This document shows positions 1 through 64,000 of a DNA stretch of 64,000 nt, in pieces. The position numbers and the translations under genes are program-made. The notes below the pieces were generated by a model, which saw only the letters and a list, made by a program, of their open reading frames with translations, was not told where the DNA came from and did no database searches. Positions within the stretch are counted from its first letter, which is position 1; every line of letters begins with the position of its first letter. Origin of the DNA: Fervidobacterium sp. (lineage in GTDB: Bacteria; Thermotogota; Thermotogae; Thermotogales; Fervidobacteriaceae); NCBI GenBank assembly GCA_026419195.1, contig JANZZV010000009.1, positions 1 to 64,000 on the forward strand, written 5' to 3'.

Positions 1-1614
1 ATACTATATTGGCTAGCAAATAGCTTAGATTTTGTTTATGCAGAGAGGGTATTTCTTCCATGGGTCGATATGATAGATCTGATGGAAAAAAATAACATAC
101 CATTGTTCACGCTTGAGACGAGAACACCTGTTTATGAGCTTGATGCTATAGGTATTTCTCTTGAATATGAGCTTTCTTACACGAATGTCTTGAAGTTACT
201 TGAACTTTCCAAAATACCCTTGAAAGCATCTGACAGAGATGATCGTCATCCACTTGTAATTGCCGGTGGACCTGTGGTGTACAATTGCGAACCTATTGCG
301 GAAGCATTCGATGCTGTTTATCTCGGTGACGGTGAAGTGAACTTGGAGGGAATGCTAAGAATTATAAATTATACAAAAGGGATGCATAGAGAAGAACGGT
401 TAAAAGAGCTTATCAAGTTGGATGGAATTTACGTACCTGCTTTTTATGAACAAAAAGGAAAGAAGATATTACCAAAGTATGATTTTGCACCACAAAGGAT
501 TAAGAGAAACATTCTAAAGGACTTAAGTAGTGTGAATCCGTTGACACGAAAAATACTACCACATGTTGAGAGTGTACATGACAGGGGAGTAATAGAAATA
601 AGCAGAGGGTGTACAAGAGGATGCAGATTTTGCCATGCTGGTTATGTTTACAGACCTGTTCGTGAAAGAGATGTTAGTGAAATTGTTGAAAGTGCTAAAA
701 AGCTTATCGCAAACACAGGGTATGGTGAAATTTCTTTGCTTTCTTTATCTTCTCTTGACCACTCACAGATAAATGAAATAGTCGAAGAGCTAATTAAAGG
801 GTTAAAAGATAAGAAAGTATCTATATCCATTCCATCGACAAGAATGGATGCATTTAATATCAAGATTGCCGAGAAAATATCAGAAGTACGAAAAACAGGA
901 CTTACCTTTGCACCAGAAGCGGGAAGTCAAAGGATGCGCGATGCAATAAACAAACAAATAACACTTGAGGATATAATAAACACGGTAAAGCAGGCAAAGC
1001 AAGCAGGTTGGAGGAGAGTAAAACTCTATTTCATGGTTGGATTTCCGAATGAAACAGAGGAAGATATAAGAGCCATAGGTGAGGTGTTGAAAGAAGTTAA
1101 AAGGGTAGGTTTTTCAGAGATAACCGCTTCGGTAAATCTACTTATTCCTAAGCCTCATACGGCTTTTCAATTTGCCGAACTTCGTCCGCCAGAATACATG
1201 GATGATGTGAAGAGAATCCTTGGGCAGTATAGAAAATACGGAAAGATAGATATTAATGATGGTAAGAAAAGTTTTGTTGAAGGAATTCTTTCTCGCGGAG
1301 ATAGAAAGCTTTTTTCTGTTATTGAAAAAGCATACAAGATAGGTTACTATGATGAATGGGGAGAGTATTTTTCGTTCGATAAGTGGATAAAATTGCTTGA
1401 AGATGTAGATTACACCCAATATGTTGGTCCGTACGGATTAGAGGATTTTCCTTGGGATCATCTTGACAGCGGAGTTAGTAAGGAGTTTCTTTGGAAAGAA
1501 TATCAAAAATTTTTTAAAGGTATTCAAACAAGCGATTGCAGAAATGTTTGTGGTTTTTGTGGTGTGTGTTTTGAGTATAAGGTAAAAAATGTAATTGGAG
1601 GTGATAAAGGGTGA
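1..1614 (+). CDS. Radical SAM protein, TIGR03960-like family (5' partial)
   Basis: The frame is open from the first base, so the true start lies upstream of the window; the first in-window ATG at 70 is internal. The visible N-terminal part resembles the cobalamin-binding-like region of this family. It is followed by a radical SAM core whose CxxxCxxC cluster (Cys codons at about 610, 622 and 631) would bind a 4Fe-4S cluster. A second Cys-rich group with three spaced Cys pairs closes the C terminus. Members are often found beside a DUF2344 protein, but here the next gene is nicotinate phosphoribosyltransferase, whose GTG overlaps this stop codon. The substrate is unknown; tRNA or other RNA modification is only a guess. 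Confidence 0.85.
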   Translation: MLYWLANSLDFVYAERVFLPWVDMIDLMEKNNIPLFTLETRTPVYELDAIGISLEYELSYTNVLKLLELSKIPLKASDRDDRHPLVIAGGPVVYNCEPIAEAFDAVYLGDGEVNLEGMLRIINYTKGMHREERLKELIKLDGIYVPAFYEQKGKKILPKYDFAPQRIKRNILKDLSSVNPLTRKILPHVESVHDRGVIEISRGCTRGCRFCHAGYVYRPVRERDVSEIVESAKKLIANTGYGEISLLSLSSLDHSQINEIVEELIKGLKDKKVSISIPSTRMDAFNIKIAEKISEVRKTGLTFAPEAGSQRMRDAINKQITLEDIINTVKQAKQAGWRRVKLYFMVGFPNETEEDIRAIGEVLKEVKRVGFSEITASVNLLIPKPHTAFQFAELRPPEYMDDVKRILGQYRKYGKIDINDGKKSFVEGILSRGDRKLFSVIEKAYKIGYYDEWGEYFSFDKWIKLLEDVDYTQYVGPYGLEDFPWDHLDSGVSKEFLWKEYQKFFKGIQTSDCRNVCGFCGVCFEYKVKNVIGGDKG

Positions 1615-2906
1615 GTAAAAGGCTTCATCCAAAAGTTTTCAAAGTGCCTATCGATAGAATACGTATGGGATATTATTCGGATAAATACTTCACAAGGTAT
1701 GTTGAGGTATTGAAAAAGGATAACAGACATCCGAGAGTTTATTATCAATTTTTTCCAAGGGACAACGCTGTTGTTTGCGGAGTAGATGAAGCATTAGCAA
1801 TATTGAGATATTGTACGGGGTTTTACAAAGATGAGATGAAAGCCAGAGAATTGTATAATGACATCTTGCACCTTGATAAAGTCATGCAAAGTCTTGCAGT
1901 GGATGGTAATGTAGAAGAGATCGTAGATCTTACAAGAAAAAAATGGGATTTACGATTGAAATTAAATGAATTGTGGATTGATAAATGGGAGGAAATAGAG
2001 GTTAAAGCTGTTTATGACGGTGAATACATTCCAGAAGGAGAACCTCTAATGACGATTGAAGGGGATCCAGTATATTTTGGTTATCTCGAAACCGTTTTAC
2101 TTGGTGTTATAGCTCGTGCAACAAGCACGGCAACCGCGGTGAAGAAGGTGGTTGAAGCTGCAAACGGCAAACCAATTCTGTTCTTCAGTGCACGTTTTGA
2201 TCATTATTGGGTACAAGCAACAGATGGATACGCTGCGTTAAAAGCTGGAGCCTTCGGTGTCTCGACAGATGCTAACGCAGATTATTGGGGTGTTGAATCC
2301 ATGGGTACAATTCCACACGCATTAATCGCTGCATATGATGGAAGTACCGAAGATGCAGCTATAGCATTTGATAAATATATGCCAGAAAATGTTAATAGGA
2401 TAGTCCTTGTTGATTGGGACAACGATGTGATTGGTACAACCTTTAGAGTAGTTAAAAAACACTATGAGTACTTAACAGGAAAACAATTTGTGTTGGGACA
2501 AACAGATCCATCACCTATCATTGGTACTGGCAAGAATAAAATATGGGGTGTTAGATTCGATACTTCTGGTAACTTAAGAGATAAATCTGTCACACCGGTA
2601 GGTCCGCAATCTTTTGGTGTGTGTCCTGAGCTTGTTTGGAAGGCACGTCAAGAATTTGATAAAGTGGGACTTAATGGGCTTAAAATTGTTGTTTCTGGTG
2701 GTTTTGACGAAGAAAAAATAAGGCTTTTTGAAGCACTTGGTGTACCAGCCGATGTATACGGGGTTGGCTCAAAACTGCTCAAGAAAAAGATTGATATAAC
2801 TGCTGACATAGTAGAAGTGAATGGAAAACCATGTGCAAAGATAGGAAGATATAAAAAAGATGCGTCACACCTAAAGATTGTCGGTAAACGTTATTGGGAG
2901 GAATAA
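1611..2906 (+). CDS. pncB: Nicotinate phosphoribosyltransferase
   Basis: This 431-residue protein matches nicotinate phosphoribosyltransferase, which makes nicotinate mononucleotide from nicotinate and PRPP in the NAD salvage pathway. Family-like segments are the N-terminal YYSDKYF region, the FFSARFDHYW stretch, the STDANADYWG and MGTIPHALIAAYDG motifs near the middle, and a C-terminal VSGGFDEEKI segment typical of the phosphate-binding part of the barrel. The GTG start at 1611 has a strong GGAGGTGAT site just upstream and overlaps the previous stop by 4 bases, so the two genes are probably translationally coupled. The enzyme should be cytoplasmic. Length is normal for the family. Confidence 0.93.
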   Translation: MSKRLHPKVFKVPIDRIRMGYYSDKYFTRYVEVLKKDNRHPRVYYQFFPRDNAVVCGVDEALAILRYCTGFYKDEMKARELYNDILHLDKVMQSLAVDGNVEEIVDLTRKKWDLRLKLNELWIDKWEEIEVKAVYDGEYIPEGEPLMTIEGDPVYFGYLETVLLGVIARATSTATAVKKVVEAANGKPILFFSARFDHYWVQATDGYAALKAGAFGVSTDANADYWGVESMGTIPHALIAAYDGSTEDAAIAFDKYMPENVNRIVLVDWDNDVIGTTFRVVKKHYEYLTGKQFVLGQTDPSPIIGTGKNKIWGVRFDTSGNLRDKSVTPVGPQSFGVCPELVWKARQEFDKVGLNGLKIVVSGGFDEEKIRLFEALGVPADVYGVGSKLLKKKIDITADIVEVNGKPCAKIGRYKKDASHLKIVGKRYWEE

Positions 2907-2940
2907 ATTAAAATTGGGGCAAAATCAGAAAGGTGGTAAA

Positions 2941-3033
2941 ATGATTGTAGCAGCGCGTGAGCTTATAAATTTTAGAATTTCAAAGATGGGAGTTAGTATC
3001 TGTGTGGAAAATTTTGAGAAGCACAGTTGGTGA
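2941..3033 (+). CDS. Possible 30-residue ORF ahead of DUF2007-gcvT
   Basis: An ATG at 2941 follows a good AGGTGG site at 2930-2935 and opens a 30-codon frame that ends at 3033. It overlaps the start of the next gene (GTG 3002) in another frame. The peptide has no recognisable domain. It may be a leader that couples translation to the downstream gene, or it may be accidental. It is listed only because its ribosome site is stronger than that of the gene it overlaps. Confidence 0.25.
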   Translation: MIVAARELINFRISKMGVSICVENFEKHSW

Positions 3034-4294
3034 AATTGAGGCAGCTATTATTGAAAGATTGTTAATATCAAATAACATTCCGGTAATTATCCAAAGAACG
3101 GATGTTTTTGTTCATTCGATATTTGGAAGTAGTGTGCAGTGTGAAGTCCTTGTACCCGAAGAAAAATACAGCGAAGCAATTGAAATCATAAATTGGGAGG
3201 GAAAGAATGTGAAGTATACACCTCTTTACGAAGATCACTTGAGACTTGGTGCAAAGATGGTTGAATTTGCCGGATTTTACATGCCGTTGCAATACGAAGG
3301 TATAGTTGCAGAAGTACAAAATGTGAGAAAAAATGTAGGAATGTTCGATGTTTCGCATATGGGAGAGTTCATGTGCGAAGGATCAGACGCCTTAGCGTTT
3401 GCAAATTACGTTGTTACAAATGACTTTGGATCTATAGACTTTGGTGACGTAATTTATACTGCTATGTGTAACGAAAATGGTGGGTTTGTTGATGATTTGT
3501 TAGTTTATAAGATCTCTCAAGAGAAGGTTATGTTTGTTGTAAACGCGGCAAATATAGAAAAAGATTTCAATCATTTGTTGAGATTGGCTGAAAAATTTAA
3601 CGTAAAGTTGACGAATGTATCAGATGAAATAGGACTTATTGCAATCCAAGGTCCAAAAACCCAAGAGATATTGCAACCACATACAGACTTAGATCTTGAC
3701 CAAATAAGATACTATTCGTTTAAAGAAGGTAGGATTTTTGGAGTTAATGGAATAATCTCAAGGACAGGCTATACTGGCGAGGATGGGTTTGAATTGTACC
3801 TACCATCGAATCAGACCGCCACTGTCTGGAGAAAGCTACTGGAAATAGGTATTAAACCTGCTGGATTAGGTGCAAGAGATATACTTAGGCTTGAAGCTGG
3901 ATTGCTTTTGTATGGAAATGATATGGATGAAACGATAACACCTTTGGAAGCTTCAATACCTTGGGCTGTAAAATTTGAGAAAGGTGAGTTTTTCGGTAAG
4001 GATGCCTTGATTAGGCAAAAGGAAGAGGGGTTGAAAAGAAGGTTAAGAGGCATTGTACTCAATGGTAAGCTGGTACCAAGACACAATATGGAAGTTTACA
4101 AAGATGGACAAAAGGTAGGTTATGTTACAAGTGGTACATTCTCGCCAACTCTCGAAAAACCAATTGCATTCGTAATGGTTGATGCAAATATAAAGATAGA
4201 AGATAAACTAGAGGTACTAATTAGGGACAAGTATGCTGAAGCAACAGTGACAAAAATTCCATTCTACAGAGGTAGCGTAAGGTCAAAAAAATGA
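3002..4294 (+). CDS. gcvT: DUF2007 domain fused in frame to aminomethyltransferase (GcvT)
   Basis: Residues 1-68 look like a DUF2007 domain, a small fold often called a putative signal-transducing domain. From about residue 70 the protein is glycine cleavage T-protein, which transfers the aminomethyl carbon from lipoylated H-protein to tetrahydrofolate and releases ammonia. T-protein hallmarks include the KMVEFAGFYMPLQY N terminus, the DVSHMGEF segment and the RTGYTGEDGFELY segment. A GTG at 3209 with GGGAGG at 3195-3200 sits exactly where normal T-proteins begin, giving 361 residues, the usual length. The gene may therefore make a fusion, a free T-protein, or both. It heads gcvT-gcvPA-gcvPB; no gcvH is present in the window. 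Confidence 0.9.
   Translation: MWKILRSTVGEIEAAIIERLLISNNIPVIIQRTDVFVHSIFGSSVQCEVLVPEEKYSEAIEIINWEGKNVKYTPLYEDHLRLGAKMVEFAGFYMPLQYEGIVAEVQNVRKNVGMFDVSHMGEFMCEGSDALAFANYVVTNDFGSIDFGDVIYTAMCNENGGFVDDLLVYKISQEKVMFVVNAANIEKDFNHLLRLAEKFNVKLTNVSDEIGLIAIQGPKTQEILQPHTDLDLDQIRYYSFKEGRIFGVNGIISRTGYTGEDGFELYLPSNQTATVWRKLLEIGIKPAGLGARDILRLEAGLLLYGNDMDETITPLEASIPWAVKFEKGEFFGKDALIRQKEEGLKRRLRGIVLNGKLVPRHNMEVYKDGQKVGYVTSGTFSPTLEKPIAFVMVDANIKIEDKLEVLIRDKYAEATVTKIPFYRGSVRSKK
3195..3211 (+). promoter_or_regulatory. Internal ribosome binding site and GTG start of free GcvT
   Basis: GGGAGG at 3195-3200 is followed after 8 bases by GTG at 3209, in frame with the upstream DUF2007 coding sequence. Translation from here would begin VKYTPLYEDH, which matches the normal N terminus of T-proteins. 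This site decides whether GcvT is made as a fusion or as a separate protein. Confidence 0.7.
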
Positions 4295-4317
4295 AAAAAT
4301 AAAAAGGGGTGAAAAAC

Positions 4318-5643
4318 GTGCACAGATATGTTCCTCACACAGAAGAAGAAATTAGACAAATGCTTCAAGAAATAGGAATTAGTAGCGTAGACGAGCTCTT
4401 TACCAATGTTCCGAAGACCATAGACGGTTACAATATACCTGAAGGGAAAGATGAATTCAGTGTAAGGAAACATATAGAAACATTAGTGAAGCAAAACGTG
4501 TATTTCGAACCTGAGAACGTTTTTCTTGGTGCTGGAATATACATTCACTACATTCCTACAGTGGTTAAGCATATGGCTTCAAACCCTAATTTTGTTACCG
4601 CTTATACCCCTTATCAGGCTGAAGTTTCGCAAGGCACACTTCAGATGTTGTTTGAGTACCAAACCATGATGTGCGAACTCACTGGAATGGAAGTAGCCAA
4701 CTCATCTATGTACGACGGTGCAAGTGCATTTGCTGAAAGCTTGCTTATGGCAACAAGAATAACTGGTAAAACTAAAATGATAGTAGCAAGGACAATAAAC
4801 CCAGAATACAAAACTGTTGCAAAAACATATACGAAACCACATGGAATAGAAATTTTGGAGGTTGGCTACGACAAATTTGGTAGAATCGACTTGGAAAAGT
4901 TAAAAGAACTTATTGATGGTGAAACAGCAGCTGTAGCAACTGCTTATACGAATTTCTTTGGTGTTGTAGAAGATCTTAAAACTTTACGTGAGTTAATTCC
5001 ATCGAACGTTCTTTTCATAGTAGTTGCAGAACCTGTTTCACTGGCACTGCTCGAAGCACCAGGAAAATTCGGTGCGGACATAGTGGTTGGCGAAGGTCAA
5101 TCACTTGGTGTAACACCAAATTTGGGGGGACCTGGCATAGGATTCTTTACCACACTTGAAAAGCATGTTCGTAAGATGCCAGGTAGACTTATCGGTGAGA
5201 CAAAGGATATAGATGGAAAAAGGGGTTATGTAATGATACTCCAAACAAGAGAACAGCACATAAGAAGAGAAAAAGCAACATCCAATATCTGCTCAAACCA
5301 AGCTTATGTTGCTCTTATTAACGCAATTTACATTTCTACAATGGGCCCAAATGGATTAAGAGAAGTGGCTTGGCGTTCTTACAACAATGCTCATTATCTT
5401 TCGAAAAAACTTGAGGAAAATGGTTTTACAAGGATATTTGATGGGGAATTTTTCAATGAATTTGTAATAAGAGTTGACGATAAATACAGAACAAAATGGC
5501 ATGATATGGTAAAAGAAGGTATACTTGGTCCAATCCCGATAGATAGGGTTTACAAAGAACTTGGTCCAAGTGCTCTTGTTTGTACAACGGAAGTAAACAC
5601 AAGGACCTCGATTGAAAGATTAGTTGAGGTGATGTTGAAATGA
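4318..5643 (+). CDS. gcvPA: Glycine dehydrogenase (decarboxylating) subunit 1
   Basis: This is the N-terminal half of a split P-protein. Together with GcvPB it decarboxylates glycine and passes the aminomethyl group to lipoylated H-protein. The start [16 protein letters not shown] is typical of the subunit. The GTG at 4318 is preferred over the in-frame GTG at 4309, because AGGGGTGA at 4305-4312 lies at proper distance from 4318 and overlaps 4309. Glycine-rich segments such as [11 protein letters not shown] and [16 protein letters not shown] are family hallmarks. It follows gcvT by about 23 bases and its stop overlaps the gcvPB ATG by 4 bases. The split P-protein is usual in Thermotogota and many Firmicutes. 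Confidence 0.95.
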
Positions 5644-7073
5644 CTATATTTGAAAGATCTACTCGTGGTAGAAAAGGTTACGAACTTCCTGCTTATGAAT
5701 TACCTGAAATGCCATGCAATTTGCCGGAGTATCTAATTAGAAAAGAAGAACCAAAACTTCCAGAAGTTTCAGAGGTAGATGTAGTTAGACATTACACGGA
5801 ACTTGCTATGAAAAATTACTCAGTTGATAGAGGATTCTATCCTCTTGGTTCATGTACGATGAAATACAATCCGAAGATAAATGAGGATATGGCATCATTG
5901 TTCACAGGTCTACATCCCATGCAACCAAGGGAAACAATACAAGGCGCAATAAACCTTATGGGACATCTGAAAGAATTATTGTGTGAGATTACAGGTACTG
6001 ATGACATGACATTACAACCAGCTGCCGGGGCGCACGGTGAATTAACTGGTTTGTTAATTGCAAGAGCTTACTTTGAAGATAAAGGCGAGCTTTCAAAAAG
6101 AAAAAAGGTGCTCGTACCAGACAGTGCCCATGGAACAAATCCCGCCTCCGCTGCCATGGCAGGATATGAAGTTATAGAATTAAAGTCTGGTCCCGATGGT
6201 TGTATCAACTTAGAAGAATTAAAAGCACATCTTGATGATAGTGTTGCAGTAATAATGCTAACAAACCCAAATACACTTGGACTTTTTGAAAAGGATATAC
6301 TTACAATATCCAGATTAGCACACGAAGTTGGAGCATTGTTATATTACGATGGTGCAAACTTAAACGCTATAATGGGTAGAACTAGACCCGGAGATATGGG
6401 ATTTGACATCGTACACCTTAACTTACACAAAACATTCAGTACACCTCATGGAATGGGAGGACCTGGAAGTGGGCCAATAGGTGTTAAAGCACATTTGGTA
6501 CCTTACCTTCCGGTTCCAGTTATAAGAAACCTCGGTGATAAGTATGATTTGGATTACAATTTACCCAAGAGTATAGGTATGGTAAGAAGTTTTTACGGTA
6601 ATTTCATTGTTATGGTAAAGGCTTACACATATATTCTTACCATGGGAAACAAAGGACTTAAACACGTTAGTGATATGGCTGTTCTTAATGCAAACTATCT
6701 CAGAGTAAAATTATCAAAGTTGTTTAAGATTGCTTACGATGGAACATGTATGCATGAATTTGTTGTGGACAACGAAGAGTTTTCTAAAAAAACTGGTGTT
6801 AGGACTTTGGATATTGCTAAGAGGTTGTTGGACTATGGTTTGCATGCACCAACGGTTTACTTCCCATTAATTGTACACGAAGCTATGATGATAGAGCCAA
6901 CAGAAACCGAAAGTAAGCAAACGCTTGATTTATTTATTGAAGTAATGGAAAAAATATACAAAGAAGCCATCGAAAAACCCGAGTTAGTCAAAGGTGCACC
7001 GTACACTACACCAGTCAGAAGACTTGATGATGTAACTGCAACAAAATTTCCAATTTTTAGATGTAAATGCTAG
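5640..7073 (+). CDS. gcvPB: Glycine dehydrogenase (decarboxylating) subunit 2
   Basis: This is the PLP-binding C-terminal half of the split P-protein, 477 residues. The PLP lysine lies in [16 protein letters not shown] at about residue 264. Upstream segments [14 protein letters not shown] and [13 protein letters not shown] are diagnostic of the subunit. The ATG overlaps the gcvPA stop by 4 bases, consistent with equimolar subunits. The end of this gene closes the operon; about 100 bases without a clear terminator follow. The complex also needs H-protein and dihydrolipoamide dehydrogenase, which are not seen here. Confidence 0.95.
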
Positions 7074-7181
7074 ATGTGAGTGAATCAGCTTACAGTTGGA
7101 AGTAAATAAATCTTCTCTGATTGTTTATAATTTGTATTTTTTAACCAAGACTTAGTAAAAACACAAAAAGAGGTGATGATT

Positions 7182-8318
7182 TTGCATCCAGCAGAGTTAA
7201 TTGCACCATCAAAAACCTTAGAAATAGATTCGCTTGCAAAAAGGCTTATTTCCGAAGGAAAAGATGTTGTGAATCTTACAGCTGGTGAACCAGATTTTCC
7301 CACCCCAAGAGCTATTGTAGAAAAAGCAATAGAGGCGCTTGAAAAAGGCTACACAAAATATACGGATAGCAATGGTATACTTCCACTTAGAGAAGCAATC
7401 TCAAGTTATTTGAAAAGAAAAAAGAGTATTGATTACACTCCTGATGAAATCGTCGTCAGTAATGGAGGAAAACAAGCACTTTTCAACGCTTTTGCTTCTC
7501 TGCTTGAAGAAGGGGATGAAGTGATTCTTTTTTCACCACTTTGGGTGAGCTACATCCCACAGATACTCATGGCAAGAGGTAAACCAGTTGTTGTTAGAAC
7601 ACACTTTGAGAACCAATTCATGCCATCAATTGAGAACCTACGGTCGCGTATATCACAACGTACAAAAGTGATAGTAGTTAATTCACCAAACAATCCATCC
7701 GGAGGTATATACGATCGGGAAACATTATCGAATATAGCGAAAATAGCAAATGAAAGAAAGATTTACGTTATCACGGATGAAGTTTACGATGAACTTGTCT
7801 ACGATGGCGATCATATATCACTGTATGGACTTGTGGATGATGAACTACTCATATATGTGAACGCCTTTAGCAAGTCTCATGCCATGACAGGTTGGCGTGT
7901 TGGTTACACAGCCACAAAAAATAAAGATATAAAAAAACGAATCTCCAAAATTCAAGGGCACATAAGTTCAAACATTAACACTATAGCCCAATATGCCGCG
8001 ATTGCTGCATGTGAAACTGATAACAGTGAGATGATCGAAGAGTTCAAAAAACGTCGGGAATTTGTTATTCAAAAGGCAAAGGAATATGGACTAACGTTTA
8101 TTGAACCAAAAGGTGCGTTCTATCTTTTCTTTAAAGTGGAGGAAAATGACGAAAAATTCTGTAAAGAGTTACTTTCCGAAAAGCTCGTTGCAACTGTTCC
8201 TGGTAGCGCTTTCGAGATGCCAGGGTTTGTAAGACTCAGTTTTGCCACCAACATCGAAAATATTGGCAAGGGTTTAAAACGCATAAAAGAGTTTATTGAT
8301 GACAGAACAAGATATTAA
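7182..8318 (+). CDS. aspC: Class I/II pyridoxal-phosphate aminotransferase (aspartate aminotransferase type)
   Basis: This is a fold-type I aminotransferase close to Thermotoga AspC. The NLTAGEPDFPTP motif near the N terminus, NSPNNPSGG in the middle, the PLP lysine in AFSKSHAMTGWRVGY (about residue 231) and a C-terminal PGFVRLSFA arginine segment are all present. The start is taken as TTG 7182 because AAAGAGGTGAT at 7167-7177 is well placed for it and overlaps the upstream GTG 7173 and ATG 7176. It probably transfers the amino group between aspartate or another amino acid and 2-oxoglutarate; exact specificity cannot be read. A strong terminator follows at 8353. Confidence 0.9.
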   Translation: MHPAELIAPSKTLEIDSLAKRLISEGKDVVNLTAGEPDFPTPRAIVEKAIEALEKGYTKYTDSNGILPLREAISSYLKRKKSIDYTPDEIVVSNGGKQALFNAFASLLEEGDEVILFSPLWVSYIPQILMARGKPVVVRTHFENQFMPSIENLRSRISQRTKVIVVNSPNNPSGGIYDRETLSNIAKIANERKIYVITDEVYDELVYDGDHISLYGLVDDELLIYVNAFSKSHAMTGWRVGYTATKNKDIKKRISKIQGHISSNINTIAQYAAIAACETDNSEMIEEFKKRREFVIQKAKEYGLTFIEPKGAFYLFFKVEENDEKFCKELLSEKLVATVPGSAFEMPGFVRLSFATNIENIGKGLKRIKEFIDDRTRY

Positions 8319-8352
8319 ATTGATCAATCAATTTACTTACCATTCATTGCAA

Positions 8353-8379
8353 GCAGGGGGAATTTTCCCCCCGCTTTTT
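8353..8379 (+). terminator. Intrinsic terminator after aspC
   Basis: GCAGGGGGAA and TTCCCCCCGC form a GC-rich hairpin with one mismatch, followed at once by a run of five T. It lies 34 bases after the aspC stop and before the next promoter. Confidence 0.85.
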
Positions 8380-8462
8380 AATTTTAACTTTTGTATTTAT
8401 TGAAAAATTAACCTAAGCACCAGAAAATTAAAAAACAGTACAAGACGTGTTAACTGAAAAAT

Positions 8463-8470
8463 GGTATAAT
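8463..8470 (+). promoter_or_regulatory. Extended -10 promoter for the 8515-13119 run
   Basis: TGGTATAAT is an extended -10 element located 45 bases ahead of the first ATG at 8515 and just after the aspC terminator. No convincing -35 box is seen 17 bases upstream. Confidence 0.5.
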
Positions 8471-8514
8471 AACAGTGAAAAATAAAAATAAAAACAGACC
8501 AAGGAGATGATAAA

Positions 8515-8691
8515 ATGCGAAAGTTGATGAAATTGAATAAGGAAAAGATAATATCCCAATACGAGCTTATAAAGTTAGCTAACTTGGGTGATAAAAAAGC
8601 CCAAGAAATGCTTGAAAAAAGGCTTAAGGATACGGTGAAAAAGGATGAAGAGAAAAAAGGTAGAGAGCAAGGTAACACAAGTAGTATGTGA
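8515..8691 (+). CDS. Small charged hypothetical protein (58 aa)
   Basis: AAGGAGATGAT at 8501-8511 sits just ahead of ATG 8515, and the frame runs 58 codons to TGA at 8691. The product is rich in Lys and Glu, has an N-terminal segment predicted by eye to be helical, and ends in a polar tail. Its 3' 47 bases overlap the start of the ABC ATPase gene in another frame. It is the first gene after a promoter and has the best ribosome site of this group, which supports it being translated. The family is not recognised. Confidence 0.55.
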   Translation: MRKLMKLNKEKIISQYELIKLANLGDKKAQEMLEKRLKDTVKKDEEKKGREQGNTSSM

Positions 8692-9379
8692 AAATTTTAC
8701 AGCAAAAGTTGGAGAAAGTGTACTGTTTGAAAATATCAATTTGTCGCTTAAAACAGGTGATATAGCTATCTTGTATGGACCAAGAGGGTCGGGAAAATCT
8801 GCATTTTTAAGGAGTTTAGCAAATTTGAATCCAGAAGTGTATCCTTCTGTTGAATACACAGGTAAGATTCTATTGGAAGGAAAAGATATCAGTGAGTATA
8901 AAGAAAAAGAACTTAGAGAAATTGTAAATTATCTTGACACGAATTTTCTTGAATCGCTTGACCACTTAAACTTGAAAGAACTTGTGTACTTAGTGTTTGG
9001 TCGTGAGTTTGACTTCAGTGTTGAGAAGTTTGCTGAACAACTTGACAACTTCGGAGTTTTAAAAGCTTTGTACAAGTTTGAAAGAACTCCGCTTTCTTCT
9101 CTTTACGTACTTGAAAAGATAGGACTTTTATTGTTTATTTCTTCTGTGAGAAGATCATCGGTTTTGGTATTTGATTGTTTAATAGATCACTTGGATGACG
9201 AACACGTCGAGTTTGTGACTAAGTTACTTAAAGATCTTTCAAAGGAAAAAATAATAATATTAGCCACAAGAACTTTGAAAAGATTCCTTGGACTTGGTAA
9301 TATATTGATAATCATGAAGAATGGTAAAATTGTGTACAACGGAGATCCAGACGAGTATATAGTGGGGGTAAAACAATGA
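8645..9379 (+). CDS. Degenerate ABC-type ATP-binding protein
   Basis: Residues 45-52 (GPRGSGKS) form a good Walker A loop, and the general layout follows ABC ATPases such as PstB. Other catalytic parts are eroded. No LSGGQ signature is recognisable (the region reads PLSSLYVLEKIG). Walker B reads VLVFDCLIDHLD near residue 173, so Cys stands where the catalytic Glu is expected. The usual switch His is replaced in LATRTLKRF. The protein may bind ATP but is unlikely to be a normal transporter motor, and no permease lies next to it. Initiation at ATG 8645 has only a weak ribosome site and may depend on the overlapping upstream ORF. Confidence 0.75.
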   Translation: MKRKKVESKVTQVVCENFTAKVGESVLFENINLSLKTGDIAILYGPRGSGKSAFLRSLANLNPEVYPSVEYTGKILLEGKDISEYKEKELREIVNYLDTNFLESLDHLNLKELVYLVFGREFDFSVEKFAEQLDNFGVLKALYKFERTPLSSLYVLEKIGLLLFISSVRRSSVLVFDCLIDHLDDEHVEFVTKLLKDLSKEKIIILATRTLKRFLGLGNILIIMKNGKIVYNGDPDEYIVGVKQ

Positions 9380-10332
9380 GAAAAGTGCTTGCTGTCTGTT
9401 TAAATCCGGCTCTTGACAGGGAGTTTATCATAGAAAATTTTAGTATTGATAAACTCAACATTGTCTCAAATGAAAAAAACAAAATGACTCCTGGTGGGAA
9501 GGGAGTAAACGTGGCTGTTATTCTATCTAAGTACGGTATTCCTTCAATTGTTACTGGCTTTGTTGGAGGGTATGTTGGGAATGTTTTAATATCCGAACTC
9601 AGAAAGATTGACTCACTCATTTCAACAAGTTTTGTACATATCAACGATGAAACAAGGGAAAACATAGCAATTGCGGATACTGTGAATCACACGCTAACGG
9701 AGATAAATTCAGAAGGTCCTTATGTTGATAACTATTCTATGGAAGCCTTTTTAAAAAGGTACGAGGTGCTGCTTCAACAAGTTAGTGTTGTTGTAATTTC
9801 TGGTAGTGTACCACGTGGTGTTTCAAATAGTATTTACGGTGAACTTACAAAGATAGCCAAAAAATACAACAAGAAAGTTTTTTGGGAGGCACGTGACGAA
9901 ATAATAATAGACTCCATCAAGTTAGCGTTTCCGGATGTTTTAAAATATGACATGAGACGAAGTGAAAAAATACTTGGAAACATATTGCACACAGAAGATG
10001 AATACATAAAAGCCACAAAGGAATTTGTTAAAAGTGGCGCGAAGCTTGTTATAGTTTCCTACAAAACGATTTTTGACTTTGTTGGAACTGTAGATGGTGT
10101 TTGGAAGTTCTCTCCAAAGGTTGATATAGATCACTCTTATTTGCTTGGTACGGGTGATACATTTGTGGCTGCAATGGTTTTGGCTCAATTAGATGGTAAA
10201 TGTTGCCTTGATATGGCTAGATACGGGTACGCTGCAGCTGTTGCAAAAACTTCCTACATCGGCAAAGAACCACCTTCAAGACAACAGATAGAAGAATATC
10301 TTGAACTGATTTCAAGCGAGAGGGTGGAATAG
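9376..10332 (+). CDS. PfkB-family sugar kinase, 1-phosphofructokinase-like
   Basis: This 318-residue protein is a ribokinase/PfkB-fold kinase of the FruK and tagatose-6-phosphate kinase group. The N terminus has the CLNPALDREF segment typical of that subgroup, followed by the TPGGKGVNVA sugar-binding motif. The C-terminal anion-hole motif appears as LLGTGDTFVAAM, containing the catalytic Asp. It would phosphorylate a sugar phosphate using ATP. No fructose PTS gene lies nearby, so the substrate is open. The ATG overlaps the end of the preceding ATPase gene by 4 bases. Confidence 0.85.
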   Translation: MRKVLAVCLNPALDREFIIENFSIDKLNIVSNEKNKMTPGGKGVNVAVILSKYGIPSIVTGFVGGYVGNVLISELRKIDSLISTSFVHINDETRENIAIADTVNHTLTEINSEGPYVDNYSMEAFLKRYEVLLQQVSVVVISGSVPRGVSNSIYGELTKIAKKYNKKVFWEARDEIIIDSIKLAFPDVLKYDMRRSEKILGNILHTEDEYIKATKEFVKSGAKLVIVSYKTIFDFVGTVDGVWKFSPKVDIDHSYLLGTGDTFVAAMVLAQLDGKCCLDMARYGYAAAVAKTSYIGKEPPSRQQIEEYLELISSERVE

Positions 10333-10333
10333 T

Positions 10334-10801
10334 ATGGAATCAATCAAAGTCAAAGATGTGATGACTTACGATTTGACGTTCGTATTCGAAAATGAGACAG
10401 TTGAGCAAGTGATAGATTTGCTTGACAAAACAGGAACTTCAGGAATACCGGTGGTCGACACTGATCTTAAGGTTGTTGGATTTATCAGTGAAGATGACAT
10501 TATACGCGCGTGTTTGCCGAGCTATTTTAATCTACTTCAAACAGCTGCTTTTTTGCCAGATACTAACCTTGTTTTAAGTAACTTGAAGAAAATATCGAAA
10601 GACCCGATAGGTAAATATGTTACTAAACCCGTTTTTACCGTAAAGCCTTACGATACGTTGCTATATGTTGCAGATGCATTCATGAGAAAAAATTACAAAA
10701 TGATACCTGTAGTTGATGACAATAATATTTTACTTGGAGTTGTTACTCGTTTATCTGTGTTGAAAAATGCGATCCAGAAAAGCATGGTGGTGAATAAATG
10801 A
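10334..10801 (+). CDS. Protein with two CBS domains
   Basis: The 155-residue protein is a tandem CBS pair with nothing else attached. The first CBS begins VKDVMTYDLTFV and contains GTSGIPVVD; the second has YVTKPVFTVKPYDTL and MIPVVDDNN. Such Bateman modules bind adenine nucleotides and act as energy or ligand sensors for partner proteins. AGAGGGTGG precedes the ATG at a good distance. The stop overlaps the mtaB start by 4 bases, so it belongs to the same operon. The partner protein is unknown. Confidence 0.88.
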   Translation: MESIKVKDVMTYDLTFVFENETVEQVIDLLDKTGTSGIPVVDTDLKVVGFISEDDIIRACLPSYFNLLQTAAFLPDTNLVLSNLKKISKDPIGKYVTKPVFTVKPYDTLLYVADAFMRKNYKMIPVVDDNNILLGVVTRLSVLKNAIQKSMVVNK

Positions 10802-12102
10802 ACACAAGGATTTCAGTAATTACACAAGGATGTAAGATGAATCAATACGAAAGCGAATTAATTATTGAGATGCTCGAGAATGCTGATTACGTAGTCATAC
10901 CAAATGCAGATAAAGATGCAGCAGTGTATATTGTAAACAGTTGTGCTGTCACAGGTGAGGCTGAACGAAAGGTAAGACAAACTATAAGACATCTTAGAAA
11001 AGAAAATCCAAGTTCAAAAATAATCCTTGTAGGCTGTTATACGCAGATCAAAAGAGATCCTTCAGAATATAAATTGCTCGGAGTTGATTTGGTACTTGGA
11101 AATCACGAAAAAAAGAATATTCTAAAGTTTCTCCATGAAAATGGTATATATTCAAATAATGAATACTGGAAAGAAGATGATATCTCTTTCGAAATAGTAA
11201 AGGATTCCGTTGCTGAAAGGTCAAGGGCATTTGTTAAGGTAGAGGACGGTTGCAACAATGGATGTACTTATTGCATTATTAGGACTCTGAGAGGAACGAA
11301 AATAAGAAGCAAACCTACCGAAGTAGTGATAAAAGAGATTGAGCAGTTGGTTACAAAAAAACATAAAGAAATAGTCATAACTGGATTAAATCTTGGCAAG
11401 TACGGTTACGATACAGGAACCTCTCTTTCTCAGTTGTTAAGACAAGTTTCTAAAATAAACGGTGAGTTTAGGATAAGATTGAGTTCCATAAATCCTGAGG
11501 ATATAGATGATTTGCTCATATCGGTAATCTTAGAAAGTGACAAGATCTGTAACCATTTGCACATACCGCTTCAAAGTGGAAGTACGTCTGTACTTAAAAG
11601 GATGGGTAGGAACTACACCTCGGAATATTTCCTAAACATTGTTGAAAAGCTAAGGAGTGTTGATCCATTGTTTTCAATAACGACAGATATAATGGTAGGT
11701 TTTCCAGCTGAAACTGATGAAGAATTTCAAAAGACGCTCGACATAATCACAAAAGCTGAATTTAGTAAGGTACACGCTTTTAGATACTCCGAAAGACCTG
11801 GTACAAAAGCAGCACAAATGGAGAAAAAGGTACCTGGAAACATAAAAAAGGAACGCATTGATATCCTTATAAAACACTCACAGAATATTGCCAATGAATA
11901 CAAGAAAAAGCTTGTGGGACGTGTTGTTACAGTACTTGTTGAAGGAACAATGAATGGAATATACTATGGTTACGATGAGTATTACGTACCGCATGAGACA
12001 AATGCCGGAATCATAGGTGATTTTGTAAAAGTTAAGACTTACTCTGTAACTTCTGAAGGAGTGGTGTCGAAAGTTGTTCAAAAGCAAGTTTCAAACGACT
12101 GA
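10798..12102 (+). CDS. mtaB: tRNA t6A37 methylthiotransferase MtaB
   Basis: This radical SAM methylthiotransferase adds the 2-methylthio group to N6-threonylcarbamoyladenosine at tRNA position 37. The N-terminal UPF0004 domain carries three Cys (TQGCKMNQYES, NSCAVTGEAERK and VGCYTQ) that bind an auxiliary cluster. The radical SAM cluster is CNNGCTYC at about residue 151. RGTKIRSKP and TGLNLGKYGYDTG fit MtaB better than MiaB. A TRAM-like C-terminal domain is present. The length of 434 residues is normal. The ATG overlaps the CBS gene stop by 4 bases. Confidence 0.9.
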   Translation: MNTRISVITQGCKMNQYESELIIEMLENADYVVIPNADKDAAVYIVNSCAVTGEAERKVRQTIRHLRKENPSSKIILVGCYTQIKRDPSEYKLLGVDLVLGNHEKKNILKFLHENGIYSNNEYWKEDDISFEIVKDSVAERSRAFVKVEDGCNNGCTYCIIRTLRGTKIRSKPTEVVIKEIEQLVTKKHKEIVITGLNLGKYGYDTGTSLSQLLRQVSKINGEFRIRLSSINPEDIDDLLISVILESDKICNHLHIPLQSGSTSVLKRMGRNYTSEYFLNIVEKLRSVDPLFSITTDIMVGFPAETDEEFQKTLDIITKAEFSKVHAFRYSERPGTKAAQMEKKVPGNIKKERIDILIKHSQNIANEYKKKLVGRVVTVLVEGTMNGIYYGYDEYYVPHETNAGIIGDFVKVKTYSVTSEGVVSKVVQKQVSND

Positions 12103-12823
12103 AATAATCGAGAGCTTAACCAAAGGGGTAGCAGTTTACGAAACGTTAAGAACATACTCAGGTAAACCTTTCGCGATTAACGAGCATTACACCAGGCTTT
12201 GTAAATCTTTGTCTTATTTAAAAATACTACCTCCAAGCTATCAAGAATTTGAACAGTTGATATATGAAAACTTATCTGAGAGAATTAGAGTTGTTTATGT
12301 TTATGCTGGTAAGTTGTTAAATTACGTTTCTATCGAAAGTACAGAAGAAATGAACATAGATTTTGTCAAAATTGATTTCACTAACATTAGACGGGCAGAC
12401 CCTTGGAGTATACCGCCGGACCTAAAATGCTTAGGAAGACCTGATATATATCTTGCACGTTTGACGAAAGGTGATAACTACGACGTAATAATGATGGGTA
12501 GCAAAGGACAAGTCTGTGAAGGTACATTTAGTAATGTATTTTTAATCAAAAATCGCAAAATTATCACACCCTCGCTTGAATCTGGAATACTTGATGGCAT
12601 TACGAGAATGTACGTGATAAAATTTTTGAAAGAAAAAAATTATACAATTGAGGAAAGATTTGTAGAACCATACGAGCTATTCAGCTGTGACGAGATTTTC
12701 TTAACACATACCAGCAGAGGAATAGTCCCGGTTAATCAAATAGGTCAGTGGCAGGTTAGCTCAACTCAGCTAAGTAAACAATTTTCTAAGGAATTTGAGG
12801 AATATATAAGATGCTTAATTTAA
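12074..12823 (+). CDS. Class IV aminotransferase (branched-chain aminotransferase / aminodeoxychorismate lyase fold)
   Basis: This 249-residue protein has the fold-type IV PLP layout. An N-terminal GVAVYETLRTYSGKPF segment is followed by HYTRLCKS, a CEGTFSNVFLIKN motif and the SLESGILDGITR motif near the C terminus. The PLP lysine is probably in the LARLTKGDNYD region near residue 135. It could be an aminodeoxychorismate lyase (PabC), a D-amino acid or a branched-chain aminotransferase; short length favours the lyase-like group. The proposed TTG start overlaps the end of mtaB by 29 bases and is preceded by AGGAGTGG. Confidence 0.8.
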   Translation: MFKSKFQTTEIIESLTKGVAVYETLRTYSGKPFAINEHYTRLCKSLSYLKILPPSYQEFEQLIYENLSERIRVVYVYAGKLLNYVSIESTEEMNIDFVKIDFTNIRRADPWSIPPDLKCLGRPDIYLARLTKGDNYDVIMMGSKGQVCEGTFSNVFLIKNRKIITPSLESGILDGITRMYVIKFLKEKNYTIEERFVEPYELFSCDEIFLTHTSRGIVPVNQIGQWQVSSTQLSKQFSKEFEEYIRCLI

Positions 12824-13119
12824 GGCATGCTATTAAAGAGCTAAGCGTTAAAAACACATTTTTTCAAAAACTTTACTTTATAACCTTGCTCAACGAAAAT
12901 TCTCAAGTTATACTTGGAAACTACATATCAAAGCACGTATACTTTAAGAACTATCAGGATGGAGCACTCTATGTAGAGTGCGATGATTATGTTTGGGCCA
13001 CCGAACTAAAGAAAATGACACGACAAATTAAAAAAAGAATACTCGAAAAATTACAAATTAAAATTGAAAACATTTTTATCGAGGTAAAACAAAGCTTTCG
13101 CCCGAAAATAGAAAAATAA
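12811..13119 (+). CDS. DUF721 / DciA-like protein
   Basis: The 102-residue basic protein looks like DUF721, whose best-known member DciA helps load the replicative helicase in bacteria lacking DnaC. The segment YVECDDYVWATELKKMTRQI matches the family core in which a Trp-containing strand is followed by a helix. It lies immediately upstream of gyrB, a position often seen for DUF721 genes. The ATG overlaps the previous gene by 13 bases. The assignment is by pattern recognition and could not be tested here. Confidence 0.72.
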   Translation: MLNLRHAIKELSVKNTFFQKLYFITLLNENSQVILGNYISKHVYFKNYQDGALYVECDDYVWATELKKMTRQIKKRILEKLQIKIENIFIEVKQSFRPKIEK

Positions 13120-13207
13120 ACAACCATTGTCCCTTTGTTGATAAGGAAAAAGTGAATGTTAAGCTTAAAAATTTGGTATTTCAACGAGGATTTGGAGGTG
13201 TAACATT

Positions 13208-15151
13208 GTGTTTGAAAAAATCAGCGAGTTAAACACAGGACAAGCAACAAATACCTTCAGTGAATACAATGCACAAAATATACAAGTCTTGAAAGGACTT
13301 GAACCTGTTAGACAAAGACCTGGTATGTACATCGGTTCGACCGGGAAGAATGGATTACACCATTTGATTTATGAAATAGTGGATAACAGCATCGATGAAG
13401 CGTTACAAGGTTTTTGTGATATGATACGTGTAACGATAAGGACTGATGGATCTGTTGAAGTAGAGGACAATGGTAGAGGTATACCCGTTGATATGCATCC
13501 AGATACTGGGACAAGTGCCCTTGAAGTTGTTATGACCACATTGCATGCCGGCGGGAAGTTTTCTAAGAATAGTTATAAGGTAAGTGGAGGTCTTCACGGT
13601 GTTGGTGCTTCTGTTGTTAACGCATTATCTGAATGGATGGAAGTGGAAGTGCACAGAGATGGAAAAATATACAGACAAAGGTACTCAAGAGGCGTAAAGA
13701 CTACAGAAGTAGAGGTTATTGGTGAAAGTGATAAACGCGGAACAATAGTAAAATTCAAGCCAGATAAATTAATCTTCACTACAGTAGAATTTGACGCAGA
13801 TACAATACTGACCAGGTTAAGAGACCTTGCATTTCTTAATCCTAAGATAACTATAGAATTTATAGATGAGCGAAACGATATCAGAAAGACTCTTCATTAT
13901 GGTGGAGGACTAAAAGAATTTGTAACGCATGTTAACAAGGGATCCAAAACACTCCACGAAGTGGTTCTAATCGATGGGGTTCATCAAGATATAGAGGCAC
14001 ATATAGCATTTCAGTACACCGATGAGGATGGAGAAACGATCATTTCTTTTGTGAATAACATAAAGACCGTTGATGGTGGTACCCATGTGACTGGTTTCAA
14101 AACCGCATTTACAAGGGTTGTTAATGAACTTGGAAAGAAGAAAAATTTTATAAAAGGTGAACCTTTCAAAGGTGAAGACTTGAGAGAAGGAATGACTGCT
14201 ATTATCAATGTACTTATGATGGGTACACCGCAGTTTGAAGGCCAAACAAAATCTAAACTTGGCAACGAAGAAGTTCAAGAAGCAGTTGCAAAGATAGTCA
14301 GGGATAAGCTGACGGACTACTTTGAAGTTAACGAGTCAGTTTTAAAGATAATAGTTCAGAAGGCACAGCAAGCAAGGGAAGCGAGGGAAGCAGCCAAGCG
14401 GGCAAGAGAGGCGGTGAAAAGAAAAAGCGCACTTGGAGCTTCCACGTTGCCAGGAAAACTTGCGGATTGTATAACAAAAAATATTGAAGAAGCAGAACTT
14501 TTCATAGTAGAAGGTGATTCGGCAGGAGGTAGCGCCAAACAAGCCAGAGATAGGAACTTCCAAGCAATATTACCTTTGAGAGGAAAAATATTGAACGTGG
14601 AGAAAAGCAATGAACTAAAATTATTAAAAAATGAACAAATAAGAGATATAATAACAGCAATAGGTACGGGAATTAGTGACAACTTCGACCCGACTAAATT
14701 AAGATACGGAAAAATTGTTATTATGACAGATGCAGATGTCGACGGTGCACATATAAGAACATTGTTGTTGGCTCTTTTCTACCGATACATGAGACAATTG
14801 ATAGAAGACCAGCGAATTTATATAGCTATGCCACCATTGTATAAATTGTCTATCCCAGGGGAAAAACCAGTCTATCTTTATTCAGAGGAAGAACTGAAAG
14901 AAAAACTTGCAAATTTAAATGGTAAAAAGTATGAAACGCAAAGATACAAAGGACTTGGAGAAATGAATCCAGAACAACTTTGGGAAACAACAATGAATCC
15001 TAAGACAAGAAAGATAATTAAAGTGAAGATAGAAGATGCTGAAGAAGCAGATAGCCTTTTTGAAATACTCATGGGAAAAGATCCGGAGGAAAGAAGAGAG
15101 TACATTGTCCGTCACGCAAGACAACTAAGCTTGGTGGATCTCGATGTGTAA
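13208..15151 (+). CDS. gyrB: DNA gyrase subunit B
   Basis: This 647-residue protein is the ATPase subunit of type II topoisomerase. The GHKL ATPase starts with LKGLEPVRQRPGMYIGST, with the catalytic Glu in IYEIVDNSIDEAL. Next come the transducer and the TOPRIM domain with EGDSAGGSAKQARDRN and TDADVDGAHIRTLLL. The C terminus has YKGLGEMNPEQLWETTM. The length is that of the short GyrB class. The GTG start at 13208 follows GGAGGTG by 7 bases. ParE is an alternative name, but the length and motifs favour GyrB. Confidence 0.95.
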   Translation: MFEKISELNTGQATNTFSEYNAQNIQVLKGLEPVRQRPGMYIGSTGKNGLHHLIYEIVDNSIDEALQGFCDMIRVTIRTDGSVEVEDNGRGIPVDMHPDTGTSALEVVMTTLHAGGKFSKNSYKVSGGLHGVGASVVNALSEWMEVEVHRDGKIYRQRYSRGVKTTEVEVIGESDKRGTIVKFKPDKLIFTTVEFDADTILTRLRDLAFLNPKITIEFIDERNDIRKTLHYGGGLKEFVTHVNKGSKTLHEVVLIDGVHQDIEAHIAFQYTDEDGETIISFVNNIKTVDGGTHVTGFKTAFTRVVNELGKKKNFIKGEPFKGEDLREGMTAIINVLMMGTPQFEGQTKSKLGNEEVQEAVAKIVRDKLTDYFEVNESVLKIIVQKAQQAREAREAAKRAREAVKRKSALGASTLPGKLADCITKNIEEAELFIVEGDSAGGSAKQARDRNFQAILPLRGKILNVEKSNELKLLKNEQIRDIITAIGTGISDNFDPTKLRYGKIVIMTDADVDGAHIRTLLLALFYRYMRQLIEDQRIYIAMPPLYKLSIPGEKPVYLYSEEELKEKLANLNGKKYETQRYKGLGEMNPEQLWETTMNPKTRKIIKVKIEDAEEADSLFEILMGKDPEERREYIVRHARQLSLVDLDV

Positions 15152-15195
15152 TTTATAATCACTTTCCAATATACAACGCAAAACTTCAAAAACGG

Positions 15196-15226
15196 CTCGG
15201 TCCCAGTGGACCGAGAATTTTTTCTA
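15196..15226 (+). terminator. Intrinsic terminator after gyrB
   Basis: CTCGGTCC (15196-15203) and GGACCGAG (15208-15215) form an 8-bp perfect stem with a CAGT loop, followed by AATTTTTT. It ends the run that begins at 8515. Confidence 0.9.
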
Positions 15227-15290
15227 AAAGGTTAACACCATTTTAAGAAAGAATCTATATTACTTCGCATATCGAACAAATCGCAAGATA

Positions 15291-15299
15291 TGATATAAT
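15291..15299 (+). promoter_or_regulatory. Extended -10 promoter upstream of rqcP
   Basis: TGATATAAT forms an extended -10 box about 100 bases ahead of the rqcP ATG. The box 17 bases upstream is a poor -35. The transcribed leader of about 90 bases contains a weak GGGTA/TACCC pairing but no recognisable riboswitch. Confidence 0.5.
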
Positions 15300-15397
15300 A
15301 TTTTGGGTAGATGGTCAACTCTAAGCGGATTCTTTAATACCCGAAAAGAGCGATTGTTCATTATTGTTTTCATACCAAGTTGAAAGAGGTGTTATTA

Positions 15398-15661
15398 ATG
15401 AGACTTGACAAGTTCTTGAAGCAAAATAGAATAATAAAGCGCAGAACAATAGCTCAAGAAGTCTCAAAAGCAGGGTTAGTGAAAAAGGATGGCAGAAGTC
15501 TGAAGCCAAGTTACGAAGTCAAACCGGGGGATATACTTGAGGTTACATATGGTAGTAAGGTTGTTGTGATTAAAGTTACGGAAGATATGAAATACGAGAA
15601 GATCATGGAGTATCAAAGAGGTGGAGAAGATGAGGAGTTTGATCGAGAACCATATTGGTGA
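15398..15661 (+). CDS. rqcP: S4-domain RNA-binding protein RqcP
   Basis: This small basic protein of 87 residues is an S4 domain of the RqcP/YabO (Hsp15-like) family. The core MRLDKFLKQNRIIKRRT and the VKPGDILEVTYG turn are characteristic. RqcP binds the 50S subunit with tRNA and helps RqcH add alanine tails to stalled nascent chains. ATG 15398 is chosen because GAAAGAGGTG precedes it, rather than the earlier in-frame TTG at 15380. The gene overlaps the next one by about 30 bases. RqcH itself is encoded at 53740 in this window. Confidence 0.88.
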   Translation: MRLDKFLKQNRIIKRRTIAQEVSKAGLVKKDGRSLKPSYEVKPGDILEVTYGSKVVVIKVTEDMKYEKIMEYQRGGEDEEFDREPYW

Positions 15662-17948
15662 TTTTCTTGAAATACTTACTTATGAAAAACGTTATTGGGA
15701 GGATTTTTGGAGGAAACTACCGTTCAAGCCTATAACAGAAAATTATGCAAGTAAATTTGAAAATTTTTACTATAAGCTTGTCAACCTCAACAGAAATGAG
15801 TTAACTGAGTTTTCACACACTTATGAAGAATGTAAGGAAAAGATAAAAGAGGAACTTTCAGCAAGGATAAGAAAGAATGCGAAGGACTTACAACTTTCGA
15901 GAGAAGATTTCGTAATATACGTCATTGTTGGCATTGGTGAGAAAGACTGGGTAGTGGTTGACGGTAAGAATGAAAAGATCATTGTTTTTGATGCTTTCTC
16001 AATTTGGAAAAAGGGAAAATTCAATGCGCTACCAGATGCTGTTTATCAAGCAGTTGTACATTTTAGACACGGAGAAATAGAAGGTAACTATTATGATAAA
16101 GCAGAAATATTTAGCTATCTGAAAAGCGAAATTTCTTCTGCAACAAGTGAGAATTTATTGATGAGAATTTGTGAATTACTTGACAAGCATGTTCCGTATT
16201 ACAATTGGACAGGTTTTTATATCATGGATAAAGATGGGATGTTGGCATTGGGACCATTTGTAGGTGAACCAACAGAACATGTTAAAATCCCTGTCGGAAA
16301 AGGTATATGCGGTCAAGCAGCGGAGTCTAAACTTACTTTTATTGTTCAGGATGTCTCTCAGGAGACAAACTATTTGTCGTGTAGTCCTCATGTGAAAAGT
16401 GAGATAGTAGTTCCAATATTTAGGCGCGACGGTAGTGTATACGGTGAGATAGATATCGACAGCCATTATATTGCACCATTTGATGAGAGAGATCAACAAT
16501 TTCTTGAATGGATAGCGAAGCAATTAATGGTCCGTGTTGTTCATTGGGATGAGTTTAAAAGACGTATAAGAATTGCTTATCTTGACAGTTATTTGTCTTA
16601 CTTGCTAAGTGAGGTAATCAAGTACAACATAACTTTCAACGTGGATTTACACGTACACTACGATCCAGAAAAGGTACCTGAAAACCTTTACAAGCTTTGG
16701 AGAGTTTCCGAGAAATTGGTTTGCTCAGAAATAAAAAATATCTACGTAATTGATAACGAATTTGATCAAAGAGCTGTTTTGTACTCAGAATTTGGGAAGA
16801 TTGAGTTAAATTATGATACATTGATTAAGGAAACACATAAGGTAATTTTACACATGATAAAAAATCTCAGAGAAGAGGTTTCAGAGAAACTTTTTTACAT
16901 CCACTATCATGCGACAAGACTTGCACAAAGTTTTACTAATTCAAAATTGATCATAGAATACGCATTGAGAACAGATTCAAATATAAATACTATTTTGTAT
17001 GCCTTTCTAACAGGTATTACCGCTGGTTATTCTGGTTCATTTAACAGGGCACTGTTCTTTAATTACTTTGACGGGAAATTTATATTTCAAAAAGCACTTG
17101 GACCAAGGACTTTGGAGGAGGCACATAGAATCTGGGAAGCGATTGAAGATATAGAACTTAACATGCAAGACTTTCTTGAAACTGTAGCTAAAGATTTTAG
17201 ATCGGCCCTTGAATTGCCATATGAAGGAAAGTTTATTGAATTTGAAACTATTAAAGACTACCTTGATGGTGAGCCTCATGTGTTGACCACTGAGGATATA
17301 AAGAATTTAGCCCAAGAATTTGATATTGTAAAAGAATGTGCAATCGTAGCTGTGAAAAGTGGTGAAAGGCTACTTGGCTTGCTGCTTGCGGATAATAACT
17401 TTGACCTAAAACCTATAAGTGACTACCAACTTACCGTACTAAGATATCTTGCGCATCAAATGGCACTGATAATCGAGAATAAAAGATTCTTTGAAAAAAT
17501 GAAAGAGAAGGCTGAGATAGATATAATAACCGGTCTTAAAACTCGAAGAGCATTTGAAGAATTCATTCATAATGTACAACTTGATAACTTTTCGTTGGTC
17601 TTCATCGACTTAAACGATTTCAAAATGGTAAACGATATCTATGGACATGATAAAGGTGACGAGCTTCTCAAAAAATTTGGTAAGTGTATAAATATGAATA
17701 TAAGAAAGGTTGACTTTGCTTTTAGATATGGCGGAGATGAAGCAGTAATAATTTTGAGCACTACCGATCGCGAAGTTGTAGAAAAAATCATAAAAAGGAT
17801 TTACGAGTGCTTTGAACAGTCCACTGGTAATACATTTTCCGCAGGTATTTCAATTTATCCTTCAGAAGGAGATATACTGAAAGTATTGAAACTTGCAGAT
17901 GAACGGTGCTATAAATCAAAAGTAACAGGAAAGATTGAATTCGAATAA
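15630..17948 (+). CDS. GAF-domain diguanylate cyclase
   Basis: The protein has about 772 residues: an N-terminal region of about 170 residues without clear family, a GAF domain (about 170-320), a middle region with a second GAF-like module (about 480-600) and a C-terminal GGDEF domain. The first GAF resembles free methionine sulfoxide reductase, with WTGFYIMD, a Cys in KGICGQAA (about 227) and another in NYLSCSPHVKSEIVVP (about 251). The cyclase motif reads GGDEA near residue 701, with RKVD five residues upstream as an inhibitory c-di-GMP site. No membrane segment is seen, so it is probably cytoplasmic. ATG 15630 is preferred over GTG 15621 because of AGGTGGAG. Confidence 0.85.
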   Translation: MRSLIENHIGDFLEILTYEKRYWEDFWRKLPFKPITENYASKFENFYYKLVNLNRNELTEFSHTYEECKEKIKEELSARIRKNAKDLQLSREDFVIYVIVGIGEKDWVVVDGKNEKIIVFDAFSIWKKGKFNALPDAVYQAVVHFRHGEIEGNYYDKAEIFSYLKSEISSATSENLLMRICELLDKHVPYYNWTGFYIMDKDGMLALGPFVGEPTEHVKIPVGKGICGQAAESKLTFIVQDVSQETNYLSCSPHVKSEIVVPIFRRDGSVYGEIDIDSHYIAPFDERDQQFLEWIAKQLMVRVVHWDEFKRRIRIAYLDSYLSYLLSEVIKYNITFNVDLHVHYDPEKVPENLYKLWRVSEKLVCSEIKNIYVIDNEFDQRAVLYSEFGKIELNYDTLIKETHKVILHMIKNLREEVSEKLFYIHYHATRLAQSFTNSKLIIEYALRTDSNINTILYAFLTGITAGYSGSFNRALFFNYFDGKFIFQKALGPRTLEEAHRIWEAIEDIELNMQDFLETVAKDFRSALELPYEGKFIEFETIKDYLDGEPHVLTTEDIKNLAQEFDIVKECAIVAVKSGERLLGLLLADNNFDLKPISDYQLTVLRYLAHQMALIIENKRFFEKMKEKAEIDIITGLKTRRAFEEFIHNVQLDNFSLVFIDLNDFKMVNDIYGHDKGDELLKKFGKCINMNIRKVDFAFRYGGDEAVIILSTTDREVVEKIIKRIYECFEQSTGNTFSAGISIYPSEGDILKVLKLADERCYKSKVTGKIEFE

Positions 17949-17975
17949 AATTGAAAATGCCCGAGGTGAAGAAAA

Positions 17976-19766
17976 TTGTTATTAAGAAGCAAAAAAAAGA
18001 GGACTGAAAAACAACACAAATCGGTTTTTTTTAGAATGCTAAGGTACTCGCTTCCTTATATTCATTTATTTATCTTGGCTATAGCAATAGTACTTACGTT
18101 AACATATTTGGCATTGCTTCCCCCCCAAATTGTTCGTAAGGCGATAAATTCGTATATACTATCTGAAACTTTGAGCGCATCTGAAAAACTCTCTGGAATT
18201 GCAAAGCAGGGATTTCTATTCTTGCTTGTATCCGGAGGTATATTCTTATTTGAATATTTGTCAATATTGGTAACAACTTATATAGGTGGCAAGGTTGTAT
18301 ACGATATCAGAAAAGAACTTTACGATCATGTGTTAAGATTGCCCATGTCCTTTTTTGACAAACATCCAAGTGGTCAAATAACAACAAGAATAACAAGTGA
18401 TACGCAGAACGTACAAGAATTCTTCACATCAGTTATCACAAGTGTTGTAAACGACGTCTTTTTGTTGACAGGCGTAATATTAATGTTGTGGCAAATAAGT
18501 TCTCGACTTTTTTTTGATATCATTTATGTATTTCCATTGATAGTTGTTGCTATGATTGTGTTCAGATATTTCGATATACGGGCATACAGAGCGGTTAGAA
18601 ATACAATAGCAAAGATAAATGCCTACATAGCAGAAAATCTTGCAGGGATGCCGGTTACTAAGTTATTTAATGCTGAAGAATTCAAAAGAAAAGAGTTTGA
18701 CGTCATAAACCGAGAGTATTATAAGGCAAGAATGAATCAACTATACGTGTTCGGCATCTTCAGGCCTATAATAAATTTTCTTTATTATCTTGCAACATCG
18801 CTCATCATTTGGTTTGGAGCAAAGTACATACTTAGGAAAGTTCTGAACTTTGGTGATCTTTTTGCGTTCGTGTCATATATTGATACATTCATGAGACCTA
18901 TAGAAGATTTATCTGAAAAATATGATATCATTCAAAACACAACTGCAAGCGCCGAAAAGATATTTGCGCTACTTGATGAGAAGACAGAAGAGGAAAAAAG
19001 TGGGGGAAAGATGCAAATAGATTATGGTATTATAGAATTCAAAGATTTGTGGTTTACGTACGATAATAAGCGATGGATATTAAAAAACATAAACCTTCGA
19101 TTCAATCCGGGTGAGCTTGTTGCTATAGTTGGTGAAACAGGAGCAGGAAAAACCACAATAATGAATCTTATAAATGGTATGTACAAACCACAAAAAGGTG
19201 TGATAACAATAGATGGCGTACCGCTTGAAGAGTATAACTTGCAGATGCTTAGAAAGCACGTCTCTGCTGTCCCTCAGGATGTTGTGCTTTTCAGTGGAAC
19301 TCTACTTGATAACATAAGGTTGTTTCATGAAGAAATACCTGAAGAAGAAGTATATAAAGCACTCGAAAAAGTACGAGCACTTGACGTTATCCAAAGGTTG
19401 CCAGAAGGAATACACACGAAAATTGTTGAACGTGGGAAAGGTATTTCTGCCGGTGAAAGACAACTTATTGCCCTTGCCAGATCGGTTCTGTTCGGTGCTA
19501 AAATATTTATACTTGACGAAGCTACAAGTAATATAGATGTGGAAACAGAACATAGAATCCAGCAAGCAGTCAGAGAATTAGCGAAAGATAATACTGTTAT
19601 CATGATAGCTCACAGACTTTCTACAGTAGTAGAAGCTGATAGAATAATAGTTGTTTCGGATGGACAGATAGCTGAAGAAGGAAAGCATATAGATTTATTG
19701 AGGAAGAGAGGGGAATATTACAAGCTTTACGAAATACAGTTCGCAAAAGAGGGTATGGTTTCATGA
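17976..19766 (+). CDS. ABC exporter, fused membrane and ATPase domains
   Basis: This 596-residue half-transporter of the MsbA/LmrA type has an N-terminal membrane domain of six predicted helices (about residues 25-310) and a C-terminal ATPase. The membrane part contains the LRLPMSFFDKHPSGQITTRITSD region, typical of exporters. The ATPase has GETGAGKTT, the signature variant ISAGERQ, the Walker B FILDEATSNID and the switch His in IAHRLST. It should dimerise and export a lipid, drug or peptide; the substrate is unknown. The TTG start at 17976 follows GAGGTGAA. Its stop overlaps the next ATG by 4 bases. Confidence 0.9.
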   Translation: MLLRSKKKRTEKQHKSVFFRMLRYSLPYIHLFILAIAIVLTLTYLALLPPQIVRKAINSYILSETLSASEKLSGIAKQGFLFLLVSGGIFLFEYLSILVTTYIGGKVVYDIRKELYDHVLRLPMSFFDKHPSGQITTRITSDTQNVQEFFTSVITSVVNDVFLLTGVILMLWQISSRLFFDIIYVFPLIVVAMIVFRYFDIRAYRAVRNTIAKINAYIAENLAGMPVTKLFNAEEFKRKEFDVINREYYKARMNQLYVFGIFRPIINFLYYLATSLIIWFGAKYILRKVLNFGDLFAFVSYIDTFMRPIEDLSEKYDIIQNTTASAEKIFALLDEKTEEEKSGGKMQIDYGIIEFKDLWFTYDNKRWILKNINLRFNPGELVAIVGETGAGKTTIMNLINGMYKPQKGVITIDGVPLEEYNLQMLRKHVSAVPQDVVLFSGTLLDNIRLFHEEIPEEEVYKALEKVRALDVIQRLPEGIHTKIVERGKGISAGERQLIALARSVLFGAKIFILDEATSNIDVETEHRIQQAVRELAKDNTVIMIAHRLSTVVEADRIIVVSDGQIAEEGKHIDLLRKRGEYYKLYEIQFAKEGMVS

Positions 19767-20656
19767 ATATTAGAGCTTCTTACTGGACTTGGAAACTTAT
19801 CAACGGTGAGCGTATACCTGATGAAATGTCTACTGCATACATCATGCTCGATGGAAAATGCATGTACGATTGTGCGTACTGTACACACGCACGAAATTCA
19901 AGAAGTGATTCATCGTATTTATCACGAATTGTGTGGAAAGAAATTGCCTTGCCTAACCTTTTGGAAAAAATAGCTTTGTTCAAAAGAATATGTGTTCAAA
20001 CGGTTAACTACAAAGGATACGATAAAGATATATTGACGTTGGTAAAACAAATCAAAGGTACCTACAAAGAAATACTAATATCAGTCTCCACACGTGTTTC
20101 TGGGGCAAAAGAAATTGACACATATATAGAAAATGGCGTAGATCAACTCGGTATAGCGCTAGATTGTGTAAATAAGGAACTGCATAAAGCTTATCGTGGC
20201 AAACAGTTGGAATACACGCTCTCTCTCATAGAATACGGAGCAAAGAAATATCCGGGTAAGATAACAACACACATAATCGTAGGGCTTGGAGAAAAAGACA
20301 TAGAACTTGTAGAAACTTTTAGAAGGATGAAAAGACTTAACGTAGAAGTTGCTTTGTTTGCATTTACACCCGTAAAAGGGACAAAATTACAAAACAGTTC
20401 CCCACCTGATTTAGATAGATACAGAAAGATTCAAATACTTAGATATATTATCTTTGAAAAGAACCAAGAACCTATCGTTGAATTTGATGAAAATGGCTAC
20501 ATACAAAAATTCATTTATGAAGCAGAAAATGTGCAATTTGCGTTTTTAACTTCCGGCTGCAAGCATTGCACAAGACCTTATTACAACGATAGACCAATCC
20601 AAAAATTACTTTACAACTATCACAAACTGCCGTCTACAAGTGTCCAACATTTGTAA
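19763..20656 (+). CDS. Radical SAM protein, lipoyl synthase-like (LipS group possible)
   Basis: The 297-residue protein has a radical SAM cluster motif CMYDCAYC at about residue 30, preceded by a STAYIMLDGK strand. The middle contains IVGLGEKDIELV, resembling the GGE-type region of the biotin and lipoyl synthase superfamily. A C-terminal CKHC pair lies in GCKHCTRPYYNDRP. This pattern recalls the two-protein lipoate synthases LipS1/LipS2 described in archaea, but this is from memory and unverified. A lipoyl-making role would fit the glycine cleavage genes elsewhere in the window. The gene overlaps the exporter stop by 4 bases and precedes fliR. Confidence 0.75.
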   Translation: MNIRASYWTWKLINGERIPDEMSTAYIMLDGKCMYDCAYCTHARNSRSDSSYLSRIVWKEIALPNLLEKIALFKRICVQTVNYKGYDKDILTLVKQIKGTYKEILISVSTRVSGAKEIDTYIENGVDQLGIALDCVNKELHKAYRGKQLEYTLSLIEYGAKKYPGKITTHIIVGLGEKDIELVETFRRMKRLNVEVALFAFTPVKGTKLQNSSPPDLDRYRKIQILRYIIFEKNQEPIVEFDENGYIQKFIYEAENVQFAFLTSGCKHCTRPYYNDRPIQKLLYNYHKLPSTSVQHL

Positions 20657-20670
20657 AGAGGTGTTGTAAA

Positions 20671-21441
20671 ATAGATGTATATGCACTGCTTCAGCGTTAT
20701 GCTCTAAGTTGGGGTCTTATAATGTCAAGACTTACAGGTATGATAGTTGTAGCACCAATGTTTGCAGGTTTTTCCCTGCCATTAGAAATTTTGGTTGTAT
20801 TACTTCTTGCATTGAGTTATGTAACACTTCCTATGGTAAACACTATGGTTCCTCTCACATTACCTATATCAACCCTTGCTGCCTCTCTTCTTTTTAATTT
20901 CTTTGTTGGTTTTTTGTTAGGATTAATGGCGTACACAATTGTAAGTGCTGTTTACATAGGTAGTGAGATCTTTGGTATACAATCTGGTTTTAATGTAAGC
21001 GGTTCATTAGACCCAACAATGGAAGAATCACCCATAACAAGTGAGTTTGTATATTTAATTTCCGTTTACGTTTTTGTATCACTAAAAGGACATTTGTTAA
21101 TATACGAAAGTGTGATAAAATCTATACAGACATTTCCCCTTGTGATTACAGATCTGCCTTTTGAAAAAATTCATAATCAATACTTCACACTTTTTATGGA
21201 TACTTTTCTGTTCTCATTACAAATAGCCTTACCAATAATTGGATTAATGTTTTTGGTCAATGTTCTTTTTGGTTTGCTTTCAAGGCTTGTTCCACAGATG
21301 AATGTGTTCATGGTGGCAATGCCGGCGAGCACAATAATAATGTTTCTCATTTTGGTGGGGATGATACCTTTATGGACAGAACTCATTTCAAAAATGATCG
21401 AGAAGCTGGGCCCTTACATAGACAAATTATTGGGATTGTAA
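20671..21441 (+). CDS. fliR: Flagellar biosynthesis protein FliR (probable ATA start)
   Basis: FliR is an integral membrane part of the flagellar type III export gate. The sequence has the RLTGMIVVAPMF first helix and further hydrophobic helices to the end. The first ATG (20722) yields 239 residues and cuts into the first helix. The frame is open upstream to 20593 but contains no ATG, GTG or TTG. An ATA at 20671, 7 bases after AGAGGTG, would give MDVYALLQRYALSWGLIMSR and a normal length of about 256. An alternative is re-initiation at 20722 after a 10-codon ORF at 20675-20707. It lies next to flhB, as in many flagellar operons. Confidence 0.88.
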   Translation: MDVYALLQRYALSWGLIMSRLTGMIVVAPMFAGFSLPLEILVVLLLALSYVTLPMVNTMVPLTLPISTLAASLLFNFFVGFLLGLMAYTIVSAVYIGSEIFGIQSGFNVSGSLDPTMEESPITSEFVYLISVYVFVSLKGHLLIYESVIKSIQTFPLVITDLPFEKIHNQYFTLFMDTFLFSLQIALPIIGLMFLVNVLFGLLSRLVPQMNVFMVAMPASTIIMFLILVGMIPLWTELISKMIEKLGPYIDKLLGL

Positions 21442-22556
21442 AAACTACGTCTGGAAATTCAATCTTTGAATTCCGTATAGATATTCAACTTTTCGCTGAT
21501 CCTGATAAAACTGAAACGGCTACGCCAAGAAAGAGGCAAAAGGCGCGTGAAGAAGGTCAAGTTCCCATTTCGAGAGAGTTTGTCTCCGGTCTTGGTTTTT
21601 TATTTGCCTCAATACTTTTTATGTTTTTGGGAAAAATGCTACTTAATGCTACGGTTTACAGTACACAAAACGTATTTGAGATATCGGATACAGATATCAA
21701 TACACTTGAAGATTTTATCATATACGCTGGTCAAACATTCAAACCTGCATTTGGTATAACATCAGTACTTGTACTTGGAACTGCATTATTTTCTCTTATC
21801 ATTGGATTTTTGCAGACGAAGTTTCTTTTCACATTAAAACCTTTGAAATTTGATTTCAACCGAATTAACCCCATTTCAGGTCTGAAGAGGATGTTTTCAT
21901 TGCATTCGCTGTTTGAACTTGCTAAAGCGATACTAAAAGTAATTATAGTAGGTTTTGTAGGCTACAGTGTGATTAAAGGAAGTTACAACAAACTTATGAT
22001 CACGGCTGACAGCAATTTGATTGAAGGATCGCTTATTATTTGGAGTGTGTTAACCGAATTGATAATCAAATGTGGCATAGCTTTGATAATAGTGTCAATT
22101 GCCGATTACTATTATTCGAGATATGAATACGAACAGAACATAAAGATGACAAAACAGGAAGTAAAAGAAGAATTCAAAGAAATAGAGGGAAACCCTGAAA
22201 TTAAAAGAAAGCAAAGACAAATCATGATGCAATATGCAACACGTAGAATGATGCAAGAAATTCCAAAAGCAAGCGTGGTAATAACAAACCCAACACACTA
22301 TGCTTGTGCGTTAAAGTACGATCCAGATGAAGATTTTGCACCGTTGCTCGTAGCAAAGGGTACAGACAAGATTGCACTTAGAATTATTGATATAGCACGT
22401 GAAAATGATGTTCCAATTGTTAGAAATCCAAAACTTGCAAGAGAAATATATTACACTACAGAAATTGGTGATATTATACCAGAAAAATTGTATAAGGCGG
22501 TTGCTGAAGTACTTGCATACATTTATGCTTTACGAGAAAAAAGGGAGATAACTTAG
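21372..22556 (+). CDS. flhB: Flagellar biosynthesis protein FlhB
   Basis: FlhB is the export-switch component of the flagellar secretion gate. The N-terminal FADPDKTETATPRKRQKAREEGQV segment is diagnostic in part, and four hydrophobic helices follow. The autocleavage site NPTH is present at about residue 310 in VVITNPTHYACALKY. The ATG at 21372 overlaps fliR by 70 bases and gives a 36-residue extension ahead of the usual start. No ATG, GTG or TTG lies between it and the family N terminus; an ATA at 21477 would give MDIQLFAD. A GGGGATGAT sequence precedes 21372, so that start is kept. Confidence 0.92.
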   Translation: MDRTHFKNDREAGPLHRQIIGIVKTTSGNSIFEFRIDIQLFADPDKTETATPRKRQKAREEGQVPISREFVSGLGFLFASILFMFLGKMLLNATVYSTQNVFEISDTDINTLEDFIIYAGQTFKPAFGITSVLVLGTALFSLIIGFLQTKFLFTLKPLKFDFNRINPISGLKRMFSLHSLFELAKAILKVIIVGFVGYSVIKGSYNKLMITADSNLIEGSLIIWSVLTELIIKCGIALIIVSIADYYYSRYEYEQNIKMTKQEVKEEFKEIEGNPEIKRKQRQIMMQYATRRMMQEIPKASVVITNPTHYACALKYDPDEDFAPLLVAKGTDKIALRIIDIARENDVPIVRNPKLAREIYYTTEIGDIIPEKLYKAVAEVLAYIYALREKREIT

Positions 22557-22590
22557 TAAGCGAACTTTTACCGATAAATCGAGGTGAGAT

Positions 22591-23364
22591 ATGCGAATAT
22601 ATTTTGACCCTAATTTTTCGTTTAATGAGCTAATAGATTATTATGCACCAGTGATAATAGAAATAGACAATGAAAAGTACATAGACTTACATTCATTGAC
22701 TGTCATAAACCTACTTGGTGCAGTTCCAAAATTTAAAGGTTTGGAAAAACTTGAAGATTTGTTATTCACCGTCTTAGAATTTGACAATATAGACATTCCA
22801 AAGGAACAACTTAAAAGATTTGATAAAGACATGTTTGAAAAATTTAAGATATCTAATACCATATCTCTAAGACAGATGTACCAATCTTTGCTCCATAGAC
22901 CAAATCTACTGAGATTAGAGAATACGCCACACAACGTAGAATTCTTGGTTTATTTATGTAGTCAATATGTTATTGAAAATCGTCAGTTTTTCCAGGATAA
23001 AAGATTTGAAGTAATTCTCGAAATAATAGCTTATATCGAACTAAAAAAATTTTCGGAACGTACTCAAGTTAAATTTTCTATGCCTCAACCATTTATATTT
23101 CTCTTTGACCTATCAGATGTTTCCCTCAAGCAAACCCATCTTCTACTTGATGAAATTGAAAACCTCAACAGCGCATTAACTCAAAAAGTGCCAAGCATCT
23201 ATGAATATTGCAAAGCCAAGATGCATAGCTTGGAAAAACTCTTTGAATCGATAGACCGAAAATCATTTTCCAAACTAATTTCGGCGTTTGCTTCCATAGA
23301 TGATATAATCTCTGACTTAATCTTGCTTAAAGAGATGCTTCGAGAAATAGAGAAAATTAAATGA
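22591..23364 (+). CDS. Hypothetical protein downstream of flhB
   Basis: This 257-residue protein is not recognised. It begins at an ATG preceded by GAGGTGAGAT and follows flhB by 34 bases, so it is likely co-transcribed with the flagellar genes. It is acidic, mainly predicted to be helical by eye, with no signal peptide or membrane segment. Two mid-protein stretches rich in Leu and Glu may form coiled coils near the C terminus. A flagellar or motility-related role is possible only from position. Confidence 0.7.
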   Translation: MRIYFDPNFSFNELIDYYAPVIIEIDNEKYIDLHSLTVINLLGAVPKFKGLEKLEDLLFTVLEFDNIDIPKEQLKRFDKDMFEKFKISNTISLRQMYQSLLHRPNLLRLENTPHNVEFLVYLCSQYVIENRQFFQDKRFEVILEIIAYIELKKFSERTQVKFSMPQPFIFLFDLSDVSLKQTHLLLDEIENLNSALTQKVPSIYEYCKAKMHSLEKLFESIDRKSFSKLISAFASIDDIISDLILLKEMLREIEKIK

Positions 23365-23398
23365 ATATTGTAAAAAGAATATCTGCATTTAACTTTTC

Positions 23399-23417
23399 TC
23401 CAAGTTGTCTACTTGGA
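23399..23417 (+). other. Weak hairpin in the 23365-23534 gap
   Basis: TCCAAGT and ACTTGGA form a 7-bp stem with a TGTCT loop, 35 bases after the preceding stop. The following bases are AT-rich but lack a clean T run, so it may be a weak terminator. The rest of this 170-base gap shows nothing recognisable. Confidence 0.35.
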
Positions 23418-23534
23418 AAATTTAATTTTCTAAGTAAATTGTTTTAATGAGATTTTTACGCTATAAAAAATTCTATTTTGGTCGATAATTTTCATAGACA
23501 CTTGAAATAGACAAATATCCATGGTGGTGATATT

Positions 23535-24422
23535 ATGCGGATTGATGAGTATAGCTTAACCATGGAGTCAGAAAATACCGTTTTCAAATATTCTAAAATC
23601 TCATCAACTTTTAGAAAATATAAAACGCCTGACAAGATAGAGATCATAGTGAGTGAAAAAAAGCCACGGATAGATGAAAAGACATTGCAGAAGCTAAAGG
23701 TACTGATTGCAATGTTAGAAAAATTGACAGGTCGAAAGCTGAAAATCTATCTTCCAGAAGCCGAGTATGAAGTACAAATTAGTCATCAAAAAGGACAAGA
23801 TGTTATCGAGTTTGAAAGTGAGCAAGAATCGTTAGATGCTCAATATTTGAATTTTTCTTCACAAGGTTTTGTAAAGACAAAAGACGGACGATTAATTGAT
23901 TTTTCTGTTCAGCTTAGAGAATTTCAGCTGTCATATTATTATCTAAGATCGTCCGGCAAAGTAGTTGATCCTTTAGTTCTCGAATTAAAAGGTGGGCATT
24001 CAAAGTTGAAGACTGTAGAAATTGATTTAAACTTTGATGGCGAACTTGATAAGTTCTACATTGGCGGTAATCTTGGATTTCTTGTGTACGATAAGAATGA
24101 AAACGGAAAGGTTGATAGTGCGAGAGAGCTCTTTGGACCTTCTACTGGCGATGGTTTCAAAGAACTTGCTTTGCTTGACAGTGATGGTGATAATTGGATC
24201 GACGAAGACGATTTAGAATTTTTGAAATTAAAAATTTGGACTGTGGATGAGAATGGAAGAGAAAAACTCGTTGGATTGCTTGATTTAAAGGTAGGAGCAG
24301 TTTTTCTTGGAAATGTGACGACACCTTTTGAATACGAAGATTACGTTGTCAGAAAAACAGGTGTTTATTTAACAGAAGATGGATTAGCAGGTACTATTAG
24401 ACAAATTGATGTAAAAGTTTGA
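23535..24422 (+). CDS. Hypothetical protein with EF-hand-like calcium loops
   Basis: The 295-residue protein has two loops that resemble EF-hand or dockerin calcium sites: DKNENGKVDSARELFG and DSDGDNWIDEDDLEF. They are preceded by a DLNFDGELDKF segment of similar type. The N-terminal 100 residues are unrelated and charged. No signal peptide is visible, so it may be cytoplasmic or exported by another route. Similar acidic-loop modules with an FGPSTGDGFKEL-like segment occur in uncharacterised bacterial proteins, sometimes near motility genes, as I recall. GGTGGTGAT precedes the ATG. A terminator follows at 24462. Confidence 0.7.
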   Translation: MRIDEYSLTMESENTVFKYSKISSTFRKYKTPDKIEIIVSEKKPRIDEKTLQKLKVLIAMLEKLTGRKLKIYLPEAEYEVQISHQKGQDVIEFESEQESLDAQYLNFSSQGFVKTKDGRLIDFSVQLREFQLSYYYLRSSGKVVDPLVLELKGGHSKLKTVEIDLNFDGELDKFYIGGNLGFLVYDKNENGKVDSARELFGPSTGDGFKELALLDSDGDNWIDEDDLEFLKLKIWTVDENGREKLVGLLDLKVGAVFLGNVTTPFEYEDYVVRKTGVYLTEDGLAGTIRQIDVKV

Positions 24423-24461
24423 AATTGTTATAAATCCGCATAACCTCATCATTATTTATTT

Positions 24462-24499
24462 TTCACCCAATCTCCATAAGGTTTGGGTGAATTTTTTTT
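24462..24499 (+). terminator. Intrinsic terminator after the EF-hand-like gene
   Basis: TTCACCCAA (24462-24470) and TTGGGTGAA (24483-24491) form a 9-bp perfect stem with a 12-base loop, followed by eight T. Confidence 0.9.
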
Positions 24500-24526
24500 G
24501 CAAATTGTTTTTGGTATAATTATAAT
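24498..24526 (+). promoter_or_regulatory. Promoter for the 24628-27907 run
   Basis: TTGCAA at 24498-24503 and TATAAT at 24521-24526 are 17 bases apart. A second TATAAT directly precedes the -10. The promoter overlaps the T run of the previous terminator. Confidence 0.65.
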
Positions 24527-24627
24527 CGAATAATCGATGATGAACTTTGATATTAATGCCTCTAGCAAGGTGAACACTTTTTAGCTGGAACTTGAAAATA
24601 TACGTAGAAGTAGAAAGGGGCATACGT

Positions 24628-25731
24628 ATGGCTATATCACCAATTGAACTAAGGCATGAACTCCACATGAATCCAGAACTTGCATTTAATGAATACACAA
24701 CTCAAAGCATACTTAAACGAGCACTTGAAGATCTTAAGCTCCAACCACAAGTAATAGCGAAAACAGGACTCATTGTGCTTGTAGAAAATGACAAATCCAA
24801 ACCTTCGATACTTTATCGCGCTGATATGGATGCATTACCTATCAAAGAGGAAACGAATTGGGATTTTAGCTCACAAAACCAATACATGCATGCGTGTGGT
24901 CACGATGTTCACATGGCAGTAATGTACGGAGTCATAAAGGAAGTGTTGGAAAAAAATATAAAAGGGAATTTCGTTTTTATTTTTCAACCGGCAGAAGAAA
25001 CCATAGGTGGTGCTAAACATATACTCGATGAAATGAGAGAAAAGTACAAAATAAAATATGCTACGGCACTGCATGTTAGCGATGAGTACAGTTTAGGAGA
25101 ATTCGCAACAACCTTTGGTACTTTGTTTGCCTGTGCAATGGAAATTACAGCTAAATTTAAAGGTTTATCCGCACACATTGCACAAAAAGCGAAAGGAGTT
25201 GATGCACTTTATAATTGTGTAAAGTTTTTAAATGAATTTTATGAAGCACATATTGATAATGATGAAATTGGAAAACGAGTTCTTGTTGGTTTTGGTAAGA
25301 TGTTTGCAGGAAATGTTAGAAATGCAGTAGCAGATTATTCAGAGGTGCAAGGATCAATAAGGGGTGAAAAACTCGAAATCGTTTTCGAAACGTTTGAAAA
25401 AATTAATAAAATAGCTAGAAAATACAATGGCTTTTTGGAACGAGGTAGTCTTTATCCACCTGTATCAAACAATGGTGAACTTGTTAAGTTGTTTGAATCG
25501 GTTGTTGTTTCAAACAATTACAAATTCATAGATTGCGGTATGAAGTACACAGGTGAGGATTTTGGATTTTTCAGCATGAAATTTCCTTCTTTAATGTTCT
25601 GGGCTGGGGTAAGGACTTCAGATAAGATGTATGGATTGCACAATCCTAAGTTTTTACCAGATGATGAAGTTATCCCTTTCTTAATTGAATTTATGATAAA
25701 ATGGTTGAGAACGCTGTCACAGGGGGTATGA
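24628..25731 (+). CDS. M20 family amidohydrolase (N-acyl-amino acid deacylase; candidate N-acetyldiaminopimelate deacetylase)
   Basis: This is a di-metal peptidase-family M20D enzyme. Metal and catalytic motifs include RADMDALPI, HACGHDVHM and QPAEETIGGAKH. It removes an acyl group from an N-acyl amino acid. Because the lysine operon in this window uses an acetylated pathway (DapH), it could be the N-acetyl-LL-diaminopimelate deacetylase, which belongs to the same family; hippurate or indole-acetyl conjugate hydrolases are alternatives. ATG 24628 is chosen because GAAAGGGG lies 7 bases upstream; the earlier in-frame TTG at 24592 has no such site. It is about 367 residues, normal for the family. 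Confidence 0.85.
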   Translation: MAISPIELRHELHMNPELAFNEYTTQSILKRALEDLKLQPQVIAKTGLIVLVENDKSKPSILYRADMDALPIKEETNWDFSSQNQYMHACGHDVHMAVMYGVIKEVLEKNIKGNFVFIFQPAEETIGGAKHILDEMREKYKIKYATALHVSDEYSLGEFATTFGTLFACAMEITAKFKGLSAHIAQKAKGVDALYNCVKFLNEFYEAHIDNDEIGKRVLVGFGKMFAGNVRNAVADYSEVQGSIRGEKLEIVFETFEKINKIARKYNGFLERGSLYPPVSNNGELVKLFESVVVSNNYKFIDCGMKYTGEDFGFFSMKFPSLMFWAGVRTSDKMYGLHNPKFLPDDEVIPFLIEFMIKWLRTLSQGV

Positions 25732-25734
25732 GAT

Positions 25735-26493
25735 ATGATAGTATTCATGACAGATTGGGGAAATTCGCATTACGTAGGTATTTGTAAAGGAGTTATTAGG
25801 AGTATAACTGACTGTGAAATAGTGGATCTAACGCATTCTATTACACCGTACAACGTAAGGGAAGCGATGTACATTCTTGACAGGAGTGTTGATTGGTTTC
25901 CTGAAAAGAGTGTTTTCCTGGTAGTTGTTGACTACGGTGTTGGAACGGCAAGAAAAGCAATAGCTGTCGAGACCGAAAAATACTACTTTGTCGCACCAGA
26001 TAACGGCATATTGACACTTGTTTTAGAGAGGTATCAACCTCGCAAAATAGTAGATTTGGTAAATAAAAAATATCATGTGGGGAACTCTCGAACATTTCAT
26101 GGGAGAGACATCTTTTCTCCGGCGGCCGCTTACATAACAAAAGGTGTATTTGACGAACTTGGAACGAGAATGCCAAATTACGCCACGGTACCATACAGAA
26201 AAGCCCATCTCTCAGCTAACACCATTCAAGGAGAGATAGCTTACTTTGATAGATTTGGGAACATAGAAACGAATATCCCATTTTCTTGGATTTCTGAAAA
26301 AGACATTGTTAAGCTAAAAGTTGGAGGAAGAATATATCAGGTACCGGTGGTTGACACCTACGCAGATGTTGATGAAGGCGAATTATTGATCCACGAGGAT
26401 AGTACGGGTTACATTGAAATAGCCATCAACAAAGGTATTGCACGCGAAAAGATAAGATGTTCAGAAGGTTGTGAGATTGAAATAGCATTTTAG
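25735..26493 (+). CDS. SAM hydroxide adenosyltransferase (DUF62) family protein
   Basis: The 252-residue protein belongs to the DUF62 family, which cleaves S-adenosylmethionine with hydroxide to give adenosine and methionine, and is related to fluorinase. The N-terminal MTDWGNSHYVG segment, the VVDYGVGTARKAI segment with conserved Asp and Arg, and FHGRDIFSPAAAYI with a conserved His fit the family. The gene starts 4 bases after the M20 stop. The physiological role of the family remains unclear. Confidence 0.88.
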   Translation: MIVFMTDWGNSHYVGICKGVIRSITDCEIVDLTHSITPYNVREAMYILDRSVDWFPEKSVFLVVVDYGVGTARKAIAVETEKYYFVAPDNGILTLVLERYQPRKIVDLVNKKYHVGNSRTFHGRDIFSPAAAYITKGVFDELGTRMPNYATVPYRKAHLSANTIQGEIAYFDRFGNIETNIPFSWISEKDIVKLKVGGRIYQVPVVDTYADVDEGELLIHEDSTGYIEIAINKGIAREKIRCSEGCEIEIAF

Positions 26494-26533
26494 TAACTTC
26501 TCTTTGCCTTGGAACAATGTTAGGAGGGTTAGT

Positions 26534-27127
26534 ATGAATAAATTTATCGTCGTTGCCATTATAGTTCTATTTTTAGAAACGTGTTTTTCTGGCGTTCTTT
26601 ATAACTTTGCGTATCAATTTATGATAGAAAAGAAAGTACCTGAACAACACGCAAGGCTAATGGCATTTGTTTTGGAGGAGGAAGCAAAAAGCGTCCCATT
26701 GAGTATCGATCCCCTTTTTATGTTAGCTTTTGGTATGTGTGAGACAGGGTTTGTAAACGCCTTCGGTGACAAAGGAAAAGCAGTTGGGTATTTTCAACTT
26801 CACGAAAATGCTGTGATTTACGTGGCAAATTTTTATGATGATGTCAGGCAGTTCAAAAAAAACAATCGAATACACGCCGAGCTTATCAAGTACCCTGACT
26901 GGCAATTGAAGATTGCTTATAGATACATATACCTAACTTTGAAAAATGTGTATAATTGGGACTTGATTCAAGCGATTGCCGCTTATAATGGACGAAAGGA
27001 TAGATATAACCACTACACTGTTAAGTTCTTCAAGAATTATTCAGACATAGTTCAGATGTATACTACTTATCTTTCAAATCTTTCCAACTTGACAAATTTA
27101 CCTACTTATGGCAACAAGAAAAAATAA
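26534..27127 (+). CDS. Putative secreted lytic transglycosylase-like protein
   Basis: The protein has about 197 residues. It begins with a basic residue and a hydrophobic stretch (FIVVAIIVLFLETCFSG) that looks like a signal peptide or membrane anchor. The body resembles an SLT lysozyme-like fold: MLAFGMCETGF carries a Glu in the position of the catalytic one, AVGYFQLHENAV matches the family's GxxQ region, and AIAAYNGRKDRY matches the AYN motif. It probably cuts peptidoglycan outside the cytoplasm. ATG 26534 is chosen over 26504 because AGGAGGG precedes it. Confidence 0.75.
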   Translation: MNKFIVVAIIVLFLETCFSGVLYNFAYQFMIEKKVPEQHARLMAFVLEEEAKSVPLSIDPLFMLAFGMCETGFVNAFGDKGKAVGYFQLHENAVIYVANFYDDVRQFKKNNRIHAELIKYPDWQLKIAYRYIYLTLKNVYNWDLIQAIAAYNGRKDRYNHYTVKFFKNYSDIVQMYTTYLSNLSNLTNLPTYGNKKK

Positions 27128-27166
27128 CCATATTAAGTTTTATTCTCAGATTTGAGGTGATATTGT

Positions 27167-27907
27167 CTGAAGCTAACTATAGGAAAGTACATTCCAAAAG
27201 ATTCTTTAATACATGAACTTGACCCGAGGGGGAAGTTGTTTGCTATCATAATGCAGATAACGCTTGTAATGTTTTCACAAAAAATTGTTGACTATCTCAT
27301 TCCTTTGATTCTTTTAATAACTTTGGTGTGGTTATCCAAAATTAAAACAATCTTGTATTTAAGAAGTTTGAGAAGTATGTGGTTTTTGATAATTTTTGCT
27401 GCAGTCATTCAATATTTTGAAGGAGGGGTTTATTCGGCAGCTTACATAGTATTCAGGTTATCTTTAATATTTCTCTTTGCTTCGATACTCACATACACAA
27501 CCCCCCCACTTTTAATGGCAAGGGGAATAGTTGACATATTAAGATTTTTTGGTGTTAAGGAAAGTTCACGTGAAGATTTTGGAATGATGCTTTCTATATC
27601 TATAAGATTTATCCCTGTACTACTCGACGAGACTGATAGGATAATTAAAGCTCAAGTTTCAAGAGGTGCGAAATATTCAGAAAAAGGGCTGAGAAACAAA
27701 CTCTCAGCCTTGACAAGTATTGTAATCCCCTTGCTCGTTTCATCTTTAAGAAAAGCCGAAGAGCTCTCCCTTGCACTTCAAGCTAGAAAATACGGAATTA
27801 CTAAAAGAACACATTATTATTCACTGAAGTGGACTCGAAAAGATTCTCTGTACTTACTTGTCAATTTTATTTTTTTGCTCTTAGGCTTATTTCGTAGAGT
27901 TTTTTAA
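27167..27907 (+). CDS. ecfT: ECF transporter transmembrane protein EcfT (probable CTG start)
   Basis: EcfT is the scaffold membrane subunit of energy-coupling factor vitamin transporters. The N terminus KLTIGKYIPKDSLIHELDPRGK matches the usual EcfT opening only if translation begins at CTG 27167. GAGGTGAT lies at 27154-27161, a good distance. The frame has a stop just upstream (27158-27160) and no ATG, GTG or TTG until TTG 27236, which would remove this conserved part. Five or so hydrophobic helices and the coupling segments ISRGAKYS-like (here QVSRGAKYSEKG) and LQARKYG follow. No EcfA or S-component lies nearby. Its 3' end overlaps the convergent aminotransferase gene by 21 bases. Confidence 0.88.
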   Translation: MKLTIGKYIPKDSLIHELDPRGKLFAIIMQITLVMFSQKIVDYLIPLILLITLVWLSKIKTILYLRSLRSMWFLIIFAAVIQYFEGGVYSAAYIVFRLSLIFLFASILTYTTPPLLMARGIVDILRFFGVKESSREDFGMMLSISIRFIPVLLDETDRIIKAQVSRGAKYSEKGLRNKLSALTSIVIPLLVSSLRKAEELSLALQARKYGITKRTHYYSLKWTRKDSLYLLVNFIFLLLGLFRRVF

Positions 27908-29026
27908 AAGGACAGTATCAAACCTATTTCTTATTTCTCTCAGTTCATCTAATGTGACATTTAAAGGTAATAAGAATCTGATCACACCGTTTCCGAGAAT
28001 ATTGACAAGCAATCCTTCCTTTATGAAATCGTTTATTTGTAGGTCGAAACTGTTTTTTAACACAATTCCTCTCATTAATCCTAACCCTTTTATAGTTTCA
28101 ACATACGGAGCGTCATAAAACCTGTTTTCAAATTCTATACTCATCTTCTCGACATATTGCAAAACTTCTTCGGTAATCATTTCAAGGACAGCCTTACCAG
28201 CAGCTAAAGCTACAGGATTTGGGGCAAATGTTGAACCGTGCTCACCTTTTTCAAACGCATCAGAATATTCATTTAACATAAGACATGCACCAAGAGGTAA
28301 TCCGCCTCCTATACCTTTTGCTACTGTTACTAAGTCTGGCGATATATCAAAATATTGATATGCATAAAATTTTCCGGTTCTTCCAAGACCACTTTGTACT
28401 TCATCTGCTACTATCAAGAAGTTCTTTTTTGCCTTGTAACTCTGAATGATTTCAACAATTTCTGTTGGAATTAAATCCAAACCACCACTACCGTGCACTA
28501 CTTCGACAAAAACTGCTGCTATCTTACTTTCTTGCTTAAAAAATTCGTAGACTACATCCACGTTGTAGGGAAGGAAAACTACATCTTGATCTTCCACAAA
28601 TTGTTTTCTTATATTTTCAAATCCGGTTATACTTAAAGCTTTGAGTGTTCTACCGTGAAAATTCTTGATAAACGATACTATTTTACCCTGCTTTCTGTAC
28701 TTTCTAATTACTTTTAAAGCACACTCTGTACTCTCTGCGCCGGAGTTTGTGAAAAAGACCTTTCCTTCATTTTTAGTTTCTTTGACTAACCTTTCGGCAA
28801 TTATTTCAGCATCTTCGTCAAGAAAAAAGTTGGAGATATGAGTATAGCGCTGAAGTTTTTCTCTCATAGCACTTATAATTCTTTCGTGGTTGTGTCCAAA
28901 GAGCAATACACCAATTCCCATGAATGTATCAAAGTACTCTTTTCCTTCTGTATCCCAGACTTTTATACCTTTTGCATGGGAAATTTGGATTGGATACCTA
29001 TTATACGTGGATGCAATATAACTCAT
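27887..29026 (-). CDS. Class III aminotransferase (acetylornithine / N-acetyl-diaminopimelate aminotransferase type)
   Basis: This PLP enzyme resembles ArgD. It has TYNRYPIQISHAKG at the start, TNSGAESTECALKV, NFHGRTLKAL, ADEVQSGLGRTGKF and the PLP lysine in VTVAKGIGGGLPLG. As the last gene of a lysine operon of the acetylated type, it may be the N-acetyl-LL-diaminopimelate aminotransferase; an acetylornithine role is equally possible. The start at 29026 is preferred because GGTGAT precedes it and it matches Thermotoga ArgD; an ATG at 29089 would add 21 residues and overlap lysC. It ends 21 bases into the convergent ecfT. Confidence 0.85.
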   Translation of the reverse strand: MSYIASTYNRYPIQISHAKGIKVWDTEGKEYFDTFMGIGVLLFGHNHERIISAMREKLQRYTHISNFFLDEDAEIIAERLVKETKNEGKVFFTNSGAESTECALKVIRKYRKQGKIVSFIKNFHGRTLKALSITGFENIRKQFVEDQDVVFLPYNVDVVYEFFKQESKIAAVFVEVVHGSGGLDLIPTEIVEIIQSYKAKKNFLIVADEVQSGLGRTGKFYAYQYFDISPDLVTVAKGIGGGLPLGACLMLNEYSDAFEKGEHGSTFAPNPVALAAGKAVLEMITEEVLQYVEKMSIEFENRFYDAPYVETIKGLGLMRGIVLKNSFDLQINDFIKEGLLVNILGNGVIRFLLPLNVTLDELREIRNRFDTVLLKNSTK

Positions 29027-29067
29027 TCTATCACCGCTTTCTCCACTATCTACGTCCTTGACTTTAC

Positions 29068-30270
29068 TTACAACTCGAAAGTCTTGCATATCTTTTCGAC
29101 CAACTTTTCTGCATCTTCTTCAGGTACAAGAACAGATATTTTTATCTCAGATGTTGTTATAAGCTCGGGTTCGATATTTTCCCTTGAAAGTACATCCAAA
29201 AGCTTAGACGCAACACCGTAACTTGATCTCATACCGGTTCCTACGATAGTTATCTTTGCGAATTGTCCATAAAAATGATACTTTGCACCATAAATGGATA
29301 AAGTTTGGTCAAGTAATTCTTTTACTTTTTCTACTCTATCTGGTACAACGGTAAAAGAAATATGCGTTGAAAAACCGTTCTTTACAAGAGATATCATATC
29401 TACATTAATACCGCGTTCTGCTACTCTCTTAAATATATCTGCAACTACAGCTGCATCGTTAGGTAAGTCCATTATAGAGACCTTAATTTGATTTCTATCT
29501 AAACTTACGCCGGTAACAACCGGTTCTTCGAGCCATTCTGGTAATCTATCTACCACCCACGTTCCCTCCTCTTGTGTGAAAGATGAAGCACAATAAATTT
29601 TGATTTTGTATTTTTTGGCAATTTCGACAGACCTTGAGTGGAGAACTTTCGAACCTGTTGCAGCAAGCTCCAGCATATCATCGTAGGTTATGTACTTCCA
29701 TTTCTTTGCCGCTGGATAAAGCCTTGGGTCACAAGAATAAACGCCATCTACATCACTGTAAATCTCACACTCACATCTTAACTTTGCTGCAAGAGCTACC
29801 GCCGATGTATCAGATCCTCCTCGCCCAAGCGTTGTGAAATGCCCCTCTTGCGTTATCCCTTGGAAACCTGTTACAACGATAACATCATGATTTTTCAAAT
29901 GTTCCTTCAAATGTTGCACACTGATGTCCAAGATCTTCGCATTTGTGTGATGATGTGTTGTAAGTATTTTTGCTTGGAATGCGTTAAGTGAAATTGCATT
30001 AATTCCTATATCTTTCAGAGCGATAGCTACAAGAGCACAAGATACTTGCTCTCCTGTTACAAGTAACATATCAAGTTCCCGTTCATCTGGGTTCTTGGAT
30101 AGCGATTTTGCAAGTGAAATCAATTGATCTGTTGTCTTTCCCATAGCTGATATAACTGATACTACTTTATATCCTTCCTTTACTTTGGATGCAATTCTTG
30201 CTGCCACTTTTTTAATTCTGTCTACATCTGCAACGGATGAACCGCCGTATTTTTGGACTACCAGTCTCAA
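29068..30270 (-). CDS. lysC: Aspartate kinase
   Basis: The 400-residue enzyme phosphorylates aspartate, the first step toward lysine, threonine and methionine. The N-terminal VQKYGGSSVADVDRIKK motif, the FQGITQEGHFTTLGRGGSD substrate region and two C-terminal ACT domains (about residues 255-400) mark it. The ACT domains imply feedback inhibition, probably by lysine given the operon. It starts 16 bases after the dapH stop. Confidence 0.94.
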   Translation of the reverse strand: MRLVVQKYGGSSVADVDRIKKVAARIASKVKEGYKVVSVISAMGKTTDQLISLAKSLSKNPDERELDMLLVTGEQVSCALVAIALKDIGINAISLNAFQAKILTTHHHTNAKILDISVQHLKEHLKNHDVIVVTGFQGITQEGHFTTLGRGGSDTSAVALAAKLRCECEIYSDVDGVYSCDPRLYPAAKKWKYITYDDMLELAATGSKVLHSRSVEIAKKYKIKIYCASSFTQEEGTWVVDRLPEWLEEPVVTGVSLDRNQIKVSIMDLPNDAAVVADIFKRVAERGINVDMISLVKNGFSTHISFTVVPDRVEKVKELLDQTLSIYGAKYHFYGQFAKITIVGTGMRSSYGVASKLLDVLSRENIEPELITTSEIKISVLVPEEDAEKLVEKICKTFEL

Positions 30271-30286
30271 GGTTCATCACCTCAAA

Positions 30287-31027
30287 CTATTTTATTTTTC
30301 TTAACTCTTCAAGTATCTGTGTTTTACTCAAAGTTTTACCATCAACTTTTTTGACAAACTTAGCAGGTACACCGGCCACAACTGTGTACGGTGGTACATC
30401 ATCCACCACCACGGCACCAGCAGCTACAACCGAATGTTCGCCAACAGTAACTCCTTCGAGTATTACAGCATTCGCGCCTATCAAAACGTTATCTTCTATT
30501 GTTACTGGCTTTGCACTTGGTGGCTCCACAACACCTGCAATCACGCTTCCAGCTCCGATATGACAATATTTTCCAATCCTTGCTCGAGCACCAACAACAA
30601 CGTTCATATCAATCATTGTTCCTTCGCCAATTACACTACCAAGGTTTATCACCGCACCCATCATGATAACGGCATTATTTCCTATCTCTACGTACTCCCG
30701 TATAATTGCACCAGGTTCGATTCGTGCGTTGAATTTCGAAATGTCTGAAAGTGGTATGGCTGAGTTATGTGCTATAACCTCGATCTTAAATGACTTTACT
30801 CCAGGATGGTTCAAAATGTCCTTTATATATTCGTAATTTCCAAATAGTACTCCAAAATTATCAGAGCCGATGAACTCAAATTCACTGTTGACCCCATCTT
30901 TGTTTTCTATACCAATTTCTTTTAAGTTTCCGCATATGTAAGCTCTTACAATGGTCTTTTTCTCACTTTTTGCAATGAGCTCTATAATTTCGCCACTTGT
31001 TAACTCACTCGGTTTCTTATTTATCAT
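30287..31027 (-). CDS. dapH: Tetrahydrodipicolinate N-acetyltransferase
   Basis: This left-handed beta-helix acetyltransferase transfers acetyl from acetyl-CoA to tetrahydrodipicolinate, which defines the acetylated diaminopimelate route. The N-terminal SGEIIELIAKSEKKT region and the hexapeptide repeats through IREYVEIGNNAVIMMGAVIN, GEGTMIDMNVVVG and GVTVGEHSVVAAGAVV are characteristic. The start ATG 31027 is chosen because GGGAGG lies 8 bases upstream; the upstream frame to 31054 runs into dapB. It follows dapB by 4 bases. Confidence 0.93.
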   Translation of the reverse strand: MINKKPSELTSGEIIELIAKSEKKTIVRAYICGNLKEIGIENKDGVNSEFEFIGSDNFGVLFGNYEYIKDILNHPGVKSFKIEVIAHNSAIPLSDISKFNARIEPGAIIREYVEIGNNAVIMMGAVINLGSVIGEGTMIDMNVVVGARARIGKYCHIGAGSVIAGVVEPPSAKPVTIEDNVLIGANAVILEGVTVGEHSVVAAGAVVVDDVPPYTVVAGVPAKFVKKVDGKTLSKTQILEELRKIK

Positions 31028-31031
31028 GTTT

Positions 31032-31685
31032 CTAACCTCCCATCTGCTCAACAACGTCCGAGAACGAATAAAATCCGTTCTTCTTAGTCATGGAAAATAA
31101 CGCAGCCCTTCTTGCCCCTATGGAAAATGCTCGTCTTGAAAGCGCTCTGTGTGTTAACTCAATAACTTCGCCATCGTTTGCAATAATTACAGTATGTTCC
31201 CCAAACACACCCCCTACGCGTAATGAATTAATTTGTATCTCCTTACCAAGTGTGTTTTTCAACATGAGTGCTGTCCCAGATGGCGCATCTTTTTTCTTGT
31301 TGTGGTGTATTTCAACAATAGTCATATCCCAACTATTAAAATTTTGGTGAAATTTCTGTAAAATGAGTTTTAATAGATTGATTCCTTCTGAAAAATTATA
31401 ACTTTGCACAACTGGAACACTTTCTGCCAGGTGTCTTAGTTTATTGAAATCATCCTCAGTTAATGCCGTGGTACCTATTACAAGTGGACATGAGAATTTG
31501 GTGCACAAATCTATTGTCTTTTCAAGAGCACTTCTATGTGAAAAATCCACGATAACCTCTGGTTTTTCCATTACGTCTTCAACATCAACATCAACTTTTA
31601 ACACCAATTCATCACCCATTGAAAGGAAATAATCTGCTATTTCTTTTCCCATCTTTCCTTTTACACCTACGATGCCGAATTTCAT
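31032..31685 (-). CDS. dapB: 4-hydroxy-tetrahydrodipicolinate reductase
   Basis: This 217-residue NAD(P)H-dependent reductase is the short form found in Thermotoga. The N-terminal GIVGVKGKMGKEI is the nucleotide-binding loop. The VIGTTALTEDD segment and the catalytic region IVEIHHNKKKDAPSGTA are diagnostic. The ATG overlaps the dapA stop by 4 bases. Confidence 0.93.
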   Translation of the reverse strand: MKFGIVGVKGKMGKEIADYFLSMGDELVLKVDVDVEDVMEKPEVIVDFSHRSALEKTIDLCTKFSCPLVIGTTALTEDDFNKLRHLAESVPVVQSYNFSEGINLLKLILQKFHQNFNSWDMTIVEIHHNKKKDAPSGTALMLKNTLGKEIQINSLRVGGVFGEHTVIIANDGEVIELTHRALSRRAFSIGARRAALFSMTKKNGFYSFSDVVEQMGG

Positions 31686-32587
31686 TGTAAAACACCTACC
31701 TTTTCTAAGGTCTTTTTAACTAGCTCGAGCGTTGATTGCTTTGCAGATACAAGTGGTAATCTAAGTTCGTTGTCGATCATCTTCATCAAGTAAAGCGCAG
31801 CCTTTACTGGGATTGGATTTGTTTCTACAAAAAGCACTTTCATCACCTCAAGATACTTAAAGTGAATTTCCCTTGCTTTTTGCAAGTTGCCTTCCGTTAT
31901 TGCGTTTACAAGTTCAACCATTTGAGCAGGTATAACGTTTGAAGCTACGGAGATAACACCATTACATCCTGCACAAATCATGTGGAATGCTCTGTCATCG
32001 TTACCTGAATAAATGTAAAATTGTCCATTTGTTAACCTGTATATCTCATCTGCTTGGTTAACATCCGGATTAGCCTCTTTAATAGCGACAATGTTTTTAC
32101 AATCGCTTGCCAAGCGTGCAACTGTTTCAGGCGAGATATTTACACCCGTCCTGGAAGGTACATTGTATATAACGATGGGTTTACTTAGACGTTCGGAAAG
32201 GTATTTATAATGTGCATAAAGTCCATCTTGAGTGGGTTTGTTATAGTATGGTGTGACTATCAAAAGCGCATCGGCACCACTTTGCTCAGCATTTTTGGAT
32301 AATTCTAAGGTCTTATGTGTGTCGTTTGTTCCCGTACCAGCTATGACTTGCACATTGTTATCGCATAAATCTTTTGTTATCAATATAAGTCTTTCTCTTT
32401 CTTCGAGAGTAAGCGTTGCACCTTCCCCCGTTGTACCAGCCACAATTATTGCTTTTACACCAGACTCAACCTGCCATTTTACAAGCCGTTTGTAAGCCTC
32501 ATAATCTACTTCACCATTTGAAAACGGTGTAACAATAGCTGTTCCAACACCAGTAAACATTTTTGATATTTCTGATAACTTATTCAT
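31682..32587 (-). CDS. dapA: 4-hydroxy-tetrahydrodipicolinate synthase
   Basis: DapA condenses pyruvate with aspartate semialdehyde. The protein is a TIM barrel with GTAIVTPFSNGEVDYEAYK at the start, the GTTGEGATLT loop, the YNVPSRTGVN motif and the Schiff-base lysine in IVAIKEANPD. The start at 32587 is supported by AAGGAGGGG six bases upstream; this places the start inside the last codons of dapF. Length is 301 residues, normal for the family. Confidence 0.95.
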   Translation of the reverse strand: MNKLSEISKMFTGVGTAIVTPFSNGEVDYEAYKRLVKWQVESGVKAIIVAGTTGEGATLTLEERERLILITKDLCDNNVQVIAGTGTNDTHKTLELSKNAEQSGADALLIVTPYYNKPTQDGLYAHYKYLSERLSKPIVIYNVPSRTGVNISPETVARLASDCKNIVAIKEANPDVNQADEIYRLTNGQFYIYSGNDDRAFHMICAGCNGVISVASNVIPAQMVELVNAITEGNLQKAREIHFKYLEVMKVLFVETNPIPVKAALYLMKMIDNELRLPLVSAKQSTLELVKKTLEKVGVLQ

Positions 32588-33314
32588 GTAGAACCCCTCC
32601 TTCCAAAAATATATCTTTATCAGAAAAAAGTACGTTTAAAATTCCACCGCGTGCATGTATTTCTACCTTGTCCGGAACAGATGAGTCTTCAAGTATGAAA
32701 AACTTGTAATAATAAGCAGCGGCTGTGACTCCTGAACCGCAAGACAAAGTTTCTCTCTCAACTCCTCGTTCGTATGTTCTAATTTTTAAAACTTTCTCTC
32801 TTATTACTTCAAAGAAATTTACATTTGCATTGAATTTCCTTCTCATTTCCGGTCCAATTTTCTCAAGTTCAATAAAGTCAACATTTGGAGACTTGACAAG
32901 TATGTGGGGAACGCCAACTTCAACTAAAACCCCAATAAAACCGTTGTACTCAATCATATTTTTATAGACCGGAGAAGGCATTTGAACAGAAACAATGTGT
33001 AAACTATTTGATGCCTTGGCTTTCAGCATACCTGCGTTAGTTGAAAAAATTATGTCTCCATCGATGTTATAAAATTCCATAAGGTATGTTACGAATGTTC
33101 GAGCACCGTTACCACAGAAAGTTGCTCTTTTACCGTCTCTGTTAAAATAATCCATGTGGTACGTATTTCCAGTTTTCTCGACAAATATTACACCATCTCT
33201 ATCTTCAACACAATTTAACACCGTTGCTGATTTCTCTAAATCATTCAATTTTTCATTTATACAATCTACAACTATAAAAGTGTTACCTGTAGCGTTATAT
33301 TTCTCTAATTTCAT
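32580..33314 (-). CDS. dapF: Diaminopimelate epimerase
   Basis: DapF interconverts LL- and meso-diaminopimelate. Both catalytic cysteines are visible: one in RATFCGNGARTF and one in TLSCGSGVTAAAYYY. The ATGNTFIVVDC start is typical. At 244 residues it is somewhat shorter than the usual 270 or so, as in Thermotoga. It starts 6 bases after the asd stop and overlaps dapA by 8 bases. Confidence 0.93.
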   Translation of the reverse strand: MKLEKYNATGNTFIVVDCINEKLNDLEKSATVLNCVEDRDGVIFVEKTGNTYHMDYFNRDGKRATFCGNGARTFVTYLMEFYNIDGDIIFSTNAGMLKAKASNSLHIVSVQMPSPVYKNMIEYNGFIGVLVEVGVPHILVKSPNVDFIELEKIGPEMRRKFNANVNFFEVIREKVLKIRTYERGVERETLSCGSGVTAAAYYYKFFILEDSSVPDKVEIHARGGILNVLFSDKDIFLEGGVLHE

Positions 33315-33320
33315 TATGTA

Positions 33321-34310
33321 TCACTCACGTATTTGAATAGGTTCTTTGTTAAGTTCAAAGTGCTTTTCAAGAATCCTAAAAGCATTTGTTGCAGCACCAA
33401 CTCTAAGGTTATCAGCAACTACCCATATTCCAAATGTATGCGCATCAAAGAGCCGGATCCTACTCACATGCACATAATCATCTTTTTCGATCTCAATTGG
33501 TGTAACGATATCGTTATGCAACACTACATTTTCACCACTTGCTATTGTTTCAATCAAATCTTCCTTGGACATTATTGGAAAGATAGTTCTTGCAACAATA
33601 CTTTCGGAATGTCCAATTCTAACAGGAACTCGTACCGTTGTCGGGAATACATTAACAGAATTAGAATTAAGAATCTTTCTTGTTTCATTTATCATTTTCC
33701 ATTCTTCTTGGGTAATATCGTCCATCAAGTCCCCTATGAGCGGAATAACATTATGTGCAATGCGTCGCGCAAAGACCGTATGCTCTAACCCCCCACCCAG
33801 TTGATTTTCATACTCTCTTATTGCTTTGTAACCAGCACCGGAAACAGCTTGATAAGTTGAAACAAAGATCTCATGAATTTGATATCTGTCATGCACCCGG
33901 TATAAGGCAAGTACCATCTGTATTGTTGAACAATTTGGGTTAGCAACTATCCCACGGTAGTTTTTTAATAACCTTCCGTTAATTTCTGGAACAACTAATG
34001 GAATTTCAGGTACCATTCGAAAAGCCGAAGAATTATCTATAACAACGCTACCAGCGGCTGCTGCTATTGGTGCAAAACGTTTTGAGACCTCTGATCCTGC
34101 GGAAAAAAGCAAATAGTCAAAACCATCTTTCATATGCTCCTCACTTAAAATTTCGACTGGTATGTTTAGACCTCGAAATTTTAAAATTTGTCCAGCAGAG
34201 CGTTCTGAGGCAAAAAATCTCACTTCCGAAAAATCCAGCTTTGAACTTTCAAGAACCTCTATCATGTTCCTACCAACAGCTCCTGTAGCCCCTACAATAC
34301 CTACTCTCAT
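33321..34310 (-). CDS. asd: Aspartate-semialdehyde dehydrogenase
   Basis: Asd reduces aspartyl phosphate to aspartate semialdehyde. The GIVGATGAVGRNMIEVL start is the NADP-binding loop, and the catalytic Cys lies in ANPNCSTIQMVLAL. The segment TYQAVSGAGYKAI is also diagnostic. It is the first enzyme gene of the lysine operon and follows a leader with an intrinsic terminator (34402-34436), so its transcription is probably attenuated. The ATG is preceded by a GGGGGTGT-type site. Confidence 0.95.
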   Translation of the reverse strand: MRVGIVGATGAVGRNMIEVLESSKLDFSEVRFFASERSAGQILKFRGLNIPVEILSEEHMKDGFDYLLFSAGSEVSKRFAPIAAAAGSVVIDNSSAFRMVPEIPLVVPEINGRLLKNYRGIVANPNCSTIQMVLALYRVHDRYQIHEIFVSTYQAVSGAGYKAIREYENQLGGGLEHTVFARRIAHNVIPLIGDLMDDITQEEWKMINETRKILNSNSVNVFPTTVRVPVRIGHSESIVARTIFPIMSKEDLIETIASGENVVLHNDIVTPIEIEKDDYVHVSRIRLFDAHTFGIWVVADNLRVGAATNAFRILEKHFELNKEPIQIRE

Positions 34311-34401
34311 ACAAACACCCCCAATGCTTCAAGAATTAGGAAAGTTTCTCACGCTGATAAAAACTACTGATTGTAAATTAAACAAATTTACGTAAATCTA
34401 T

Positions 34402-34436
34402 AAAAAAGCGGGCTACAGTGTTCAACTGTAGCCCGC
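34402..34436 (-). terminator. Intrinsic terminator in the lysine operon leader
   Basis: On the minus strand, GCGGGCTACAGT and ACTGTAGCCCGC form a 12-bp perfect stem with a 5-base loop, followed by six T. It lies between the leader ORF and asd, about 90 bases ahead of the asd start, so it must be bypassed for operon expression. Confidence 0.9.
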
Positions 34437-34452
34437 CTTTTGGTGACTAACC

Positions 34453-34510
34453 TGCGTTTATCCTATACTAAACGCAAGCTGACCACCTATCAGCGGGCAG
34501 CTGCGTTTAG
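34453..34510 (-). promoter_or_regulatory. Mutually exclusive hairpins in the lysine operon leader
   Basis: In transcription order the leader carries TAAACGCA (34509-34502), TGCGTTTA (34476-34469) and TAAACGCA again (34460-34453). The middle copy can pair with either neighbour but not both. A GCCCGC at 34498-34493 can also pair with the GCGGGC at the 5' arm of the terminator. This is the architecture of a ribosome- or ligand-controlled attenuator. Confidence 0.6.
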
Positions 34511-34577
34511 CTTTTTTATTCATATTTGAAAAAACACTGTTTACTGGTAAAATAAAACCGTTATAGTTTACTATCAT
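34458..34577 (-). CDS. Putative leader peptide of the lysine operon (39 aa)
   Basis: An ATG at 34577 follows CTGGAGGAAG and opens a 39-codon frame that ends at TAA 34458. Codons 20-25 read Asn-Lys-Lys-Ala-Lys-Arg, with three AAA codons just ahead of and inside the first hairpin arm. The stop codon lies in the third repeat arm. The peptide matches no family known to me. The position between promoter and terminator of the lysine operon suggests a leader whose translation senses charged tRNA-Lys. It could instead be a short functional peptide. Confidence 0.5.
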   Translation of the reverse strand: MIVNYNGFILPVNSVFSNMNKKAKRSCPLIGGQLAFSIG

Positions 34578-34630
34578 CTTTTAACTTCCTCCAGAACAAA
34601 AACTCTCAAGTATGGTAAATCTTTGCCCTA

Positions 34631-34661
34631 ATTATATCATACAAATGTTGTGTTTTGTCAA
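34631..34661 (-). promoter_or_regulatory. Promoter of the lysine operon leader
   Basis: On the minus strand TTGACA (34661-34656) and TATAAT (34636-34631) are 19 bases apart, and a TG two bases before the -10 makes it an extended -10 box. The -35 overlaps the stop codon of the upstream GGDEF gene. Confidence 0.75.
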
Positions 34662-36265
34662 GTAGTATTTTGATTTTTTTGTTTCTTTGTTTCTTCTTTC
34701 ATTTTGTACATCAATTTATCAACATCATGAAGAGACTTCTGAAAGTTTTCCGAATACTGGACTACTCCGTAAGAAAAGTCAGGGTTTAACGGGTGTGATA
34801 ATGTAAATTCTTGTCTTGCCTTTTCGACTATTTCTGTTGCTTTATTAACCGGACAATTCTTTAAGACTAAAAGAAATTCATCTCCTCCCATTCTGACAAC
34901 GGCGTCTGTTTTTCTCACTGAAGATTTCAACACACTGACAAGAATTTTTAAAATCTCGTCTCCAACATTGTGTCCGTACTCATCGTTTATTATTTTAAAA
35001 TTGTTAAGGTCTATATATACAAGTGCATCGGTATTGTTCAGAGACATTTCAGAAAGCGCACCTCTGCTGTAAGCCCCTGTTAGAGAATCCGTAATGCTTT
35101 TCATATGAGCAAGCGACAAGCCAACTATCATATCTTTGTACTCATTGACTAAACTGTACGCAAAACCTGCAAACAAAGACACTATACCGTACATGGATAG
35201 GAGTTTTTGGTTAGATGACAACCACATAGCCACTCCATCATGGACCAATGTCAGAACAAAGAAAAAAGAAAAAGTTATTTGCACTGGAGAGTAAGTTTGT
35301 GATATCCTTATTGTTAGATATATACCGTTCAATAAAAGTAGTGATGCTAAGTTGTTCGACAGAATTTTTAAAATGTAATTATTCCACGCAGACAATATTA
35401 TTATACCTATTCCTACATTGAGAACGATCAAAAGTTTTGTAAATAGGTCTACTTTTTCGAAACTTTGTTTGTTCATCCCATAAATCAGCGAAGACAAACC
35501 AAAGTATGCAGAAGCAACAAATATCTTTCTAAATATCAAAACCAAAGATTCGTTACCCATTGTGGGAAGGGGAAGGAGATCGAACATCCAAAATGTACCA
35601 AGAAGACTTGCAATAGAAAAATGAAGATAAATACTTCGCTTTTTGTTTGAAAGATTTTTTGAAATCAGATAAAGTATTATTGCTAAGGTTAGTGAAAGTC
35701 CGATACTAAGCAGCAATAAAACGTGTGTGACAATGTAAAGTACCATGTATTTATCTTTTTCATCTTCGCTGATTATAACCGGTTTGAAATCAATACCTAT
35801 TTCATAAACTCCAGATATCTCTAAGGCGATTGTCTTAGTGTTTTTCGGTAGCTGAAAGATGAACGGTTGATACCAAAAGTGCCCACATCTGTCTTTGGTA
35901 AAACCATAACTACCGATTAGATTTCCGTTGGAGTAAACTGCTAAGTAAGAGCCATCAACTTGAGGCAGATAGAGATAATTAGCGTCTTTATTTAGTTCAA
36001 GATCCCCTATGTTGCAAGATAGCAAAATCGTCGCACGGTTTTTTAAAATAACATAGTAAGGAACTTTAATCTGTTCGCTCTCTACGTTTAAATTGATGCT
36101 TTTTTCAACCTTCCAATTTGATAAATAGTACCCTTTTGGTGTCAATGAATATCTTATAACCAAAACAAGAGCTAAGAAAATCGCCAATGCAATTAAGTAG
36201 TAAAAAGTTGAATAACGTAGATTGACCATTAGATTCGTGATAAAGTTGCGAATTTTTATCTTCAT
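34658..36265 (-). CDS. Membrane-anchored diguanylate cyclase
   Basis: The 535-residue protein has an N-terminal helix (about 20-42), an extracytoplasmic beta-rich domain of about 140 residues, seven or so closely spaced helices (about 178-375) and a C-terminal GGDEF domain. This resembles 7TM sensor proteins of the DISM type. The active site is GGDEF with DLNNFKIINDEYGHNVGDE upstream. RKTD lies five residues before GGDEF and would form an inhibitory c-di-GMP site. It should synthesise c-di-GMP in response to an outside signal. It lies ahead of the lysine operon but that operon has its own promoter. Confidence 0.88.
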   Translation of the reverse strand: MKIKIRNFITNLMVNLRYSTFYYLIALAIFLALVLVIRYSLTPKGYYLSNWKVEKSINLNVESEQIKVPYYVILKNRATILLSCNIGDLELNKDANYLYLPQVDGSYLAVYSNGNLIGSYGFTKDRCGHFWYQPFIFQLPKNTKTIALEISGVYEIGIDFKPVIISEDEKDKYMVLYIVTHVLLLLSIGLSLTLAIILYLISKNLSNKKRSIYLHFSIASLLGTFWMFDLLPLPTMGNESLVLIFRKIFVASAYFGLSSLIYGMNKQSFEKVDLFTKLLIVLNVGIGIIILSAWNNYILKILSNNLASLLLLNGIYLTIRISQTYSPVQITFSFFFVLTLVHDGVAMWLSSNQKLLSMYGIVSLFAGFAYSLVNEYKDMIVGLSLAHMKSITDSLTGAYSRGALSEMSLNNTDALVYIDLNNFKIINDEYGHNVGDEILKILVSVLKSSVRKTDAVVRMGGDEFLLVLKNCPVNKATEIVEKARQEFTLSHPLNPDFSYGVVQYSENFQKSLHDVDKLMYKMKEETKKQKNQNTT

Positions 36266-36304
36266 AAATCCCCCTACTATCCCTGTATTGGTTAACGCTA
36301 ATAT

Positions 36305-36310
36305 ATTATA
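36305..36310 (-). promoter_or_regulatory. Possible -10 box for the GGDEF gene
   Basis: TATAAT on the minus strand, preceded by TGA, lies about 40 bases ahead of the GGDEF start. No clear -35 box is seen. Confidence 0.35.
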
Positions 36311-36391
36311 TCATCAATTTTTTGATCCAAAACCATTCAAAAATTCTCAATGTTTTTTCGCCTTCATAAAATCGAGAACTGAGGTGAGACT

Positions 36392-36625
36392 TTGATTATT
36401 CATGTAAATCTACTTGGCTTAGACTTGATGTTAACACCGCATTCGTTTGAAAGGATGGTAGAAAGGGGTATAAGTGTGGATGAAGTCAAGAAGTTGTTGG
36501 AATCAAAAGATTCACAGGCGCTATTACAAAAGAACGGTAACATCCGCATAACCAACGGTATAATCTCAGTCGTGTTGAGATTATCTGGTAAGGTGCTGTA
36601 TCTTGTAACGGTTTACAGAAATTAA
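36392..36625 (+). CDS. Small DUF4258-like protein
   Basis: The 77-residue protein has the pattern LTPHSFERMVERGISVDEVKKL near residues 14-35, followed by short strands, which resembles DUF4258 proteins of the RelE-like fold. It starts at TTG 36392 with GAGGTGAG upstream and stands alone on the plus strand between two minus-strand operons. No antitoxin-like partner is visible. The assignment is by pattern only. Confidence 0.6.
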   Translation: MIIHVNLLGLDLMLTPHSFERMVERGISVDEVKKLLESKDSQALLQKNGNIRITNGIISVVLRLSGKVLYLVTVYRN

Positions 36626-36633
36626 CTACAACT

Positions 36634-36656
36634 AAAAACCTCCCCGTTTGGGGAGG
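36634..36656 (-). terminator. Intrinsic terminator for the oxidoreductase operon
   Basis: CCTCCCC and GGGGAGG form a 7-bp stem with a 4-base loop, followed on the minus strand by five T. It lies 30 bases beyond the stop of the peroxiredoxin-nitroreductase gene. On the plus strand the T run is too far away to serve the DUF4258-like gene well. Confidence 0.75.
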
Positions 36657-36685
36657 AGATGGATCTATTTTTTTGTGGAAAAGAA

Positions 36686-37669
36686 TTAGATATATTTTAC
36701 TACATTTTCTAAAGGTATCCTTTGTCGTTCACTTTCTTCGGTTAAACGATGTTTTTCGTTTAGTATGTTGAAGTTCCCCCAGTATCCAACAGCTATTATT
36801 GTAATCACGATTCCATCAATTCCAAATAACTGTTTGACTTTCACTGGTTCAAATCCAGCAACGGGATGAGCAATAAGTCCCATTTGAGTAGCTTGCACCA
36901 AAAGCATGCCAACAGCTAGACCGGTGTCAAACAATGCGTAGTTTCTATCGTCACTTAACTGACAAGCGTACTCATTTTTTGTGTGGACAATTATCAAAGT
37001 AGGTGCATATTTCATCCAATAATTTCCACTGCTCAGTGCTTCGTGAAGCTTTTCAAGATTTTCTTTTGTTCTCACAACTGTAAATCTCCAAGGTTGCTTA
37101 TTTGAGCATGATGGAGCCAAATGTGCAGCTTGAATCAATTTTTCAAGCACTTCATCGCTTACGTTTACTGAACTGATTCCTCTGAAAGCCCTTCTAAGTT
37201 GTATATTATCTGAGATCTTGCAATCATCTGAGATAATTTCTTTGTATTTTGAAAGCACCTCTTTTGCATGATCTTTTACATTTACTCTACTCCACTCCAT
37301 TCTGATCCGTCCCCATGGATCTACTATGTAAGTTGACCGAATGAGTTTACCATTCTTGACTGCGCCAAACTTTTCGGCTACGATCTTATCCGGATCTGAT
37401 AATAGCTTAACCTTCAAACCTTTCTTTGACTTGAATTCGGCAATGATCTTACAGGTGTCTGGTGATATTCCTAAAACATTTCCATTAAACTCATCTATAT
37501 AGTACGTAAAGTCAATGCCCTCAAGGGTACAACCAGGTGTATTCGCTTTTGGGTAAAAGTATATAACTGTGTATTTACCAAGCAAACTCTTTGAGTCAAA
37601 GTCTTTGCCATCTTCATCTTTAAGGATGAATTCTGGTATCGTTTTATAATTACTCGTTATGTTCTTCAT
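36686..37669 (-). CDS. Peroxiredoxin (Bcp/PrxQ)-nitroreductase fusion
   Basis: The 327-residue protein joins an N-terminal thiol peroxidase domain (about 1-145) to a C-terminal FMN nitroreductase domain (about 155-327). The peroxidatic Cys lies in [13 protein letters not shown]; the usual PrxQ resolving Cys five residues on is absent. The nitroreductase part has [23 protein letters not shown] and [22 protein letters not shown] natural chimera of this kind is known from Thermotoga maritima. It reduces peroxides and may draw electrons through the flavin domain. The ATG overlaps the preceding gene by 4 bases, so it belongs to the oxidoreductase operon. Confidence 0.92.
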
Positions 37670-38496
37670 ATTTCAATCCCCCTGTATGCAACAGGTGTTT
37701 TATCCTTTTTGTATGCGGCAAGCTGTTCTTCAAATACAGGCTTGTCTGGATTTTTATAAATCACACCAAGTGCTATCTTTTTGTCATCCGTTGCAATCTT
37801 AAACGCAGCTTGTCTATCGGTTGGATCATAGTTATCTGGCAATAAATATGTGTTTTCTCTGTACCATTGGTAAGTGTTAACTTTATTAAATGTTACGCAC
37901 GGCTGGAGTATGTCTACAAGTGCATATCCTTTATGCTGAATAGCCATCTTTATAAGCTCAACTGTAAGGTTGAAATTACCTGAAAAGCTCCGAGCAACGA
38001 ACGAAGCATCGAGTGCTACAGCAACAGCTATTGGATTGAATGGGTCAACATAAACACCGTCAAATTGCAAACTTGTTATTTGTCCTCTTGCCGTAGTTGG
38101 TGAAGCTTGACCTTTTGTTAAACCATATATTTGGTTATCATGCACGATGTTTGTTATATCTGGATTTTTTCTTATTGTGTGAATAAAATGGTTACCACCT
38201 TCGCCGTATGTACAGCCATCACCGCTTTCAGCAATTACTATGAGCTCGGGGTTGACCATCTTAATAGCAACAGCTGCTGGTAGTGATCTTCCGTGTAAAC
38301 CATTAAACATATGCGCTTTTACATACTGTGGCATCTTTGCAGCCTGGCCAATACCGGATACAATAACCACACGTTGTGGTTCTATTTGAAGTTGTGCAAG
38401 TGCTGTTTTCAGTTCGTTTATTATTCCAAAGTTTCCGCATCCTGGACACCATGCAATATCTGCATTTGGTATATCATAAACCTTTGTTTCCCACAT
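37666..38496 (-). CDS. korB: 2-oxoacid:ferredoxin oxidoreductase, beta subunit
   Basis: This 276-residue subunit carries thiamine pyrophosphate and one 4Fe-4S cluster. Cluster cysteines appear in [11 protein letters not shown] and LQPCVTFN. The TPP-binding segment is [19 protein letters not shown] followed by [11 protein letters not shown]. With KorA it oxidatively decarboxylates a 2-oxoacid to an acyl-CoA and reduces ferredoxin. The substrate could be 2-oxoglutarate, branched-chain 2-oxoacids or another; the sequence does not decide. It begins one base after the korA stop. Confidence 0.9.
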
Positions 38497-38497
38497 A

Positions 38498-40192
38498 TTA
38501 TTCGACCTCCTTGACTATTCTTTCGGCTAATTCTTCGACGGAATAAACATACCCGCTGTATTTTAAAATTCTACATGACGTATCGATACCGAATTCTAAC
38601 TTCAGCAAATTCGCAAATTGACCGCTGGCATTCTGTTCAACAAATATGGTTTTTTTGGCACGCTCAAAGTAATTCTTAACACTTTGAGGGAGAGGATAAA
38701 CTTGCGAAAAGTGTAATACCGAGATTTTTTCATTTCCAATTCTTTCAACAGCTTCCTTTACTATTTGCTGTGTGGAACCCCAACAAACAACAAGATATTC
38801 GTAATCGTTTGTTCCAAACAACTGCGGCATGACAAAATCTTCTTTTATTTTTTCAAGTTTTCTCAATCTTTTTTCAACCATCTTTGTTCTTACTTCTCCA
38901 CTTTCTGTTATGTGACCGTATTCGTCATGCTCGTCACTATCAACACGTATAAGTCCTTTTCCATAACCAGGTATACCACGCGGAGAGATTCCATCTTCCG
39001 TTATTTCATAACGCCTATAAGATTCATCAGTCTTTACTATGAATTTCTCAATTTGGACTTGTGGTAACTCGCTTATGTTATAAAAAGAGTCGAGTAGATA
39101 CTGATCTGTAAGGACAAATACTGGGATCTGATACTTGTCTGCAATATTGAATGCCTTAGCTGTAAGTTTGTAAGCTTCGCATAGATTACCAGGAGCGTAT
39201 ATTACTCTTGGAAAATCCCCGTGTCCAGCATACAAAACAAGATTCAAGTCTCCTTGCTCAGTTCTTGTTGGTAATCCAGTGGCGGGACCTGGTCTTTGAC
39301 CAAGATGCACAACAATAGGTGTTTCTATCATTCCAGATAAGCTTACTGCTTCTGTCATGAGTGCAAACCCACCACCAGAAGTGGAGACCATTGCACGTGC
39401 ACCGGCATACCATGCAGCAATTGCCATATTCGCTGCCGCGATCTCGTCCTCAGCCTGATCTACGAGTATTCCATACTCACCTGACAGCCTTGAAAGTTCA
39501 GTAAAAACAGTGGTTGCTGGCGACATTGGATACGACGATATAAAATTACAACCACCAGCAATCGCACCCTTGGCAACTGCCTCATAACCACTTGTCAAAT
39601 ATTGTTGTTTTACTTTTTCATTTCGTTCAATTTCAAAGCTTAATCCAAGGGTCTTACTTATTTCATATCCTTTCAATGCAGCGTTAATATTTGCTCTCAC
39701 AACTTCTTCCGATTTCCTTTTGAAATATTCTGCTACATTCTTCACAAGTGCGTCTTCTTCTGCACCTATTATTCCGGCTAACACACCTATAGCAACTGAA
39801 TTTTCATATATCTTATTTCCAAAACTCTCAGCAATTTCTTCAAATTTTACACCAATTGAATTTCTTTCCTTTTCTACATACCGTGGTTCGCCAAGGATTA
39901 TTGTATGTTCGGTAAGTCTTGAGCGAAGTCTTTCTATAGCGTTATCATTTAACGGAACAAGTATGTCTATTCTATCTACATAAGCATAAACAGGTTTTTC
40001 TGAAATTCGTAACTCTGTGGAGTTATTTCCACCCCTAACTCTTGACATATACTCTTTTGTTGCAAAAACATAAAATCCTGAGTCTTTTGCAACACGTGTT
40101 AGTATATGTTCCACACTCTGAATACCTTGACCAGCAGCTCCGCTTAAAACTATTGATATTTCACCGTTAGGTCTTATAAATTTTTGGTTCAT
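38498..40192 (-). CDS. korA: 2-oxoacid:ferredoxin oxidoreductase, fused gamma-alpha subunit
   Basis: Residues 1-190 form a gamma-type domain with [15 protein letters not shown], and the rest is the alpha subunit that completes the pyrophosphate site. Family segments include [36 protein letters not shown] and [17 protein letters not shown]. It pairs with KorB. The delta ferredoxin subunit seen in some complexes is absent. The gene follows iorB by 17 bases. Confidence 0.9.
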
Positions 40193-40209
40193 ACTTTACA
40201 CCTCCAAAA

Positions 40210-40779
40210 TTAATCGTTGATTATCCTCAAGAAAAGCTCTTTGTTAGGTTCAAAAATACGCTCGCTCATCAAATCTTCCATAGCTTTTAAATAATGTTTT
40301 ACCTCAACTTGTGGTATTAATTGATATTTTGCTATCGTTGCCAAAATTGCAATGTTTTGCATTCTGGCATCTGGTAAGTCGTAATGAACTCGGAAAATTT
40401 TTATATTGTTAGTCTTTGAGAATTCTTCAATTTCACTTGTAGTGATTTCGGCTTCTTTCCCCAACCTAACAGGCAGTGGTTGCCATGATGTATCGTAATA
40501 CACAATAGTTCCTCCAGACTTTAAGTAACTCATCCCGCGGGCTGCTTCATGTCTTTCCAAAGCAATCACTAAATCTACATCGCCGGGCATTACAAGCGGA
40601 GAGTTCACATCACCTATCTTTAAATGGGATGAAACAACTCCACCACGTTGAGCAAGACCGTGTGTATCAACACCTATACAATTCTGTCCACTGTAATCTA
40701 CTGCGCGAATCATTATCTCGCTTAAAGTTCCTATACCTTGCCCTCCAACACCTACCATGTAAATACTAAACGTTTTCAT
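40210..40779 (-). CDS. iorB: Indolepyruvate:ferredoxin oxidoreductase, beta subunit
   Basis: The 189-residue protein is the gamma-like subunit of indolepyruvate oxidoreductase. The start GVGGQGIGTLSEIMIRA and the THGLAQRGGVVSSHLKIG segment are diagnostic. It works with IorA to convert aryl pyruvates, formed from aromatic amino acids, to aryl acetyl-CoA with reduction of ferredoxin. Its ATG overlaps the iorA stop by 4 bases. Confidence 0.92.
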   Translation of the reverse strand: MKTFSIYMVGVGGQGIGTLSEIMIRAVDYSGQNCIGVDTHGLAQRGGVVSSHLKIGDVNSPLVMPGDVDLVIALERHEAARGMSYLKSGGTIVYYDTSWQPLPVRLGKEAEITTSEIEEFSKTNNIKIFRVHYDLPDARMQNIAILATIAKYQLIPQVEVKHYLKAMEDLMSERIFEPNKELFLRIIND

Positions 40780-42629
40780 TTGTTATCACCTACACTCTCA
40801 ACTTTCTCAAGTTCAAGAGCACTTGATGGACACACAGGAACGCAAGACCCGTCCCCAATACACAGATCTTTGTTAACGTACACATTCCCCATGCTATCTG
40901 TTTGGAATGAAGGACACGCAAATTTAGTAATACAAACTCTTGCAAGTGTACATCTGTTGGTAACACCCATCTGAGGAACTTTGACTAATCCTTTTCTTCT
41001 TCTTTCCCTTGTAAATTTAAGCATGCACGGATGCTTTGCTATTACAACATTGAACTCATCCGAATTGAGTGCTTCTTTCAATACTTCTTCAAGTTTATTC
41101 TGCTGGTAAGTATCGACTTCCCAAATATGCTTCACACCCATGCTTTCAAGCAAGGTCCTGATTTTAATCTTTTTGCCAGCGTGATCTTGATGCCCAGTCA
41201 TAGCGGTTGTGCCATTTTCCATGATTATAAGTGTGAACTTATGGTTATTAAATACCGCATTTATTATTCCAGGTAATCCCGCGTGGAAAAAAGTAGAATC
41301 CCCGAGAAATGCAACAACCTTACGAGAAGTGTTAAAAAGACTTAATCCTGATGCAGTTGCCGTTGAATGTCCCATAGAAAGTAGTACCTGTCCCACTTTG
41401 TAAGGTTCCAAAAATCCAAGTGTATGACAACCTATATCAGCTACGGATATATCTTCCTTAGATAATATCTTAGAAAGTACATAAAACACTGGTCTGTGTC
41501 CACAACCAGGACATAACTGAGGAGGTCTTTGAATAATCCTTGGTTTGTTTTTTAAAGTTTCAACTGTTGTAACAAGTTCAGGCCAAACTTTCCTTAATAC
41601 ACATGAAACTTTTTCGGGTGTGTATTCGCCAATCCAATCATCGAGATCCACCTTTCCGATTATCCTTGTATCTAATCCTTCCTCAAAGGCTATGGACTTA
41701 ACTGCTTGCTCTATAAAATCATCAAGCTCTTCGACAATTTTAACTTCATCATGTGCTTTTAAGAATTCCACAATGGTCTTTCTTGGCAGCGGATACACCA
41801 TTCCAAGTCGGAGGATATCTACCTTTCCTGCGTTTTCACCAAGGACATCTAAAAGAGAAAGATAAGGTAACCCTGCTGTTATTATTCCTCTTTTGTTGTT
41901 ATTTTGTGTAACGTACGCGAAATCTTCTGAGATTTCTTTCCATTTGTTTAGCTTTTCTAAGGCTCTTTTCTTCATAACAGGTACATTTGCTGCTATAGGA
42001 ATATAAGGACCATTCTTATCAACGTCGAACATTGATTTTGAAGTCTGTGAAGGAAAGTATCTTCCAAAGTTAACTTTTTGCTTAAAGTGAGCAGTATGTG
42101 TTGTCAGCCTCAGAATTATGGGAGAGCGAAGTGATTTTGAGTAATTTACTGCCTTCAAAAACATATCATAAACTTCTTGAGCGTCTTTTGGCTCTAAGAT
42201 AGGAGTGTAAGATAATCTTGCATAATGTCTATTATCTTGTTCATTCTGCGAGCTATTTGCACCGGGATCATCGCCAATTACAACCACCATACCACCAAGT
42301 AGTTCCATCATACTTAATTGTACAAATGAATCAGCTACAACATTCATACCTACGCTTTTGAAAAATACACATGAAGTGAATCCGTTGATAGAAGCACCAA
42401 ATGCCAACTCGAGTGCTACTTTTTCGTTTGTAGAGAATTCAAAATAGAATGGCCTTTTCTCTTGTGGAATAGAGTATATTGCTTCAGCTATTTCTGGGGT
42501 TGGTGAACCGGGATACGAAGTCACAACCTTTACACCGCTTTCAATCATCGCCCTTACAATCGCAGTGTTTCCTATAACGATCTCCGAAAACGGAAATTCC
42601 TGAATGAGTATTTCCCCCAAGACTTTCAT
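40776..42629 (-). CDS. iorA: Indolepyruvate:ferredoxin oxidoreductase, alpha subunit
   Basis: The 617-residue catalytic subunit has a pyrimidine-binding N-terminal part with SYPGSPTPEIAEAI, a TPP domain with CPGCGHRPVFY and FLGDSTFFHAGLPGIINAV, and a C-terminal ferredoxin-like region with Cys groups (CTLARVC and CIGDGSCVPVCPSS) that would carry Fe-S clusters. It acts on aromatic 2-oxoacids such as indolepyruvate and phenylpyruvate. It is first in the operon, with a promoter at 42660-42689 and AGGTGG ahead of the ATG. Confidence 0.94.
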   Translation of the reverse strand: MKVLGEILIQEFPFSEIVIGNTAIVRAMIESGVKVVTSYPGSPTPEIAEAIYSIPQEKRPFYFEFSTNEKVALELAFGASINGFTSCVFFKSVGMNVVADSFVQLSMMELLGGMVVVIGDDPGANSSQNEQDNRHYARLSYTPILEPKDAQEVYDMFLKAVNYSKSLRSPIILRLTTHTAHFKQKVNFGRYFPSQTSKSMFDVDKNGPYIPIAANVPVMKKRALEKLNKWKEISEDFAYVTQNNNKRGIITAGLPYLSLLDVLGENAGKVDILRLGMVYPLPRKTIVEFLKAHDEVKIVEELDDFIEQAVKSIAFEEGLDTRIIGKVDLDDWIGEYTPEKVSCVLRKVWPELVTTVETLKNKPRIIQRPPQLCPGCGHRPVFYVLSKILSKEDISVADIGCHTLGFLEPYKVGQVLLSMGHSTATASGLSLFNTSRKVVAFLGDSTFFHAGLPGIINAVFNNHKFTLIIMENGTTAMTGHQDHAGKKIKIRTLLESMGVKHIWEVDTYQQNKLEEVLKEALNSDEFNVVIAKHPCMLKFTRERRRKGLVKVPQMGVTNRCTLARVCITKFACPSFQTDSMGNVYVNKDLCIGDGSCVPVCPSSALELEKVESVGDNK

Positions 42630-42659
42630 CTTTCCACCACCTTAAATTAGGTTTACCTT

Positions 42660-42689
42660 ATTATAGCATACAAAAATAGATATTGTCCA
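42660..42689 (-). promoter_or_regulatory. Promoter of the iorA-iorB-korA-korB-prx operon
   Basis: On the minus strand TGGACA (42689-42684) and TATAAT (42665-42660) are 18 bases apart, about 30 bases ahead of iorA. Confidence 0.65.
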
Positions 42690-42818
42690 CAACTATTATA
42701 CTATGAATATTTCGATGTAAGTAATTTAGATAATAATTATCAACATTTTTGGATATGTTGTCAAAGTAATCTTGCTAAAACAACTGATATAAAAATTTGC
42801 GTACCAAATATGGAAAAT

Positions 42819-42848
42819 TTCCACAATATCCATTGTTTATTGTATAAT
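42819..42848 (+). promoter_or_regulatory. Promoter of the DUF3798 ABC importer operon
   Basis: TATAAT at 42843-42848 has a weak -35 candidate TTCCAC at 42819-42824, 18 bases upstream. It would give a leader of about 80 bases ahead of the ATG at 42936. Confidence 0.55.
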
Positions 42849-42872
42849 ATTTAATAAGGTCACAGATTTCAC

Positions 42873-42911
42873 GGAACTCAGGTAGTGGTTTATGTACCAC
42901 GCTTGGGTTCC
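42873..42911 (+). promoter_or_regulatory. Stable leader hairpin before the DUF3798 gene
   Basis: GGAACTCA pairs with TGGGTTCC (one G-U pair), and inside this GTGGT pairs with ACCAC around a TTATGT loop. It lies between the promoter and the ribosome site at 42921. It may stabilise the mRNA or sense a ligand; it matches no riboswitch class I know, and no T run follows. Confidence 0.6.
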
Positions 42912-42935
42912 AGAATAATAGGGAGGGGTATTGGT

Positions 42936-44051
42936 ATGAAAAAGTTAGTGGTTTTACTCGTTGTTGTAGCGCTTGTTTCGAGTCTTTTTGCAGCACTTGG
43001 TTTTAAAGTTGGAATTGTAACTGGTACGGTTTCGCAGGGTGAAGATGAGTATCGTGGAGGAGAAGCTGTAGCAAAAAGATATGGCAAAGAGATTATTCAT
43101 GTTACGTATCCAGATAAATTTATGCAGGAACAAGAAACAACTATTGCAAGGATTGTTGAACTTGCGTACGATCCACAAGTTAAGGCAATAGTTATTACTC
43201 AGGGAGTTCCCGGGACAACAGCGGCAATTAGAAGGGTAAAAGAGATGCGAAAGGATATTGTATTTGTTGTTGGTGTACCGCATGAAGATCCAGCAGTTAT
43301 TTCTTCTGCAGCAGATGTTGTTTTGGAAGTTGATACACCGGGACGTGGAAGAACGATAGTCGAACTTGCTAAGAAGATGGGAGTTGAAACAATAATTCAT
43401 TACTCATTCCCGCGCCACATGAGCTACAAGCTTCTTGCTGAAAGAAGAGACATAATGGAAAAAACAGCTAAGCAAATGGGAATTAATTTCGTCTTTGTAT
43501 CTGCTCCAGATCCACTTGGTGAACAAGGTCTTACAGGTGCACAACAATTCATCCTTGAGGATGTACCAAGGCAACTTGCAAAATACGGTCCAAAAACAGG
43601 ATTCTTCTCAACAAATTGTGGTATGCAAGAACCTCTTCAAAAGGCTATATTGAAACACGGAGGCTACTATCTTGAACCATGTTGTCCGTCACCAACTCAT
43701 GGTTTCCCCGGAACACTCGGTATCTCTATTCCATCTGAGAAAAGAGGAGATATGACCTACATCTTGAGAGAAGTAAACAAAAAGATAATAGAAATGGGTG
43801 GAGCAGGTAGATTTGCAACATGGCCAGTCCCAATGAATATGCTTTTTGTTGAAGCTGGTGTCGAAATTGCCGCTGCTCTTGTTCAGAAGAAGGTCAGTCC
43901 AACTAACCTTAACGGTATAAGACTTATCGTGACAGAAGCAGCTAAGAAAAAATATCCACAGGCAGCTCTTGAAGTTAGGACTCTTGAACCTTACAAAAAT
44001 TACTATATGTTCATACATAAGTCAGTAATATTTGGTGTTGATAAGTTCTAA
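42936..44051 (+). CDS. DUF3798 substrate-binding lipoprotein-like/periplasmic protein
   Basis: The 371-residue protein starts with a clear signal peptide (MKKLVVLLVVVALVSSLFA) and then a two-lobe binding-protein fold related to sugar and nucleoside binders (KVGIVTGTVSQGEDEYRGGEAVAK). I take it as DUF3798, whose ligand is not known to me. ATG 42936 is chosen because GGGAGGGG precedes it; the upstream GTG-type starts would destroy the signal peptide. It heads an operon with an RbsA-type ATPase and two permeases, so it should deliver the ligand to that importer. Confidence 0.85.
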   Translation: MKKLVVLLVVVALVSSLFAALGFKVGIVTGTVSQGEDEYRGGEAVAKRYGKEIIHVTYPDKFMQEQETTIARIVELAYDPQVKAIVITQGVPGTTAAIRRVKEMRKDIVFVVGVPHEDPAVISSAADVVLEVDTPGRGRTIVELAKKMGVETIIHYSFPRHMSYKLLAERRDIMEKTAKQMGINFVFVSAPDPLGEQGLTGAQQFILEDVPRQLAKYGPKTGFFSTNCGMQEPLQKAILKHGGYYLEPCCPSPTHGFPGTLGISIPSEKRGDMTYILREVNKKIIEMGGAGRFATWPVPMNMLFVEAGVEIAAALVQKKVSPTNLNGIRLIVTEAAKKKYPQAALEVRTLEPYKNYYMFIHKSVIFGVDKF

Positions 44052-44070
44052 GTATATCTCTTTTAAAACA

Positions 44071-44097
44071 AAAGGTGTCGGCTAAGCCGACACCTTT
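44071..44097 (+). terminator. Intercistronic hairpin after the binding-protein gene
   Basis: AAAGGTGTCGG and CCGACACCTTT form an 11-bp stem with a 5-base loop, 20 bases after the stop. The T run is short, so it may be a partial terminator or a 3' stabiliser that raises the level of binding protein over the transporter subunits. Confidence 0.6.
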
Positions 44098-44180
44098 GCT
44101 GTTAGAAAAACAAAAAAAGTTAGTGTTTTAGTATAGTTCCTTAATGATCTGCATTTTTCTCAGAGGAGGTTAGGACAAGA

Positions 44181-45776
44181 ATGGATTATGTACTTGAGAT
44201 GAAAAACATAAACAAATCTTATTATGGGAATCAGGTATTGAAAAACGTTTCAATTTCTCTAAGACGCGGCGAAATACTTGGTCTTGTTGGCGAAAATGGT
44301 GCTGGCAAGTCTACACTGATGAACATACTTTTTGGTATGCCCGTAATCCATTCAACCGGTGGTTTCGAAGGAGAGATTTACTTCGATGGTCAAAAAGTAG
44401 ATATCAATTCACCGGTAAAAGCTATGGAACTTGGCATTGGAATGGTTCACCAAGAGTTCATGTTATTGCCAGGTTTTAGCGTTACCGAGAACATAAAATT
44501 GAATCGCGAAATCACAAAACCAAATTTTGTGAGTAAAATTTTTGGCAAAAAACTTGAAACATTAGACATTGGTTTAATGAAAAAAGATGCGCGCATAGCT
44601 TTGGACACAATAGGGATGCATACAATTGATGAGATGTTACCTGTGGCTGGACTTCCTGTTGCACACAAACAGTTTGTTGAAATCGCAAGAGAGATTGATA
44701 AAAAATCATTGAAACTACTTGTTTTAGACGAACCAACAGCAGTGCTAACTGAAAGCGAAGCAGAAACTCTGTTGAACGCCATAAGGATTTTGTCAGATAA
44801 GGGTATAGGGATAATTTTTATATCTCATAGGTTACATGAAGTGTTAGAAGTTGCCGATAAAATTGTAGTTATGAGGGATGGAAGTGTGGTAGCTGATGGT
44901 AAGAAAGAAGAATTCACTATAACGCAAATTGCCGAAAAGATGGTTGGTAGAAAAGTTGAAAAGGTGGAACTACCAAAACGGAAATTTAAATTGAGTGATG
45001 ACAGAATAATAATGTCTATAAGAGATTTGTATGTTTCGATGCCTGGAGAAGAGGTGAGAGGTTTCTCAATAGATATTAGAGAGGGAGAAATACTTGGAAT
45101 TGGTGGACTCGCTGGTCAAGGAAAACTTGGTATAGCCAATGGAATCTTTGGTATGTATCCCGCATCTGGTAATGTAACTTACAGAGGAAATACATATCAA
45201 TTAAATTCTCCACTTTTTGCCCTTAAGAATGGAATAGTTTACGTTTCTGAAGATAGACGAGGCGTTGGTTTGTTACTTGATGAATCTGTTGAGATGAATA
45301 TTGCAGCTACCGCTATAGAAGCTTTTGGAATGTTTATTAAAAGATTTTTGGGTATAAAAATCTACGATAAGAAAGGTATTAGAAAGCACGCAATGGAACT
45401 AATAAAAGAACTCGATATACGTTGTAAAGGTCCTGCACAACCTGTACGAAGGTTGAGTGGAGGAAATCAGCAAAAGGTTTGTTTGGCACGAGCATTTACT
45501 CTTAATCCTACTTTGCTGTTTGTTTCCGAACCAACACGGGGAATTGATGTTGGAGCGAAAAAGCTCGTGCTTGATTATTTGGTTAAACTTAACAGAGATC
45601 ATGGAATAACTATTGTGTTGACATCGAGCGAATTGGCAGAGTTAAAGTCTATATGTGACAGAATAGCAATTATATGTGAAGGAAAGCTCTCTGCAATATT
45701 GCCTCCTGATGCATCAGATGCCGATTTCGGATTAGCTATGGCCGGTGAATTGAAAGGAGTGAAGACACATGAATAA
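44181..45776 (+). CDS. ABC importer ATP-binding protein with two ATPase domains (RbsA type)
   Basis: The 531-residue protein contains two ABC domains. The first has GENGAGKSTLM and LVLDEPTAVLTESEA. The second has the altered Walker A GLAGQGKLGIANGIF usual for RbsA-type proteins, the signature RLSGGNQQK and LLFVSEPTRGIDVGAKK, in which Ser-Glu replaces Asp-Glu. It drives uptake by the neighbouring permeases. GAGGAGGTTAGGAC precedes the ATG. Confidence 0.92.
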   Translation: MDYVLEMKNINKSYYGNQVLKNVSISLRRGEILGLVGENGAGKSTLMNILFGMPVIHSTGGFEGEIYFDGQKVDINSPVKAMELGIGMVHQEFMLLPGFSVTENIKLNREITKPNFVSKIFGKKLETLDIGLMKKDARIALDTIGMHTIDEMLPVAGLPVAHKQFVEIAREIDKKSLKLLVLDEPTAVLTESEAETLLNAIRILSDKGIGIIFISHRLHEVLEVADKIVVMRDGSVVADGKKEEFTITQIAEKMVGRKVEKVELPKRKFKLSDDRIIMSIRDLYVSMPGEEVRGFSIDIREGEILGIGGLAGQGKLGIANGIFGMYPASGNVTYRGNTYQLNSPLFALKNGIVYVSEDRRGVGLLLDESVEMNIAATAIEAFGMFIKRFLGIKIYDKKGIRKHAMELIKELDIRCKGPAQPVRRLSGGNQQKVCLARAFTLNPTLLFVSEPTRGIDVGAKKLVLDYLVKLNRDHGITIVLTSSELAELKSICDRIAIICEGKLSAILPPDASDADFGLAMAGELKGVKTHE

Positions 45777-46824
45777 AATTTTTGATTACATAAAATCTCT
45801 TTTAAAAAATACCGATATTCCTACACTAGTTATAATACTCTTTTTGATAGGACTTTTTATATTAGCCGCAGGGACGAAAATGTCGATTCCTTCACTTCTC
45901 AGTGACTCTATAGTCAGAGTGGGTATGAACGGGGTCTTGGTTCTTGCCATGCTGCCTACGATACGTGCAGGTATAGGCCCAAACTTTGGTTTACCTGTTG
46001 GTATAATCGGTGGACTGCTTGGTGGACTTATAGTTATGCAACTGCAATTAACAGGTTTTTATGGTTTTCTCGTAGCTATGATAATTTCTGTACTATTCAA
46101 CCTTGTACTTGGATTCATCTATGCATGGTTACTTGACAAAGTGCGAGGTCAAGAAATGATGGTGGAAACTTACGTTGGATACTCTATTGTTGCGTTTATG
46201 TCTATAATGTGGCTCGTGCTACCATTTAGTAATCCAGAAATGATATGGGCAATTGGTGGAAAGGGTTTAAGATACACACTCACTTTACAAAATTACTTTG
46301 ATAAAGTTTTAAACAATTTCTTAAAATTCCAGATAGGTAAAGATTTTTACTTTCCAACTGGTCTTATAATTTTCTTCGCGCTAAGTTGTTTTGTTGTTAG
46401 CTTGTTTTTTAAAACAAAAATGGGGTTGGCGATTGACTTAACAGGTCAAAATGAATTGTACGCTATAAGTTCAGGCGTGAATCCAAAAAAAGCAAGGAGA
46501 AATGCTGTTGTTTTATCGACAATAATAGCTGGTATAGGTATTTTGGTATATGCGCAAAGTTATGGATTTTTGCAACTTTACCAGGCTCCTTTATTTATGA
46601 CTTTTCCAGCTGTTGCGTCAATTCTTATAGGAGGTGCGTCGATAAAGAGGGCAAGTATAACTAATGTTGTGCTAGGTACTGTGGTTTTTCAAACACTTCT
46701 TACTGTCTCCTTACCAGTTTTGAGCCAAGTAACACGGGGCGATGTAACCGAGGTCATGAGACTGATAGTTAGTAATGGAATGATACTTTACGCACTTACA
46801 CGTGCCCCAAAGGAGGCGAATTAA
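45769..46824 (+). CDS. ABC importer permease 1
   Basis: The 351-residue hydrophobic protein has eight or more predicted helices and the BPD_transp_2 layout used by sugar and nucleoside importers. The AGIGPNFGLPVGIIGGLLGG segment and the ILIGGASIKRASI motif near the C terminus fit. It starts 8 bases inside the ATPase gene end. It should pair with the next permease. Confidence 0.88.
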   Translation: MNKIFDYIKSLLKNTDIPTLVIILFLIGLFILAAGTKMSIPSLLSDSIVRVGMNGVLVLAMLPTIRAGIGPNFGLPVGIIGGLLGGLIVMQLQLTGFYGFLVAMIISVLFNLVLGFIYAWLLDKVRGQEMMVETYVGYSIVAFMSIMWLVLPFSNPEMIWAIGGKGLRYTLTLQNYFDKVLNNFLKFQIGKDFYFPTGLIIFFALSCFVVSLFFKTKMGLAIDLTGQNELYAISSGVNPKKARRNAVVLSTIIAGIGILVYAQSYGFLQLYQAPLFMTFPAVASILIGGASIKRASITNVVLGTVVFQTLLTVSLPVLSQVTRGDVTEVMRLIVSNGMILYALTRAPKEAN

Positions 46825-46825
46825 G

Positions 46826-47890
46826 ATGGAAAGAAAATTTAATATTAAAAATATACTCTTGAACAACATTGTTCCAATTGCATTTTTTCTTTTGACTTTA
46901 GGAGCTGTTCTTGTTGCAAGGATACCCGTGTTATTTTTACTTTCTGAGATAGTTAGAAGATTAAGTAGAAACACTTTTCTTGTTCTTGCACTCATCATCC
47001 CAGTGATAGCTGGTTTGGGTCTAAATTTCGCAATTGTACTCGGTGCGATGGCAGCGCAAGCGGCTTTGTTCTTTGTTGTGGACTGGGGAATCACTGGCCT
47101 GAAAGGGATACTGCTTGCAATGGTAATTGCAGGTGTCATATCTGTAGGCCTTGGTTGGATTGTCGGTAGAACCTTGAACAGAGCAAAGGGTCGCGAGATG
47201 ATAACTTCCATGATTCTTGGCTTCTTTGCCAATGGTGTTTACCAGCTTATATTCTTGTTTTTTGTTGGTTCATTGATACCGTTCAAAAAAACAGAATTCT
47301 TACTTCCACAGGGAGTTGGATTGAGAAATACTGTTGATCTCTATGGTATAGTTGATAGTGCGTTAAACAATATTTGGACTGTAAATATTAAATTTATAAC
47401 CTTTTACATGGTACCACTGTTGATAATCGTAGGACTTTGTTTATTGTTGACATTCCTTTTAAAAACTAAGCTTGGACAGGATTTCAAAGCAGTTGGTCAA
47501 GATATGCACGTTGCTCAAACAGCTGGTATAAATGTCAACTCAACACGCGTGACTGCCATTATAATATCAACGGTTCTTGCAGCCATAGGTCAGATTATAT
47601 ACCTTCAGGATATTGGAACAATAAATACTTACAACAGTCATGAACAAATAGGTCTTTTCTCTATTGCAGCACTTCTCGTTGGTGGTGCAAGCACAAGGAA
47701 AGCAAACATATGGAATGCCATAATTGGTGTTTTACTATTTCACACGCTTTTTATTGTTGCACCAAGTGCTGGAAACAAACTTTTTGGTCAACCACAAATA
47801 GGTGAATTCTTCAGAGAATTTATTGCATACGCAGTCATAGCCTTTGCTCTTGCAATGCATGGTTGGAAATCACGAAGGGGAGCACATTAA
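46826..47890 (+). CDS. ABC importer permease 2
   Basis: This 354-residue permease is homologous in layout to its neighbour: multiple helices, the AGLGLNFAIVLGAMAAQA segment and the coupling motif ALLVGGASTRKANIWNA. The start is ATG 46826, with AAAGGAGG at 46809-46816, rather than the GTG at 46802 inside the preceding gene. A strong bidirectional terminator follows. Confidence 0.88.
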   Translation: MERKFNIKNILLNNIVPIAFFLLTLGAVLVARIPVLFLLSEIVRRLSRNTFLVLALIIPVIAGLGLNFAIVLGAMAAQAALFFVVDWGITGLKGILLAMVIAGVISVGLGWIVGRTLNRAKGREMITSMILGFFANGVYQLIFLFFVGSLIPFKKTEFLLPQGVGLRNTVDLYGIVDSALNNIWTVNIKFITFYMVPLLIIVGLCLLLTFLLKTKLGQDFKAVGQDMHVAQTAGINVNSTRVTAIIISTVLAAIGQIIYLQDIGTINTYNSHEQIGLFSIAALLVGGASTRKANIWNAIIGVLLFHTLFIVAPSAGNKLFGQPQIGEFFREFIAYAVIAFALAMHGWKSRRGAH

Positions 47891-47915
47891 GAGTAACTAA
47901 ATTTGAAGTTTCTAA

Positions 47916-47953
47916 AAAAACAGTCTACACCAAAATAGGTGTAGACTGTTTTT
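47916..47953. terminator. Bidirectional terminator
   Basis: AAAAACAGTCTACACC and GGTGTAGACTGTTTTT form a 16-bp stem with a 6-base loop and T runs on both strands. It serves the importer operon and the convergent esterase gene. Confidence 0.92.
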
Positions 47954-48688
47954 TTAAACCTTTTTCTTGCTGAAAAGCCATTCTTTCATTTCACTATTGT
48001 TATATGCGAGTATCCATGATGCATGTGGTGGTATTTGTAAAGATTTCATATATCCGGCTGGATATTCAGTGTATCTTACCTCTTTTGCCCCTAATCTTTT
48101 CAATTCCTCGACAAGGGTTCTTGAATATTCAACTGGTACTATATCGTCATCTTCTGAATGAAAAAACCATAGCGGAATATGAAGAATTTCTTTCATTTTG
48201 CGTGGATTTCCACCGCCACACACAACCACACCGGCTGCGAATTTGTTTGGACATAAGGTAAGTAAAGCAATCGTACCAAATCCTCCCATCGATAATCCAG
48301 TTACGTATATTCGATTCTTGTCAATCGGGAACCTCTCAGTCAGCTGGTCTATGATAAGCGACACAGCAGCAATTAAAGAATTAGGTCCTAATTTAAGCAT
48401 CTCGTTGTACATTCTAAACGAAGTTCCCCAGTATCCATTAGATGGGCATTGTGGAGCAAGGACAAAACAAGGATGTTTTTGCTGAAAATCCGGATTTGCC
48501 CATGTAGTAGCCCCCTCGTTTGCCGTTATATGCCTTTCGTTGTCTTCTCCACGTTCACCAGCGCCATGCAAAAAAACAACAAGCGGATATCCTTGCCCAT
48601 TTATAATATTTGGTATGAACAATCTGTAAGGTAATCTAACATGTCCATCCTCATAAATAAAAGGTTTAAACAATTCTAAATAATTCAT
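47954..48688 (-). CDS. Alpha/beta hydrolase, esterase/dienelactone hydrolase-like
   Basis: This 244-residue enzyme has the alpha/beta fold of feruloyl esterase or phospholipase-like proteins. The oxyanion region is VVFLHGAGERGEDN, the nucleophile lies in GLSMGGFG, the acid in FHSEDDDIVPV and the His in PPHASWILAY. No signal peptide is seen, so it is probably cytoplasmic. GGAGGTGAT precedes the ATG. The substrate is unknown. Confidence 0.85.
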   Translation of the reverse strand: MNYLELFKPFIYEDGHVRLPYRLFIPNIINGQGYPLVVFLHGAGERGEDNERHITANEGATTWANPDFQQKHPCFVLAPQCPSNGYWGTSFRMYNEMLKLGPNSLIAAVSLIIDQLTERFPIDKNRIYVTGLSMGGFGTIALLTLCPNKFAAGVVVCGGGNPRKMKEILHIPLWFFHSEDDDIVPVEYSRTLVEELKRLGAKEVRYTEYPAGYMKSLQIPPHASWILAYNNSEMKEWLFSKKKV

Positions 48689-48709
48689 AACATCACCTCC
48701 AATAAAAAT

Positions 48710-48718
48710 ATTATAGCA
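48710..48718 (-). promoter_or_regulatory. Extended -10 promoter for the esterase gene
   Basis: TGCTATAAT on the minus strand lies about 20 bases ahead of the esterase start. A TTGTAT 19 bases upstream may be the -35. Confidence 0.5.
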
Positions 48719-48787
48719 CCTTCACAGAGAAGTGATACAATAAATACTATGAACAAGAAATCTTGCACTCAATTAAGGAGGAGGAAA

Positions 48788-49171
48788 ATGGAATTGACGA
48801 GAATCCTTGCTGTTGGAATTGGGGGTTTTGTGGGTAGCGTGTTGCGCTATTTCGTGTCACTTCACATGAACGAAATATTTCCCGAAACGTTTATACCGTA
48901 TGGTACATTGATCGTAAACGTCGCAGGAAGCTTTTTAATTGGCATAATAATGGAGTTATCAATCTATGCAAATATAGACTCAACACTTAGGTTATTCCTT
49001 TCCACTGGAATTATTGGTGGATTAACAACTTTCTCCACAATGAGTTACGAAACTGTAGCTCTGATAACAAATTCACAGTATTATTATGCAATGATAAATG
49101 TAATTCTTAATTTGTTTTTGGGACTCTCAGCTGCATTCGCTGGAAAGATTGTGGTTGATATATTAGTATAG
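48788..49171 (+). CDS. crcB: Fluoride ion channel CrcB/Fluc
   Basis: The 127-residue protein has four predicted helices and the family motifs GGFVGSVLRYFVS, GTLIVNVAGSFLIG and the break segment STGIIGGLTTFSTMSYE. It forms dual-topology dimers that export fluoride. ATG 48788 is preferred because AAGGAGGAGG sits just upstream; an earlier in-frame ATG at 48749 lacks this site. No fluoride riboswitch is seen in the 99-base gap before it. Confidence 0.93.
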   Translation: MELTRILAVGIGGFVGSVLRYFVSLHMNEIFPETFIPYGTLIVNVAGSFLIGIIMELSIYANIDSTLRLFLSTGIIGGLTTFSTMSYETVALITNSQYYYAMINVILNLFLGLSAAFAGKIVVDILV

Positions 49172-49449
49172 AATTTTATAGAATTTTTTGGAATACAATA
49201 CTTTAGGTATACTAAAATACTTAGTGTTCCATATCTTACTATTTACTAACATACTCTCATCTATAAACCATAGTAAATATATTGTCAATATACACTTGTT
49301 TAATACTAATTTGTTCTATATATAAAAGTTTATTAGTCTAAAAATATTCTTCCAATAATGAAATATTTTCTTAATATTACCAAAGTCAATTAGCTATCCA
49401 CGCTTTCATCAGATAATACTAATTCCATTAAAGAAATGGAGGAAACAAT
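49172..49449. other. AT-rich gap without genes
   Basis: This 278-base stretch is very AT-rich. An imperfect palindrome around 49190-49232 (GGAATAC...GTGTTCC with ACTTTAG/CTAAAAT inside) may be a weak terminator for crcB. No gene or clear promoter was seen. Confidence 0.4.
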
Positions 49450-49788
49450 ATGGAGGATTTTTTAGGTACGTTTATAAAGATATACGTGCGAGAAAATGAA
49501 AGATGTAAAGAGTTTCACAACAAACCATTAAACAGAGTAATCGCGGAGATAGCACTTGAGGTTGGTATAACTGATTTCGTCGAATACAAAGCAATTGAGG
49601 GGTTTATATTTGACAAAAAATTACACACAACTATCAAAGAAGTTGTACAGCCATCGTTACCGATAATTATTGAGTTGTTTGCCAGTGACGAGCTCGCTCA
49701 AAGATTTCTCGAAAAAATTAAATTGTACTTAAACAATTCCGCAGTTTTTGTCTTTAACGATGTTCGTGGTATGTTCTTTAGAAGATGA
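49450..49788 (+). CDS. Orphan hypothetical protein (112 aa)
   Basis: ATG 49450 follows TGGAGG at good distance. The 112-residue product is soluble, with helical stretches and a basic C-terminal end; no motif is recognised. It is flanked on both sides by AT-rich DNA without genes. It may be a lineage-specific or acquired gene. Confidence 0.6.
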   Translation: MEDFLGTFIKIYVRENERCKEFHNKPLNRVIAEIALEVGITDFVEYKAIEGFIFDKKLHTTIKEVVQPSLPIIIELFASDELAQRFLEKIKLYLNNSAVFVFNDVRGMFFRR

Positions 49789-50333
49789 TATAACTTTGAT
49801 ATTTATCCTTGCTTGTCTTCATAAAAATCAAGTTTTTAAATTAGCAAAGATTAGTATCTACTTAGTTGTTTCGTTACTTATTTAGGCTTTTCATAAAACT
49901 CTCCATAAGTTGGTGTTTGTAAATCCTAACTCACAAATAGCTATGCGCATAAATAAAGTATTTACAAGCTTTTTTAATATACATAAAATGCAATATAAGA
50001 AACCTTATATTGCATCTTTTCTAAGTACGTGCCTATTATTTACTAAATCTCGTTTTTAAGAGTTGAATCATTTTGCAGAGAAACCTAACTATGCACGTAC
50101 AACCTAATTAAATTATTAATAGAAAATCAAAATAGTCTATAGTATAGTGTTTGTTTAAGCATACTACTAGTATAATTATAAATTAATTAGCCTTAAAACA
50201 ACTACTTAAAATAAGTAAATACAATGATATATATTGTATATACTTACTTTTACCAAAATTACTGAAAGATTTTCCTGCAAGTCTCAGTTTACAAATTGTA
50301 GTTTCTTAAAGAACGTATTGAGGAGACTTAAGT
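49789..50333. other. AT-rich gene-poor region
   Basis: No ORF with a ribosome site was found in this stretch. It contains a 12-bp perfect hairpin (49988-50015) and an inverted pair GTACGTGC (50025-50032) and GCACGTAC (50093-50100). The rest consists of AT-rich DNA with no recognised element. Confidence 0.5.
49988..50019 (+). terminator. 12-bp hairpin with short T run
   Basis: ATGCAATATAAG and CTTATATTGCAT form a perfect 12-bp stem with an AAAC loop, followed by CTTTT. It lies 200 bases after the orphan gene and could end its transcript or that of an unseen RNA. Confidence 0.6.
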
Positions 50334-50456
50334 TTGTTTAGGTATGTTGTCTTTGTGGTATTTTTGATTGGTGGTTTTGGCCTTTGGTTGTTTTTGCTGT
50401 GGGGTGTCGATTCAACAAGAGCATTCTTAGGCGAGCAGAATTTTTTAAAGGGTTGA
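50334..50456 (+). CDS. Small single-span membrane peptide (40 aa)
   Basis: TTG 50334 follows GAGGAG at 50320-50325 by 8 bases and opens a 40-codon frame. The product starts with FRYVV, has one long hydrophobic span rich in Phe, Gly, Leu and Trp, and ends with a polar tail (VDSTRAFLGEQNFLKG). Base composition here is clearly less AT-rich than the surroundings, and a hairpin terminator follows at 50473. This supports a real small gene. No family is recognised. Confidence 0.55.
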   Translation: MFRYVVFVVFLIGGFGLWLFLLWGVDSTRAFLGEQNFLKG

Positions 50457-50472
50457 AACAAACCGAAGATTA

Positions 50473-50510
50473 CTCACAGAAATTGTTAAGAAATCCTCTG
50501 TGAGCTATTT
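50473..50510 (+). terminator. Hairpin after the small membrane peptide
   Basis: CTCACAGA (50473-50480) and TCTGTGAG (50497-50504) form an 8-bp stem with a 16-base loop, followed by CTATTTT. It lies 16 bases after the peptide stop. Confidence 0.6.
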
Positions 50511-50639
50511 TAGTAGGGAATCATTAACATATTTAGTAAAACAATTAGGCAGTTCTATGATAAGTTTTTTTAAAGCACTAGTTGTGAAGTTTTTATGTCA
50601 TTGACATTTTGTTTGTAACATCGCCGTTCAGATCGGTGG

Positions 50640-50645
50640 TATAAT
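50640..50645 (+). promoter_or_regulatory. -10 box for the phosphate uptake operon
   Basis: TATAAT lies about 40 bases ahead of the DUF47 gene. TTGACA occurs upstream but too far away (33 bases); TAACAT at 18 bases is a weaker candidate. Confidence 0.5.
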
Positions 50646-50682
50646 TTTTTCGCATTACGAATCTTTTGAAAGGAGTGTGTTT

Positions 50683-51357
50683 ATGGCAAATATTTTTAAT
50701 AAACTCATACCTTACAAATCACCACTTGAATTGTTGTTAGAACACTCAAAGCTGTGCGTGGAAGCTTCCCAGATAATGAGACAAGCTTTTGAAAAATACT
50801 TTGAAGGACAGAATGTGGAAGAACTTTCGAAACAAATAGATAAACTTGAGGATGATGCCGATCGTATAAAGATAAGGGTACGAGAAATTTACGCAAAATT
50901 GAAGTGGACTTATTTTAGTAAAACCGACTTTCTCGATATACTACACAACATGGATTCTATTATAGATCTTGTAGATGATGTTTTGAAAATGTTAACGATG
51001 AACAACGTTAATGAAGTACCAACGGATGTCAGAAATGATATTTTGATGCTTGTAAAACTTGTTTCTGAGAGTGTAGAGCATATGAATGAAACAGCCCAGG
51101 AACTCAGAACAATAGTAGAATCTGCCTTTTCACCTAAGGAAATTAGATCAGAAGATGAAAGAATTAACCTAGTTGAAAAAGAAGAGCATTCAAGTGATAT
51201 TCTTGGATTGACTATAGGTAAGAAACTTTTTGCTAAAAAGTTTGAGCTAAATCCAGTTGATATTGTTTTTCTGAACAGTGTTGTTGTTCTGTTGATGCGT
51301 ATTGAAGATAGAGCGAAAAACATTGTGGAAAGAATTAGAATGATAACCCATATATAA
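50683..51357 (+). CDS. DUF47 (PhoU-like) phosphate transport regulator
   Basis: The 224-residue all-helical protein belongs to the DUF47 family, related to PhoU and often paired with Pit transporters. SQIMRQAFEKYFEG, KLEDDADRIKIRVRE and DVLKMLTMNNVN match the family layout, with acidic groups that would bind metal. ATG 50683 is chosen because AAAGGAG precedes it. It lies 14 bases before pit and probably controls its activity. Confidence 0.9.
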   Translation: MANIFNKLIPYKSPLELLLEHSKLCVEASQIMRQAFEKYFEGQNVEELSKQIDKLEDDADRIKIRVREIYAKLKWTYFSKTDFLDILHNMDSIIDLVDDVLKMLTMNNVNEVPTDVRNDILMLVKLVSESVEHMNETAQELRTIVESAFSPKEIRSEDERINLVEKEEHSSDILGLTIGKKLFAKKFELNPVDIVFLNSVVVLLMRIEDRAKNIVERIRMITHI

Positions 51358-51371
51358 GGGAGGAAATGACT

Positions 51372-52577
51372 ATGATAATATTCTTTGCAGTGGTTGTGGG
51401 CATGTTCATGGCATTTACCATAGGTGCAAATGACGTTGCCAATGGTATGGCAACGGCTGTTGGTGCACGAGCTATTACCCCAAAGCAAGCAGCTTTGCTT
51501 GCATCCATACTTGAATTTCTTGGAGCTGTTATGTTTGGTGCAACAGTTACGAAAACGATAGCAAACGGAATAGTTTCTATAGAACACATTACAAATCCTA
51601 AGTTAGTGATGTACGGTGCAATTTCTGCTTTACTTGCAGCAAGTGCATGGGTTATGCTGGCTACTATTTTTGCAATGCCTGTCTCTACTACTCATTCTAT
51701 AATAGGAGGTATGGTTGGTTTCGGTTTGGTAAGTGGTGGTACTAAAGTGATTTATTGGACAAAATTGTTTAAAATAGTACTTTCGTGGTTCATTTCGCCA
51801 GTGATTGGGGGCTTGCTTGCATTTTTTGTTTTTAAAGTACTTACAATTACTATCCTCCATCGCCCCAGTCCTTTGAATGCTGCAAAAAAGGTTGCACCGT
51901 TGCTAATTGGTTTTACCTTCTTTCTTATTTCATTTCTCTTTTCAGTAAAGACACTAAGGAAAAACTATAGCTCGTCACTCGTAACCGGAATTGTTTTTTT
52001 TGCCGTCTCATGGTTGTTGTCATATTTACTGATAAGAAAATATGCAAAGAAAACTAACAATGAATACAACGCCGTTGAGGGAATATTTAAAAATGTGCAG
52101 GTCATGACGTCTGCATATGTTTGTTTTTCTCACGGAGCAAACGATGTAGCCAACGCAGTCGGACCTATAGCATTGATATATATGATTAATAAGATCCATA
52201 CTACCCACGTTTCCTCAATTGAAATACCAAAGCACATACTCTTTATCGGTGGGATTGGTATAGCGCTTGGTGTGTTATTGTACGGTTATAAAGTTATGCA
52301 AACAATAGGACATAATATAACGGAGCTGAACAATACAAGAGGATTTTCAATTGACTTTGGAACCGCAACAACCGTACTTTTGTCATCTATATTTGGTTTC
52401 CCAATAAGTACAACACACACGGTTGTTGGAGCAGTCACTGGTGTAGGACTTGCAAGAGGTATAGAAGTAGTTAATATAGATGTACTGAAAGATATTGTGA
52501 TTTCGTGGTTCATAACTGTACCGTTTTCCGCAGGAGTAAGTGCTATTCTTTATCTTGCATTGTCTACATTTTTCTAA
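51372..52577 (+). CDS. pit: Inorganic phosphate transporter, Pit family
   Basis: The 401-residue protein has about ten predicted helices and the duplicated Pit signature: GANDVANGMATAVGARA in the first half and SHGANDVANAVGPIA in the second. FAMPVSTTHSIIGG and FGFPISTTHTVVGA are the matching second motifs. It imports phosphate as a metal-phosphate complex with protons or sodium. ATG 51372 lies 8 bases after GGGAGG, while the alternative ATG 51366 is too close. Confidence 0.93.
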   Translation: MIIFFAVVVGMFMAFTIGANDVANGMATAVGARAITPKQAALLASILEFLGAVMFGATVTKTIANGIVSIEHITNPKLVMYGAISALLAASAWVMLATIFAMPVSTTHSIIGGMVGFGLVSGGTKVIYWTKLFKIVLSWFISPVIGGLLAFFVFKVLTITILHRPSPLNAAKKVAPLLIGFTFFLISFLFSVKTLRKNYSSSLVTGIVFFAVSWLLSYLLIRKYAKKTNNEYNAVEGIFKNVQVMTSAYVCFSHGANDVANAVGPIALIYMINKIHTTHVSSIEIPKHILFIGGIGIALGVLLYGYKVMQTIGHNITELNNTRGFSIDFGTATTVLLSSIFGFPISTTHTVVGAVTGVGLARGIEVVNIDVLKDIVISWFITVPFSAGVSAILYLALSTFF

Positions 52578-52598
52578 GGGTAATCCAATAAACATTAG

Positions 52599-52635
52599 AC
52601 CCCGAATATTTACCCCGTTCGGGGTTTTATTTTGT
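52599..52635 (+). terminator. Intrinsic terminator after pit
   Basis: ACCCCGAA (52599-52606) and TTCGGGGT (52618-52625) form an 8-bp stem with an 11-base loop, followed by TTTATTTT. Confidence 0.85.
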
Positions 52636-52650
52636 TTATACACGATCTGG

Positions 52651-52656
52651 TATAAT
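52651..52656 (+). promoter_or_regulatory. -10 box ahead of the dehydrogenase gene
   Basis: TATAAT preceded by TGG... lies about 45 bases before the ATG at 52703. No good -35 is visible. Confidence 0.4.
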
Positions 52657-52702
52657 TGTTATGAATAGCTTCACCAATTATTACATAGACGGAGGAGAGA
52701 GT

Positions 52703-53683
52703 ATGAATGTACTTTTCCTTACGAAAATTATAGACTATTTTGCGCAGAGGATAGAAGAGATAAAGAAAGAATTTCCAAAAGATACCTTCTTAGTTCCGAA
52801 AGTTCGAGAAGAAATTGAACATATGATTGAGAAAGCAGATGTCATAGTTAGTGGTTCGTTGAGTGAGTATCAAGTCAATAGAGCTGTGAATTTAAAATAT
52901 ATCATCGTTCCCTGGGCAGGTGTTAATGGATTACCATTGGATATTATTAAGTCACGCAATATTATTGTGTGTAACAATCACGGAAACGGGAGAATTGTAG
53001 CTGAAAGAGCTCTAGCATTAGCTCTCAGCGTTATGGGAAGGGTTGTTGAATTCCACAATGACCTGTGCAAGGGAATATGGCATGGATATGAGGCTGGTGC
53101 TAAAAAGGAGGATTTTTGGTTCTCCCTACAAGGTAAAAAGGTATCTATATTGGGACTTGGTACTATTGGGCAACACATAGCAAGGTTGCTGTCTGGTTTT
53201 GAATGTGAAGTAATGGGGTACAAAAGGAATATGACACTAGTTGAGGGAGTTAAATATATTACGACAAATATAGACGAAGCCATAGACTTTGGAGACGTTA
53301 TCTTTGTTGCATTACCACTTACTAAATCTACAATAGGAATTATAGACAAACAAAGGCTCAGAAGAATGAATGGTAAATTTCTTATAAATGTTGGAAGAGG
53401 ACAACTTATAGACGAAGAAGGACTCTACTTAGCTTTGAAAGAGAATATACTTGCAGGCGCAGGAATAGACACATGGTACATCTATCCAAGCAATGATCAC
53501 CAAGTTCAACTACCTTCGCATTATCCAATACATACATTAAAAAACGTTGTAATTTCTCCACACGTGGGCGGATTCACTATCGAAGGGCAGAAAGGAAGAA
53601 TAGACGAGACTGTAGAAAACTTAAGACTAATTCTATCTGGTAGAATGCCAAAGAATATAGTTGATTTAGAACTTGAATATTGA
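52703..53683 (+). CDS. D-isomer specific 2-hydroxyacid dehydrogenase family protein
   Basis: The 326-residue protein has the NAD-binding motif VSILGLGTIGQHIARLLSG and the catalytic layout of D-2-hydroxyacid dehydrogenases. Relevant segments are VNVGRGQLIDEEGL (here INVGRGQLID), the Asp in AGAGIDTWYIYP and the His in VISPHVGGFT. Substrate could be a 2-hydroxyacid such as glycerate or lactate; it is not resolved. ATG 52703 is chosen because GGAGGAGAG precedes it. Confidence 0.88.
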   Translation: MNVLFLTKIIDYFAQRIEEIKKEFPKDTFLVPKVREEIEHMIEKADVIVSGSLSEYQVNRAVNLKYIIVPWAGVNGLPLDIIKSRNIIVCNNHGNGRIVAERALALALSVMGRVVEFHNDLCKGIWHGYEAGAKKEDFWFSLQGKKVSILGLGTIGQHIARLLSGFECEVMGYKRNMTLVEGVKYITTNIDEAIDFGDVIFVALPLTKSTIGIIDKQRLRRMNGKFLINVGRGQLIDEEGLYLALKENILAGAGIDTWYIYPSNDHQVQLPSHYPIHTLKNVVISPHVGGFTIEGQKGRIDETVENLRLILSGRMPKNIVDLELEY

Positions 53684-53739
53684 TGTTTTAAGCATTTACT
53701 AACTTGCCAAGGTATTCTGGAGAGAGGAGTTATCTTATT

Positions 53740-55416
53740 ATGCCGTTTGATGGTTTTGTGATGAAAAGTATTATCAATTGCATAGCGCAAAAATTGATAG
53801 GATTGAATGTTCGAAATGTTTATCTTTCAAAAAACTCTCTCTTTTTTTCTTTTGACGTTGGAGATCTGAAGGTATGTCTCAATCCAAATTTTGCACATAT
53901 TTCATTGGTAGATCACTTAATCAAGGAACCTGAGAGAAACGTTTTTGTGGACCTATTAAGAAGCAGAATAAGAGGGGCTAAAGTTATCGAATTTTTCAAC
54001 CATGCTCATGAACGAACAGCCGTTTTGAAATTGAAAAGGATAGATGAGATAGGTTCAATTCATAATTATGTTATATACTTTGATGTTATGGGCAAACACT
54101 CAAACGTTATTTTGGTAGAAAACGATGAAATTCTTGATGCATTTAAAAGAGTTGAAACAAGAATACGTAGGCTCTTGCCAGGTGAAAAATTTGTACTTTT
54201 CAATTCGGAGAAGAAGAACGTTGAAGAAATAAGTTCTGATGAAATTTTGAGCGATTTGATTAGTAAATTTAAAGACAAAAATAAGAAATTGTCTGAGTTT
54301 TTGTACTCTTCAATACAAGGATTCTCGAAAATCACTGCACAAGAGTTGCTGCACAGAGCTGGTCTTGAAGATAAACCCACAACAGAAGTCAACGAATCAG
54401 ATGTCAAATCATTGTTCACCGGGCTTATGAGCATGGTTGATGAATTAAGAAATGATAAAGTGTTCTTGTATTACAAAGATGAAAGACCTGTTGATGTGTC
54501 TTCAATAAGGTTGCATGGCTATAATGACGAAAAGCTTTGCGAGGATGTTATATCGTGCGTTAACGAATATTTTGAATTTATAGAGATAAGAGAGATATTT
54601 GAGCAAAAGAGAAAACAATTATTGAGTGTAATTAAGGCAAAGATTAACCAATACGAGGAACTGAAAGAAAAAATCATCAACGAAATTTTAGAGTGTGCTG
54701 AAGCTGATAAATACAGAAAGTATGGTGAATTGCTGAAAACCTACAGCTACCAAATTGAGCATGGAATAGAATCCATTGATTTGTTCGATTGGGAAACAGG
54801 AGAATATATCACTGTTCCTGTTGAGAGGAACCTAACACCAATTGAAAACAGTATTCGTTATTTTAATCTCTACTCAAAGCTGAAAAGGAAATTGAGAGGT
54901 TTGGAAGAAAGGAAAAGTATAATTGAAAAGGAACTTATGTATTTTCAACAACTCTTAATAACAATAGAAAATGCTGAGAATTTGGAAGAATTGAATGAAA
55001 TAGAAGACGAAATGGAGGAAAATGATTTAATAAAGATTAAAAGGCAAAAAAGGGAAAAGAGAGACGGTCAGTTATCCCAACCAAGGAAATATTTATACAA
55101 CGGGTTTACAATATATGTTGGTAAGAATAACAGGCAAAATGACGAACTTGTAAGAAAAGCTAACGATAACGACCTTTGGTTACACGTACAAGGTATGCCT
55201 GGTGCACACGTAATAGTAAAGACAAATGGCAGAGACGTTGACGAAGATAGTCTTATTTATGCTGCAAAACTTGCTGCAATGTATAGTAAAGGAAAATATT
55301 CAACGAATGTACCAGTGGACTATACACTAATAAAATATGTGAAAAAACCCAAGGGATTCAGGCCCGGATTGGTTTTGTACTCAAACTTTAAAACTATTTT
55401 TGTTGATCCAAATTAA
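53740..55416 (+). CDS. rqcH: Ribosome-associated quality control protein RqcH (NFACT family)
   Basis: RqcH binds obstructed 50S subunits and directs addition of C-terminal alanine tails that mark the stalled chain for degradation. The NFACT-N domain starts at residue 1 (MPFDGFVMKSI), followed by a coiled-coil middle (about 290-440) and the NFACT-R domain with NDNDLWLHVQGMPGAHVIVK and KPKGFRPGLVLYSN. The protein has 558 residues. ATG 53740 follows AGAGAGGAG; the earlier ATG at 53704 lacks a site. RqcP is encoded at 15398. Confidence 0.93.
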   Translation: MPFDGFVMKSIINCIAQKLIGLNVRNVYLSKNSLFFSFDVGDLKVCLNPNFAHISLVDHLIKEPERNVFVDLLRSRIRGAKVIEFFNHAHERTAVLKLKRIDEIGSIHNYVIYFDVMGKHSNVILVENDEILDAFKRVETRIRRLLPGEKFVLFNSEKKNVEEISSDEILSDLISKFKDKNKKLSEFLYSSIQGFSKITAQELLHRAGLEDKPTTEVNESDVKSLFTGLMSMVDELRNDKVFLYYKDERPVDVSSIRLHGYNDEKLCEDVISCVNEYFEFIEIREIFEQKRKQLLSVIKAKINQYEELKEKIINEILECAEADKYRKYGELLKTYSYQIEHGIESIDLFDWETGEYITVPVERNLTPIENSIRYFNLYSKLKRKLRGLEERKSIIEKELMYFQQLLITIENAENLEELNEIEDEMEENDLIKIKRQKREKRDGQLSQPRKYLYNGFTIYVGKNNRQNDELVRKANDNDLWLHVQGMPGAHVIVKTNGRDVDEDSLIYAAKLAAMYSKGKYSTNVPVDYTLIKYVKKPKGFRPGLVLYSNFKTIFVDPN

Positions 55417-55428
55417 GGAGGAGAAACA

Positions 55429-57414
55429 TTGAATTTCGAACTTGTAAGTGAATACTTGCCCATGGGTGATCAACCTCAGGCAATAGAAAAACTTGTCAAA
55501 GGGCTGAATAACGGTTATAAGTTTCAAACGCTACTCGGTGTAACTGGTAGCGGTAAGACATTTACTATGGCTAATGTTATAAAAGAAGTTAATCGACCTG
55601 TTTTAATAATATCGCCAAACAAGACACTGGCCGCACAACTTTATTCAGAATTCAAGACATTCTTTCCCAATAACAAAGTGGAATTCTTTATCAGCTACTA
55701 TGACTATTACCAACCTGAAGCATACGTACCAACTAAAGATCTGTACATCGAAAAAAGTGCAGATATAAATGATATCATAGCCAGAATGCGAATGAGTGCC
55801 ATTAAATCTATCATGACCAGGAGAGATGTTGTTGTTGTTGCAAGTGTCTCCGCAATATACGCATGCGGAGATCCAAGAGACTTCGACGTGCTTAACATTA
55901 AAATAGAGGTTGGACAGAGAGTTAACTTTACCGATCTACTTAAAAGGCTTGTTAAAATTGGGTATGAAAGAAAAGAGGACATAGGTTTGACAGGGAGCTT
56001 TAGACTACGCGGTGATACAATCGAAGTGTTCCCATCTTATCAAGACGAAGGTATAAGGATAGAGTTTTTTGGTGACGAAGTTGATAGAATATACACTTTT
56101 GATAGAATGAACAGAAATGTAATTGAACAACTTGATAGGTTGACAATCTATCCGACAAAAGAGTATGTTACAACAGAAGAAAAGATAGCCTCCGCCGTTA
56201 AGGGTATTCAAGAAGAATTAAAGCAAAGGGTAGAAGAATTGAAAAGACAAGGAAAGGAACTAGAAGCTCAAAGATTGCTTCAGAGAACTATGAACGACTT
56301 AGAGTTGTTAACAACGCTTGGTTACTGTACAGGTATTGAAAATTACTCAAGACATTTTGATGGTAGAAAACCTGGCGAACCACCGTATTCTTTACTTGAT
56401 TATTACGACGAGGATTATATAGTCTTTATAGACGAATCGCATATTACAATTCCTCAGCTTAAAGCAATGTACCGTGGTGAGATGTCAAGAAAAAAAAGCC
56501 TTGTGGAGTACGGTTTTAGGTTACCTTGTGCTTATGACAACAGACCTTTAAAATTTGAAGAATTTTTGCAAAGGGTAAGTCAAGTAATATTTGTTTCGGC
56601 AACTCCGGGACCTTTTGAATTGGAAGTTTCTGAACAGATAGTTGAGCAAATTATACGCCCAACAGGATTAGTCGATCCACAAGTTGAGGTTAGGCCTACA
56701 AGATATCAAGTAGATGATCTTATAAAAGAAATCGTTGAGGTAAAAAAACGAGGTGAAAAGGCTTTGGTTACAGTCTTAACGAAAAAGACAGCAGAGATGC
56801 TTGCAGAGTATTTGGTCGAACTTAACATAAAAGCTTTGTACCTCCACTCGGAGCTTGATGCAATAAAAAGAGTAGAAGTACTCAAGAAACTACGTGCTGG
56901 AGAAATTGATGTTGTTGTTGGGGTAAATTTACTTAGAGAAGGTTTAGATTTACCCGAGGTCTCTTTGGTGGCTATACTCGACGCTGATACGGAAGGATTT
57001 TTAAGAAGTGAAACAACGTTAATACAGATTATAGGCCGAACGGCAAGAAATGAAAATGGTAAAGTTATAATGTATGCTGATAAGATAACACCAGCAATGC
57101 AAAGGGCGATAGACGAAACTAACAGGAGAAGGAAAATACAAATCGAGTACAATCAAAAACATGGTATAAGACCAAAAAGCATAGTTAAGCCTATTATGGA
57201 AGATATTTTTGCTCCGTTTAGAGATAAGGAAGAGGAACTATACAAAGTTTACGAAGATAGTATTTTCCAATTAAGAGAGAGTCTCTCAATTGAAGAATAC
57301 GCGGCCTTGCTTGAAGAAGAGATGTACAAGGCAGCATCTGAATTGAGATACGAGGATGCGGCAAGACTCAGAGATGAGTTGTTTAAAGTAAGAGAACAAA
57401 TGAGAAAAAATTGA
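55429..57414 (+). CDS. uvrB: Excinuclease ABC subunit B
   Basis: UvrB verifies DNA damage delivered by UvrA and recruits UvrC. The 661-residue protein has the Walker A region [14 protein letters not shown], the beta-hairpin [12 protein letters not shown], the DEAD-like [12 protein letters not shown], the helicase motif [15 protein letters not shown] and [12 protein letters not shown]-terminal UVR motif ([20 protein letters not shown]) contacts UvrC. The start is TTG 55429 with AAGGAGGAG upstream. Confidence 0.97.
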
Positions 57415-57450
57415 ACTTCAAATTTTCGTAAAAACCAAGGGGGGAATCTT

Positions 57451-59325
57451 ATGTTACAGGAAGATATTGAAATTAGATTAATACCTTATCCAAAAAAACT
57501 GATACGCAAGGAAGGATTTCTCAAAGTTGAGAGCGATGGAATAATTTTCTTTGATGAGGTCGAATCAAAGAATTTAGCAATTCTACTTAGAGAAGTACTA
57601 TCAACGTATGGCGGAAATTATACCATCCGCTCTTCCAACAAAAAACTCAACACATTTCACATAATCCTTAAAATAAATTCAGATATTGTTTCACATGCTC
57701 AAGGTTATAAGATCTTGATTGATGATTCTGTAACTATGGTTGGAAATGACAAAGCGGGACTTTTTTACGCAGTTCAAACATTTAAGCAACTCTTAAGATT
57801 ATTTGGATTTAATCTCCCAAAGCTTGTAATTGAGGATTATCCGGATTTCGTAAACAGAGGTATCATGATTGACATAAGCCGTGATCGAATACCAAAAATC
57901 GAGACTTTCGAGTACATAATAGAAAAATTATCTGAAATGAAAATAAATCAGTTACAACTGTATTTTGAACACACATTTGCCTACACAAACCACAAAGAGG
58001 TTTGGGAAGGGTATTCACCATTAACACACGACGAAGTAATTTATCTTGATAAATACTGCAAAGAGAGATTTATAGAGCTTGTACCTAATCAAAATACATT
58101 TGGGCATATGAGCAAGTGGCTCGTGCATAGAAAATATCGAGCTCTTGCTGAAGCACCAGATGGATACGTAACACCATGGGGTACGAAATATGAATATCCA
58201 TTCTCGCTTTCACCAGCAGTACATGGATCTATAAAACTTGTTGAAGAGCTTCTTGATGAACTACTACCATTATTTGAAAGCAACCAAGTAAATATAGGGT
58301 GTGATGAGACATTTGACCTTGGTGTTGGTAAGTCTAAGGAAATTTGTGAAAAGCAAGGAAAAGCGAAAGTGTACTTTGATTTTTTGATGAAGATATACAA
58401 AATAGCAAAAAAGTACAAGAAGAGTGTGATGTTTTGGGGTGATATAATCGAAAATCATCCAGAATTTATACCCCTGCTTCCAAAAGATATGATACCTATG
58501 GTATGGGGATATGAATATAACCATCCATTTGATAAAAAATGTGAATTGTACTACAACAGTGGACTTTCTTTTTATGTTTGCCCAGGCACGTCCACATGGA
58601 ATACTTTCATAGGACGAAGCGATAATGCAGTCAAAAATATAAAAAGCGCAGTTTTAAATGGCAAGGAGTTTGGCGCAATTGGTGTACTTACAACAGATTG
58701 GGGTGACAATGGGCACGTCCAACATCTCCCATTATCTTGGATAGGTTATTCTTACAGTGCTCACTTAAGTTGGAATACAACTGATCTGGATATCCAAGAA
58801 TTACTTGATGCTATAGATAAGCACATATTTGAGTCTAAGAATATAGACTTCTCTCTTTCTAAGATGATCTACGAGCTTGGCACAGTGTATAGCAAACTGC
58901 CGTATACACCCAATGGTACACCGTTTTTTTACGCCTTTATTTATCCTGAAAGTGCTATCAAAAATTGGGATGCAGAAATGTTAAAACAACTAGAGGATGT
59001 GTCAGATAGGATCGATGAAATCAAAGAAAAACTGGCTTCTTGTACTGAGGAAAAGATATTATCCATCTGCGAACAAGTGATTAACAATATTTCCTTTGCA
59101 CAGATTGGTTTAGCATTAATAAAGTTGATTTTAAAATATGAGGATATATGGAAGATACCAGAAAGTGAATGGAATAAACTGGTAGAGGAGTTTTATAAGA
59201 CAATTGATGAATACAAAAACATTTGGAACAAGTACAACAGATCAGGTGGACTTGAGGAGAGTATATTCAAACTTTCAAGATTTTTAAGAGTTCGACAAGC
59301 AGATTTGCGGGGGTTGATTTTCTGA
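57451..59325 (+). CDS. Glycoside hydrolase family 20-like (beta-N-acetylhexosaminidase)
   Basis: This 624-residue protein has an N-terminal GH20b-type domain (about 1-130) followed by a TIM barrel. The opening FVNRGIMIDISRDRIPK and the catalytic Asp-Glu pair in VNIGCDETFDLG (about residue 285) fit family 20. It would remove terminal N-acetylhexosamine. No signal peptide is visible, so it is likely cytoplasmic and may act on imported oligosaccharides or recycled wall sugars. AAGGGGGGA precedes the ATG. The stop overlaps the CTG start of the next gene. Confidence 0.82.
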   Translation: MLQEDIEIRLIPYPKKLIRKEGFLKVESDGIIFFDEVESKNLAILLREVLSTYGGNYTIRSSNKKLNTFHIILKINSDIVSHAQGYKILIDDSVTMVGNDKAGLFYAVQTFKQLLRLFGFNLPKLVIEDYPDFVNRGIMIDISRDRIPKIETFEYIIEKLSEMKINQLQLYFEHTFAYTNHKEVWEGYSPLTHDEVIYLDKYCKERFIELVPNQNTFGHMSKWLVHRKYRALAEAPDGYVTPWGTKYEYPFSLSPAVHGSIKLVEELLDELLPLFESNQVNIGCDETFDLGVGKSKEICEKQGKAKVYFDFLMKIYKIAKKYKKSVMFWGDIIENHPEFIPLLPKDMIPMVWGYEYNHPFDKKCELYYNSGLSFYVCPGTSTWNTFIGRSDNAVKNIKSAVLNGKEFGAIGVLTTDWGDNGHVQHLPLSWIGYSYSAHLSWNTTDLDIQELLDAIDKHIFESKNIDFSLSKMIYELGTVYSKLPYTPNGTPFFYAFIYPESAIKNWDAEMLKQLEDVSDRIDEIKEKLASCTEEKILSICEQVINNISFAQIGLALIKLILKYEDIWKIPESEWNKLVEEFYKTIDEYKNIWNKYNRSGGLEESIFKLSRFLRVRQADLRGLIF

Positions 59326-60881
59326 AAATTGCAAGAAAGACTAAAATTATTTTTTTCCAACTTGTACCCGTGGTTTATATAACAATCTCACTTGTAATAC
59401 CATTTGCATTAAGCTTGAAACTCTCGCAGGGTTTAAGTTGGAACGCTATTACAGATAATATAAGTAAAATCAGATTCACCATTTTTCAAGCATTCTTATC
59501 TGCGATCTTTACAGCAATTTTGGGCTTACCTGGTGCTTATTTAGTGGGTAGAACAAAACTAAACAGCCTCGTACGAAAGATTTTTCGTGTGATCTCAAGC
59601 ATACCATTCGTCTTACCTGGTATAACAATGGCGATAGGTTTCTTTCTTACATTTGGTAAATCGGGTATTTATTCAAAAATTTTAGGCACTTTTGGAATCA
59701 ACATCCAAATTCTATACACCTTTACTGCTATAATTCTCGGACATGTGTTTTATAACTTTCCTTTATTTATCAGAATTGTTGGTGAAGCATGGGAAAACAT
59801 AGATGGCTTCGTAATTGAAGCTGCAAAACTGGATGGTGCGGGGAAGTGGAAAACGTTTCTAAAAGTTGAATTGCCACTATTAATTCCATCAATTTTGAGG
59901 GCATTTTTCTTAACCTATATATACACGTTTACAAGTTTTTCGGTGGTTCTTATACTCGGCGGTATAAAATACTCTACAATAGAGGTTGCAATCTATATGT
60001 ACTCAAGAATAACATTTGACTTCAAATCAGCCTCCACACTGATGCTTTTTCAGCTTTTATTTATATCTTTGATAGGATATTTTGTGTCTGTTAAACGAGA
60101 AGTCCACGAGAAAAACTTTCATACGCATTTGGAAAAGTTTCCTAAATGGGGATATGTGTTATTTGGCCTTTACATACTTTTAATATTTGTGCCTCTTTTT
60201 TATTCGGCAATTTCTGGATTTCTGGACTATTATGGAAGATTTTCATTAACTAATTTTCGTATATTTTTCTCGGAAAGCTTAGAATATCTCGTTGGTACAA
60301 CCGTTAAAGAAATGATTTTTTACACGGTCTTGATTTCTACTGTTTCATCCATTATAAGTATTTTAATAAGTACAATAGGTGGATATTACTCATCAAGGGG
60401 AAAAAGATTCAATTACATACTTCTTATCCCCGCGGCAATGTCATCTGTGACTATAGCATTTCCTTATGTACTAATCAATATCCCGGTTTTGTTGAAAATA
60501 GTTTTCACTCATTCTCTGATTGTACTCCCAATAACATTTGGGATCATAGAAACAGGATGGAGGAGTATACCAAACAACATAATAGAGGCAGCAAAAGTTG
60601 ATGGTGCAGGTGACATTCTGACATTTTTAAAGATAGCTTTACCGCTTCTAAAGAATTTTATCTTTACGGCATTTGTATATTCAGTTACAATCTCTGTTGG
60701 TGAAACATCAGGTACACTTACATTAGTCGAACCACCTATTATGACCTTTTCGACCGTGGTTTTCAGATTAATGAATTCAAGAAACACAGAAGTTGCAATG
60801 GTATTGAACACATTCTACTTTATCTTTGTTGTCTCTTTGTTCATAATGGTTGAATTTTCAAGGAGGGAGGAAGTCTTATGA
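59322..60881 (+). CDS. ABC transporter permease with two BPD_transp_1 halves (probable CTG start)
   Basis: The protein has about 519 residues and two homologous permease halves. The coupling EAA motifs are EAAKLDGAGKWKTFLKVELP and EAAKVDGAGDILTFLKIALP. This layout is known from ThiP and the iron permease FbpB. The first regular start, GTG 59370, would lack the basic N-terminal tail and trim the first helix. CTG 59322 overlaps the GH20 stop as CTGA and has GGGGG nearby upstream, giving KIARKTKIIFFQLVPVVY. No ATPase or binding protein lies nearby, so the substrate is unknown. Confidence 0.85.
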   Translation: MKIARKTKIIFFQLVPVVYITISLVIPFALSLKLSQGLSWNAITDNISKIRFTIFQAFLSAIFTAILGLPGAYLVGRTKLNSLVRKIFRVISSIPFVLPGITMAIGFFLTFGKSGIYSKILGTFGINIQILYTFTAIILGHVFYNFPLFIRIVGEAWENIDGFVIEAAKLDGAGKWKTFLKVELPLLIPSILRAFFLTYIYTFTSFSVVLILGGIKYSTIEVAIYMYSRITFDFKSASTLMLFQLLFISLIGYFVSVKREVHEKNFHTHLEKFPKWGYVLFGLYILLIFVPLFYSAISGFLDYYGRFSLTNFRIFFSESLEYLVGTTVKEMIFYTVLISTVSSIISILISTIGGYYSSRGKRFNYILLIPAAMSSVTIAFPYVLINIPVLLKIVFTHSLIVLPITFGIIETGWRSIPNNIIEAAKVDGAGDILTFLKIALPLLKNFIFTAFVYSVTISVGETSGTLTLVEPPIMTFSTVVFRLMNSRNTEVAMVLNTFYFIFVVSLFIMVEFSRREEVL

Positions 60882-62329
60882 TTCTTTTTGGAACAGGTGG
60901 GATAAGAGGTATAATGAGGGAAGGAGAATTCGATGAAAAAACGGTTGCCGTAGCATCAAAAGGTGTTGCTAATTACATGAAAATGAAAAACCTTAAAAGC
61001 GTACTCATCGCCTATGATACAAGAAACAATTCGGAAAAATTTGCCAAATTATCTGCCTGTGTATTTTCTGGAGAAGGTTTGGAAGCTTATCTCTTTCAAG
61101 AACCTGTACCAACACCTGTTCTTTCGTATGGTGTTAGGAAATTAGGGATGGATATCGGAGTAGTTATAACCGCAAGTCATAATCCTCCGGAATACAACGG
61201 TTACAAAGTTTACACCTCAAATGGTGTTCAAGCAGTACCTGAGGTTACAGATGTACTTACTGAACTTGTGAAGAAAGCTTGGGAAGAACCTATATCTGCC
61301 GTGGAAAAGTATAGTTATATCTCTGAAGACCTTCTCAACGAATATGTAGACGAATGTGCTAAATTAATAAATGGCAGCCTCGAAGGTCTTAAAGTAATTT
61401 ATTCACCCTTACATGGGACGGGTTCAAAGTTTGTACCAAAATTACTTAGAGCACTCGGTGCAGAAGTTGTTGAAGTTTCAGAACAGATGGACCACAATGG
61501 AAATTTCCCAACCGCAAAAACCCCGAATCCGGAAGATGACAGAGCACTTGTACTGCTTAGAGAATATATGGAAAGATACAAAGTAGATCTTGGGATTGCG
61601 ACAGATCCAGACGCAGATAGAGTTGGTGTAATTTACAAAGATGTCAGGTTAACTGGTAATCAAGTAGGTGTACTTCTAAGTGATGCTTTAATTAAGGAAT
61701 ACAAAACTTCTGGGAAAAGTTCTGGAATGTTAATCAAAACCATCGTGAGCACAAACATGGTTGTTCCAATATGCATGGAGCATAACGTACAATTATTTGA
61801 AGTGCCAACTGGATTTAAATTTATAGGTGATTTAGCTGAAAAAAGAAAAGACCTTGATTTTATACTTGGTTTTGAAGAAAGTTGTGGTTACTTGACAGGT
61901 AATTTAGCAAGGGACAAGGATGCTGTATTGTCATGCGGGCTCATATCAAAGGTTGCAAAACAGCACGATTTACTCGAACAGTTAAATAAATTGTACGAAA
62001 AATACGGATATTACCTGGAGAAACTACTGAACTTTGAATTTGGAAGCGTGCGCAAATCATATGAGGTTTATGAAAAATTGAAGAAATTGAATTCAAAAGA
62101 TGTGATAAACGTTATAGATTATTCTGAAGGTTACGGTGGAATTATACCAAATGAAACTCTGAGATTCGATTTCCAAAACGGCACGATTTTTGTTAGGCCC
62201 TCCGGTACAGAACCAAAGATGAAAGCGTATGTTATGGTCAAAGCTGACACTTTAGAAAGAGCAAAAGAAGATGTTGAAAAACTTGCCAATAAAATGAAAG
62301 ACATAGTCAGAAGTCTCGAAAATGAATAA
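60878..62329 (+). CDS. Phosphoglucomutase/phosphomannomutase
   Basis: The 483-residue alpha-D-phosphohexomutase has FGTGGIRGIM at the start, the phosphoserine loop VVITASHNPPEYNGYK, the metal loop GIATDPDADRVGV, the sugar loop GFEESCGYL and the phosphate loop RPSGTEPKMKAY. It interconverts hexose 1- and 6-phosphates. The ATG overlaps the permease stop by 4 bases and AGGAGGGAGG precedes it. It may process sugars released by the GH20 enzyme, but its specificity is open. Confidence 0.92.
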   Translation: MILFGTGGIRGIMREGEFDEKTVAVASKGVANYMKMKNLKSVLIAYDTRNNSEKFAKLSACVFSGEGLEAYLFQEPVPTPVLSYGVRKLGMDIGVVITASHNPPEYNGYKVYTSNGVQAVPEVTDVLTELVKKAWEEPISAVEKYSYISEDLLNEYVDECAKLINGSLEGLKVIYSPLHGTGSKFVPKLLRALGAEVVEVSEQMDHNGNFPTAKTPNPEDDRALVLLREYMERYKVDLGIATDPDADRVGVIYKDVRLTGNQVGVLLSDALIKEYKTSGKSSGMLIKTIVSTNMVVPICMEHNVQLFEVPTGFKFIGDLAEKRKDLDFILGFEESCGYLTGNLARDKDAVLSCGLISKVAKQHDLLEQLNKLYEKYGYYLEKLLNFEFGSVRKSYEVYEKLKKLNSKDVINVIDYSEGYGGIIPNETLRFDFQNGTIFVRPSGTEPKMKAYVMVKADTLERAKEDVEKLANKMKDIVRSLENE

Positions 62330-62337
62330 AAAGCAAA

Positions 62338-62376
62338 AATTGCCGGGAACATGGATCCCGGCAATTGTTTAGTCTT
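62338..62376 (+). terminator. Intrinsic terminator after the phosphohexomutase
   Basis: AATTGCCGGG (62338-62347) and CCCGGCAATT (62357-62366) form a 10-bp stem with a 9-base loop, followed by GTTTAGTC. The next 150 bases before the convergent gene show nothing recognisable. Confidence 0.8.
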
Positions 62377-62525
62377 TTAATGATTAAGAACAGAAATCAA
62401 TTGGTTTACCAACTCTAATTTAAAATTAGACTACTTTGCCTTATTTTAGTTCGTTAGTCTACTGAGGAAAGATCAAATTTGTAAATTAAATATTTCTTGC
62501 TCAAGAACCGCAAGATCTTGAAAAA

Positions 62526-63401
62526 TTATTCCAAGCTAATGCTACCTTCGATGAATATCTTTGCGCTCCCACCAACGTAAGATTTGTAAATTCCATCCTT
62601 AAAGTGTATTTTTACAAATATATCTGAAATTCTTCCCATGGACTCTCCTTGTATTATCTTGTAAATCTTTTCAGCTTCTATAACACCGTGTTTAAACAAA
62701 TAATAAGCCAATGCTCCGTTTGCTGTACCTGTGGCAGACTCTTCTTCGATTCCATACAAAGGTGCAAAATCTCTACAGTTTGCTAATGCTTTTTGTTCGT
62801 CGAGAGTAAAGATATGGAAGCTAACTAGTTTGTTTATCCTGCAGAAATCGGATATCAGTTCATAATCAGGGTTTAAAGAAAAAAGTATTTGCTTGGAAAC
62901 AACCGGAACAATTAAATCCCAAAGACCTGTTGTAACGACCTTCGGCTTTAGGTTATAACTCTTATCTCCTATATCATTAACAGAAATTCCAAGTGCTTGG
63001 GCTATGAATTCATAATCGTTTTCATCTAAATTATCCATACTTGGCTCTGCCTGTTCCATCATGACGTATGATTCGGTTACCTCAATCTCTAAGGTACCAG
63101 CCCTTGAATGCATTCTGTAAACCTTTCCAGGAACCAGATATCCCTTATCTCGAAGTACTGTAAATGTAGCTACAGTAGCGTGTCCGCATAGGTCTATTTC
63201 TGACAATGGCGTAAAAAACAACACTACAAATTCATCGTCTGACCTTTTTCTGACAAAAGCTGTCTCGGAAAATCTTAGTTCCTTAGCTATAGTCTGCATA
63301 ACTTCTTTCGAAATAGAATGCTCCGAATTAATAATCACTACACCAGCAGGGTTTCCATAAAACAGCCTGTCAGTAAAAGCATCAACTATATAAATCTCCA
63401 C
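62526..63401 (-). CDS. PhzF-family epimerase/isomerase-like protein
   Basis: This protein of about 291 residues has the two-domain fold shared with DapF. The N-terminal VDAFTDRLFYGNPAGVV, the catalytic Glu in LRFSETAFV, the DLCGHATVAT loop and SATGTANGALAYY near the C terminus mark the PhzF family. Members isomerise small metabolites; the cellular role is usually unknown. GTG 63401 is preferred since GGGTGGTGAG lies just upstream; an in-frame GTG at 63413 would add four residues and overlap that site. Confidence 0.88.
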   Translation of the reverse strand: MEIYIVDAFTDRLFYGNPAGVVIINSEHSISKEVMQTIAKELRFSETAFVRKRSDDEFVVLFFTPLSEIDLCGHATVATFTVLRDKGYLVPGKVYRMHSRAGTLEIEVTESYVMMEQAEPSMDNLDENDYEFIAQALGISVNDIGDKSYNLKPKVVTTGLWDLIVPVVSKQILFSLNPDYELISDFCRINKLVSFHIFTLDEQKALANCRDFAPLYGIEEESATGTANGALAYYLFKHGVIEAEKIYKIIQGESMGRISDIFVKIHFKDGIYKSYVGGSAKIFIEGSISLE

Positions 63402-63518
63402 AAAGCTCACCACCCATAATACGCATTTTCGTGCAACTAAATTATTTAAAGTACCATATCAAAATTTTACCACATCAAGTTGTACTTAGGCAAAACTTAA
63501 TATTTTTTAAAAAAACTA

Positions 63519-63527
63519 TGGTAAAAT
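63519..63527 (+). promoter_or_regulatory. Possible extended -10 promoter before the phosphoesterase gene
   Basis: TGGTAAAAT lies 30 bases ahead of the ATG at 63558. No -35 is apparent. Confidence 0.35.
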
Positions 63528-63557
63528 AGAAAAAAACAGAACTCAGGAGGCATAAGT

Positions 63558-64000
63558 ATGAGAAGAGTCGCTTTTATATCAGACATTCATGCAAATATAG
63601 AAGCTCTTGAATCGGTGTTAGATGACATACGTTCAAAGGGAGTAGATGAAATTTACTGTCTTGGTGACCTTGTTGGCTATGGACCAGATCCAAATGAAGT
63701 GATAGAAATGATAAGAAATAATGGAATAAAGACCGTCATGGGGAATTATGATGATGCCGTTGGATATGAAAAAGACAACTGTGGTTGTTCTTACAATCCT
63801 GGTAGAGAGACAGAAATTGGTGACGAATCCCTGTCTTGGACAATAAAAAATACAACAGCTGAGAATAAGGAGTTCCTCAGATCGCTTCCAAAAAGACTGT
63901 CTATCGGAATAGAAGGGGTAAAGATACTTCTAGTTCATGGAAGTCCTTTGAACTACTTACTTGAATACGTCAAACCAACAACGTCTGCTGAAAGACTGAG
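63558..64000 (+). CDS. Metallophosphoesterase, YfcE/MJ0936-like (3' partial)
   Basis: The frame runs off the end of the window after 147 codons. The N terminus AFISDIHANIEALESVL, CLGDLVGYGPDP and VMGNYDDAV are the first three metal-binding motifs of the calcineurin-like phosphoesterase family, and LLVHGSPLN gives a fourth. It would hydrolyse a phosphodiester or phosphomonoester with two metals. AGGAGG precedes the ATG. Confidence 0.9.
   Translation, partial: MRRVAFISDIHANIEALESVLDDIRSKGVDEIYCLGDLVGYGPDPNEVIEMIRNNGIKTVMGNYDDAVGYEKDNCGCSYNPGRETEIGDESLSWTIKNTTAENKEFLRSLPKRLSIGIEGVKILLVHGSPLNYLLEYVKPTTSAERL

Follow-up and report, generated by a model that had tools for sequence, protein, structure and literature searches.

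How is lysine synthesis controlled in a member of the Thermotogota whose lysine operon carries no lysine riboswitch? In a published survey of the lysine riboswitch (L-box), all Thermotogae covered carry this element ahead of the operon, and Fervidobacterium is unmentioned (PMC5584792). The question is raised by a stretch of 64,000 nucleotides from Fervidobacterium sp. (contig JANZZV010000009.1, positions 1 to 64,000; hereafter the window), in which a lysine/diaminopimelate operon is preceded by a leader whose promoter, ORF and terminator all lie, in this order, on the minus strand ahead of asd. A preliminary description had read this leader as a peptide-coupled attenuator. Here we report comparative sequence and folding analyses which make it highly probable that the operon is controlled by a ribosome-mediated (leader-peptide) transcription attenuator keyed to the supply of lysyl-tRNA.

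The features of the locus are collected in Table 1. All parts named in the preliminary description, which gave no strand, are present on the minus strand: the promoter, the 39-codon ORF with its Shine-Dalgarno site and Lys-Lys-Ala-Lys run, and the 12-bp terminator with six T. The promoter has a long spacer of 19 nt and an extended -10 element, TGATATAAT; it is absent from the output of a consensus scan restricted to spacers of 16-18 nt, and TTGACA/TATAAT is seen again ahead of most orthologous leaders. The GGDEF gene upstream ends in a stop codon (TGA) that shares bases with the -35 box (window 34658-34661). The leader ORF translates as MIVNYNGFILPVNSVFSNMNKKAKRSCPLIGGQLAFSIG, and a 39-codon ORF would contain at least 3 Lys codons within a 4-codon window by chance with P about 0.034. 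The Lys run is by itself weakly improbable, and the weight is carried by its conservation and by the codon swaps found elsewhere. The terminator stem can be extended through A/T and G-T pairs, and the leader as a whole folds far more stably than shuffled sequence (z = -7.2). Convergent with the operon lies an amidohydrolase gene (window 24592-25731, plus strand), probably encoding N-acetyl-diaminopimelate deacetylase; in some relatives the gene for this enzyme lies inside the lysine operon (table in PMC5584792).

Table 1. Features of the asd leader and the lysine operon, in window coordinates
Feature	Position	Strand	Basis
-35 hexamer TTGACA	34656..34661	-	Sequence; recurs in orthologous leaders
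-10 hexamer TATAAT, extended TGN at 34639-34637	34631..34636	-	Sequence; recurs in orthologs
Shine-Dalgarno GGAGG, ATG 10 nt downstream	34588..34592	-	Sequence; SD-like sites in orthologs
Leader peptide ORF, 39 codons, stop TAA at 34460-34458	34458..34577	-	ORF and its stop position shared by 10 genomes
Control codons AAA AAA GCT AAA (Lys-Lys-Ala-Lys)	34506..34517	-	AAA GCT AAA invariant in 10 genomes
Hairpin H1, 5' arm 34511-34498, 3' arm 34481-34467	34467..34511	-	MFE fold, compensatory changes
Antiterminator	34431..34498	-	Refolding after masking of the 5' side; z about -5 against shuffled spacer
Antiterminator outer stem, GCCCGC / GCGGGC	34498-34493 / 34436-34431	-	
Antiterminator middle stem	around 34488-34484 / 34445-34442	-	
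Antiterminator inner stem	34480-34469 / 34460-34450	-	
Intrinsic terminator stem-loop, 12 bp, loop TGAAC	34408..34436	-	Sequence and fold; compensatory changes at two pairs
Terminator T tract, six T	34402..34407	-	Sequence
asd, aspartate-semialdehyde dehydrogenase, first operon gene	33321..34310	-	Pfam PF01118, PF02774
dapF, dapA, dapB, dapH (acetyltransferase), lysC, argD-like aminotransferase	27887..33314	-	Pfam and NCBIfam

Each of the seven genomes of the genus in which the region upstream of asd is readable (G000, G001, G003, G005-G008) has the leader ahead of asd, as do two genomes of a sister genus (G009, G013) and, in diverged form, G047, a member of another family; together these are 10 genomes, spanning 3 genera and 2 families. 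Loss of the Lys codons from orthologous leaders had been set beforehand as grounds for rejecting the attenuator, and they are kept in 10 of 10. The ORF frame, the Lys-Ala-Lys codons and the stop are likewise retained in every leader, while the N-terminal half of the peptide drifts; a non-conserved N-terminal half is usual for leader peptides. Two Lys codons only, those of AAA-GCT-AAA, are invariant across the orthologs, the third being present in nearly all of them (G001 has Thr-Lys-Ala-Lys). Sequence upstream of the leader promoter varies between genomes and the leader stays. In a tree of asd, G047 falls beside sequences of family f3, whose members carry L-boxes, and not with the genus, a placement that does not indicate joint inheritance of asd and its regulator.

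The absence of an L-box, also noted in the preliminary description, was confirmed by covariance model searches of the window and of the whole genome. In the window no Rfam family reached its gathering score, the L-box (RF00168) and the T-box (RF00230) included; the L-box was not among matches to the leader up to E 10, nor was the T-box among its weak matches, and positive controls were matched. A match to the L20 leader (RF00558), at 22.7 bits against the 58.7 needed, was rejected as generic hairpin resemblance. No L-box was found in any genome of the two leader-bearing genera, the window genus and its sister. The preliminary description had proposed to follow the leader into Thermosipho-type genera of the same family; it is not shared with them, and an L-box occupies that place instead, about 70 nt ahead of asd in 9 of 9 genomes of the other three genera. 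Among 61 relatives the L-box occurs in 26 and a strong match to the leader model in 20, with no genome holding both, figures that come from related genomes and do not count independent events.

Two mutually exclusive folds are encoded in the leader. In the full-length fold, hairpin H1, formed by GCUAAACGCAGCUG paired with CAGCUUGCGUUUAGU, coexists with the terminator. Across the alignment 96.3% of H1 cells are paired, with compensatory changes in 4 pairs. Its 5' arm opens with the Ala and last Lys control codons; a ribosome stalled at the Lys codons, which lie at and just before this arm, would be correctly placed to release the antiterminator. Once this arm is masked, GCCCGC...AGGUG...GCUUGCGUUUA pairs with UAAACGCAGG...CACC...GCGGGC, an antiterminator which takes the terminator 5' arm and excludes both H1 and the terminator; the leader stop codon lies in or beside its apical loop. 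Neither H1 nor the antiterminator pairing was part of the preliminary description. The antiterminator is present in 10 of 10 orthologous leaders, although the spacer after the stop codon varies widely, and shuffled spacers seldom or never match its stability (z -3.4 to -6.5 over all ten). The terminator arm is captured with a pairing probability of 0.99-1.0 at both 37 and 65 C.

These folds do not switch with ribosome position at equilibrium. In the complete RNA the terminator is the more stable state at each of the three ribosome positions considered, that of a stalled ribosome included (about -44 versus -34 kcal/mol); just before the terminator 3' arm emerges, the antiterminator is the more stable state at each, even without a ribosome. 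Since neither state is selected by ribosome position, the switch must rest on timing, which also decides in classical attenuators. The leader stop lies beyond H1, unlike that of the E. coli trp leader.

A covariance model, R1, searched over 103 genomes of the phylum, matched related elements in family f2, which has no L-box. Ahead of dapA, leaders of this family encode ENKKAKRSHPL (G028), IIIIKKRNRPP (G030) and IIKKTKHNCPL (G024), and ahead of dapD/dapH, in nine genomes, sequences such as MKNAKKCNRPV and MKKDKKCNRPV; the Lys codons of both groups stand in the same place as those of the asd leader. In G030 a further leader, NSGTTTTSNCPP, precedes hom-thrC and contains four Thr codons (chance of a 4-Thr run, P about 2e-4); no Thr leader was found ahead of hom in G038 or in three L-box genomes inspected. 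In five genomes of the window genus a trpB-like gene is preceded by a Trp leader, WWW(W)TTGGCPPxCCC (L114, L139-L142, weaker matches; chance of 3 Trp, P about 5e-5); the R1-based search did not find this leader in the genome of the window itself, a genome that may be incomplete. In G064 a leader with NNNN precedes the asparagine synthetase A gene asnA (L098, a weaker match) and is a candidate asparagine-specific attenuator; the Thr and Asn cases come from one genome each. Nearly all related leaders fold into an antiterminator that captures a terminator arm, a comparison in which the terminator of the G024 ABC-transporter leader was misassigned. In the L-box genomes inspected, weak R1 matches (E about 1e-4 to 1e-3) proved to be ordinary terminators without a leader ORF and were rejected. 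In the dapA, dapD, hom-thrC, trpB-like and asnA leaders alike, the repeated codon fits the pathway of the gene that follows, a pattern that an RNA binding its ligand directly would not explain, and this codon-pathway match is the strongest evidence for the predicted ribosome stalling.

The search also returned leaders of less certain specificity. Similar leaders precede genes for a binding protein of a basic-amino-acid-type ABC transporter (L130, L134 and L138 in G036, G024 and G022; L090 in G091), with the codons K-H-H-A-K, K-H-Y-N-R or R-H-H-S-R, and are possibly histidine or basic amino acid attenuators. Ahead of a citrate synthase-like gene in G089 and G087 (L091, L096), leader ORFs with NNQPEPKVWP are accompanied by hairpins and a terminator; Asn, Gln, Glu or Pro are candidates for the control amino acid.

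The reading of the leader as a peptide attenuator, put forward in the preliminary description, is supported by the exclusive folds of every ortholog and by the operon-matching control codons of the related leaders. The structural marks of such an attenuator are found here: a short ORF with a start and ribosome-binding site, cognate control codons, an intrinsic terminator before the first gene and an antiterminator, exclusive with the terminator, which a ribosome at the control codons would free, this last being a matter of structure for which equilibrium folding leaves the kinetic outcome undecided. From the parts and their conservation, the two folds, the matching of codons to pathways and the absence of the L-box, all directly observed, we infer that the leader is translated, that ribosomes stall in it and that control runs in the following direction. 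RNA polymerase would start about 45 nt before the leader ORF, followed by a ribosome. With ample Lys-tRNA the ribosome would pass AAA-AAA-GCT-AAA and reach the stop codon in the antiterminator loop, where it would cover the inner stem, or else H1 would re-form after its release and lock the 5' side of the antiterminator; with the antiterminator blocked, the terminator ahead of asd would form. When Lys-tRNA is scarce, the ribosome would stall on the Lys codons and cover the H1 5' arm, and the freed GCCCGC...GCGTTTA segment would pair with the post-stop sequence and the terminator 5' arm, allowing transcription into asd.

Three other explanations were weighed. The near-invariance of H1 within the genus, beyond what pairing needs, together with the use of L-boxes for the same job in sister genera, might point to an undescribed riboswitch, with lysine or tRNA-Lys as a direct ligand of H1 or the antiterminator and with an ORF of no consequence. 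We regard this as very improbable: all ten species retain the ORF together with its start, Shine-Dalgarno site and stop position, even as the N-terminal codons diverge; G047 and the dapA and dapD leaders have an entirely different H1 but still their Lys codons; and Thr, Trp or Asn codons that fit other pathways are found on related scaffolds. Conservation of H1 is expected from the double duty of its bases, which take part in antiterminator pairing and also specify the control codons. The C-terminal part of the peptide, KAKRSCPLxGGQLAFG, is nearly invariant within the genus and might be read as a nascent arrest peptide responsive to a signal other than Lys-tRNA. Its codons coincide with the H1 and antiterminator arms, which accounts for that conservation, and wherever the pairing differs, in G047 and family f2, the peptide differs too (KHSRLVIFKGG, RNRPPVEWW, HNCPLFAVW, CNRPVICGG). 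An arrest peptide seems no likelier than a riboswitch.

Least probable of the three, by a little, is an ordinary terminator of the upstream GGDEF gene combined with a chance ORF and no regulation. That gene is on the same strand and ends right at the -35 box, as such an explanation would have it, but the promoter sits between the gene and the terminator, the antiterminator is conserved in ten species when set against shuffled controls, and the leader persists though the sequence upstream of its promoter differs between genomes. We retain the lysine attenuator as the preferred reading. A wider proposition, which we advance tentatively and hold to be slightly less probable than its opposite, is that the Thermotogota possess one RNA scaffold family of leader-peptide attenuators, whose control codons were re-aimed after duplication and which replaced the L-box in several lineages. 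In G030 the terminators of the dapA and hom leaders are almost identical, and this pair would be a case of Lys-to-Thr change.

A regulon survey lists leader families in Rfam for His, Leu, Thr and Trp only, mentions attenuators for Ile/Val and Phe as well, and proposes a possible origin of amino acid attenuators in gamma-proteobacteria, with few transfers (PMC3766115). In 2010, before Firmicutes were added, leader-peptide systems were known from Proteobacteria and Actinobacteria only (PMC2965389). Our literature search, which did not extend to the broad predictions of Lopatovskaya et al. 2010 and so allows for an earlier prediction in Thermotogae, returned no described Lys leader attenuator. 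The kind of attenuator is known; its amino acid, its phylum and the exchange with the L-box appear to be new. The leader would provide an attenuator of a lysine specificity not found described in that search, and it implies tight coupling of transcription and translation in a thermophilic phylum. Related genera that differ in whether this operon position is occupied by a riboswitch or by a leader peptide offer a ready-made system for studying sensor replacement.

Among known systems, the enterobacterial attenuators (thr, his, leu, trp, ilv, phe; RF00506, RF00514, RF00512, RF00513) are alike in their short ORF with product-cognate codons, their pause hairpin and their mutually exclusive antiterminator and terminator. 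The present leader differs from them in its control amino acid, Lys, in its sequence, which matches no Rfam family, in its thermophilic phylum and in an ORF that spans the whole first hairpin, with the stop in or beside the antiterminator loop. A T-box would likewise read tRNA charging, but none is matched in the window. The L-box of Thermotoga, Thermosipho and other relatives shares the operon and the place, whereas here an aptamer is lacking, in the leader as in the genome and genus, and the sensor would be the ribosome. Leader peptides outside Proteobacteria (ilvB in Corynebacterium; hisS and hisZ in Bacillales; PMC10272879, PMC2965389) follow the same principle and likewise show an exchange of sensors ahead of the same gene; here the amino acid and the phylum are different, and the exchange is against the L-box.
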